From: Physcomitrium patens
Taxonomy: Eukaryota; Streptophyta; Bryopsida; Funariales; Funariaceae
Direction: 5' to 3'
Length of the DNA: 64,000 bases
Assembly (NCBI RefSeq): GCF_000002425.4
Contig: NC_037261.1
Location: forward strand, 2,154,659 to 2,218,658
In this document: positions 1-64,000 of the stretch, piece after piece
Position numbering within the stretch: the first letter of the stretch is position 1
Layout: the number at the start of each line of letters is the position of its first letter
Notes under the pieces: model-generated
What the model saw: only the letters and a program-made list of their open reading frames with translations
The model's database searches: none
What the model was told of the DNA's origin: nothing
Made by a program: the position numbers and the translations under genes

Positions 1-1760
1 TGCTACAGAGGAGCCAAACTAGGGTTCGCTTAACAGATCCTATCTTTTCTCGAAAACCAACTAAAATTTGCGGTAGCGAAAAGAACAATTCATTCAGTCA
101 TACCCCTGACAAGGGAAAATATCCGAACCCTACACCTCGGAATTATAACCGCCCCCAGCTATGAAACCCACAAATCCATTTCCTCAAAACCCAATACCCG
201 ACTCGCGAACCGAATCACTGCTCTCTAACACGAATTCCAAATCTTCGACGCAAGGTGATCCACTCAACTACCCTAACTCAACCAAAAGAAATCCGACTCC
301 CAGTAGCAAGATCTGCCGCAACGTGAGCACCAAGCATCTCCAAATCCACCCGGAATTGTGTCACTGCACGAGGTGATGAGGGAGCGTTAAGCGGCATAAA
401 CATTCCCAGAGAAAGTGATGCGAGTGCAGATTGTCGGTGTGGTGGTGGCGTTGCTGCTGCAGGATCTAGAGCGGTGACACTGTAAATGCGACCAGCGTCA
501 CAGCAGCAGCAGCATGGATGGAAGGAAGAATGAAGACCAGAGGTCTATTCTTGTGTATCAGAAATGGTCTACACCAAACTGTACTGGAATGATGGTTGCA
601 TAATGGCGACCCAGTCATGAGACCAGCCAGGGCATCAATCCAAAGCTCGTATGATCCCACCCACATTACTTTTCTTCGGTGCAACGCAAGTAGTCGCAGC
701 CCTTTCTTTCGCATTTGTATAATTACTATAAGACTTGCAACAGAGGAGAAACTTGCAAATCTGAGTCCAGCGCGCAAACAATGCTGTCGTGATGACGTCT
801 CTTACAATTCCTTAATTAATATTTCGGAAGATTCCCGTAGCACAGTATTCCTCCAATATTCTGATGGCTTGCCAAGTCTTACAGTACTGTCCGCAGAAGT
901 GTGCCAAGTCTCAAACTATCGTCCTTCGCGAGTCCTCCCGCTTTTGTCGTCGATGATTGGTCCATCCTTGTTTCCAGCAATGTTTTGCAGATGCTGCATT
1001 AGCCAGCTTCATATCATTATTCTTCCCTTTTGCCTATCTTGATCCTCTTGTTATCCCGTAGAGTTAGTCTGAGTTCGTCACTCTTTTGCTGCAGAATTCC
1101 ATCACCCTAGAACTCAATCTTTCAACAATCCTTAAGAAATCCCATTCTATCTTTTTCTGCTTGCCATGTTTTCTATTTTGTGATTATTTCAACAAGGTAA
1201 TAACGTTTCTAAGATATTAAATTTCATCTACGCTGGTGATTGCAATCTCAATGGCGTGGATGCCAGTGGTAACGGGAGGGGTGGCGCTCATGAGTACAAT
1301 CACAAAGTCGAAATCCCACGCAGTTCTTTACTATGGTGAGACCATGAATGAATCGGTCGCGATGCGTCGCGGTCCAGTCACCAATTCGTGTGGATTGAGG
1401 TCGAACTCGACCGCAATGGACTACTCCAGCGTCGCCTAAGCCATGCAAAGGGTATCCTCGGAGACGTGGTTCCAGGTCTCCGAGGGGGGTTCATAACACT
1501 CGCCAATGAGCACTGAGAGAATCCGCGGAGTGTGGCTTCTTCCTCTTCGCTTGAGATGTGCAATAGCAACGCCGCATAAACACACACACACACGCAAAGT
1601 CTGATTGCGGAGTTTGAGGAGTGCGTTTGAACCCGCCTCGTTGATTCCGCCCGAAAATACGAAAAAAAATAAAGCCTCCTCCTCCTCCGACGTCAATCAT
1701 TTGGTTTGTTACAACCCCCATTTTTTTTAATTTAAGTTGGTGCTATCATGTGAGCCCAGT
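1..1760. other. GC-normal segment without a confident gene
   Basis: Base composition is gene-like and ends sharply near 1740 where AT-rich DNA begins. Short open frames exist on both strands (for example 596-1042 plus, 466-777 minus), but none shows a domain I recognise, and several begin only at non-ATG codons. Read on the minus strand, 1-460 looks like a T/G-rich plant 5' leader, so this may be the leader or promoter of a minus-strand gene whose coding part lies left of the window. That is inference. Confidence 0.3.
1456..1485. repeat. Short perfect hairpin, 10-bp arms
   Basis: CCTCGGAGAC at 1456-1465 and its exact reverse complement at 1476-1485 enclose a 10-base loop. No following T tract marks it as a terminator, and no gene ends nearby. 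Confidence 0.6.
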
Positions 1761-2526
1761 TTCATTCATCCTTTCAACGTTTCTTCCATCCCGCACCGCT
1801 GCCCAGTTTAGGGTTTTGATGTGCAGCATGGCCAACTCAAACCCTTCAAACAAACGAAAACCTTCATTTCTATCATCACTCAAATTTTTTATTTTTTATT
1901 TTTTACCATAAAAATTTATATTATATTATTATTAATTATTATGATTTAGTAAATTATATATTATAATTGAATAATTCTAATACATAATTATTTTATATAT
2001 ATTATATATTCTATTATATTTTAATATTTTATTTTTACTAATATAAAATTTTAAAAATGATGACAATATTAGAAAATGCAATAATTAAGGTGAGAATAAA
2101 ATCTATATATATAAATACATATATATATATATATATATATTATTAGAATAAATTACCACAAACATCAAATCATAACCAAAATCATTTTTGAAAATAAATA
2201 AATAAATAAATTCAAATGACAGCTATATGAAAAATACATAGGTATAGAAAGCTGATTGTTTGGCTGATCAAATATGCCACAAATTAAAAACAAAATGTCT
2301 GATTTACAATATATATATAGAATCAATATTCAGAGTTTAGAATTTTATTTTATTTTCATAAAATTCATTTTATAAATTACATTGATACAATATCAAATTT
2401 AAATTTAAATTATCTTTCCAATTTTGGTTTCAATTATTTTATTATTATTCAAAATAATTAATACAGTTTGGAAATTCAATATAAAATTATAGTGCATTAC
2501 ATCCAAAAATCAATAATGAAAATCTA
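1761..2526. other. AT-rich intergenic DNA
   Basis: Very AT-rich with no coding signal. Homopolymer and TA-rich runs are frequent, including a pure (AT)n run at about 2119-2143. Confidence 0.7.
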
Positions 2527-4115
2527 TGGAAAAATATCATATGTATCCCTCAAGTATGTTGAAATATCAAGAATATCCTTACATTCTTGATAATAGCAAA
2601 TATACCCTCAAATAAGATAAGGTATCATCAATCTCACAAAGCTCTAACAATTCTTATGATTCTTGCCATCTTCTAGGTTTGTGTGAAAGATGCTAGATGA
2701 GATTGCTGCTATACTAACTTTGTCAATCAAATACTTGCAAGAAACAACATTATTATCAAATCCAATAAAAGATATGATCTACTATGATGAAGTAGGTGCC
2801 TTTTGATTCTTAAACCTCAAATTGTACACTTTTCAAACCTTCAACAAGAATGTCTTTCTTAGCGCTATAGCTTTTAATCAACTCTGCAAAGAATAAATCA
2901 AGTACTCACAATGCTTCTAGAGATTTCCATTGGAGTGGCATTGTAGTTGTAAAGATTAAGAATATACCAAACGGATTCTTCATGTCACATGTAGTGCCAC
3001 AACCCATCTAATTTTCTATCTTATCAAAAAGAATGTTTTATCCAAGAAATTCATTGTCACCATCATCTCATACATGCCATTTAGTGGAACCTATGACACA
3101 TGCTCTTATTTAAAGACTAGCTTATTATAGACCTCATCACAAAAGACAAAAGTATTGTGTTTCTTTTGCATAAAGATGCAATGAGTTCCATCTTAGGCGA
3201 AGGAAACATCTTATTGGTAGGATTGTGAGGTGTATTCACAAGAATTATCTAAGTTTTGCTTGAAAATGTTGCACAAAGCTCCTCTTTTTGCATAGCAAAA
3301 TTTGGAGTATGTAATATAATTGTTTTTAAGATCACACTAGACATGGAAGCAATTGCTTGCTAAGAATTGTAAAAAGGTTCGAAGAAAACAATCTTGTCTT
3401 TAGGGTTAACTAAACCTAAAATATTGGCTGTAATTGCCTCATTGTAGCTTGATGTAATAGTTTCATGGATTTCTAGATTTACATCGATGGCTATTTTTGT
3501 CTTGAAGTTCTTTGCAATAACTGCATTGAATTGTGGTACACCAAAACTCCCTGCATATAGATTCTTGCCACTATCTCAGATGGCTTCAATTGCAAAATTC
3601 TTCACAATTTGGGGGTCATAAAAATTTGGAAAGCCTTTGCTTAGATTGAATGCATTGTGCTTTGAGCCAAGGATGATAATTATAGTAAATGTGGTAGTCT
3701 TGAATTGCTCAAGTTACTTAGCAACCTTGAAAACCAAAATATGGTATAACTCTTAAAAAATAAATAAATATGGTGATAATTATTTTTCACTCCCTCATCC
3801 AATGACACCATTCTAAGACATTTTTTAGATGTTGAGAATTTGTGAAGCAAAATACTAAAAAATTGAGCTAAGATCTATCCACAAGTGATATCATAATTGC
3901 ATGCAATTTGGATCTTGTATAAAGACAAAAAAAAATAAAATATATTGGAATCCATGAGGATTGATGCGTCTTTGTCAAATTGGTGATACCTAATCATATT
4001 TGAGGATACATTTGCTATTATTAAAAATGCCAGAAATACATTTATTATTATCAAGAATGTAAGGATGTTCTTGATATTTCTATATACTTGAGGGATATGT
4101 ATGACATCTTTTTAA
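2527..4115. mobile_element. Non-autonomous TIR element carrying a captured gene copy
   Basis: The first about 110 bases (2527-2640) recur as a diverged reverse complement at about 3985-4115. Shared blocks include 'tatccctcaagtat', 'gaaatatcaagaa' and 'atccttacattcttgataat' on the left, with their complements on the right. The interior is not transposase: it is filled by a minus-strand aminotransferase pseudogene. The same terminal sequence family bounds the element at 29537-31060. This is the pattern of a non-autonomous DNA transposon that captured host sequence. Exact ends and target-site duplication are unresolved, so boundaries are good to about 10 bases. Confidence 0.7.
2635..3730 (-). 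pseudogene. Decayed intronless class-I aminotransferase copy (kynurenine aminotransferase-like)
   Basis: Reading the minus strand and allowing for stops and frameshifts, colinear pieces of a fold-type I PLP aminotransferase appear in order. Near 3650-3730 comes an N-terminal piece ending in a 'KGFPNFYDP'-type motif. Then a 'GVPQFN' motif, 'LGLVNPKDKIVFFEPF', 'NTPHNPT', 'FCDEVYNKLVFK', 'GMYEMMVTMN', and a C-terminal 'YLIDKVSIAAI' followed by 'EDGKN' near 2650-2720. This order fits the plant kynurenine--oxoglutarate transaminase-like (KAT/DapC-like) group. No introns interrupt the match, so it looks like a processed or cDNA-derived copy. In-frame stops and at least two frameshifts show it is dead. 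It fills almost the whole interior of the TIR element around it. Confidence 0.75.
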
Positions 4116-4298
4116 AATCTAATGATCTATTTATTTTATTTGTATCATCTATATATATATATACACACAAGTACTACAATCCCTTATCTTTTTTTAAAAT
4201 TAAATATTAAAGTAAGTCATTGAATTATTATAAAAAATAATACAAATTGGATGGATGCATGAATAGTATTACATGCATAGATAGGCACATTTTTCTCT

Positions 4299-4301
<3 letters not shown>

Positions 4302-4337
<36 letters not shown>
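4302..4337. repeat. (TA)n microsatellite
   Basis: About 36 bases of uninterrupted TA dinucleotides, followed by a 'tatta' derivative tract. Confidence 0.9.
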
Positions 4338-4341
<4 letters not shown>

Positions 4342-5371
4342 TATATTATATATTTTTTATAATTTCAAATTATCTTTATGTATTTGACAAAAAATATAGT
4401 CAATACTTCAATCGAAAAAAAATGCAATGAAATGAAATTTTGGATCAAATATTTTATTATTTCATTTAATATATCATATTTTATACTATATTTTATTAAT
4501 ATATGTATAAATTATTGTCTATTTTATTTTAATTTTAAAATCGTATTAATAAAGATATAATTTCAAATTTAAATTATTATTAAATTATTAGTATAATATG
4601 TATAATAAATTATAATAATTTTAATAAAAGTAATTATATATTTTTAGACTAAATATATCTATATATATGAATATATATTTTTTATTATATATTTAAAGAT
4701 AAACAAACAATAAATTTGTTTCAATTTCAAATATAACATTTATGAAAAAAAAATTAAACAAGGTTAAATAGATAATTCATACTTGATTGTGTGTGACGAT
4801 AGAATCTAAAGCATATTAGTAATAAAAACAAATTTTAAAGCTAATGGTCTTGTATTTGATTCTTGTATTTTGTAGACATCTAAAACACATAATTATTTAA
4901 TTATAATTCTTAGTATATTCTATCTCCTATATTAAGGCCTAGTAATAGTAGAATTAATTTGTGCAAGTAGAATTTGACATAATAGTAGTGAAATTCAATA
5001 CTACTAATAAAATGTATTCTTAGAATATAAGTGGTGTATATGTTTTATTATCTTTCTACAAAGTATTAGGTGTGTATTTTGTGAGTATTCAATAGACCAT
5101 AAAACTTATATAAGCCCTTGAGATTGTAGGTGTAAGGTAAAGCATTTTATAATGTAAAGTCATCACCTTTGGCATTATGATTTATAGAAAAGGAAATATC
5201 TATTGTAATGAGAGCCAACAATAGAGATTGCTAGAAGTGATACAAAACATTAATGTGGTGTGAAAGAGCATAACTAGACATATAAATATATAAATAGATA
5301 GATTGCATCTTAGATGTTTGGGATAAGATATATACCATTGTCATTGATACATAAGTTTTTGTAGCCAACAC

Positions 5372-5375
<4 letters not shown>

Positions 5376-5402
<27 letters not shown>
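5376..5402. repeat. (AT)n microsatellite
   Basis: About 27 bases of uninterrupted AT dinucleotides. Confidence 0.9.
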
Positions 5403-5409
<7 letters not shown>

Positions 5410-5804
5410 TTATATTTGATAATTATGCAAATATAATATTCAATTAAAAAAATCAAAAGTAATATTATATGCCAAACTATTATATATGAATATATTTATA
5501 AATTTATTTTTATAATTTAAAAATTAATATAATGTTAGATATAAACTAAATAATCATATTAATATATGATTTTAATTTTAATTTTATATTAAAAAAATTT
5601 AAAATTACATTGTTGATATATGTATTATATTTGATGTTTACAATTATTTTTTAAAATAAAAATTAAAATCCTATATAATTGTATAGACATATGTATCACT
5701 ATTTTTAATTTTTATCTATTTTATTCTTTTTAAATATTTTCTAGATTAAAAATTGTACAAAATTTACATAAATAATTTTCTTCATAGATTAATATTAGAC
5801 ATAC

Positions 5805-6365
5805 TATCACGGACATAATCATATAAGCTAGTAATTATATATACAAATAGATAGAAATAAGTAAAAGTAGGTAAAAGTAAGTTAATTCTATAGTATTTAA
5901 TATGGAAGCTTCCTAGAAGCTTCATAGATGCTGCTTTGACTTCATAGGTGTCTTTAATTGACTTTTTGGATTAGAAACATGGTCAACAAGTTGGCCATGT
6001 GCCATACATGTTGTTAGCTTGAAGATCAAGCTAACTATGTGGCCCACACATAGAAAAACTTGCCTTGTAAGTCAAGGCATGTGTCCTACAAAGTCAACAC
6101 ACATTGGAGGTCCTATAGAACATCGCCACGTAGCCCCTAGTTAGATAGTATATATAGAGACAAGAGTGAAGGCTTCTTCACTCTTGTCAACTCCTTTCTT
6201 GCTTCTAGTCTAGTTTCAAGGGTCTCTAGTTTTCTTGTCTTTTGGCAATAGCCATTCCAGTTTCTCTTTCAATATATATACTTGTTTATATATATTTTTT
6301 TACCTCTCTTTGAGTGAAGGCTCACTTATTTGAATTGTTTTTTCATCGAGTTCTTGTCCTTGACA
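5805..6365 (+). mobile_element. Solo LTR of the chromovirus family
   Basis: This 561-base segment is colinear with the LTR at 23769-24308: both share 'ggtcaacaagtt', 'aagtcaacac', 'ggtcctatagaaca', 'gtatatat' and a terminal 'tccttgaca'. The 5-base direct repeat CATAC (5800-5804 and 6366-6370) flanks it exactly and is read as the target-site duplication, so this is a clean solo LTR left by LTR-LTR recombination. It starts TA rather than TG, consistent with one TG-to-TA decay change, and ends in CA. It carries a TATA box near 6149-6156. It is visibly less decayed than the other LTR. Confidence 0.85.
6149..6188 (+). promoter_or_regulatory. LTR core promoter with downstream hairpin
   Basis: A TATA-like 'tatatata' (about 6149-6156) lies immediately before a perfect hairpin with 13-base arms at 6159-6171 and 6176-6188 and loop GCTT. 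With transcription starting about 30 bases after the TATA box, the start would fall in the distal arm. The corresponding place in the 23.8-24.3 kb LTR keeps the TATA-like motif but not the hairpin. Confidence 0.55.
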
Positions 6366-6370
6366 CATAC

Positions 6371-7140
6371 TCTATAAATTGTTGTTGGTACATTTGTTTT
6401 ATTGAGATGATATACCTAATTTAGTTATAAAAAATAATAATATTTAAAAAATAAGTTTAAAATAATTATTTGTAACATAGTTATTATTATTCTCTTACCA
6501 TTATATAGCAGTTCTTATTAACATTATAAAAATTTATAATACTTTTATTATTATTAAATTATATTATCTCATTAAAAATATTACAAATTTAGTTTTAAGA
6601 ATGTTTTTTATGAATTATTGATTAAATTTTTGCATACTTAAAAATTCCATAAATATTTGAATATTTGTTTTTTTGAAACTAATGAAAAAAAAAGTAGTTA
6701 CAACTAAGATAATAATTTTTTCAATAATTCATTGATAAATAATTTCAAAAATATTATTTCATCATTCTTTGCATATTAAAATATAAAACATTAATTATTT
6801 AAAATACAATACCTTTATTTTGTCTTTTGAATAAATTTTAATTACCACACAATACACAATAAGATTATTACATATATATAGGAATGATGGGATTTGATGA
6901 CTAATTCATTGATTCTCACTCACGCCATCACGTTACACATGAACAAGTCAAAATTTGAACATTTCAAGAAGTCAAAGAATTCAAGAAGAACAACATTCAA
7001 ATAATATTGCCAAAATCAATCAAACTACATACTTAAGTGGATACAGATGATACCATAAGAAAACATGTTACCATGAGAGTTTTCATAAGAATTCCGAATA
7101 TGTTACCATGGAACAACCGGCATTTAGTTTTTATTTAACC
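6371..7140. other. AT-rich intergenic DNA
   Basis: No coding signal or repeat family recognised between the solo LTR and the leader of the katanin gene. Confidence 0.6.
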
Positions 7141-7966
7141 CTAGGATAGAAGCAAATTAGAGTTTTTTGCTCGGACTCAGCTACCGAAGGGCTCCGCAAT
7201 GTGAACGAGTCTTGTAAGAAACAAGATTCCGCTGAATGGCGCCATTGCCCACGCAGTTTTCTGTGTTCAAAAATACGTATCCCCCACGGCTCACCAAAAA
7301 TCTATGAAAACCCCGACATGCAATCTACGATTCTGGGCCCGTCTTTCAGAGAGACACACTCTCGCACACATGCGCGCGCGCCAGGGCATCATCGCCATCG
7401 CTACATTCCGCCGATCGATGAGCTGCTTAGGATTGCAGGCTGCGTTGGATTCTTGTAATTTATGACTTGTGGATGATCTCAGCAGGTTTTTGTGGTTTTG
7501 GGTTGAAGCCACCGGTTGGAATTTCGAGGAGTTGTGGTTTCGTGAGGTCAGGATCCAGGAGCGAATGTGGAACAGGGGACCCGGCTGAGTGCGGTTGTTT
7601 TTTAGCTCCATGATTGCAAGTTGTTGGCAGTGCGATACGTGCTGGAGTGGTTGATGCATCCCCGAAGCTTTTGAGTCGCAAATTCCGCCTGGACGTTGCG
7701 GTGCTTGGTTTTGGAGCAACGCGGGTTTTGGGAGCGCGGAGAAGAGCTCGGGGATTGAGCGGGTGTTTAGTTGGTTGGGAGGAGGTGGTACTTTGATGGC
7801 GTTTGGAGGAGGAGGAGGAGCGTGGTAGAGGTGATGATTGAGTTTGCAGTGGGAGCAGCGGAGAGTGACAGAAGGGTGATTTTGGAAGGGGGCTATATGA
7901 TGGGCTGTTGCTGAGGTTACCCAGGGGCGGATTTGGCTTAAGAAGTGATTGCGGGACGAGAACAGT
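7141..7966 (+). promoter_or_regulatory. Presumed promoter and 5' leader of the katanin gene
   Basis: Composition switches abruptly from AT-rich to gene-like near 7140. The last few hundred bases before the ATG at 7967 are G/T-rich on the coding strand, with purine (GGA)n stretches near 7800-7820, as in plant leaders. The 237-codon open frame on the opposite strand (7291-8004) has no recognisable domain, is rich in H/P/S, and is treated as a shadow. The transcription start cannot be placed. Confidence 0.4.
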
Positions 7967-11643
<3,677 letters not shown>

Positions 11644-12530
11644 GCTTCTGATGTAAACGATGGAGCTGAAGACTTCAACGTGCACCCATTATTTGAACTT
11701 TGTTACTCATGTGGCCGTTTTAGGCTTGCGGTCGGTAGCAGTACGCTCGTTCTGAAATTATGGAGTTTGAAGAGAGTTTTTATTTTTCTTTTTTTCCCTC
11801 AAACCATTTCAGCTCAGTGCCTCTCGGTGTTCTCCTGTAATCATACTCATTATGACATGGCGGGCAGGCTTGTACAAAGATAAGTTTTTGCACATTGCTG
11901 GTGATGAGACCTTGGTCGTATTTTGGAAATCTCCGGACTAGGTTTTGAGTAGATCCTTCAGTATACACGTACCCACCAGGAACCTTATCCTTGAAGAGTT
12001 GGGAAGCTCAAGGGTATTTCGGTTATCATTTGATTCCCTATGCGTTCACTTAAATTTATTTTTAAATGTTGTATTTGTGCGATCTTGTATTAGTTTCATT
12101 ACACAGAAGTTTTAGAAATGAGATATTGTAGGGTAGAATGGTCAGTGAAATGGAATGGTGTAGGGTAGCATCTAGGTTAGGTGTAAGAAGCTCCATTTTA
12201 TGCGTACATAGTGGAAACATAATTTGATGATGACGTTTACACGAAATTTGTTAATAATCGCGAGTCCATAATCAGAATTGCTGGATTAAATTTGTAGCGA
12301 CTGTAATATACTCTTCCAAGGAACAACATAGGGATATCTTCTCAATTCTGAAATGAGTTTCTTATTAACTTTTACTCTTCCCTCCAAGTTGTGTCTTGTT
12401 TGAAATGATGGAAAGTGGAGATACAGTTACATTTCTAACATCTTCAAAGTGTTTTAACTGTTGGTTTCGATGATACATTTCACTCTAATTTTATGTGTGA
12501 TATTTGTAGGTGTTTGTTTTGATGTGATGG
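11644..12530 (+). other. Presumed 3' UTR and flank of katanin
   Basis: Composition stays gene-like for several hundred bases after the stop at 11641-11643, then drifts into AT-rich DNA. No conserved coding frame. A clear poly(A) signal could not be chosen. Confidence 0.4.
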
Positions 12531-13489
12531 TAACTTTTAATTACTTGTATATAAACAATATATACAATGACTACCAACTTTACTAAATATTGACATAATT
12601 CTACTAGGTAGAAGTGTACTGAATTTATACTTAATAAAATTATCAAAACAGTTTTTCCTATATGCTTTGTTCACATGATTGATGTATATGTGTAAATACA
12701 CATGTATACATACAACAATAAATGTATAATTTCCTTCACAGTAACATTGACAAGTTTTGATAGTTTTCAAAATAGATTTTATTCTTTGAAAAGAAATGGT
12801 GTAAATGTGATTTATTTTTCTAAATTATTGTTACAGTTGTCATGTATCTATATATATTAAGATCACTCAAGGAGACAAGTGGTGGCTCTCACATGCGAAG
12901 TGAGCTTAGCACGTTGTGGATATTTATCCATCAATTTGTCAAAAATTTGATAGGTCAATTAGAGTTGGAGAGGCTTTGGAGTGGGTCACAAGTAAAATAC
13001 TATGGTCCTCGAGCTTTTGTTGCACATCCATCTAAAAGAATATTATTGACTTAATAGCCTATTGCCATGATTCACTCTTGCATACATGTACAAATGTTGT
13101 GCTTTGATCATCTCTTAGATATCAACCTCACTAAGAATTTTGAGGGTGAGACGGTATCGTACTACGTGTGTTCTTGCTTGAAAATGCATCGAGCATCTAA
13201 ATGTAGAAGGTAAGTAGAAATGCAACAACAATCCTATCAAGTTTAATAGAATTTTATATAATTTTAAGTAGACCTTAATAATCTTGATTGAACTATGATC
13301 AATCCAAAATAAATTTAAAAGAAGTTATAAAAGAAATATAAAGAAGTCTTGAACTAATTCTAAAGAAAAATAACAAGAAATCTTAAAAAAAAAAACATAA
13401 AATAAACCTTTAAAAAAATAACAATAATCTAAAAGAAATACTAGAAATAGAAATCTTTAAAGAAAAAACATAGGATTCTAAAGAAATAT

Positions 13490-13770
13490 TAAAAATATAA
13501 ATCCTAATGTAATCCTAATTGAAACCCTAATTGAACCTTAACCAAACCTTAGGTCAAATCCTAGTTGAAGTCTTAATTGAATCTTAATCAAATCCTATGT
13601 CAACCCTAATAAAATCCTAATAAAATCCTAAATCCTAGACAAACCCTAATCAACCCCTAGTCGAGTTTTAAACCAAATCTCAAGAAAATCCTAATCCTAT
13701 CTTAATCCTAGATCAAATCCTAAGTCCTAATTAGATCATAAATAAATCCCAAACCAAACCCTATAGTAAA
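13490..13770. repeat. Degenerate CCTAA-rich array
   Basis: Irregular repetition of 'aatcctaa', 'aaaccctaa' and 'ccctaat' words with variable spacers of a few bases. Two or more words equal the plant telo-box AAACCCTAA, but the spacing is irregular, so this is not a clean interstitial telomere block. Confidence 0.5.
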
Positions 13771-15339
13771 TTGGAACCTCAACAACTAATGATTAAATTG
13801 TTGATATCAACTCAAAATTTGCACACATCTTAATATCTTAGTTAGAAACAAGCATAAGAATGATGAAATTGATTGCACTTATCAATTAAAAGAAATGCAA
13901 GCTAATCTAATTGGGTATTCAGTAGCCTCCTACTCCAACTTAAATGCTGAACTTCTAACACCAATATCTCCTTCTTGAACTATTGAATTTCTTTCAAATT
14001 TTACCTAAATGTTGAAAATCAAGTCTGATATCCATGTAAAGTTTTTACACTTCAATCCAATTGACAAATTGCTGAAAATCTTAGAAATACACACTAATCC
14101 TCAAAGTCTAATTTCTAAGACCTCAACCTACAAAACTCTTTACACACTTTGATCTAATTATTTGATTGACCTCAAAATCTGCATACACATTTATAACTAG
14201 CACACTAATGCACTTTCTAAAATTTACTTGTATATATACCACAAAACTCAAGAAAATTTCAAATTTGTAATTATGTTTTTATTTTTCAAAATCTAAACCA
14301 ACTTAGAACATTATTAATTTTGAAAATCTCTCAAAAACTCAATACTGATTCAATTAATATAAAATCAATTCCCAATTTTTTTTTTCTTAAGTTTGTTCCC
14401 AAATTCCATTCTTTGATCTACAAAAGAGCCCTAAAGTTGCTATATGGGCCTAGTTTTATACCTCATGATCTGATTTCAGCCCATGTTGAAAACTGGTCCT
14501 TTTTGGATACCAATTTTTGGTAATTTGAAATAAGTTTTATTTTATTTTATTTTATTTTTAATTCTCTTCTTAACATACCTATATCAATTTCTTATCTCAT
14601 TTACTTTGATTTGGCTCATTTATATATCTACAAAGTTAATAGAAGTCCCTTCTATAAAAAAGTAGTATTAAGACTAAATCTTTCACTACCTTTCTATCAT
14701 TTATCTTTATTTTTCTACTATATCTTTCTCCTAGGCACTTCTATAATAACATCCATACTTTTATTGTTTACTATATAGTCATGTTACTACATGATAATGC
14801 CTCTAATTCTATTATATTTTGAAAGTACATATTTTGGAGTGTACATAGATACAGTGGACCACACCATGACTTTAAACATAATGATTTGTGGTATAGCATT
14901 TTTGTCAGCATGAACCTTGAATCATTTATGCAAGCAAAAGGTATCTTAATTCCATTTGATAGCAATCTAGATGTAAAAAAACTTTGTAAGTCCATTTGTA
15001 AAGAGTGTGAGAGAAATTAGGGAGGTGATGTTGATGGAATAAAATAATGTCTAGAAAGAAGATATGTCATTAAGAATTAGAAGTAATAATGAAAAAATTC
15101 ATAGGAAGTAGAGAATGAAAGTATGTACTCAAATATCAAGGCATCTTGCATGTGAACTCATTGATAGTAATGATAATAAAAGATTCCAAAGATTGATGAA
15201 GTGACCATGAAATTATGAATAATCAATTTATGTATAGTACTAGTTGGACAATATTTATTGAATTTTGTGATCACTCTTCTTTGATGACATACTTTGGAAT
15301 ATAGCATAATGATCAAGTAATATTTTATTATTACTTGAT

Positions 15340-15342
<3 letters not shown>

Positions 15343-15371
<29 letters not shown>
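15343..15371. repeat. Poly(T) tract
   Basis: A 29-base T run. On the minus strand it reads as poly(A) and could be the tail of a retrotransposed copy, but no adjacent gene body was recognised. Confidence 0.8.
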
Positions 15372-16267
15372 GGATAATTTTGCATTTAATGTTTGTGATT
15401 TTAGTAGCGACAATCTCAACCTTATTTTCATTCCTGCAATCACTAATATAATTTATACCAAAAATATATTCATACTTAATCATAAATATTAATTAGCAAA
15501 TAAATATCTCATTTGAAGAAGGTGCTATGACTCTGTGAGAGGCTTTAGCTATGGCATTGGTTGTGGTAGCCTTATTATTTGGAAAGGTCACCATTCTTGG
15601 AGTAGTAAGTACTTCAAAAACTTGGCTACATTGCTCTCAGATAAAAGAATCTATAAACTCAACCCGGGTTAGAAAGTGATAACAGCAATATCTATTAAGA
15701 ATATTGTATTTACTTTTAGGATACTATCAATTCTTTCCTATGTTGATAGAAATTTTAGACATTTCAAATAAAAATATTAATTTGGTTCTGAAATGATTTT
15801 ATAATTTATAAATTGTTGCGCCTCTAAGATAAGTGGTTAATTAGCATTGGTTTTCCATAGTTCCAAACTTTGTAATTAGTCACATGCAATTTATGATTTT
15901 ACAATGTCTTTCTACTCTCGCTATGCTCAAATGAGTTAGACAATATTGAAGTTCATTGAATTTGCTTATTCTTTTCTTTTCTTTGAATGTTGGTGATTGG
16001 AGGCAGCAATTCAACCATGAGTAAAGATCATGTTAGCAAAGATTTCATAGTTGGCAATGGAGCCTAAACTTTGAGCAAATTTTTTTTATTAGAATTTTAG
16101 AAGCATTTTCAACTATAATAAGAATTACTATACAAAAATTTAACTCTAGGAATTTTATTTCTTATTTTTATATGAATTTTATTACATTCAACTTCATATG
16201 TATGTATATATATATATATGTATCAATTTTTATGTATAATATATATATAATTTAATAAATATTATTT

Positions 16268-16269
16268 AA

Positions 16270-16300
<31 letters not shown>

Positions 16301-16302
16301 GT
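16268..16302. repeat. (AAAT)n microsatellite
   Basis: Eight or so uninterrupted copies of a four-base AAAT unit. Confidence 0.85.
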
Positions 16303-16879
16303 AATTTTAAATTTTATTAATTTATTTTGGTTTGTCAATTGTAACAGTTTGGAAAAATTGAGCTTTTTGTTGTAGCAAGTTGTTGTAAAAATATGTATAA
16401 TCATGATCAATAGAAATGCATAGATATAGAATATTTTTATTAAAGTATTAGGGCATTATAGTTTGATTAATTAAGCTATATATGCTCATTTTTATTTTAT
16501 AAATATTATGTAATTTTATTAAAATACTTGAATAACAAGATTTTATTAAAATTTTATGGAGGTGCAATTTTGATAATTAAAAGCTTATTCTAATTTTTTG
16601 GTAGAAATTATGCTATTATAAATAGTCTTGCATTAACTATGAATCAAAAAACAATTGTTCAACAATAGTATATATAACATAAGAGAGCACAAAGAGAAGC
16701 CTAAATAGTTACAAGTGGTGAAGCCATATATAATTTAAGAAGGATGGATGTTTTGTATCCTCATTATAATGCACTGCATTAATTTGATGAATGCTTCAAA
16801 AAAATGCTCTATTCAATTTTAGAATAAATAGAAAGTTTTAATATTTAATAAGAGAGTTGTTATCAAAAAAAGGTATTGA

Positions 16880-19330
16880 TCCAGGTTATGCACAACTCTA
16901 TATTCACAATGCATTACTTATATAAGATAGAAGAATGAGATGTAATTGTGGTTTATTAAGCCAAATTACATGGAAAATTGGAAAATTTTTGAAGAAGAAT
17001 AATTTTTTTCTTAGATTATATAGATAAGTACATCAAATATTATCTTAGGTGCAGATTGAAGGAATAGTGGAAATAAATCTTGCTGTTTCTTTTCACTTCA
17101 TGAATGAAAGTGATAGATGCTAATATAATCTTTTTGTTCCTTTTAGAAAAATTGCTATTATATTGTTTAGAGATGGATTGAAGCATAGTATACTTTGTGA
17201 TATTATTATGTGCCTACAAAATATTATACTATTAAAAAAAATTCATTAGATTCAACTTGCTTATTTGCTCCTTCATTATGTTCTTTTTTCTCTACATAAA
17301 ATCTTTGAATGGCATCTTAATCTAAGGATGTAAAATGTAGTGATGGATATTATTAAAAAAAGAGAAGGTATCAGACAAGAAGATTGGAGATACAACAACC
17401 TTATACAAATAAATAATTTTACTTATTAATTTTTTTTAAGACCTATCAAGTATTTCACAATTTTAACTAAAAGAAAGCTATTATAAGAATTTATGGTTGA
17501 TGAATGGGCATCAATTGAGCAATCATGTTTGCAATATCTACATTACAATCAAAGAAATCTACATAATGATTTATACCAAGGATTGATAGATGTTATTATA
17601 ACTCATCAAAGTATTAGGCCTGAAGAAAGACAATATGAATTAAATAATTTAAGACGTAAGACCATACTTTCATCATCATATATTAAAAGTGTAAGATATA
17701 TGATAGAAATACTTTAAGATTCTATGGAAAATACAAGGTTTTATTAGCATCTTGATATTTTTATAGCAATGATAGCAAATCTAAGATGGTGAAAAATTTA
17801 GAATGAATTACTTCAAGGACAACAAATAAGTGACTAGCCAAATTTGGTTGCTTGTGTATTTGAGCTTAAAAAACATGCAATTATAGAAGATATAAAGAAA
17901 GGAGTTGTCTTTGGTTATGTTATTGTATATGTTTATATCATTGAGTTTCAAAAGAGAGGTCTAGCTTACATATACATCTCGATTTTTTTGGATAGGAAAT
18001 ACAAGATTAAATGCACTATAGATGTACATCACATGGTTTTTACAAAATTTCTAGATAAAGATAAGAATCAAGAGTTATTTGAAGTTATTCTATAATGCAT
18101 GGTATATGGTTCATGTGGAATACAAAATCCTCAAGCACCTTGTATACAAGACAATCATTATACAAAGAAGTATTTAAAGGTGTTGGTAGAAGAAATAACA
18201 ATAGATACCAATGGATATCCTCAATATAAAAAAAATAGTAAATGAATGTTTGAAGTTCAAAGAATGATTGTTGACAATAGGAATGCTGTTTCATTTTATC
18301 CAAAAGTATCTTAAAAGTATAATTGTCATATTAATGTTGAAATATTTGCATCTATTTTTATTATCAAGAATATCCAAAAATACTTCTATGAAGGCCATAT
18401 TTGCATTACAATGCAATTTAAAAACCAACAAAGCAAAATCAAATAATATTTGGATTTAAGATACATTAAAATTCCAAAAGGTGTTTAGAAATCTTTTGGC
18501 ATGTGGGTCTATGAAGAAATACTAAATGTTGTTTATTTAATCATTCATCTTCTAAGAATGCATCAAGTGGTATATCATCCAAAAAAAAAGGTAGCTACAA
18601 TTTTAGAATATATTAAAAGACAAAAAGAAAATATTAACTTCATTTTTTTTGAGACATGTGGAGCAATGGTAGTGGCAAGATAATATACATACTAGCAGTT
18701 TTGACAATATTTTATTTGGCATAAGGCAAAAAAGATGTATATATTAAAAAAAAAAAAAATTCTATTGAAAGATTATATTTTGCAAATCCGACAATGGCAA
18801 AAAGATATTATTTGAACCTTCTATTAATCCATATTAAAGGTCCATAATTATTTGAGCACTTAAAGACTATTCATAGAATTTTCTATCTAATATTTAAAAA
18901 TACATGTACAGCTTTGGAATTGCTTGAAGATAATAGAAAGTGGCAAAAATATTTCAAAGAAGCATCAAAAATTCCATCAATTGAAGGCGTTGTTTGTTGT
19001 ATTATTATTACATAGAAATCTCCTAAATCCATTAAATCTATAGAAAAGATTTTGAAAAAGCATCTTGAATGATTTCAATGCCTATTTGTAAAAAAATATG
19101 GAATTAAAAATCCAACAAAAGAATAAATTAAGGATTTTTTTCTTTTTTTGGATAAGATTTTGCAAGACTTAAAAAAAAATACTTAAATAGTTTTTTCTAA
19201 TGCCATTCTCAAAAAATAATTGGAATGCAAAAATTGATAAAAATTAATTTATTGTTTAAAAAAAACATGAAATATTTAACAATTAAAAGAAAAGTTGATT
19301 TAAAGAGATGTATTTTTTATTCAAAAAGCA
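16880..19330 (+). pseudogene. Helitron Rep (rolling-circle replication initiator) relic
   Basis: Translated plus-strand fragments, broken by many stops and frameshifts, follow a Helitron helicase-like/Rep region in order. These are a 'FHFMNESDR' segment near 17090-17130, 'MVDEWASIEQS' at 17493, 'LHNDLYQGLID', a 'YVYIIEFQKRGL' core near 17930 that corresponds to the Rep block normally followed by the HxH motif, a 'MVYGSCG' block near 18100, 'CHINVEIF' near 18325, then downstream Rep-associated blocks to about 19330. The metal-binding HxH after the QKRGL motif reads Y-x-Y here, so a key catalytic pair is lost. The helicase half normally following was not found. Helitron ends (5' TC, 3' CTRR hairpin) could not be located. 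Confidence 0.8.
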
Positions 19331-20289
19331 AAAATTTGAATTGATTTAAAGGATCAACAACTACTTGAAGACAATGCCTCCAAACTAAGGTTTGTTACTA
19401 AGCCAATTTTATGAAGGATTTAGTTTTAGCCATATCACTACCATTTGGATGAATCTTTGAATATATTTTTTCATAAATGTGTAGTACTATGTTATAAAGC
19501 TATATTCTAAATTTTGTGGTATTTGAATTATGGATTTTGAGATATAAAGAAAATAGTGCTTGGATACTTGCAAATTGAGATTTAGAGCACTTATTAGTAT
19601 TTTCAAGATATTAGAGGATTGGGAGCTAATCTATAGCTATTTTTTTGGAATAGTAAATCTTAAGGATATAAAATAAATTTTTAATAAATTTAAAGAAAAA
19701 TGAATGATTTCATTAAGAAGTTGCAGATCTTAAAGTTAAAAAAATAAAATAAAATAAAATAAAATTCTTGTAAATAAAGAAGATGTGAGAGGTTTTTGGC
19801 CACAATTTTGGATCTTTTAAATTAACTAAGGGATTCTTAAAAGCCAAGACTTTATATGTATATATTGAAGATGGATATATAGAGCTATGATAAAATTTTG
19901 ATATGATGTTAAGTTTTTGAAAGGAAATTATGGATTTTCTTTAAAATTATTAAAAACCTCATTTATTAGCAAATGGCTAGTTATGATTTGATATAGCAAA
20001 GAATATTAAGAATTTTAGGTGCTTTAGAAAGCCTTATGTATAAACCTTCTTAAATATAAAAGGTTTTATTAGTAAAATTTCTTTTGATATTATTAGATTT
20101 ATTTGTCATCTATAATAAAAATAAATCACTTATTAAAACTTTGCCAATAAATTAAAATTAAACTCTATACAGCTAGGTACTTAATGTATTTGAACATCAT
20201 AAATTATGCTATATGATACCATGCAACTAACAATTTTTGCATAATACCTAATAAAGGTCTTATTTTTTCTTCAAATCCTTCATCTTATT
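19331..20289. other. Unassigned AT-rich DNA between Helitron and chromovirus relics
   Basis: No gag-like, helicase-like or LTR-like sequence recognised. It may be an eroded junction of nested insertions. Confidence 0.5.
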
Positions 20290-21844
20290 TTACAATAGAA
20301 ATTTATTTAGGACCAAAAAATTGCAAAGTCTTAACCTTATCAAATTTAGAAACCTCAAATTATTTTATAGACACAGACTTTGTCAAAAAAAAAAGAAATT
20401 TCATTAGTCAAGAAAACTAAACATATACATATAGAAGTCATAGATGATTGTTTGCTATCTTTTGAAGATGTTACCTATGAGACTGTTCTTTTCCATGTAA
20501 AAACTTAAGATTATAATAATATAGTAATATTTAATGTAATAAGATCTCTCTTCAATCTTATTATTTTAGGATTATTGTGGTTAGAAAAGCATAATATCTA
20601 AATAGATTAGATTTTTCAAAACCTTAACTTTTTTTGTAGTTTGATCTAAAATTTCATTCATTAAATAAAAATACATAAGTCTAATATATCCAAATCCTTA
20701 TTAGTAGGTACAAAAGTTTCCATGCATGCAACAAATAAAGAATCATCTTTTGCTATATATGCCATACTTATTTTTGATGGAAAAAAGACATCAAAAGATA
20801 TTTCTAGTCAGATTCAAGTTTTTTAAGACATTTTTGAAAAAAAAATAAAGATATTCTTCAAGAGCATTGATACTATGATTGTTCAATTGATTTGCAAGAA
20901 AGAACTGAACCACCATTCAAATCAATTTGCAACTTATTGCAAAATAAGTTGTCTATACTAAAAGAATATATTAAGAAGAACTTACTAAAAACTTCTTATG
21001 CCATTTAAAATTTCTAGTAGAAATTTCCATCTTATTTGTAAAGGAAGAGGATAGATCTTTATAAATGTGCATAGACTATTAAAGACTTAATAAGATTAAC
21101 ACTATAAATAAGTATCTTCTACCTGAGATTTCAAAACTTCTTGATGAAGTCAATTAAGTAAAGATCTATACAAAAATAAATCTATAAGGAGCATATAACC
21201 TAATTTACATCAAAAAAAGACATTAATAGAAGACTACTTTTTGAACTAAGTATAGATATTTTGATTATAATATCATGCTTTTTGGACTCATAAATATATT
21301 AGCTATTTTTAACATATCATGAATAATATTTTTTATGAATTTTTTAATAATTTTTTTGTCTATTATTTAGATGATATTCTAATTTATTCTAAGAATAAAA
21401 AAATATAAATTTTATGTTTGTTGTATATAATGAAAACTTAAAGCTGGAGGATTATATGCAAAGATTTAAAAGTGTATATTCTAAACTATTCAAGTTGATT
21501 TCTTAGGATATATTATTTTCAAGAAAGGACTAATGATAGATCTGAAAAAGGTCCAAACTATCATAGATTGGAAGATTTCAAAAACAATTACAAAAGTATA
21601 ATATTTTTTGGAATTTTTTAATTATTAAAAAATCTTCATCAAGAACTTTTTTTAAGTTATGACATCTCTTGCATGCCTAATATGTAAAGAAAAACTTAAG
21701 CAGAGTAAAAAAAACTAAAGCATCTTTTGAAGCTTTGAAGATAATATTTATTTTTGTACCAATTTTATATTAAGTTGATTCTTTAAGGCATTATTCATGA
21801 AAATAAATGCATCAGACTTTATTATAGGTATTATTTTGTTATAA

Positions 21845-22054
21845 ATGGAAGCAGATAATAAATTCTACTTGATAGTTTTCCATTCTAAGAAATTTTTAAT
21901 AGTCAAAATTGACTATAAGATCTATGATAAAGAAATTCTTGCAATTATAGATTCATTTCAAGAATGGTGTCATTATCTAGAAGGCATCTCAAGTCCAATC
22001 ACTATATATATGGATTACAATATCTCAAATATTTTGTATCAACAAGTATTTTGA
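21845..22054 (+). pseudogene. RNase H fragment of chromovirus copy A
   Basis: The longest uninterrupted piece of copy A pol, 69 codons. It shows the plant Ty3/Gypsy RNase H pattern: S-K-K-F, then Y-x-I-x-D-K-E-I-L-A-I-I, then W-x-x-Y-L-E-G. It lies between the RT relic and the integrase relic. Confidence 0.7.
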
Positions 22055-22662
22055 ATCATCACTAAGCTTGTTGGAGCATGTTTTTATCAAGATTTGATTT
22101 CAAGTTCACTTATTGATTTGAAAAACAACAAGATTTATCAAATATCTTTTATAGACATTCTTATCTTATACCAAAAGAAAGAGATGCATCTTTTGATCAA
22201 CAAAGAAAAATTCTCTTAAATCTAGAGTATTGTTACTTTTAAGCAATAAAATCAATATTAATTGTTGATTGAATCTTTTTCTAGTAAATTCAAATGAATA
22301 TATCTTCTGATCTTCTTATTGATAATGTTAAGAATAATTCTTCTAAATCTCATGATACTTTTAAGTTTGAGTTTTAAAAAAAAAATCTATTTTATTTCAA
22401 CAAACAATTATACATTCTAAAAAGAAAGCACAATTTTATGGTTTTTTAAGCTTGTTATGATTTTTTAGCAGTCAAATATTTTGGATACAACAAGACTTTA
22501 GAGCTAATATCTAGAAATTTTTGGTAGCCTCAAATGTTGAATGTAATCAAAGACTTTGTATAATTATATGATATTTTTTTAAGATCAAAAACTCTTCATC
22601 ATTAACCTTGTAGACTTCTTCAACTATTACCTATTTTGGAATAATTACAATCTTTTATTTTT

Positions 22663-22869
22663 ATGGATTTTATTATGAATCTTTTAGTCTTAAGTTTGTA
22701 TGATTTAATATTTATGATAATAGATTGTTTTATCAAAATAGCACATTTTGAACTATGTACAAAATCTATCATAGGTGAAGAAATGACTAAGCTTTTATTT
22801 GACAACATCTATTGTAATCATGGATTGCTCAAAGATATTATATCAAATAGGAGGACTCAATTTGTATAA
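22663..22869 (+). pseudogene. Integrase core fragment of chromovirus copy A
   Basis: A 68-codon open piece opening with M-D-F-I of the integrase core. It continues through a D-(C/R)-x-x-K-x-A-H-F block and ends in a degenerate form of the 'S-D-R-G-x-Q-F' catalytic-Asp motif, where the Asp is replaced. Confidence 0.7.
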
Positions 22870-23768
22870 AAATTTTGAAGAATAATTTTTAAGATTTTAA
22901 AGGTGGATATAAAGCTCCTTTTGACTTCTTATTCTCCAGTTAATGGATAAATAAAACAAGTCAATTAAATTCTAGAATAATAATTGAGATATACTATCAA
23001 CTAGGATCAAAATGATTGGATAGTTTTTTTGCCATTGACAAAGTTTGTATAGAATAATTTAATAAATTTTTTATTCAATAAACATCTTTTTATTAATTAT
23101 AATTATCATCTACAACTTGATACTTTTAACTTTTCAAAAGTTAATAATCTTGTAGTAGAAGTTTTGGCAAATTGTTTATTAAAGCTACATACAATAATAA
23201 AAGCACAGTTAAAAGAAGCTTGAGAATAATAAGATCAATGTAGATGCCTACTACAAAGGACAATTACAATTCAATATGGATGATAAGGTATGGTTATTTC
23301 ATTGTAATATCTAGACTGTTTGTCTTTTTAATAAATTAGACTATTATATGCCTAATTTTTTTCTTATTTGTGAACAAGTCAATTTTATTGCTTATTGATT
23401 ACATCTACCAAAATTAATGAAGATCCATCTTATATTTCATGTATCTTTTTTTGAATCATATAAGACAATGAATATCTTTGGAAGAAGACAAATACCACTT
23501 CCTCTTATAGAAGTAAATAATAATAAAAAAATTGAGATAGAAGAAGTCTTAGATTCAAGGTAGTGCCAAAATAAATTAAAATATCTTGTTCATTGGCATG
23601 GATATGATATTAATGAATGCACATAAGAATCAACAAAGAATCTTGTAAATGCAACAAAAAAGATTGAGGCCTTTTATTGATAATATCTATCAAAATTAAG
23701 ATAAAAAAGCAAGATGCATGAAAGTTAATAATTGTTGTTTGTAGACTCATTTCTAAAAGGAGAGGTAG

Positions 23769-24308
23769 TATTACAAATATATATATATTTGTTCCAATAA
23801 TTATTTATATGATTATGTCAAAATAGGTAAAAATAGTTTAATTTCATAACATCTTTTAGAAAAACTTCTTAAAAGATTCATAGATGTGATTTTGACTTTA
23901 TACATATTTGTAGTTGATTAGTAGGTTAGAAACTTGGTCAACAAGTTAATCACATATCACATATATTGGTAGCTTGTAGAACAAGTTAACTTTGTGGTGC
24001 ATATATAGAAAACTTATCTTACAAGTTAAGATATATGTCTTGCAAAGTCAACACATATTGAAGGTCCTATAGAACATTTTCATGTAGCTCCTAATTAAAT
24101 AGTATATATGGATGCAAGAATTAAACCTTTTCACTCTTTTTAATGTCTTTCTAGTTGTTGGTCTTATTTGAAGTCTTTCTAGTCTTTTTGTCTTTAACAA
24201 TAGTCATTCTAGTTTAATACTATGTCATCTTTAAATAATTTTTTAGTCTTTTTGAGTGATATAAGAGTGTATTGATCTTTTAATTCTTTGAGATTTATGT
24301 CCTTGACA
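23769..24308 (+). mobile_element. LTR of the chromovirus family, between copies A and B
   Basis: This 540-base segment is homologous over its whole length to the solo LTR at 5805-6365. It begins right after the presumed polypurine tract of copy A and ends at 'ccttgaca'. Sequences resembling copy B gag begin some 170 bases later. It therefore serves as 3' LTR of A and probably 5' LTR of B. Many point changes relative to the solo LTR. Confidence 0.8.
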
Positions 24309-24479
24309 AAATTTGATCTAGATATAAAGAAAATAATGTAGTTTATATTACAACCATTAAAATTTATGTTTTGTATTAAGATAATTGATCAATAACGTTA
24401 TGTACTTTATGACTCTAATAATTTTTTACTATTATTAAGTAAAATGATGATGCACTAATCAATAAATTTTTTAAAAAAT

Positions 24480-27403
24480 TATAATTTGAGATAAACAAAT
24501 TCATGCTGAACTTATTTGATCTTAAGACATTAAGCCAAGCAATTAATTTTGTTGTAAAATATAACAATTGACTTTTTGTATTTTGATTTAAAAGTTGTAC
24601 AAGTAGACTTAAATATTTTTATAATTCAATGGCTATACCAATGTCTTTTCAATACATACATTTAAAAGTATAAGACATATATAATGACACAATATATTTT
24701 AAATATTTTATTGAATAAGAAAAGATTTGACATTGTTAAGGAGGATTATGCTTATATTGTAGTAAACCTAAGCACATTACTCAACATTGTCTGAAGAAGC
24801 AACTCAACCACAAAATAAAAAGCATGGTTATGAAAGAATATAATATGTCAAAAAACAAAATTTTGATGCTACAATAAGGACTAAGTGGCTTGAATCTTAT
24901 ATAATATATAATAAATATCACATTTTTTTCTTCAAAATTCTTTGTTTTATAATTGATGTTTATTTAGGACTTAAAAATCATAAAATCTTTGTCTTATTAG
25001 ATTCAAAATTTTCAATTTATTTTTTATATAAAACATTTATTCAAAAATATAGTATAAATTTAATAAAAAAAAATAAACTTATATAGGTAGAAATCACAAA
25101 TGATTATTTTTTGTCTTTAGAAGATGTTATTTATATAATCATTCTTATAGACATACCAAAAAATAATCATAATAGTATAGTGATATTGAATACTATTAGA
25201 TCAGTTTTTTAATTAAATTATTTTATATTTATTGTCTTAAAATATATAATTCTTAAATTGATTAAATTTCTTGTAGTCTCAATTTTTTTTAAAGCATGAT
25301 TAAGACCTTTGGTAATTATATAGAAAGTCATAAACCTAGTACAACCAAATTCTTACTTGTAGGTATAAGAGCTCTCATGTTTGCTATAAAAGAATGATTA
25401 TTTTTTGTAATTTATACTACAATTATTTCTAATAGTAAAAAGACTTCAAGTGATATTCCAAAATACTATGAAGATTATTAAGACATATTTTGAAAAAAAA
25501 CATAAAGATTTTTTTTAGTATTATTTTTATAGTTGCTCAATTAATCTTTACGAAGTAGCTCAACCGCTAATTGGACCAATCTATAGTTTATCACAAAATG
25601 AATAAGTTCAAATCAAGAGATATATTGATAAGAACTTAGAAAAGAATTTTATGCGCCATTCAAAATCTCTAATAGAATCTTCTATCTTGTTTGTAAAGAA
25701 AAAAGATAGATCATTATAGATTTTTATGAGTTGTAAAAGACTCAATAAGATTATTGTTAAGAATAGATATCTTCTATGATTGATATTAGGACTTCTTAAC
25801 TAATTGAATCCAACCAAGATCTATAAAGAATATATAAGTTAGTATACAATAAAAAGAGATAAATATAAGGTTGTATTTTGAATTAGGTATGGACATTTTG
25901 AATACAATGTCATACTTTTTGGATTCACAAATGTACCAATTTCTTTTTTAAATATTATAAATTATATTTTTAAAGATTATTTAGAAAAAAAAAAAAAAAA
26001 TCATCTAAATAATATTTTAATCTACTCAAGGAATAAAAAATATATAAATTTTATATTTTTTGTATATTATAAAAACTTTAAAATATAGTATTATATATCA
26101 AGATGAAAAAGTGTGTATATTATACTAATTAAATTGACTAATTAAGATATATTATCTCAAATAATAGCTTTATGATAGATCCTAAGAAAGTATAAATTAT
26201 TATAGATTAAAAGATTCTAAGAAAAATAAAAAATATCCAAAGCTTTTTGAGATTTTTCAATTATAATCAAAACATTATCAAAAACTTTTTTAAGTTGCAT
26301 TTCTAGTTACACATTTGGCTTATAAAGAAAAATTTAAGTCGAATAAAAAAAATGAGTTAATATTAAAAGCTTTTAAGTCAACTTTTAAAATACCTCTAAT
26401 TTTAAAATAAAAAGAATTTTTTAAAACATTTTTTATGGAATCAAATGCATCAAATTTTACCTTAGATTTAATATTATCATAAATTGAAGTAGATGAAAAA
26501 CTTTATTTTTAAAATGTTTATTCAAAAATTAACTTTTTCAACTAAGATCAATCATAAGATCTATAGTAAAGAATTCATTGCAATTGTAGATTTATTTCAC
26601 AAATGACATCATTATTAGAAAGAAAATTCTTGTCTAATAATTATTTATACAAATCACATGAATCTTAACTACTTTATGTCAACATATATTTTGATTTTTT
26701 TCAAGTCCATTAAAACATGTCTTTATCAAGATTTATATTTAATATTATTTTTGAGCCAAAAAAATAGCAAGATTTGATAAATGCCATTTTTAAACATTCT
26801 TATCTTACATCAAAAGAAAAAGATGTAACTTTTAATCAACAATAAATGATTATTTTAAAGCCAAAGTAATTTCATCTTTAAGCAATGAAATCAATTTTGA
26901 CTATTGATTCAATCTTTTTTAATCAAGTCCAATCAAATATATCCTTGGATTTTTTTATTTATAATATTAAAAATAATTCTTCTATTTCTCATAATACTTT
27001 CAAATTTCAATTCAAAAACAATCTATTCTATTTTAAAGAATACATATGTGTTTCAAAAGGTGAAGCTTAATTTCAAGTTCTTCAAGTTTTTCATAACTTT
27101 ATAATTGTAAGATATTTTAAATATAACAAGGTATTAGAATTAATCTCAAGATATTTTTAGTAGCATCAAATGTAGAAGGCAATTAAAGACTTTATATAAT
27201 CATGTAATGTTTATTCAAGAACAAAAATTACTTATCAGTGATCTTATAATTGTTTTTAACCACTTCTTATACCAACACAACTATGGTCTTTTTTTCTATA
27301 GATTTTATCATAGATCTTTTAATCATAAGTTTTTATAATTCTATATTTATAATATTAGATTATTTTTATTGAGATAGTTTATTTTCTATTATCTACAAAA
27401 TCT

Positions 27404-27445
<42 letters not shown>

Positions 27446-28094
27446 TATTAAAGAATATTATATTAAATAAAGAGATTCACTTTATATTAAATTTTTAAAA
27501 AATTCTTTTCAAGATATTAAGAGTGGTCATAAAACTATCATCAAATTTATATCCTCAAATTAATAGACAAATAGAATGAGTGAATTAAGTATTGGAGCAA
27601 TTTCTAAGATGCACCATCAACTAACATCATGATGATTTTTAAATCTTTTTTCTATTAGCAAAGTTTGATTACAATAATCCAATACATTCTTCTATTCAAA
27701 AATCACCATTTTGTATAAACTATGGTTATCGTCTTAGATATGGTATTTTTTATTTTTTCAAAGTTAATTATTTTACAATAGAAGATCTGATAAATTACTT
27801 ATAAAAACTGCATGTAACAATAAAAATACAACTAAAGAAATCTCAAAAACAACAAAACATCACGATACGTATTTATTGCAAAGATTATCCTCAATTTTAC
27901 ATTGGTGATATGGTATTGTTATTGTATGATAATCTCAAGACTATCCTCTCTTGTAACAAGTTGGATTATTATAGATTGTAACTATTTCTTATTTGCAACC
28001 AAATCAATCTAATTGCATTTTATTTATACCTACCAAAGAATATAAAGATCCATCCTATATTTTATATATTTCTTCTTGAGCCATATAAGATACT

Positions 28095-28130
<36 letters not shown>

Positions 28131-28360
28131 AAATAAAAACAAATACCACATTTTCATTTTAAAATGGATAATAATTAAGAATAAAGGATGGAAGAGGTCT
28201 AAGATTTAAGGTGGCACCAAAATAGATTCAAATTTCTTGTACATTGGTGTCAATATGATAATAGTGAATATACATAGGAGCCATCAAATAATTGTACAAA
28301 TGTAGTAGAAAAGGTTAATATGTTTTATTGAAAATATCCATCAAAATCAATATAAAAAAT
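24480..28360 (+). mobile_element. Chromovirus internal region, copy B, decayed
   Basis: Same order and family as copy A, more eroded. A gag tail with a zinc knuckle (C-x2-C-x4-H-x4-C) lies near 24740-24800. Protease follows at about 24930-25300, RT at about 25490-26250, RNase H at about 26440-26720, integrase at about 27120-28080, and a chromodomain-like end near 28190-28330. TA microsatellites have expanded inside the integrase at 27417-27441 and 28097-28127. No 3' LTR was recognised; homology to copy A stops near 28360. Confidence 0.75.
27417..27441. repeat. (AT)n microsatellite inside integrase relic B
   Basis: About 25 bases of pure AT dinucleotides, interrupting the integrase core relic. 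The inverted copy at 28996-29021 carries an equivalent run. Confidence 0.85.
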
Positions 28361-28554
28361 CAAAAAAATCTTTAATATAAAATAAAGCAAGTTTAATGGA
28401 AATTTCATTCTATTTTTTATCTTTGTTTGTTATTTCTTTGTATTTGTAGTGCTATTTTTTTTTTTTACTATTTTATTTAAAAGATTTTTTTTGAATTAAA
28501 ATTTGAAAGTATTATGAGATTTAAAAGAATGTTTTTATATTATAAATAAGAAGA

Positions 28555-29400
28555 TCTAAGGACATATTTGATTAAACTTGATTAAGAAAGGTTGAATCAA
28601 TACTCAAAATTGATTTCATTACTTAAAGATGAAATTACTTTTGCTTTAAAATAATCATTTATTGTTGATTAAAAGTTACATCTTTTTCTTTTGATGCAAG
28701 ATAGGAATGTTTAGAAATGGCATTTGTCAAATCTTGTTGTTTTTTTGGTCCAAAAATAATTTTTAAAATAGAATAGTAAAAAGTTTAAACAATCACCTTG
28801 ATAGTAGTTGATAGTACATCTTAGAAATTGCTCCAATACTTAATTCACTCATTCTATTTGTCTATTAATTTGAGGATAAAAATTTGATGATAATTTTATG
28901 ACCACTTTCAATATCTTAAAAAGAATTTTTTTAAAATTTAATATAAAGTAAATTTCTTTATTTAATATAATATTCTTTAATAATATATAATAGTAATATA
29001 TATATATATATATATATATATGTGATAGATTTTGTAGATAATAGAAAATAAACTATCTTAATAAAAATAATCTACTATTATAAATATAGAATTATAAAAA
29101 CTTATGATTAAAAGATCTATGTTAAAATCTATAGAAAAAAAGACCATAGTTGTGTTGGTATAAGAAGTGGTTAAAAAAAATTATAAGATCAATAATAAGT
29201 AATTTTTGTTTTTAAATAAACATCACATGATTATATAAAGTCTTTAATTGCCTTCTACATTTGACACTACTAAAAATCTCTTGACATTAACTCTAATGCC
29301 TTGTTATATTTAAAATATCTTACAATTATAAAGTTATGAAAAACTTGAAGAACTTATAATTAAGCATCACTTTTTAGAACACATATGTGTTCTGTAAAAT
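28555..29400 (-). repeat. Inverted, rearranged copy of part of chromovirus copy B
   Basis: 28555-28745 is the reverse complement of about 26740-26930. 28770-29400 is the reverse complement of about 27015-27650, including the TA microsatellite. Identity is high by eye, well above that between copies A and B. The two segments are not in the order expected of one simple inversion, so the region was rearranged after duplication. A word 'aaaatagaatagtaaaa' occurs at the end of both segments. Confidence 0.75.
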
Positions 29401-29536
29401 AGAATAGTAAAAAAAAATTCAAGCAATCTAAGCATATGATCTTTTATTATTCAAATCACATTAAAGTTATAAAATCTTACATGATTTATAAATTTCCATT
29501 TTTGAAGGTCATAAATTAGGTAGAATATATTTATAT

Positions 29537-30011
29537 AGAAAAATATCATATATATCCTTAAAATATATTGAAATATCAAAAATATCAATGTATTTTTTAT
29601 AATAGCAAATCTTTCTTTCACTTTTGTGATAATATCAAATCAGTTCTTCAACCTAATAAGATATCACAACTATTCTTTTTTAAATGCACATGGCTCCAAC
29701 TTGCTTGCTACAAAGAAGTCAACATGCCTTCTTCAACATTGTTTAGCATATAAATTTTTTTTAAAGCTCTTATTTCAGATTATGAGTCAAACAAGCTGCT
29801 TAGTCTTCTAATGGTAAACATTTATCCCACTTTTACAAAACACAATTTGATACATTGGATGCATAAGTCTCAATCCTTGCTTCTCACATACCATGGCTCT
29901 CAATGTTAATACCACCTTAATATACACCCATGACAAGAATCCGTATCTTAAAACCTAATAACACACAACAAAACATGCATTTTGAAAAAAAAATCGAAAT
30001 AGTGTCAACCT

Positions 30012-30046
<35 letters not shown>

Positions 30047-31060
30047 ACTAAAATTTGCATCCAACCTTTTTTTACTATCGCAAAAGTATGTACCAAAAAG
30101 TTATATTAAAAACTAGAGCTTGAATTTTTGTTAGTCTTTAATATCCTTATAGACACAAAAATTATAAATGTAATGTAGCATTGCATCAAATTGAGACTCA
30201 TGGATTTGTAAATCACAATCACAGCAATGTAATTTTGCATTGAGAAGTCACTAAAGTAATCTTACATGAGAAACTAGAATTAGTGGTTGTCTTGTAATGT
30301 TGAATAGAGCAATTAATCTTTTAAGAAGTTTCTTGTAGCATGATTTCTTAAAAAAGAGATCCGGAACTATGTCCCATAATTATTTTTTTCTAGTAATCTA
30401 TGGAATGTGGAATTATATTAGAAAGCTCCATCAAACCATCTACCAAATGGTAAAGACATAAATCCAACAAATTTTACAAGATCTATGATACTATTTGTTG
30501 ATTGTTGGTTACTTGAAAGCTCTACCTCTTTCTTATCTTCCAAATGCTTCTCTTAGACCACCTTTGCCACAAGTTGGGAAAAATTAAGGCTAACCATGTT
30601 CCAATTTTTTTCCAAAATGCATCTTTTATTGTGTGTTGTAAAGTTTTAAGACATGGGTTCTTTTCATATATATATATTGAGGTGGTATTAATGTCAAGAG
30701 CCATGGCATGTGGCAAGTGGTGGTTGAGACTTGTACTCTCAACATATCAAATTGTGTTTTATAAGAGTAGGACATATGCAAACTCTTTGGAAGTCCAACA
30801 GCTTGTTTGACCTAGAATATGAAGCAAGGGCTTTTATAAAATTTTATGTGCCAAAAAGTATTGAAGAAGGCTTGCCAATTTCTTTGCAATAGGCAAATTG
30901 AGCCCTATTTGCACTTAAAAAAGAATAGTTGTGATATCTTATTAAGTTAAAGGATAGATTTTATATTATTACAAAAGTGAGGAATAGATTTGCTATTGTC
31001 AAGAATGCATGGATATTTGTGATATTTCAACATATTATAGAAGTATATATATATATTTTA
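29537..31060. mobile_element. Foldback-type TIR element with about 470-base arms
   Basis: The left arm (about 29537-30010) is matched, diverged but colinear, by the reverse complement of about 30588-31060. Shared blocks are 'aataagatatcacaactattc', 'tcttcaa', 'gtcaaacaagctg', 'aaaacacaatttgata', 'ccatggctct', 'ttaataccacc' and 'atgcattttg'. The outermost part has the same terminal family as the element at 2527-4115 ('gaaaaatatcata', 'ttgaaatatcaa'). The about 580-base centre begins with a 29-base T run and codes for nothing recognised. No transposase is present, so it is non-autonomous. Confidence 0.75.
30012..30040. repeat. Poly(T) tract at the inner edge of the foldback arm
   Basis: A 29-base T run exactly where the left arm homology stops. 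Confidence 0.85.
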
Positions 31061-31580
31061 TAAATTTTTATAGAACCATTACTTTTCAAAGTGGACTTAT
31101 ACATACAATGATCCTTTTTCTTTTGATGCAGAGATGTAATTTATATTTATATATATCTATAGTTTTGGTAACGGAAATGAAGCATCGGATGGGATCACAG
31201 TTCCGTTGGAGTTCAGATGGACGGCGGAGGAAACGAGGCAGGACGCCCCCGTCCCGTTGGCTAGCGGGCGGCTCGGGGGGATGCGAAGTGGGCGGATGAA
31301 TCCTTTTATCCGGAATGTTTCTGTTTTGTTTGTTTTTTTTTTTTTTTTTTTTTTTTTTTTCTTTTTGAAGGTGATCCCCCGTCTCACACACTGTCCCTGG
31401 ATTCTAGATTGTGGCTGTGCCCATCGGGCCATGCAAATTCAGTCCGGGAATCCGCCCCGCTGTCCATCCAGTGGAGCCCTGCTGTCACCTTCGCAACACG
31501 AGTCCAGTGTTGGGTCCTTCTCTGCGCTCAATTTCTTTTGCTAAAATTATTCCAACATTTGGTCACCAGCAGATTGTTAG

Positions 31581-31615
<35 letters not shown>

Positions 31616-31691
31616 TGTTCTAGGAGAATTTGTGACGATTTCGAAACCCTGCGGTCCAGTTGTCGAGGTGGGTCTTCATGGTTGCAGAGGA
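31061..31691 (+). promoter_or_regulatory. Presumed promoter and leader of the DUF2358 gene
   Basis: Composition turns gene-like at about 31170. The segment contains a 29-base T run (31332-31360) and a TA run (31581-31616) shortly before the candidate start codons. Open frames on the minus strand here (31086-31432) owe their length to the poly(A)/lysine tract and are not considered genes. Confidence 0.4.
31581..31616. repeat. TA microsatellite upstream of DUF2358 gene
   Basis: About 36 bases of TA dinucleotides with a single C interruption, 75-190 bases before the candidate start codons. Confidence 0.85.
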
Positions 31692-34038
31692 ATGTGGAGA
31701 TCTAGCAGCGATTTGAGGGCGGGAGGTTTTGCGCTTCCACGAGGTTTTGTGGGTCGTGGTGGGAGAGGTTGCATGGCAATAGCCGTGGGAGTTGCTCCCT
31801 TCGGAGCCCTTGCCACAGTTCCAGCTGCTGGTTCTGTTCTGGGGAGAAGCATTAGAGCCAGGAAACCCGCCCGCGTGACGACTTCGTTGCGGCCATCGTG
31901 TCATGAACTAGCTTTGCCCTCATCGATGTCGCATCAGCGCTCGAGATCTGGTCAGAGTCCCGCTTTTACTATCTTCTGCGTTGATTGGGAGTTGAGGATT
32001 GTGATTGTATTTGCATTTGCATCGTAGGTCAAGAGCCCTGCTTTGAATTGTTGATTGAGAATTGAAGCTTCTTCCAAATAGCTAAACGCGATGTTGGATT
32101 CTGTCGTCGTAGGCCGAGTGACGGATTACTTAAAAAGTTGAATCTTTTTAATTCTATTATGCCCGATTGGCTGTGGGGCTTGTTTCGATTCCAATGGGTA
32201 ATAATAATTCGACTTGTAAGTAGATTACAACTCCACAGGTGGTGATTTGTAGGCGAGGTATCCGTTTTCGGCAAGCGTTTGCCATGAATCTGTTTTAGGT
32301 CATGAATGAAACACATCAATCAGACAGTGTTTCCGAAGCAACTTTGATCGAGCTAGAAAGTTGAGCTCCATCATGAGCAGACAAGCACCGTCCACATTTG
32401 GCAGAGACATTTTAGAGTCTGAATTTCGTAAAGCATACACTGAATGGTGCATTGATGCTGTGCTTGTGTAGCTACCTCGGCGTAGCTCTGCACCATGCTC
32501 AATCCACCTTTATGATAATGAATGATTAATTGCAGGAACAGTTCAAATGCTGTGAGATCATTGATTGGTCAAGTGCGTGTACTCTTTTGCACCTCTCGTT
32601 TTCCGTCTAAGTGGTTTTATTCTAAGTTTTACGAAGTAGACAAGGATGTGAATATCTTTACATGTGCAAGTCACTTCGATTAAATTGTTATTAGTTTGGA
32701 TTGCTTGTTGCAGACCCATTTAGAGTCGCGGCAGATGGTAGCGGCCGTGGTCTTGAGGATGGAACCACTACATCTACCGTTGACAAAGAAGCTGAGAAGA
32801 CTGAAGTGGACAGGCTTATGGAGGGGCTCTCGTTTGGCCAGCTATGCGACGAGTTCGAGTGCATTAGCAGTCCTGCTGTAGAAAAAACAGCACGGCAGCT
32901 CGTTAAAGACATTATGGACCTTCGAGAGGGCCGGAGATCACTGTCAAGTTTTGGAGTTAATGTGAAATATAAGGTACGAGTATTTTACCACTGCTCATTA
33001 CATGTAGTAAGGTTTCAGTTGACGAATCGATCATGTTTTTGTGTTTACTCGCATGCTAATTTTGGATGACACTGAAGTTTGTGGCATGGACTTCTACAGG
33101 ACCCTCTTCGATCATTTAAAGGACGAGACAAATACAGGAGTGCAAACTGGATTAGTACTGCCTTGGAGAAACCCTCAGTGGTATGTTGTTAATTTAACCG
33201 AATTTCTTTTTTCTCTTCGCTGATTGTTTTTTGACATGCATTGATTGATGAGTTCTTTCTGGCTTTCCAATCACAGGCGACTATGATTTGCTTTTAGTAA
33301 TGGACTGTATGGAGTTGTTTTTAAGATTTTACTCCTGAGATTTCTGTCGGATTGTGCACCATGTTGTGACGAACGATTAACTTCAGCTTTCTTCTGGCCC
33401 AGGCAGTGCGTGAGATGAAGATGCTGTCCACAAGCGTACTCAACATCAAGTGGACCTTGACAGGGACACCAAAGCTTCCACCAGCGTCTGCTCTGGGTGG
33501 TAAAGTCGTGTTAGCTGTGAATTCAACCTTCACAATGAACCAGATCAGTGGGCAGGTTGTCTTGCATGAAGATCAGTGGGACTTGTCAGCCTCGGATCCA
33601 GCTGCACAAGCTTACTTCTGGACGACGCGACTGGCCTTCTCAGCCGTAGAGGGAGGCAAAAATCTAGCAGATGGTGTTCAAGGAATGGCCAAGCAACTGG
33701 ATAAAGGCCAAGAAAACAATTCTATTTATCCGGATCCATCGGGCGACCCAAGAAAAGTAAGCCCTAATATTCGCTTAATTCTGCGTCCACTTATGATCAT
33801 GTAATTTGCAATCTTCAACTACTCTCAGAACTGTCCTGGTGTGCATTTTTGGGATATGTTGTATCATACGATAGCTTACACTCTTGTGAAGCATGGAGCA
33901 GTTAACAGTGTTCAACTGTGAATTTTAATTTTTGTGCAGTTTTTTCAAATGGAAGACAACGGAAAGGATCTTTACCAAATTGGCTTAGTGATAGCACTGA
34001 TATACTTATTAGTGCAGTTTCTGAGATTAACTATCTGA
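31692..34038 (+). CDS. DUF2358 family protein, probably chloroplast
   Basis: Exons: 31692 or 31773-31950, 32714-32973, 33100-33180, 33403-33756, 33940-34038. All junctions are GT-AG with consistent phase. Starting at 31773 gives 323 aa; the upstream in-frame ATG at 31692 gives 350 aa. Exon 1 is A/G/V/S/R-rich with almost no acidic residues, as in a transit peptide. The mature part has 'MEGLSFGQLCDEFE', then an NTF2/SnoaL-like core containing 'KDPLRSFKGRDKY', 'LNIKWTLTG' and 'GQVVLHEDQWDLS'. It ends in a hydrophobic stretch of about 18 residues that can span a membrane. This pattern matches conserved plant DUF2358 proteins of unknown biochemical function. The plastid location is inferred. AATAAA at 34607-34612 is a plausible poly(A) signal. 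Confidence 0.85.
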
Positions 34039-35288
34039 ACATTCGGATGTATCTTCAAAAGCCTAACCATGTATTTTAGTGTAATTGCATGATGGTCGCA
34101 GAATGTAGATAGGATGTCATCTACCGGAACCCTCCTCTTATGGTCGATTGTTTTGGAGAAGACCAGCTTGTACGTTGATTGAAATTGACTCTGACCACTG
34201 CTTCATGAATAGTGATGAAGCTTGTGTTTGTTCTCGTTTCTATTTTGAAGAAATTATTTTTTATATAAATGCCATTCAAATTTTGACCGCAGCATCAGCT
34301 ATATCCGTTTTACGAGTTGCAACCTCGTCGTAGCAATATTTTGAGGTGCAGACCGTTGAGTCTTCTTCAGTCGAATGCTAATCGGTATTGTATAAATTCT
34401 GCGCTTACCTTCGTAAAAACTTGCTCTGGTGCACTGTGCGGTTCGAAAACACGTCCGGTTAAAACTCAGCACAGCTAGCAATTGAACAATGCATCTGTGT
34501 CTGCGAAATCTCTCACTCATGAACTACTCTACACTCGAGTATTATTATTGTGCGAATGAATGATTTACTGTATTCTGTAAAGAAAAATGCAACACCCATG
34601 GTATTTAATAAACGCTCAAATTCACCAGCCTCTGTCCACAACTTGGCTTGCAAGTACCCACATCAGTCCACATCCACCTCAAAAGCGTAAAGAGTAACCA
34701 ATCTAATGAAATCCAAATGGTATCACACTCAGCACTGGTCTATATCCATTGGGACATGTGTAAGGAACAAACATATAAACTATTTCGAAGTAACATAAGA
34801 AGAGGAAGAAGTAATCCGCAATCGAAAGATTCAGTTCCGTAGCATAACACCCAACGAAATTGGTCAAGACCTTGTTTTCGTGTTGTGGAATTTTGAGGGA
34901 TTCGTGCCCTATTTGGCGCGCCACGCGTGATCCTCTGACTACACACTGTTGTCCTCTTCAAACGACACATGAGCGACAGTTCCGTCATTGCGCCGAAGGA
35001 TTCTTCGTCACTGTACTGTGCACATGCAAAACGACAACTGTGATCCATCATGCCTTCGATGCAATCCAGTGATGCATGACAAGACACCACGCGATCTTTG
35101 CAGACTTCTATCGTTTATTTCTCGAACGATGCGAGTTGTAGAACGCGCGGAACTGATCACCCCACATTCCTAAGAAAACTCGATGCACTGTGATGATACT
35201 TGTGACTGCTTAGGAAGTTCCACTGCGGTCGTTTCTCGGAAGATTGGGTAGCAGACATTGGAGGGAGGGGCTGTAACAGTAGGAAAGC
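34039..35288 (+). other. Intergenic segment between DUF2358 and LanC-like genes
   Basis: Gene-like composition. The left half should hold the 3' UTR of the upstream gene (AATAAA at 34607-34612), the right half promoter and leader of the LanC-like gene, with a purine-rich leader just before the ATG. Frames on the minus strand at 34703-35090 have no recognisable domain. Confidence 0.4.
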
Positions 35289-37860
35289 ATGGCTAATCGG
35301 TACTTCCCCAACACTATGCCAGATTATTCATTGAGTTTGGAAGGCTCAGAAGCGGATTATTCAGTGATGGATCCTGACACGCTGCTGGAGGTCGCCATGT
35401 CCATCAAAGATGAGGTAAATCGCTCTTCTTCTTATAATTTTGTTCCATTTCTTATTGCTCTTGTCTACAGTTCCCCTTGATGTGTTGTGTATCCCACCTT
35501 CTGGCTCTTATCGGCTTTTTAAAGGGAAACGAGAATTACAACTATCAGCAATTGACACTTCGCAGAACTTTAATTTTGATGTTGGTGCTATGTTTCTTCT
35601 CCTTTCTCGATCGTCAGATATGCTCTGCACTTCGATCCCTGCTGGATTAGTCTTCTTTAATATATCTGCAGAAATAGCACTTCGTTGTATTGGTTGAGGA
35701 TATTGTGCTGGAGGAAGGAGTTCATCTTTTTGTAACAATTTGGGTTTTCTTTTTTGCTTTGGCATGTTGCAGGTGATACAAGCAACATGGATACGAAAAG
35801 GCCGAAGGGTTTCTGACCCCATTCTCTACACAGGGGTGTTGGGAACAGCTTTTCTGTGCTTTAAGGCATATCAAATTACAGGAAGCAAAGAGGATCTCAC
35901 ACTCTGCAGCGAGATCGTTGATAGTTGTACCGTTGCCGCTAAATCTTTGCACAAGTATGCTTGCCTCCTGTAGATCTTGTTCTTCACTTGATTGTGATAT
36001 TGGGAGACTGATCGGTCCATTTTCTACACATGTAATGTACCTTAACTCACATCTGCTAGGGGAGGTCGTATTTTCGACAATCCGATCTCCTTTTTAGTAA
36101 TATTTATTTCAGTGGTAGAGACCTCGTATCTTATTAGTGCATGCCTTTCGATGACTCTGATGTTGCGTTGACGAATCACAAACAGATACGTCACTTTTTT
36201 ATGTGGGCAGCCAGGCATATATGCCTTAGGAGCAGCAGCGGCAAAAAGCAGCGGGGATGAGCAAAGTCTTCATCGATATCTTCAGCTTTTCCATAAGGTG
36301 ACCTCTTTTTTTGCCCAAGGGCTGAGGTAGTCGGTGGTAGATTTGTTTCTTCGGGCTGTTGAATTGGATATGAATGATGGGTTTCTAAATTATGTCTCAT
36401 GATGAATCTCGAGTTCAACCAGCAAAATGGCCTGATAAGGACTTCATGTGCCTATCTCATCATGCGTGTTTCCAAGTGTTGACAAGTTTAAAATAAGACA
36501 TTATTGGAGCAAATGTTGGCTTGGTCGACTGGTTAAGTGCACAGGTGTATGGGACTGACATGCTTCACTATTTTTCAGGTTTCCAAAAACCAAACTCTTG
36601 CTGTGGGAGCGGAAGAGGGTGGTATGGGAATGCCTTACGAACTTTTATATGGACGTGCGGGGTTCTTATGGGCTGCTCTCTTTGTCAACAAGCATGTCGG
36701 CGAGGGGACCATTCCTTCGAGCACTACGGTTGATTTCACAATCTATTATGCCCTTTGTTTTGAACTTGAGCTAGGAAGCTTTGCATCCAAGAGTTTGTTG
36801 TAACTGTATCTTTGACTTGTGATTAAAATGCACATATCGCTGAAAGCATCCTCTAAAGCTGGTTGAAGCATTTTAAAGTTCAAATTTACTGGTTGCAGTT
36901 GCTAAAGACGTCATATTAATTTACACTGAATCCTCTGCGTCTTTCTAACAGGGTCCCATAGTTGATGCGATTTTAGCTGGCGGACGAGCTGGAGCTTCAC
37001 AAACACAGTCTCCATTGATGTATCAGTGGCACGGATCAAGATATTGGGGAGGAGCACATGGTCTGGCTGGTATCATGCACACTCTCATGCACTTTCCCTT
37101 GAACAAAAAAGATGAAGAGGATGTCAAGGGAACACTACGATACATGATCGCGCGCCGCTTTCCTAGTGGCAACTACCCATCCAGCGAGGGCAATGCAACA
37201 GACCGGTTGGTGCATTGGTGCCACGGAGCACCTGGTATTGCCATGACTTTGTGCAAGGCGTCTAAGGTCTGTTTGCTCTCCAGCTCAGAAGCCGTGTATT
37301 ATTGGTTTTGCATATCAGAACCTTGTCATATTCCCTCCTCAGAAACCATTGTCAGTGTCTTGAATCTGCCTCCCACATTATTACAATAGAGGTCAGGTAA
37401 ACGCTTTGAAGCATCATCCTCTTCCGTAGAAGAGATCTTGCGTCAAGATAAAGAGTTTATCTCATTTGATCAATATTGAGCTTGTTCATCTAATAGGAAT
37501 TGTTCCACCAATTTACAGGTATTTCCTGATGAAATGGAGTTCCAACATGCAGCAGTTGAAGCAGGAGATGTCGTATGGAGTCGAGGTCTACTTCGGAAGT
37601 TGGGCCTCTGTCATGGGATCAGTGGAAATACCTACGTCTTTCTGTCTTTGTACCAATCAACAGGAGGGAAACAGCACCTCTTCAGAGCTCAACAATTCGC
37701 CACTTTCCTTCACAAAAACGCCAGAACGTTGATCGAGTCAGGAGAGATGCACGGCGGTGACCATCCCTACTCTCTGTTTGAAGGCTTGGCAGGAACTGCA
37801 TGCCTCTTTTTTGACTTGACAAAACCAGAGATGGCAAGATTCCCTGCTTATGAGCTTTAG
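35289..37860 (+). CDS. LanC-like protein (LANCL / plant GCL family)
   Basis: Exons: 35289-35414, 35773-35954, 36186-36297, 36579-36728, 36952-37266, 37519-37860; 408 aa, close to the family norm. The LanC alpha/alpha-barrel is complete. Residues include 'GTAFLCFKAY' in exon 2, 'WHGSRYWGGAHGLAGI' at 215-230 (His226), 'HWCHGAPG' with Cys280 and 'LCHGISGN' with Cys326-His327. The Cys-Cys-His spacing of 46 plus 1 equals that of the zinc ligands of mammalian LANCL1. Animal LANCL enzymes add glutathione to dehydroamino acids in proteins. The plant relatives (GCR2/GCL1/GCL2) were once proposed as abscisic-acid receptors, a claim not upheld, and their role is unsettled. All catalytic ligands are present, so an active enzyme is likely. 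Start chosen because the ATG opens the only frame joining exon 2 in phase. Confidence 0.95.
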
Positions 37861-38745
37861 GCCTGCTTCACCAAATTCCTAAACCTGTATAGATATGATA
37901 TCTGACGTTGGATCATTGGAGTCATTGCCTCATCTTCAGATGAGATAGTGAGGGTATATAGAGTAACAGTAAGTGTCTGTCTATGTATCTGTTATGTAAA
38001 GCACAAACCCAAAATTGTATAATTGTATAATCGCAGCGATTTTATAATACTGAACATAGATACGAACAACACTTAAGCTGAAAGAAGATTAGTGATATGA
38101 AAGTACAATTGCAAATGATAGTGAAGTTAGGAGTGAATACATACAAAAGAGTTACTTAGAATGTATATATGTATTGGCTTCGGCAGACTGTATTGACAAT
38201 AATGATATTGTGCCTGTTTAAAGTTTTTGACAATTTGGTTGGCATATAAGAATTTGTGAATACATAAAATAAAAGTGTGTACACAAATGTATATTTTGTG
38301 TGTGTTTTCTGAAGCACCTCCAGATATTCAAATGAGGGCATTGTTCAGTTGTCTCATGTAATGATGAGTGTTTTATACATTTTATTCTTTTTTTGTAACA
38401 AAGAATGTTAATAAATAATTATTTTGAAAAATATTATGCATCTTGATTATTTATCTTTATATATATTTTTTTAAACAAAAAATCCAAAATACTTCAATGT
38501 ATTATACAAAATTTAATCATTCATATGTATGTATGTATGTGAGATATTGCTAATATCACCACAACTTGCCACCCATTTCACATTTTTTTTCTTCCAATCA
38601 AAAACTTAATAGCTAAACTAGACAAAGTGAATACTATATAATTTTAATTTTTTATTAGAATTATAAAATATTAAATTAACTTAAATTAACATGTTGAATG
38701 GATGGAAAGTTATGGTAGCAATAGAAAAAAATATGGTGACATTAG

Positions 38746-38747
<2 letters not shown>

Positions 38748-38778
<31 letters not shown>
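38748..38778. repeat. (TA)n microsatellite
   Basis: About 31 bases of pure TA dinucleotides. Confidence 0.9.
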
Positions 38779-38781
<3 letters not shown>

Positions 38782-39105
38782 ATATGGGTGCTAGATTTTA
38801 ATCAAAGTTTTGAATACTCACAATATTAGTATATTGATTGTACTTGACACAAATATATGCTTTTTAGAGCTTCATTATATATGAAGTATATAATTATTCT
38901 ATTTATGATTATTTATAAATAAATTATAATGTATAATATTTTATTTAAAAATAAATAAAAATTAAAACAACTTGTAAATTATCTAATGAAACATAATTCA
39001 ATTCAATATTTTGTTATACGAAAGTATATTTGTTTCTTAATTTTTCTAAAATTAATTTTTTATTATATATAATTTTAGTATATATTTTAAAAATATAGAA
39101 ATTAA

Positions 39106-39132
39106 ATATATATATATATATATATATATATA
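39106..39132. repeat. (TA)n microsatellite
   Basis: About 27 bases of pure TA dinucleotides. Confidence 0.9.
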
Positions 39133-40665
39133 AGTTTCTAATAAGAAACATTGCTTGAGATAGTGGACAAGTAATTTTAAGAAGGAATTTTTGTTAGACT
39201 TATAACTTAAGTTTTCTAGTAGAATCAACATCATTATAAAAATAAATAAAATAAAGTAAAATACTTAAGTAGACACCCTTTTTTAATGTGTGGACTCACA
39301 CCCCTTCTTCCTCCCCTCACTAGCTACACATCCATGCAAACAATAGCTAGTTTACATTTAAAATCATCATTCTTGTTATATTCATTATTTTAGTGCTAAA
39401 ATTTGGTATACCCTTATTCATTTATGGTTCCATAATATCTCGACCTTTAATTCTTTTGATAATCTAAGAACTAAAAAATAAAAATAAAATATGTTTTAAT
39501 CATGGTGTCCTTTAAAAGTACAAAGATTAGAATAAAAACTTGTCACTTTTGTTGGCAATATATCTTCAAGAAACACCAAATTACAAACCTAGAGAAATTG
39601 GCAATTTTTTTAAATGGTCAAAAATATATTCATACATAATAAACAAAATAAAAGTTGTATTAGTTGCAAATAAGTAATGAACTATACTACTTCCAACAAT
39701 GAATCAGAGGTAATATAGAAAACTTCATCATACCACATACAAAAAGTTAATTAATTAGTATATTATATAATTGACTAAATAAATCATTTTTATTTTTATT
39801 TTTTAATAATGAAAGATACAGGATTATATCATTTTAAAGTGAGTACCTAAGATTAGTATTTTAAAGCAAGAATAGTAATAAACATATTACTTTGTTTAAC
39901 TACTATTTAGATCTTAAAATGTCAGCTTCAAAAATCAATACAATATTAGATCAACTGACACACATTCACAGACGGTGCTGAAACCAAGCTTCACGAAAAA
40001 GATGAAAAACTTGTATTAAAAATCCCTACGTAGGAAGGTTGATAAGCTGTGAGTGGTTATCTCACTCTAAAAAAAATGGTTCATAAAACAACTTTATACT
40101 TTGAACACCTCTGTACTACCACTTCTATTAAACAAAAACAATCATGTTGAGAAACACAAATACCCACATATCTTGTTGCTCTTCATCAGCTTACTCAGAT
40201 TCCAATACCAACCACCAGTCGTAGAACGGTGTCCTCAAATCCATTGCCGAGTCAAATCATTCTTCCTCATCCCTGACCGTTGAAATCGTACACGTTGAAC
40301 CATAAAAGCTACATTCGATTTTTCTAAAACGAAGTATAAAGTCCAGTCGTCGAGATTTACAAGCTTCAAGGGTAATCCCTGTTTCACACTCGTACAGGAA
40401 ATGAAACCCACCAAACCTCAAACCATCATGCCAAGCAAACAGTAAAGACTACAACATGATACTACAGCAGCTTCGAGTTATACACCCAACCCACCTGAAT
40501 CCTAAGGCTCTCAAATCAGGTTTCTGACTTGAGATATAATCAGTACACTGCTTTCTAACTAGGTATGAATTGTAGTATCACGCATGCATTATACCGTCCC
40601 CGGTGACTACTTCCTTCGATGGCAAGTCTCCACGAGACATGAGTCTAACTCCAAAACTGATCTAC

Positions 40666-40968
40666 TTACTGATCTGGTAGAATAACATCGGCGTATGATA
40701 TTGAGATCAACTTGCGACGGAACTCGTCTTCACTGCCGCCCTGGTGAGTTGATTCAGGACTTCTTTTGACCTTCACAGGAGACAAGGGCATCATAGAGCA
40801 CAGAGGTGAGCCTGACACAACTGGTTCGACCCGTGAAATCGCAAGTAGCCGAGCGCGCACCGAATCTTTCCGGTCCAGTTCCTTATTGTGACCCTCTTGT
40901 TGCTGTTGGAGAAGGGACCGTGCATCCTGGTCAAGGTCCATAGGCAAAACCTGTGCTGCCTTCGCCAT
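40666..40968 (-). CDS. Small basic protein of unknown function
   Basis: A 100-codon frame from ATG (complement of 40966-40968) to a stop at 40666, in a gene-like composition island (about 39950-41600). The protein begins with a Q-rich helix ('LLQQQQEGHNKELDRKD'), has a central 'VRARLLAIS' stretch, a 'PLSPVKVKR' segment with an SP/TP-like phosphosite context, and a C-terminal 'EFRRKLISISY' motif. I do not recognise the family. The alternation of patterned motifs and the compositional island argue for a real gene, with leader to the right (40969-about 41400) and a long 3' UTR to the left (about 40000-40665). An upstream coding exon cannot be excluded. Confidence 0.55.
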   Translation of the reverse strand: MAKAAQVLPMDLDQDARSLLQQQQEGHNKELDRKDSVRARLLAISRVEPVVSGSPLCSMMPLSPVKVKRSPESTHQGGSEDEFRRKLISISYADVILPDQ

Positions 40969-41640
40969 GTAATCGTTTCCCACTTTTTCAACTGCTGAGT
41001 TACAACAGAGCCTCGATAATCAATACACCTCTACGTAAAACACTACAGTGGGTTTCTTTGCACAAGAAGGGAAAACTACACCCACGAAATTCGCATTCAA
41101 CCGATCACACAACCCATCAACCCACTCTCAAAAACTTGACACCATCAGGTCTACGAACGCCCTCAAGAACTAATCTGGACTCGAAATCAACGCAACATCC
41201 GACTTGACCCACTGCAGATCTCCTCAACCGCACGCACGGAAACCAACCACAATCTCGAGATTCACCAGCAACGCAAGCTTTACCCTCGCCCACCGACACC
41301 ACCAGTCCTCGTATCCCTCACGTGACCGCTCATTCTCGACCTTTTATCACGCTCATCTCGTTCTCACAGAAACCCAGAAACCTCGATCACACTACCATGT
41401 CATGCAAACAATCAAACAAACAAACAAACCAACCTCGGCCCGAATCGAAAGTTCTCGAGTACCCAACAGCCTCCAAACAAAGACCGTGAACGACGGACCT
41501 GATCAACTGGTAATATGCACTCATACACCATTACCTGCGGAGAGAAAACAAAAAAGAAAAAAAAAAGAAAAAAAAAAGTTAGATGTTTCGATGGATGTGG
41601 TCGTTCATCTGTAGGATGAATGATAATTCGTTCCTGTAAC
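40969..41640 (-). promoter_or_regulatory. Presumed leader and promoter of the small minus-strand gene
   Basis: Gene-like composition, C-rich on the plus strand (G-rich on the coding strand) as in the leaders of the other genes here. AT-rich DNA resumes at about 41640. The open frame 41204-41614 plus has no recognised domain and ends in a purine-rich lysine tract. Confidence 0.35.
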
Positions 41641-43441
41641 GAATGGAGCTTTAATATTGTGGGGCTTTGCTTTTATGGCTTCTTTGTGTGAAGCTTAAAT
41701 GTTAATAACTGCCCTTTAGTGCGATGCTTTATTTGTCAGTGACGGTGGATTTATTTTGCACAAGCGTATCATTGCTGTATAAGTTTAATAATTCCCTTAA
41801 TTAAAAATTAAGAAGTGTGATTATAAAAATAAAGATGTGAATTTTGATGTGGTTTTTGTTCACTTGGATGGGGTTTTTAGACCTACAGGCTTACTTTGAA
41901 AAGTAAAAGTATAATGAAAGTTTTTTTTTGATTGATAAAGAAAAGTTTTGATTTGGGAATTTTTTACCTTATTTTTAAGTGAGAAGAGGTCTTTTTAAGG
42001 ACCAAAGCCATTGTTTGATTATGGTTTGAAATGTGGTGGTTCATATCTTGAGTGTACAAATATGAAAAATACAAAATAGTATTGATAAATAGTTATGGGG
42101 ATTTTTTATATGAATTCTTCAACTTTGTTAAAAATATTTTATTGAGGTGGGGTTAATGCAAATTTTTGGAGACAACACCATTTGTATCATGTAATAATAC
42201 AATTCATCTCATCATTTTCTTTTTGTAGCTTCTTGGATGGTTTTCTAAATGTAAAAATATGCTTAAAGAATGTTTTTATATTAAGAAAATACAAATTTTA
42301 AAAGTTGTGATCTTTTGTCAATTTTTTCTTAAGCATAATGACTATCTAAGATACAATTAACTTTGTGATTTGATCCAAGTAATCATTTTGTTCAATGAGT
42401 TTCTTAAATTATATAATAAAAATTTAAAAAATTAAATAAACTTTAAAGAAATAACAACAAACAAGCATGATTGATATAAGGGTCGAAAGTAATGTGAGAT
42501 GCATGTTGCATCAAAAACAACATCACAATCATGTGTTGAATTTAAATTGTGTATTAATAATTTAAATGAAAATATATATGCAAAGTATTTTTTTTTAAAT
42601 AAGAATACTAATTAATAATGAAAATGTGTAACCTTGAAATTAATATGCCAATTTTTTTTGTTTTTGGTAAACCATCAGTAAAAAATTATAAAATTTTCAA
42701 GGTTATTTCTTTTTGTGGTCTTAAAAGTTTTAATATTAGATTATCATGCTTCCTTTTTATAATTTATAACTATATCTCAATAACAAAAGTATGTAAATAA
42801 AATAAATAAATAAATAAAGAGAATATAAATTTATTAATTGATGACATACAAAAATCATTTAAAAACATTGTCAATTGAAACACCAACCTATATTCCAAAA
42901 CCCTGATTTTTGTGATGATCAAAATTGTATAAATAAATAAACCAATCAAAATTTTATTTAATTATTTTTATTTTTAAAAAACATAAACATCAAAGAAGAG
43001 TACAAGGAAAGAATTGTGTTTGAATTTGTTGTTTGATTGAATAAACCTCATTCATTGCAACCTAGTTTATCTAATTGAAAAGAAGATGGATCAGTGATTG
43101 ATCAAAAGGTCTACTAGCAAGACAACAACAGAACGTCATCTATACTAAAAGGTTGTAGAAATTATTTGAAAAAATTACTTGAATTATGTAATAATATAAT
43201 ATAAAAATACTATAACATTTATTGCATGCTCTCATGAACTAAACCTTTTGTAACCATTTTCAAAACAATTATTTCACAGCTTTTCTATTAAAATTTATAC
43301 ACTTTATAAATTGAAAACATTAAAGGAGAAATCAATATTAGTGATATGTATTGATTACTTGTGTTAAATCATTTTTTTTTCATTTCTGATAACTGCTTGA
43401 ATCTAAAACACTATGCAAGATATTTAATTAGTTGTAAAATA
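41641..43441. other. AT-rich intergenic DNA
   Basis: No gene or element recognised. The 42618-42800 frame is low-complexity. Confidence 0.6.
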
Positions 43442-44302
43442 TCACATTGACTTGTTTGCTTGTTTTGAAGACATAAAAGGCAACCATCCTCCTAAAAAAA
43501 GTAGAGTTCTAAGACTTGGGTAGGTTTGAAGTTGCACTTGTTGTAAGGATTGTTTCCTAGAGTTCTTAGTTTTTGGTTTTACTATTGATTTGAAGGGAGC
43601 TATTGGTGCGGGAATACCCATACGAATTGGTCGTGATCCGGGCAACCGTAAAATATCCAATCCATAGTCACAAATAGCCATATGAGATTTAAGCCAATTT
43701 TTCCCAAGCGTGATATTATAAATTTGTCCCGGAAGCACATTAAGTTCTTCGGATATCTCGAGATCACCAATTTCAAAAGTCACTACACACATCCGCTCCG
43801 GATACCTCTCTACATGGGTGTTTGCTAAAGTGACGACTAGAACATCATCCGTGTACCATGTTTCTAAATGCAATTGTTGTGCAAAATTCTCCGTAATAGC
43901 GGATATGGAAGACCCAGTATCCAACAACATGGTTGTTATAATGCCATTCACTTTCCCGCATACTATAGCTACGGATTCTTCATTATCTAGTTGCGATGGA
44001 TTGTGGGCTTCGTCCTCTTTCCAATTGTCACACCATTTGTTACTATTATTCTTTTCAATGCCCTTGTATGGATGATCTATTGGTGGTAGTTTTTTGAGTC
44101 TTCTTCTTCTTGGTTTAAAAGGAGAAACCTCACTCTCCGAATCACTTTTGGAACTACTACCCGGAGAGTGCGAGTTAGGGTTCATTCCATGCAATTCAAC
44201 ACAATATTCACAACTACCACCCTCAGTACTGCTTTGATAACTTAAGTGTTTCTTTTCATAATCCAAATGTTGGTTTCCTTGTTGAAGAAAACTCATTTGC
44301 AT
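43442..44302 (-). CDS. Isolated retropepsin-like aspartic protease ORF
   Basis: An uninterrupted 286-codon ATG-started frame. Residues 1-60 are polar and S/Q/E-rich with a C-x2-C pair at 31-34. Residues 60-105 carry an R/K cluster (64-71) and acidic stretches. A retroviral-type protease domain spans about 110-225, with catalytic D-T-G-S-S at 128-132, a hydrophobic-Thr-Leu-Gly block (about 198-204, 'TLGKNWL') and a conserved 'ICDYGLDIL' strand. The C-terminal 65 residues are basic. No reverse transcriptase, integrase or LTR was seen within several kb on either side. Its composition is clearly richer in GC than the DNA around it. It could be a recent protease-bearing fragment of a Ty3/Gypsy-type element or a host-retained retropepsin gene. 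The intact frame is the only evidence for function. Confidence 0.7.
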   Translation of the reverse strand: MQMSFLQQGNQHLDYEKKHLSYQSSTEGGSCEYCVELHGMNPNSHSPGSSSKSDSESEVSPFKPRRRRLKKLPPIDHPYKGIEKNNSNKWCDNWKEDEAHNPSQLDNEESVAIVCGKVNGIITTMLLDTGSSISAITENFAQQLHLETWYTDDVLVVTLANTHVERYPERMCVVTFEIGDLEISEELNVLPGQIYNITLGKNWLKSHMAICDYGLDILRLPGSRPIRMGIPAPIAPFKSIVKPKTKNSRKQSLQQVQLQTYPSLRTLLFLGGWLPFMSSKQANKSM

Positions 44303-44631
44303 TATTTTTATTATAATTTTTTATTTATTTTTTATTTATTCTTCTTCCTCAGTGTATAGATTCTTTTAGCTTCTTCTTGATGTGCAACAAGTAAGAAAAT
44401 TGACTGTTTTGTCATGATTTGTATTGGAACCTCTACAACTATTACAAAACTGTAATACCCATCTTTTCTTGTGAATTCTTTTTCTTACTGAATATTTATT
44501 TTTTGACATTTCATTTTCTTTTTCAAACTCTCAATTGATTAATTTACAAATTCTACTTCTTTTAAAATTTAAGCTTTCATTCTTCAATGACTTATTAGAA
44601 AATTCAAAGACATCATTTCATTTGCTGATAG

Positions 44632-44659
<28 letters not shown>
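44632..44659. repeat. (AT)n microsatellite
   Basis: About 28 bases of pure AT dinucleotides, about 330 bases upstream of the retropepsin ORF start. Confidence 0.85.
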
Positions 44660-44662
<3 letters not shown>

Positions 44663-46465
44663 TTAAGAGATCTAACTTAACAATTTAAAATGCTTGAATT
44701 CTGTACATGTTTTCAGAGGAAAAAAACCTTCAGATTTCATTGTTAAAATTATTTATGTCACAAATTCAATTTTACTACCAGATTGATGATAAATATATAT
44801 TTTTTACAATAATACAAACGATTTGATGAAGTAATGAGTTCTTAATACAAAATGTAGAAATGCATGTTTAGGTTTAGGTTTTTATAATCTTATCCTGCCA
44901 CCAACAAAACTATGCTCTCTCATGCATTAATAAACAAGATTGCACGATATTTTTCAAGTTACGGAAAATTTTCTCCACTTATTAAACACACAACAACATT
45001 GATCCTGCTAAAGAGGACGAAGAAGAAAAATCAAAATTAAAATAAAATAAACTAATCTAAAATTAAAACACACAAACAAATAGAAATAATAGAAAACAAG
45101 ACACTTGATACAAATGGTAAAAAGTTACCCAAGTCAAAATAAAGAGTGCAATTTTGTGTGTAAAAAATATTTAATTTGTATAACTTACAACCTCAAGATA
45201 TACGAAATTTCAATCTTACAAAAATCTTACTTTCTTTTTGTTTTTAAAACTTTGAAGTTGAAGATTATGTTGTATTCCAAATCAAATCTTGGAGTGTTAT
45301 GTTCATATTAAAGGCAAGGGAGAGAAGATGCTTTTTTCTTCATTTTCAGTTTTCTTCATTGTTATAAAAAACAAAACAGTAACCTTCACATTTTAATGTT
45401 GGTAAAATAGAAAAGATGAATGAAAAGGTTTAGTAAATTTTCACCAATGGTTGTCATTTAATTGTAATGTTCAATGTTCATCATCAATGTTGTTACATCA
45501 ACCAATCAAATATTGTGAAATTTATGAATCTCATGTATTTGTTTATATATTATTCGGAAACAAGAATGAAAATTTAAAATTGAGTGAAACTACATTCCAT
45601 AATAAAAATTCTCTAATAGATAATGGTTCACCATTTTTTTCATGAAATATAGACTATTTAGAAATTCTGTTTCTTAAACATGTAGAATGAGTGCATGTTA
45701 ATTTTTAAATGAAAAAGAACTGAAATTAATAATCCATATCTTTGAAATTGTAAAAGCTAGTGGATTAATGTGATAGTATTCTAATTACTGAGATTCACAT
45801 TAAAAAATTAAAATTAAAATTAAAAAAAAAAAAAAAAACAAACAAACAAACAAAACAAACAATGAAGTTTACTGGATTTTGATGTTGTAAAACTGATGAA
45901 ACCATTAATGCAACATTGTAGACAACAAGTGTCATTACTTTCATTTTCAAAACATGCTGTTACACATCAAACAATCGTCAAAATATTACATACAACAAAT
46001 GCTTGAAAGAAGTTTTATACTTCGTAACTGTTAGGTGACCTTTTTCCAGCATTTTTCCCTTTAGAACGGTAGAATGTGGCTGTGTTTTATACATTTCATT
46101 TGTAGACACACAACTATTTAGTAAGAGGTGTTAAATGACTATGCAACAATTCTTTTATATTATGTCAAATTACTGCTACTTACACTTTTTATATTTAATT
46201 GATTCAGTAACTTTATTCAAGTTTCATTGTGATGATAATGCTTTAAATAATATTGCAAATCAACTTTTTAAATTATAAACAAAAAAAATTACGTATTAGA
46301 ACATCTGGAAACATACAAAATCATGGGTCTACCAGATTCTCCGATTTAGTAACCACAGTATCATTAATCCATATACTACAATCACATGTAGACAGTGGTC
46401 TGATTTCTTCATACAAAATAAATGAAAAAACTATGGATATATGAGTTCCAAGTGTGTAAATTATG

Positions 46466-46491
46466 TATATATATATATATATATATATATA
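46466..46491. repeat. (TA)n microsatellite
   Basis: About 26 bases of TA dinucleotides followed by CA/TG-rich sequence. Confidence 0.85.
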
Positions 46492-46627
46492 AACGCACAC
46501 ATACATATGTGTATGTGTGTGTGGCTGTTGTGTATTGTTTATTTTATTTTTTTAATTGTATCTCATTACAATCACAATTGAGACACAAAGTATTATTTGA
46601 TCAGAGCAATATTTTTGCTTGTTTTCT

Positions 46628-46651
46628 GTTGTTGTTGTTGTTGTTGTTGTT
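46628..46651. repeat. (GTT)n microsatellite
   Basis: Eight consecutive GTT-type triplets. Confidence 0.85.
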
Positions 46652-46740
46652 TGTTTTTTTTTGTTTTTTTATTTTCTTCTTCTTCTTGTTTGATTTGTTA
46701 ATGTTGTTGTTATTATTATTTTTAGAGGATTGTTATGCTA

Positions 46741-47129
46741 CATCTCCAATTGATATGGCTACACCACATGTAACCTCCTCATAGACAACTAGATAATAAT
46801 AATATTCTTTTCTTTGCTTTAAGAAATGGTGGTGGTTGAGATAGAAATAGTGAGTATTTTATGAAAAAAACATGTTGTTAAAAAAAAAAAAAAAATTGCC
46901 ACAAAAAAAAATTAATTTAAAATTTAGTTTAGTTTAGTTTTATTTATTTATTTATTTATTTTTTGGCTTCCAAAAACTCAAAAGCTTATGTTTTAGTTTA
47001 TTCTATTTTGGGTCAATATTGGGATTAAATATTGGATTGTCAAACGTGCCCTAAGCATAGAAGCATGCTTTTTAGTCAATTTAAGTAGTGTAGAGGTCAT
47101 ATGGGATGTAGCAATATCAATTGGAGATA
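46741..47129. mobile_element. MITE-like element, copy 1
   Basis: About 389 bases with terminal inverted repeats of about 40 bases. The left end 'atctccaattgatat(g)gctaca' is repeated inverted at the right end, where the complement of 47095-47129 reads 'atctccaattgatattgctaca' and continues with 'atgacctctaca'. It is flanked on both sides by TA. The interior is non-coding. A related copy lies at 47597-48020 in the same orientation. Confidence 0.65.
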
Positions 47130-47137
47130 TACTATTA

Positions 47138-47213
47138 AAAATTCTCTAATTTATTATTATTTTTTATTTACAAATAAAATTCTCTAATTTATTATTATTT
47201 TTTATTTACAAAT
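47138..47213. repeat. Tandem duplication of a 38-bp unit
   Basis: Two exact adjacent copies (47138-47175 and 47176-47213) of an A/T-rich 38-base unit containing 'attctctaatttattatta'. It starts right at the end of MITE copy 1. Confidence 0.85.
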
Positions 47214-47596
47214 AACATTACAAAGTGCTTCAATCTTGATTCTTATTTTGAATGAAAGCATATTTTATTGCATATTTTTCTTTTGTATTTTTGTATCCTA
47301 TTATGTTTTTCAATTACTTGACATTTATCAATATACTATGATAAAAAGTTATACATAAAATTTATCTTTCAAATAAGGTTTTAAAAATTGTAAATAGAGT
47401 TTTCTTTTAAAATTAAATATTAAATAAAAATCATAAACAGTTTTCTTAGTCTCTAACTTTAAAATTTTGAATATTTTTGTAATAACAAATAATTTTATTA
47501 TCTTGTTATGACTTAAAACCTATCATTCATACCCTCATATATTAATACAAACCACTCAAATAATGTTTTAAATTTATTATCCCTCATAAGTATCCC

Positions 47597-48020
47597 TCAT
47601 ATTCCTCCATTTAATATTGCTACACCCCATATGACCCTCTTCATAGACAACTTGCTAATAATATGCCTATTTTTTTTATGCATTTTTTCCTTTGTTTGCT
47701 TTAAGAAAGGGAGGTGGTTTAGAAGGAGTCAACAAATATATTATGAGAAAACATGTTGTGAGTTGTTTTTTTTATTTTATTATTATTTTATTTTAAATTT
47801 AAACAAAATATTAGCTTAAAAAGGTTCAGTTAATTAATTAATTAACTTAATTATGCTCTTATAAACACAATTTTTTTTTTCAATTTATTCTATTTTTGTG
47901 TCAATATTGGGATAAAATATTGGGATGCCAAATATGCCATGAATGTAGAAACGTGCTTTTTTCAAATTTACATTGTGTAGAGGTCATATGGGGTATAGTG
48001 ATATCAATAGTGGACACATT
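47597..48020. mobile_element. MITE-like element, copy 2
   Basis: Colinear with copy 1. Shared blocks are 'gctacacc', 'catagacaact', 'tttgctttaagaaa', 'aaacatgttgt', 'gtcaatattggga', 'gtgtagaggtcatatggg' and 'atatcaat'. The ends are inverted relative to each other ('ccccatatgacc' against 'ggtcatatgggg'). Non-coding. Confidence 0.65.
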
Positions 48021-48197
48021 ACTAATATTTCTCTAAAAGAATATGAAAAAAAAAAAATGGAAAGAGAAATTTATTTTCAAACATAACAAGAAGGTGGAAG
48101 AAACCAACTTTTTAGGATTTTACGGTCCACATTTAAAAACAAAAATGCAAACCTCAACCTTCATTTAGTTTAGGAAGCACACACAAGGGGGGGGGTA

Positions 48198-48250
48198 CGA
48201 CCACGTGTCAGCACGTAATAGGGGCAGCCAATCGTTGCCAAGTCCACGTG
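48198..48250 (+). promoter_or_regulatory. G-box pair and CCAAT box upstream of the PRP4 kinase gene
   Basis: CACGTG occurs at 48202-48207 and 48245-48250, the first within an ABRE-like CCACGTGTC. A CCAAT lies between them at 48228-48232. In plants such G-boxes are bound by bZIP and bHLH factors, so stress- or light-related control is possible. The second G-box overlaps an in-frame ATG at 48248, one reason not to start the protein there. Confidence 0.55.
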
Positions 48251-48520
48251 GATGGAGTGCAGAGGTCGCGTTCCCAAATCGGGCAAGCCCCGTTCCCAGG
48301 ATATAGAACATCTGGGAACAACACAATTGACGCTATGGGAACGCGAGTTCTAGAAGAGTGTATGCTTGGTAGTTCGTGGGTGGACGGGCAGGGCGACCCG
48401 CGATCCGGAGGGGGGGGAGTCGGGAGCGTTGTCGTCATCCTCGTCTTCGTTGTTGTTGTTAATGTGGAGCTTGGCTATGGCGTAACGTCGCACGGTGCCA
48501 TATTCTATCATAGGGTTTCG

Positions 48521-53578
<5,058 letters not shown>

Positions 53579-56500
53579 TGCAGTTATGCCAGTTTCTGGC
53601 GTATACATTGTTGTCTGTCTAGACATCAAGTTGTGTCCTGCATATGTAGAAAGTAGGAAGGTATTCGGAATCGTAGATTCTATTGGACGAACAAACAAAT
53701 TCTGCTTTTTCGTTCTACAATTTCAGCTATTGATCTTAAACTCTCTCTGTCGTGGCACTGCTCGTCGCGAGATCTCGCCAATTCATCAATGGCGCCTGGC
53801 GAGGGTGGGCTTCTGCTGTTGTTTCAGGGCAATACCCACAGAGCATAAAACTATACGATTGTAAGACAACACGCACAAAGCGTTTTCCTGTCCGTCTGCT
53901 TTTTATATCGATCATTGTCTTGATGGTGTGAGTTCTCTGGGCGTCGATATTTGGTTATTGGCGGTTGGTTTTTTTTTAGTGTCCTTAGAATTAGTCGTTG
54001 TGCTGACACTCTGCATGTTCTAGTGTTGGGTGAGTTTCAGTGTGGAGATTGAGTTGAATTTGTTTCATGTCTGGTATTAAGAATGGAGAAACAGTTCGGT
54101 ACTTCTCCTCTTTGAGATGTATCAGGGATTTTCTTTCGTAACTCATCGTTCCTGTGGTAGGCATATTCTTGGTCCATGTGGCTTTTGATTTTATTTACCT
54201 CTTGGTCTTTTGTAGAATAGTTGTAGGCAGAAGTGTGTGGAGTCTGATGCGCGTTCGTTCTTCAGGGATGTCCTCATATCTAAGGAGATTAGCCCCTTTG
54301 GTGCTTAAAGCGCTAGGTAATGCAGCGACGAGAAGGTACTCTAGTTCTCCCAGGGCTGTCTGCGCACGTATCCGTAGTGTGCTCCTTACTAGTCCTCATG
54401 GCCTAAATCTTTTTTGGTATTTTTAAGCAAGCTTTTGGCTTGCTGGTCTTACGTTGTGTATGATTGTTCTCTTTTAATTGTAATTAACCTTAGTGATGTA
54501 TTTTTCACCTTTATAAGGCAATTGGATATGGATTTAGAAGTTGTTACCTAGATTGAGGTGGGTTGGAGTCGCTTCTAATGTTCAACTTCCCTTGTCAGTA
54601 GAGTGCTTAAGGAGAAGTCTGGAATTATGTTATTATATAGTGTTTATGGTGACACATGAGGCGTGCTGTGCAGTCAAGATACGTTGATCGATTGAATTTT
54701 ATCTCGGCTCTCCTTTTGTTGATGAATAGTTTCAAAGGAAGCCTAAATGGAAATTTCCGTGTCCTTCGTTTTTTATTTTTTATTTTTTTATTTTTATACT
54801 GTCAGTTGGTGCTCTACACTTTTTTAAATGTTATGGAGTTTGGAGTATTCATCTGTCGTTCATAACTGACAGGAAGTGTGTAGGTGGTGGCTGCCTCTTT
54901 TCTTGTGAGCTCCTTGGGGAAGTGATTTTTCAGACTGCCTATAATGGCCAGATTGAGGTGGGTTACATTTCTTGTCATTATAGGTTTAAAAAATTATCAC
55001 CTTAGTCATTGCATTCTATGAGTTGAATCTTCGGTATATTCTTCTAGACGTAGAAATCGTAATCCTCCGCATTCCTCTATATTGACCGCAGAGCAGGGTT
55101 AATGTGGGTTTCTGTTAGATAATGAAGCTGCTGATGAAACATTGGTAGTTATTTTTCGGCTCGTTGAGGTTCAGCTCGGGTAAGTCCCTGCTGATCCGTG
55201 TGGCACGCTGGGCTCTGGTGACATGATACATATTCTTAAATGCCTTAGATTTTCTAATAGATACCCTTGTGTTCAGTCTGTGACACCATTAAATTGTCTT
55301 ACGGAACGATATAGTGAGGATTTCGTGAATCCTTTGATTCTAAATGTCTTGGATTTGCCTAAGCTACGTTTCAAAGCAGTGCAAGAAGAGGGGTTCCACA
55401 TCCACTCCGGATGCGCTGCTTACATTTAATTTCTGCGCAAGCGCACTTAGATGAATGGAAGTAAATACCCTAATTACCAACAAATTTTCTCGTTATCTAC
55501 TAAAAGAAACTGCGTACTAGTTTATTGCAAGTATGCGCTTAATCCTTTGGGTTTGAAGCACAATGGGATGTGGCGAAGAACATCACTGTTTGCTCTTAGG
55601 CTCAATTTAAGCAGCGTTTTGTTTACACGCTTTGTGATTGAATGTATCAATATTTTTGTTGAGTTTGGGACGTCGGAGCCTGTTGCAATGATCTCTGAGG
55701 TAGTTTCTTGAATATCTGTCACTTTTTGAGGTCGTGAATTGGCTCCAGGTTTTGGTATCTATAATTTTTGGGTTAGAATAAAGCCAATTAATCCGAATGG
55801 TTAGGTTAGGAATATTAGCTTGTAAGTGGTTATACGTTTTAAGTAGCCTAGATGGTTGATAGTTTTATTATTTTTATCATTAACACCATAATCTTTTTAA
55901 TGGATTCAATTAATACACTCAAGTTAGAAAAGTTGGAATGTGAATTTCAGCCATATTAATAGATTAGACTGGGGATATAGACAGAGCAAATATCATCTTA
56001 CAATTGGGTAGTTGATTTGAATTACTTCAAATTTGTTGAAGATGTTAGAACATTGAAATTTCAAGCCACATGAGAACAAGAGATGAATTTAGTAGGCATC
56101 ACTGCCTTAATAAATGGGTCGTTGGCAAATACGGAGCTCCTTATTATGGAATCAATCTTAGCAATGGCGGTGGTAATTACAATTTGTGAAATTAACAATC
56201 TTGTTGTTAATTTCCTAATTGTATTGAACACAATGTTTTTCTTGAAAGGATGTGAATATGTTAAATTTTTGAACTATGTTTTAAAAAAAAACTAAGTAAT
56301 TGGGATTGATTGTAGATGAAGTGGAAATTTACATTTTAGAATATTTAGGAACCTTAAAAATAATAGTTGGATGGATGTTAAAATCTAGTGATTTTTGACG
56401 GTTACTATTTATTCTTTAATTGAACTATTCGAATAGAAACTTGAAATACAATGTGTTCTGTAGGTTAAGACTTTATCTAATGCTGAAAGAGTGGATACAA

Positions 56501-56892
56501 ATATGTTTTTATTGGATTTAAGATTTTGTTGTTCTTCATTATTGTTCTCTTTATACATTCCTCTTTCTTCTTGTAAAAATCTAGAATCGACCTTGTCTTT
56601 AAAACTTTCATTTTGAAATATTTAAAATATCAATAATTATTCAGATATAATTTATCATCATGCTTTACAAGTTCTATTCACTTAGTTTTTTTTGTTTTGC
56701 AATCTAATCTCAACCTCGATTTTGTGAGTTTTGGGATCTTGATTTTTAATTACAAACAAGCTTTTTAATTGGTCACAACATCTTATAGACTTAAGATGAA
56801 ATCAATATAAAGTTGTATTTTTTTAATCTATGATGTATTTTGAATATTCAAATTTTATACAATGATCCAAAATATAGTTTTTGAATATTTGC

Positions 56893-56896
<4 letters not shown>

Positions 56897-56925
<29 letters not shown>
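56897..56925. repeat. (TA)n microsatellite
   Basis: About 28 bases of pure TA dinucleotides. Confidence 0.85.
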
Positions 56926-56930
<5 letters not shown>

Positions 56931-57053
56931 TTCTAAATATGTAATAACTTTAATTACTTATTTTTACCAGTGTTCCATAAATCTACCAGAATGTAATTAG
57001 TAAATTAGATTAAAACACACATTTATTTCATATCACTTCTAACATATTGATGC

Positions 57054-57115
57054 ATATAGTTTGAAACATTTCAGCTTAAATAACATTATTTAAGCTGAAA
57101 TGTTTCAAACTATAT
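57054..57115. repeat. Perfect palindrome with 30-base arms
   Basis: Arm 57054-57083 is the exact reverse complement of 57086-57115, with only CA between. The arm includes 'gtttgaaacatttcagctta'. No mismatch in 30 pairs, in a neutral AT-rich spacer. Confidence 0.9.
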
Positions 57116-57480
57116 CATTCTTTTTTTTATTTAAAAATATTTTAATTGCTATATATTTTTAAAATACAAATGGATGTAGTCAATCACACAATACTTTTTA
57201 TCAAATAAAAAAAGTTTAGTCTTGCGTAGAATTATTTCTGCCACTCCAAAGCATTTTATACAGCTCCAATGCAGGTAAAAAAATTTCTCTAAAGAAGAAA
57301 ACTACATAATGTGGAGAATTTTGTGATGGTGGTTAGTATGGATGGGTCAATTTAATAAATACTTGGATCATTTTAACAAATACTTGGGTTGTCATTTTAA
57401 AAATTCCCTATATATATATATATATATATATACGTGTGTATAAAATAAATACATAATATCTCATATCGTGTCTTATACGA

Positions 57481-58893
57481 CAAGGCTCGCGACCATCCGG
57501 GCGTCCTCAACCCTTTAGCGTCCATCACGGTTTACGTAAATGCTTTTCCGCGACCCTCTAACGATGCCCTAATTGCAAAGCAAAATATTTCGATGACCGC
57601 CATAGCCAGCTCCTAGTTCAACCTCGACTCGACTCAGTGAGATAGTGCGGAAGGGGACGTTGCCGCGCCAATCGGAGGCATGTTGCTTTCGCGCGAGGAT
57701 TTTGAAAGCTCGGAACAAAGTCTGCGAGAGAAAAAAGGACAACTCTGAATTGGATCATTAGAGATGGCGATGAGTGGGCAAGGAGACCGACCATCTTCGT
57801 GGTTTGGTTAAGTCCGCAAGAAGGCTCTTGGAGGTGCGTTTCCATGGATGCGTGCCTGGCGAATTTCGTTTTGAATTTGTTGCTACACACGACCGTGAAG
57901 TGGATTGCTATGCCATTTGTGGTTTCTCAATGCTCGTTTCTGGGAATTTGTTATTGCAAGCATGCACGGGGCGCTTCTCCTCTTCGTGTCGCTTGTTGCA
58001 TATGAATTCTGTGATTGGTTGAGGGCTGAGAAACGGTGCGGGAAATTGGAGATGATCATCGTGAATCATTGATGAAATTTTGTTGTACTTAAAGGGTGTG
58101 ATTCTCTTTTATTATGTGATTTTTCTGTGCGCGCTGTGAGGTATATTGGTGTGGCTAGGAGGTTAGATGAGGTTTTCCGCGTACACTGTGAAAAATTCTG
58201 GTAACGAATTTGTTCTTGCTTCGAATTAGAACACTTTGGAGTGTTTGGGAATTTTACGCCGCTGAAAGTTCGACCAGAAGCACTACTTTCACAAGTGTTA
58301 GCATTTGAAGGAAGTCTTTCTGCTGCAAATTGAAGTCGTAACACAATATTTTAATCTTATAAACTATAGTGACATTTGTTGACTTGCAACGTCTTAGGAT
58401 TGACCTTGCGCATTTGGTGTGGACTTGAAATGATCGCAGCTTCTTTCTACCCCAACTTGCGCATTTGATCACTTTCTATTGAGAGCTTAGAAATTTAACA
58501 TTGAGTATCTGTAATGTAGTTGATATACTTTTTCTCCTTGCGCAGATTGGGGGTTGGGATGAAACTTTTGGTCGTGGAAATAAAGTCCTGACTGTGTCAG
58601 TTGACTAAATGAGTACTTAATTCATACTCTTAAGTCGTTGGTATTAAAGTTCGGAGTGTGAATTTTACTGTCTTGAAATCATTAAAATCCAGATCCAGCA
58701 TTGAAGTATAATCAAACTTGCAGCTGTAATGTGGTATTGATTATTTCTTTTGTTAGAGTAAGTCTCTTTTCGCTATTTGATTGAATCTTACGATGTTTGC
58801 AAGCTCTTCATTCATCACTATTGTAACGCATAGTTGTTCACAGGTGCACACATTATCGTGCTGCGGCTTAAGATTCTAGCGTAAGCATGCAAA
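57481..58893 (+). promoter_or_regulatory. Presumed promoter and 5' leader of the Vps15 gene
   Basis: Composition becomes gene-like at about 57475. A typical acceptor ('gttgttcacag', ending at 58842) lies 51 bases before the ATG at 58894, so the leader is probably interrupted by an intron; its donor could not be fixed. Open frames at 57774-58022 and 57618-57890 (minus) have no recognised domain. Confidence 0.4.
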
Positions 58894-61802
58894 ATGGGTA
58901 ATAAGTTAGCTCGAACGACGCAAGCTTCGGCGTCGGAGTACTATTTGCACGACCTGCCTTCTTCCTATAACTTGGTGTTGAAGGAGGTTCTAGGAGGTGG
59001 CCGGTTTTTGAAGTCAGTTCAGTGTGTCCATGATGAGGGACTCTTGCTTGTGAAGGTTTACTTCAAACGAGGCGAATCTCTTGATTTGAAGGTTCGATTC
59101 ATTTCATACAGTTTGTCCTTTTCTTTTTTTCTTTTCTGTAAAAACAATTATTAGGATGAACATGTATAAGCGTCATTATCGATTATTACGTACTGTCGTC
59201 TTGATGGTTGTAATTTTACTGCAGTCTGTTGTAGTGGGTGCAACATTTGTAAGAAGCCCACCATGCTGCTGAAGCTTGCACATGTTCATCCTAATTTGAG
59301 TTCTTTTGTTAGACTTGGCCGGTTTCGAAGTTCCTTTGTTGATACTTATGTGTTTATTTTTCATATTTATGAAGGAGTATGAGAGAAAACTACGAGACAT
59401 TCGAGATCGTTTGAGGAATATTGAGCATTCACATGTTTGGCCTTTTCAAGTAAGTATATCATATCAATATCTATTATTGTTGGCACTCGTAATCAAGATC
59501 TAAGTTGCTTGTCGTGGATACATTTGCTTGATTTCAATCTGTGTTATCTCTTCCTATTTACTCATCTGGTCATTCATTGGCCTGGGATGTGCTTTCTTTG
59601 CTTGTATAATGTGTACTTGAAGAATCCACGTATGACTTTTAACACAACTCTTGCATGTAATAGCACTGGATTGAGACTGACAAAGCGGCTTATTTGCTAC
59701 GTCAATACTTCTTTAGTAATTTGCATGATCGCATCAGCACTCGTCCATTTCTCAGCCTCATTGAAAAGAAGTGGCTCGCCTTTCAGGTAAGTCCAGCTCT
59801 CTTTACATGAAGTCTACAGTGTTGTCTGTTTTGCAACAATTTTCGTATCCTATTATTCGAACCTTCCGTTTCTGATTTTTAGAGCTCACATTTAGATAGC
59901 TGCTGCTAAAAACTTGAACCTCACAGCCTCTCGGTTTTTACAGCTTCTGCATGCTTTGAAGCAAAGCCATGAACGTGGAGTTTGTCATGGTATAAGTTCA
60001 ACTCTCAGGCTTTTCATGTAGAATATACTGCTGATCATAACGCCAATCACCTTCCGGGTTTAATGGTGTTCCTGTTCATCATGCTCTTCTTTGTGTAATT
60101 AGTACCGATGTGTTTTCCACGCACACTACATGAAGCTTTGTGGTTTTATAACGAAAACTGAATACATATTTATGAGTCTACCACCTTTGGTTTAACATCC
60201 CGCTGGCGGACAATAAGATCCATTAATTTTATTGTGAAGTGTTCATTATGTGCTCTCTTATTGTTAAAATTTTTTATTCCATTTCTTGTCGGGTATATAT
60301 TAGTAGGTTGCTCATTCTTTTCAAGGTGTCGCTTAATTAGTGAATGGTTGTGGCAGGGGACATAAAGTGCGAAAATGTCTTGGTGACCTCATGGAATTGG
60401 GTATATTTAGCAGACTATTATGGGGCTCTTAAGCCCACTTTCTTACCGGCGGACAATCCTGCCGATTTTTCTTTCTTCTTTGACACAGGGAGTCGGCGTC
60501 GATGCTATCTTGCACCTGAGGTACAATCATCTTTCTGGTATTGACGTGTAGTACGCATGGAATTTGTGCTGCACATATGCTTCTGCTCTACGTAGCAACG
60601 TCTTTATTTTCCATCCCTTTTTTCCCTGTTTCTTTTTTTAACTGTTCTGATATGGTCTGAGGATATAAACTAAACTATAAAAGCGAGATAAATCTCAATC
60701 ACATGTAAATGTGGTTGAGATTTGGACATGCTGATTTGTTTAGTAAGTTTGAATGTCAAGAAATGTAAGATGCTATAAGACTCATAGCTTTTGTTGGTTG
60801 ATTTAGCGGTTCCATGAGCCAAATGTCGACATGCTTGCGACTTCAGATGCTCCTTTGACGCCTGCAATGGACATTTTCTCTCTTGGGTGAGTTATCTGTT
60901 TGGCTGAGACCATCTTGATTGCTATTTTCAGTTTAAGGTGAAATGGCTATGTTGATCTCATAATCTCGATGGATAATGGTGGGCACAGTATTTCTGATAT
61001 ATGATTGTTTACTAGAGCAGATGTCCTCATTGCCATTATGTAGGACTGCTCACCTGTATGTGAAGCTGTTGACTTGTTACTGGCATATCAGGTGCGTAAT
61101 AGGCGAGATGTTCTTAGAAGGGAAAGCGTTATTCGATTTGTCTCAGCTGCTGGCTTATCGTCAGGGAAAATTCGATCCTCGGTCATCTCTTGAGAAGGTG
61201 GGTCATATCTCTGAAGGTGCTTTTCGTCACAAGCTTGTCATTCTTAATCTTTGGTAAATTCTTAATATACGAGGCAACAAGACGACAGGCAGCTACTTCT
61301 TGTGGTCAATGTGTGAAAGTAGCTCTAAGATGCATATGGGCATAAATTGTGTGATTTTTGGGCATCTATCTTTATTAATTGTATTCTGCAGTTGCCATAA
61401 ATGTTTTTCATAATCTGCTTATTTCTTGGAAGGGCTGATTCATGTTATATTTCTTAACTGCTATACTTCAGTCAGTCATATATCTGGGACAGAGCGCTTT
61501 TGTTTACTTACTATCAAACTGAAAGGCGGACACAAATATGTATTTATAATGGTCTCACTTGCAGATTCCAGATGAAGGAGTCCGTGCTATGATCCTGGAC
61601 ATGATCAACGTCCTTCCAGAGAAACGGTTATCTGCAGATCAATACCTAAAGTTGTGGTGTCCTATAGTATTTCCAGAATACTTCTCACCTCTGTTGCACG
61701 ACTTCTTCTCGTACCTAGTTCCACTGGATACTGACAATCGAGTAAGTGATCATTATTTTCACCCCTTATTTTTACTGATGATTTTTTCCTTCTTCTTATT
61801 TA

Positions 61803-61835
<33 letters not shown>

Positions 61836-64000
61836 TTCCCTCTTCTTCTTCTTCAATTCGGTTTGTATAAGTGCGGGTATCAATAGTTTTGTGACTAGCG
61901 TATTATAATTTAAGTAGGTCCAACCAGTTCTCAAATTTTTGAATCAATTTGCATTAAGCTACTTTCAGGCCTGACAGGATCAGTAATATTGTAGCCTGTT
62001 AATCCTTCTGCTTCTTTTGTTTGTGCGTTTGCTTTGATAAGGTGGCTCTTACACAAAGCTTTTTCCCGGAAATTCGCAAGCAAATGCAAATTGATTCTCG
62101 AAGGAGGCAGTTTGCGGAGGCAAATGGTGATGGCATTGCTGATCTGGTACTAGGTACGAGAAGGCTTAATTTGTCGCCGACACAGAAGCAGAAAAACTTA
62201 TACGATGGAGATTTTATTGTAAATGAACCATTCATTTTAGAATCAGCGAGACTTTTGTCGGAAGGTCAGACCAGGTCCGTTACTCTATGTGCATCTTCGC
62301 ACCGCATCAAAGCTGCTGCGGTGGCAATGACAGAGGCAGCTTCTGCTCTCGAAGAAGTTGTTACTGAAGAGGTTAGAAATTCAATAATTCTCCTTTTCTG
62401 CTTTTGAACTACTTTTACGATTAGATGGTCAGTTCTTAGATACTTTTATGATCAAATATCCTCTACCGAAGAGATTTCCAAGCTTATCTGAGGCTCAAGT
62501 GTGGTAATACTCGCGTTGTATTTAATCGTTTTACGGTTTCCGCAGGTACTTGAGAATCAAGTTCGAGAACCAGGTGGTACATTCTATGAGCGTCTTCTTC
62601 ACACTGTTGAAGCTTCCATGGCTACCCATGGAATACCAGGACGTTGCAAAGATGATGTTACTCTTCCTTTGGAGGGTGGATGGAGGTGGGATGGAGACTG
62701 GGAAGTCGACCCTAGCTGGGTTCATAGTGGTACGTCGAACCTTGTCATGATCGCCTTTTGTGTGATTTATCGCTTAAGATTCTAGCCCTCTCTCTCATGC
62801 GATAGTTGAATATGCACATTTCAATGCAAATTCAATAAGGTGAGTTGTCTCTTTTACGAAAAAATTAGATAAGTGGGTCAAGTTTGAATTTAACGCCTGA
62901 GCTTTGTCTCAGACTTGCTGATGCACTGCCAAACTAGCAATTATTTCACTGAATTGCTAGTTTATTTCTAGGACTAGCCACCGTTTAGGCTATAGTCTTA
63001 AAGGGGAGGTCGCATGATTGAATATCTTGGATTTATCTTCCGTTAAAATTTTGTGTGCAGCAATAAATTTGACTTGTTTTGAAAGTGAAGTATATCTAAG
63101 AACCCACTTATTATGTTTAGCTTGTGCTTGTCTTAGCAGCAGGAGTTGGAGCTGATGAGGAAGGGTGGAGGTATCGTAAGGTAAGCACCGGGGGTGATGA
63201 AGGTGAAGTAGACACTTCTGTTAAAAACGCGGGAGATGTTACTATAAAAGGGAATAGTGTAGGGGATTGCACTCTGAAACGAACCCCTCCTGTCAGTCGT
63301 AGTTGGACATCCACTTGTACTCCAGATTGTGTATGGAGACAAAGGAAATGGATACGCAAACGTCGAAGACGACCGTGTCACTTAGATCTGATCTCGCAAC
63401 AGAGCATCGGATCAGAGAGTCAAGGACAGGGATTATTACCAGAAGCTTCAAAGATCCCGGAAAGTGGTAATGAAGGAACGCATGATCAAACCCAGCAATG
63501 CGAAGGCATGGTGTTAATTGCAGCTCTCTTATGTGCCTGCCTACGTAATGTCAAGCTCCCTCAAGCTAGGCGGGGAACCATCCAGTTATTGAAAGAAGCT
63601 TCATCGTACATAGAGGATGATGCTCGACTTCAACACGTCATACCTTACGTTGTCGCTCTCCTGTCCGACAATGCTGCCATTGTTCGATGCACCGCTCTTC
63701 AGACTCTATGTGATGTCTTGTCTCTGGTGCAGGTATTTCTTCATTCTTTTATTCTAATCTACTCTTGTTAGTTTCTATTATTGCTTTTGCATTGTCTTCT
63801 TCGCTGGTTACAGAGTAATTTGATAATATTTGAAGTTGAGCAGGGTTATCGCATGTAATGAATATTGTCGCAAAGCAGGTTGCATCAGGTTTTTGGGTTT
63901 TCTTCCTCTTGTGGTTAGTGCCGCAGCTAATGACCTCAGCTGGAATGGGAGTTTCTAAGCGCGACACAATTAATTGTCTACAGGTTTTTCCACCAAGTGA
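58894..64000 (+). CDS. VPS15: Vps15 / PI3-kinase regulatory subunit 4, partial, with dysferlin-like insert
   Basis: Exons: 58894-59091, 59375-59449, 59664-59786, 59944-59989, 60357-60520, 60807-60886, 61092-61197, 61565-61741, 62042-62371, 62546-62729, 63137 (or 63140/63143)-63732, 63984 onward; the window ends inside the last. About 691 residues precede it. It starts MGNK, so Gly2 can be myristoylated. The kinase-like domain (about 26-310) has HGDIKCEN (147-154), but D-Y-Y instead of DFG (167-169) and no standard Gly loop, as in other Vps15 proteins. HEAT repeats begin near residue 612 ('[19 protein letters not shown]'). Known role: scaffolds Vps34 for PI3P production in autophagy and endosomal sorting. 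Between them, residues 434-575 hold an unusual W/R-patterned segment resembling DysFN-DysFC (see findings). The exon 2 acceptor is weak (aag at 59374). C-terminal WD40 repeats would lie beyond the window. Confidence 0.92.
61803..61835. repeat. (TTA)n microsatellite in a Vps15 intron
   Basis: Eleven TTA triplets within the intron after exon 8. Confidence 0.85.

What the first reader, a model, noticed from the sequence alone, without database searches (positions are those of the whole stretch)
62546..63375. Vps15 with a dysferlin-type (DysFN-DysFC) domain between kinase and HEAT repeats
Exons 10 and 11 encode [10 protein letters not shown] (residues 479-488), then D-E-E-G-W-R-Y (499-505), then after about 45 residues [22 protein letters not shown] (549-570). 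This is the tryptophan and arginine signature of dysferlin/Pex/TECPR DysF domains, including the C-V-x-R-x-x-W-I-R core. The flanking exons are clear Vps15 (kinase-like domain before, HEAT repeats after), reading frame is continuous, and phase 1 at 62729 joins exon 11 correctly. From what I know of Arabidopsis Vps15, this interval is a plain linker. The DysF domain of TECPR1 binds sphingomyelin exposed on damaged organelles. A DysF inside Vps15 could therefore bring PI3-kinase to damaged membranes; that is inference.
Basis: partly seen in the sequence, partly recalled or inferred. Interest (0 to 1): 0.8.

Follow-up and report, generated by a model that had tools for sequence, protein, structure and literature searches.

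The report
Membrane-type dysferlin domain inside moss Vps15
In the moss Physcomitrium patens, the core autophagy and endosome protein Vps15 carries a dysferlin (DysF) domain, a fold otherwise known from membrane-repair and lipid-binding proteins of animals and fungi, which suggests an extra way for its lipid-kinase complex to grip membranes.

Summary
The window holds the 5' part of a Physcomitrium patens VPS15 gene; its 697 predicted residues match the public 1772-aa protein. Exon 10 and the first 236 bases of exon 11 encode a DysFN-DysFC domain between kinase and HEAT repeats, from [11 protein letters not shown] to [12 protein letters not shown]. All eight Trp/Arg stacking residues named for TECPR1 are present. 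A profile of six plant copies finds two of 177,635 PDB sequences: the TECPR1 and dysferlin DysF domains. A template-free model of a relative's copy has DysF structures as Foldseek's four top hits; the model of the P. patens copy itself was too poor to use. The domain occurs in 10 of 192 fetched VPS15 proteins: two P. patens genes, two Sphagnum species (one copy lacking the first strand), a presumed moss transcript and the lycophyte Diphasiastrum. None of the other 182 (liverworts, ferns, Selaginella, seed plants, other Sphagnum proteins) has it. Best reading: an old membrane-lipid-binding insert at the catalytic arm of class III PI3-kinase, later lost in several lineages. The sphingomyelin idea is not supported: the TECPR1 tip residues are mostly replaced. 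Lipid binding itself is untested.

The parts
58894..59091 (+). VPS15 exon 1, start codon and N-terminus (MGNKLA...), kinase domain begins
   Evidence: match to PIK3R4 1-331, E 2.5e-87
59375..61741 (+). VPS15 exons 2-8 (59375-59449, 59664-59786, 59944-59989, 60357-60520, 60807-60886, 61092-61197, 61565-61741): rest of the Vps15 kinase-like domain
   Evidence: Pkinase E 5.3e-21; matches P0001
62042..62371 (+). VPS15 exon 9: variable linker after the kinase, ending in the segment [23 protein letters not shown]
   Evidence: KAAA-type segment also in liverworts, ferns and Selaginella without DysF
62546..62729 (+). VPS15 exon 10: DysFN half, residues 434-494 ([11 protein letters not shown] ... [18 protein letters not shown]), phase-1 donor at 62730
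63143..63180 (+). start of VPS15 exon 11: end of DysFN, residues 495-507 ([13 protein letters not shown]); NAGNAG acceptor 63140/63143, public protein uses 63143
63181..63297 (+). expanded tip loop between DysFN and DysFC (residues 508-546), polar and poorly conserved
   Evidence: 15-49% identity over aligned positions to four relatives; W503 to R560 is 57 residues, against 21 in TECPR1 (numbers from PMC10476172)
63298..63378 (+). DysFC half, residues 547-573 ([27 protein letters not shown])
63379..63732 (+). rest of VPS15 exon 11: second variable linker, then HEAT repeats from [12 protein letters not shown] on
   Evidence: residues 616-695 of the 697-aa model match PIK3R4 373-452; Pfam HEAT E 0.0087, below the Pfam cut-off
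63984..64000 (+). start of VPS15 exon 12, cut by the window end

Best explanation
The gene is the Physcomitrium patens ortholog of VPS15/PIK3R4, the scaffold of class III PI3-kinase. Between its kinase domain and HEAT solenoid it carries a complete DysF domain whose tip loop is enlarged. The domain is a homologous insertion shared by mosses and at least one lycophyte, so it most likely predates the split of those lineages and was lost later in others (inferred from sequence and position). I propose that it acts as an extra membrane-lipid-binding element beside the Vps34/Vps15 catalytic arm. Its Trp/Arg-stacked core would be the scaffold, with loops at the distal end touching acidic lipid, phosphatidic acid being the first candidate, so that the complex stays on the right membrane when PI3P is made. 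Shown: gene structure, domain identity, position, conservation. Inferred: membrane contact, ligand and effect on the kinase. My confidence is about 0.95 for the domain identity, 0.8 for one ancestral insertion and 0.5 for lipid binding as its main job.
Against: No lipid-binding test was possible. The loops that touch lipid in TECPR1 are mostly changed, and the tip loop is long, about neutral (charge +1) and fast-evolving. The P. patens domain has net charge -1 by the count, whereas PMC10476172 speaks of abundant positive residues in the TECPR1 domain. Pfam Pex24p stays under its curated cut-off of 26.8 bits for the window's copy (23.4, 19.4, 23.0), and the whole 697-aa query gave no Pex24p row at all with E up to 10; of the ten carriers only P0011 has PF06398 in the precomputed list. 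The model of the P. patens copy itself was poor (mean pLDDT 47.6) and its Foldseek search showed no DysF among the 50 rows shown of 76. The model that did match has mean pLDDT 56.9. AlphaFold2 was trained on PDB entries (recalled), so the fold match is not fully independent. Against Diphasiastrum and S. fallax the DysF halves (48 and 67%; 62 and 56%) are less conserved than the kinase (77%; 81%) and HEAT start (70%; 76%). The domain is absent from most plant lineages sampled, four of the five listed S. fallax isoforms lack its first strands, and the S. troendelagicum carrier P0121 lacks the first strand and has no VPS15 kinase part.
Confidence: 0.55

Rival explanations
1. The domain is a true DysF fold but serves as a protein-protein or regulatory module of the PI3-kinase complex (binding ATG14, VPS38, a Rab or a moss-specific partner), not as a lipid binder.
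For: Tip residues used for lipid in TECPR1 are largely replaced and the tip loop is long, polar and variable. [quoted passage not shown] Human VPS15 has protein-binding sites on its solenoid, such as one for RAB5 (PMC13218723, abstract and passages).
Against: DysF domains of Pex28, 29, 30 and 31 and the inner one of human dysferlin bind phosphatidic acid in vitro (PMC12101078, passages), so lipid binding is the commonest property reported in the papers seen. No conserved non-DysF surface was identified here.
Confidence: 0.3
2. One reading: a sphingomyelin- or damage-exposed sphingolipid sensor that brings PI3-kinase to ruptured endomembranes, as TECPR1 brings ATG5-ATG12.
For: The nearest solved structures include the TECPR1 N-terminal DysF, and both proteins act in autophagy.
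Against: Of the 7 alignable residues that TECPR1 needs, one (L88) or two (C157 too,'s alignment only) are kept, and the segment carrying W154 is replaced by a longer loop (for the list; alignments). Sphingomyelin is not a plant lipid (recalled); a plant sphingolipid such as GIPC would have to take its place (inference).
Confidence: 0.08
3. A relic: an ancestral DysF under relaxed constraint that folds but no longer does anything.
For: Absent from 182 of 192 fetched VPS15 proteins. One stacking Trp is replaced in S. fallax (GGGRWD), listed isoforms there lack the first strands, and P0121 of S. troendelagicum lacks the first strand in a gene model with a foreign N-terminus.
Against: The two halves are better conserved than the linkers on either side in all four comparisons made, from the second P. 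patens copy to Diphasiastrum, and 31 columns are invariant among six copies.
Confidence: 0.06
4. Chance resemblance of a Trp- and Arg-rich linker, or a wrong gene model that joins a foreign exon.
For: Single-sequence E-values are modest (0.022 and 0.026) and the Pfam score is under its cut-off.
Against: Profile, fold and control comparisons single out DysF. The same insertion occurs in other mosses and a lycophyte, and in one contig too short for introns.
Confidence: 0.01

Closest known systems
TECPR1 N-terminal DysF (PDB 8p5p)
   Same: Whole fold, ENQ start, Trp/Arg stacking set, RxRKWIR end; acts in autophagy; DysF inserted into a larger scaffold protein
   Different: Sphingomyelin-tip residues mostly not kept; tip segment 36 residues longer; host protein is a beta-propeller ATG5 adaptor, not a PI3-kinase subunit
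Dysferlin and myoferlin inner DysF (PDB 4cah, 2k2o)
   Same: VFENQTRLPGG ~ [11 protein letters not shown]; same core residues; the W that precedes the RRRRW motif at the same distance
   Different: Ferlin DysF is a nested pair inside C2-domain membrane proteins; PMC2923515 (passages) says ferlins are not in plants or fungi
Pex23/Pex24/Pex30 family (Pfam PF06398)
   Same: Pex24p profile matches over its DysF end
   Different: Only about the last third of the profile is matched, under the cut-off for the window's copy; PMC8172628 (section 18) treats the family as fungal and its metazoan relatives as TECPR1
VPS15 / PIK3R4
   Same: N-terminus, kinase-like domain and HEAT start; WD40 end in P0001; same gene family
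   Different: Other VPS15 have a DysF-free linker: 41 residues between the matched parts in human PIK3R4, 300 here
VPS38 of P. patens
   Same: Another subunit of the same complex that keeps a lipid-type domain (C2) in P. patens but not in Selaginella or seed plants (PMC6016017, passages)
   Different: Different subunit and different domain; the parallel is only in the pattern of presence and loss

Membership tests
DysF domain (DysFN-DysFC) | Sequence match to known DysF domains over both halves | tested here: met
   both halves aligned, only DysF found; the second half scores weakly on its own; first half
DysF domain (DysFN-DysFC) | Four Trp and four Arg that stack to hold the loop (TECPR1 W116, 118, 122, 138; R159, 161, 165, 167 in PMC10476172) | tested here: met
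   W479, 481, 485, 503 and R560, 562, 566, 568 (alignments)
DysF domain (DysFN-DysFC) | Finger of long antiparallel strands with wrapping loops | tested here: inconclusive
DysF domain (DysFN-DysFC) | SMART DysFN (SM00693) and DysFC (SM00694) score cut-offs (accessions recalled) | not testable with these tools
   SMART is not among the libraries; PMC2923515 says DysF was in SMART but not Pfam
DysF domain (DysFN-DysFC) | Phospholipid binding | not testable with these tools
   needs protein and liposomes
TECPR1-type sphingomyelin-binding DysF | Residues R76, W77, C84, L88, L89, S90, I142, D143, K152, K153, W154, C157 | tested here: not met
   1 or 2 of 7 alignable residues kept (C157 depends on the alignment); 5 of 12 fall in a segment that cannot be aligned
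Pex23/Pex24 peroxin family | Full Pex24p profile above the curated score | tested here: not met
   23.4, 19.4 and 23.0 bits against 26.8, no row for the 697-aa query; coverage starts at profile position 239 of 358 at the earliest
VPS15 / PIK3R4 | N-terminal kinase-like domain of VPS15 type | tested here: met
   residues 1-315 to PIK3R4, E 2.5e-87 for the whole match
VPS15 / PIK3R4 | HEAT solenoid and C-terminal WD40 | tested here: met
   HEAT start 616-695. The WD40 end lies outside the window and is listed for P0001 (PF00400)
Class III PI3-kinase complex | Assembly with VPS34, ATG6 and ATG14/VPS38 | not tested
   no structure or interaction data used for P. patens

The most novel reading that the evidence does not exclude
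The DysF was part of VPS15 in the common ancestor of mosses and vascular plants, as one of several direct lipid-binding modules of the class III PI3-kinase complex. Vascular plants then stripped the complex down: Selaginella and seed plants lack both this DysF and the C2 domain of VPS38 that P. patens keeps. Mosses and club mosses would thus preserve an older, multivalent way of placing PI3P synthesis, and DysF would be a general lipid-binding domain reused in peroxins, ferlins, TECPR1 and Vps15.
Probability: 0.3. Interest if true: 0.75.

Novelty: new variant of a known kind. Interest (0 to 1): 0.6.

Why it matters
Vps15 is the shared core of the class III PI3-kinase complexes, and its domain plan (kinase, HEAT, WD40) is usually treated as fixed (recalled). 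A conserved DysF inside it would be an additional membrane-contact element in a machine whose membrane targeting is under active study. It would also place DysF in land plants: the passages seen here describe it in ferlins (not in plants or fungi), TECPR1 (metazoa) and Pex23 proteins (fungi). P. patens is easily gene-targeted (recalled), and at least two VPS15 genes there carry the domain, so its role can be tested by deleting only the domain. The protein record is public. No paper with both 'DysF domain' and 'VPS15' is in the held library (0 papers). The one paper there with both 'VPS15' and 'Physcomitrium' (PMC9807217, passages) mentions VPS15 once, about Arabidopsis mutants.

Tried and rejected
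Structure of the window's own copy (collected): mean pLDDT 47.6 with a six-row alignment. Its Foldseek search gave 76 matches with E up to 10, none under 0.001, and no DysF among the 50 shown. I did not use it as evidence either way. A second job with the P0002 copy first, which has the shortest loop, gave 56.9 and the DysF matches. Choosing the second sequence came after the first failed, so the fold evidence rests on one of two models.

DysF-only protein search: 3 of 183 candidates at E up to 0.01, all VPS15. It missed the S. fallax protein P0003 that one search had found, so absence in that search means little. The 1182 and 187 proteins found were each listed only to rank 120, and one search scored only the 7994 candidates sharing most words. 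No alga or hornwort was among the names I saw, and few mosses. Absence counts are for 192 proteins, and gene-model errors could hide some domains.

Whole-genome search for the paralogue's DNA, for dN/dS and intron comparison: not completed. Paper search 'VPS15'+'dysf' mostly matched 'dysfunction' and was useless; some searches gave background only, though two of them led to papers used (PMC7946940 and PMC13218723, PMC6016017).

Repeat artefact: the repeat finder showed nothing notable in 62000-63800. Sphingomyelin sensor: see rivals.

Full report
What is there. The 3' end of the window carries, on the + strand, the first twelve exons (the twelfth cut) of a VPS15 gene. I rebuilt it from the DNA: all 11 donors are GT, all 11 acceptors AG, and the frame stays open for 697 codons. 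A search of about 5.8 billion proteins returned a 1772-aa P. patens protein, annotated 'serine/threonine-protein kinase VPS15 isoform X3', at 100% identity and coverage (rounded; my query had one extra alanine from the alternative acceptor). The window is therefore P. patens or something indistinguishable at protein level here. The protein begins MGNKLA; residues 1-315 match human PIK3R4 (E 2.5e-87 for the whole match), and residues 616-695 match the start of its HEAT solenoid. Between these matched parts human PIK3R4 has 41 residues and the moss protein 300.

The domain. Residues 434-573 of the public protein (62546-62729 plus 63143-63378) are a DysFN-DysFC domain. A profile from six plant copies (alignment A2) again gives only these two, at 0.0072 and 0.001, with both halves aligned; the second half scores weakly on its own. 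The only Pfam family hit by the isolated region is Pex24p, whose C-terminal region contains DysF (PMC8172628, section 18); all six members hit it (best 1.9e-6). The window's copy stays under the curated cut-off of 26.8 bits: 23.4, 19.4, 23.0, and no row at all for the whole 697-aa query. hhalign of A2 against TECPR1 plus dysferlin scores 92.6 with 98.7% probability, aligning the first half; 100 column-shuffled versions reach at most 25.8 and the reversed alignment 13.3.

Core and tip. PMC10476172 (abstract and passages seen) names four Trp and four Arg that stack in TECPR1; by the alignments all eight are present here (W479, 481, 485, 503; R560, 562, 566, 568). The same paper names twelve residues needed for recruitment to sphingomyelin-exposing membranes. 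Seven can be placed: L88 is kept, C157 is kept's gapped alignment but not's, and five are replaced. The other five lie in a segment that is 57 residues from W503 to R560 here against 21 in TECPR1 numbering. So the core of the domain is intact and its distal end is different. PMC12101078 (passages) reports phosphatidic acid binding by Pex30-family DysF domains and human dysferlin's inner DysF, which makes PA the first ligand to test. That choice is inference.

Relatives. The two large searches gave 192 VPS15 proteins. Five of these ten built the HMM. P0004, P0005, P0062 and P0063 match from profile position 29 and P0121 from position 14, so their first strands are missing; P0121 also has a non-VPS15 stretch before the domain and no kinase domain in its Pfam list, and P0011's model begins inside the kinase domain. 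The 182 without a hit include liverworts (Calypogeia, two Riccia, Marchantia paleacea), ferns (Adiantum, Ceratopteris), Selaginella, Cryptomeria, Taxus, many angiosperms and other Sphagnum proteins (P0006 to P0009). S. troendelagicum has one protein with and one without (P0121, P0007). In P0001, P0011, P0002, P0003 and P0010 the domain sits at the same place, after an [13 protein letters not shown] segment and before the CEGMVLIA start of the HEAT repeats, so one ancestral insertion is simpler than several. That the domain was then lost in liverworts, ferns, Selaginella and seed plants follows if the species tree is as usually drawn (recalled). I saw no algal or hornwort protein.

Constraint and expression. 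Between the two P. patens copies the DysFN core is 82% and DysFC 93% identical, while linker 1, the tip loop and linker 2 are 55%, 49% and 59%. P0002: 79 and 85 against 56, 48 and 38. S. fallax P0003: 62 and 56 against 51, 25 and 24. Diphasiastrum: 48 and 67 against 32, 15 and 18. In all four the halves are better conserved than linkers and loop; in the two distant ones they are less conserved than kinase and HEAT. P0002 has 804 codons on a 2540-nt contig, too short for introns, so it is probably a transcript in which the exons are joined; I have no reads for P. patens itself.

How it may work. [quoted passage not shown] A DysF tethered directly after the VPS15 kinase domain would be near the bilayer, where a lipid-binding finger could hold or orient the arm. 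This is a proposal. A protein-binding role is the main rival, because the tip is so changed. PMC6016017 (passages) reports that P. patens VPS38 keeps a C2 domain that Selaginella and seed-plant VPS38 lack. The same split is seen here for the VPS15 DysF in P. patens, Selaginella and seed plants, though Diphasiastrum has the DysF and its VPS38 was not examined. I note this as a lead.

Known or new. The protein record and its exons are public; P0011 carries PF06398 in the precomputed Pfam list, the other nine carriers do not. No paper in the held library has both 'DysF domain' and 'VPS15', and ten hold 'dysferlin domain' and 'plants', none of which concerns VPS15 by title. PMC2923515 (passages) states that ferlins are not in plants or fungi. 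I file the finding as a new variant of a known kind: a genuine VPS15 with a DysF domain. It is not a Pex24-family peroxin and not shown to be a TECPR1-like sphingomyelin sensor.

Noticed in passing
window 57054-57115: Perfect 30-bp inverted repeat with a 2-nt loop (57054-57083 / 57086-57115), about 1.8 kb upstream of the VPS15 start codon, in AT-rich DNA.
   Followed up: no
window 63140-63145: NAGNAG acceptor at exon 11: use of 63140 or 63143 would add or drop one alanine inside the DysF domain; the public protein drops it.
   Followed up: partly
proteins P0004, P0005, P0062, P0063 (Sphagnum fallax): Four of the five listed isoforms of one S. fallax gene lack the first strands of the DysF, while P0003 has them: possible regulated splicing of the domain or a model artefact.
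   Followed up: partly
protein P0121 (Sphagnum troendelagicum): The DysF-bearing VPS15 model has a cysteine-rich stretch before the domain that is not like VPS15, in place of the kinase part: a fused or broken gene model, or a broken gene.
   Followed up: no
window 62303-62329 (residues RIKAAAVAM): A basic alanine-rich segment before the DysF has counterparts in VPS15 of the liverworts, ferns and Selaginella shown although they lack the DysF, but was not matched in the five seed-plant proteins shown there.
   Followed up: partly
window 1-64000: No Rfam family reaches its gathering score in the window; GC by 4-kb block swings from 0.21 to 0.44.
   Followed up: no
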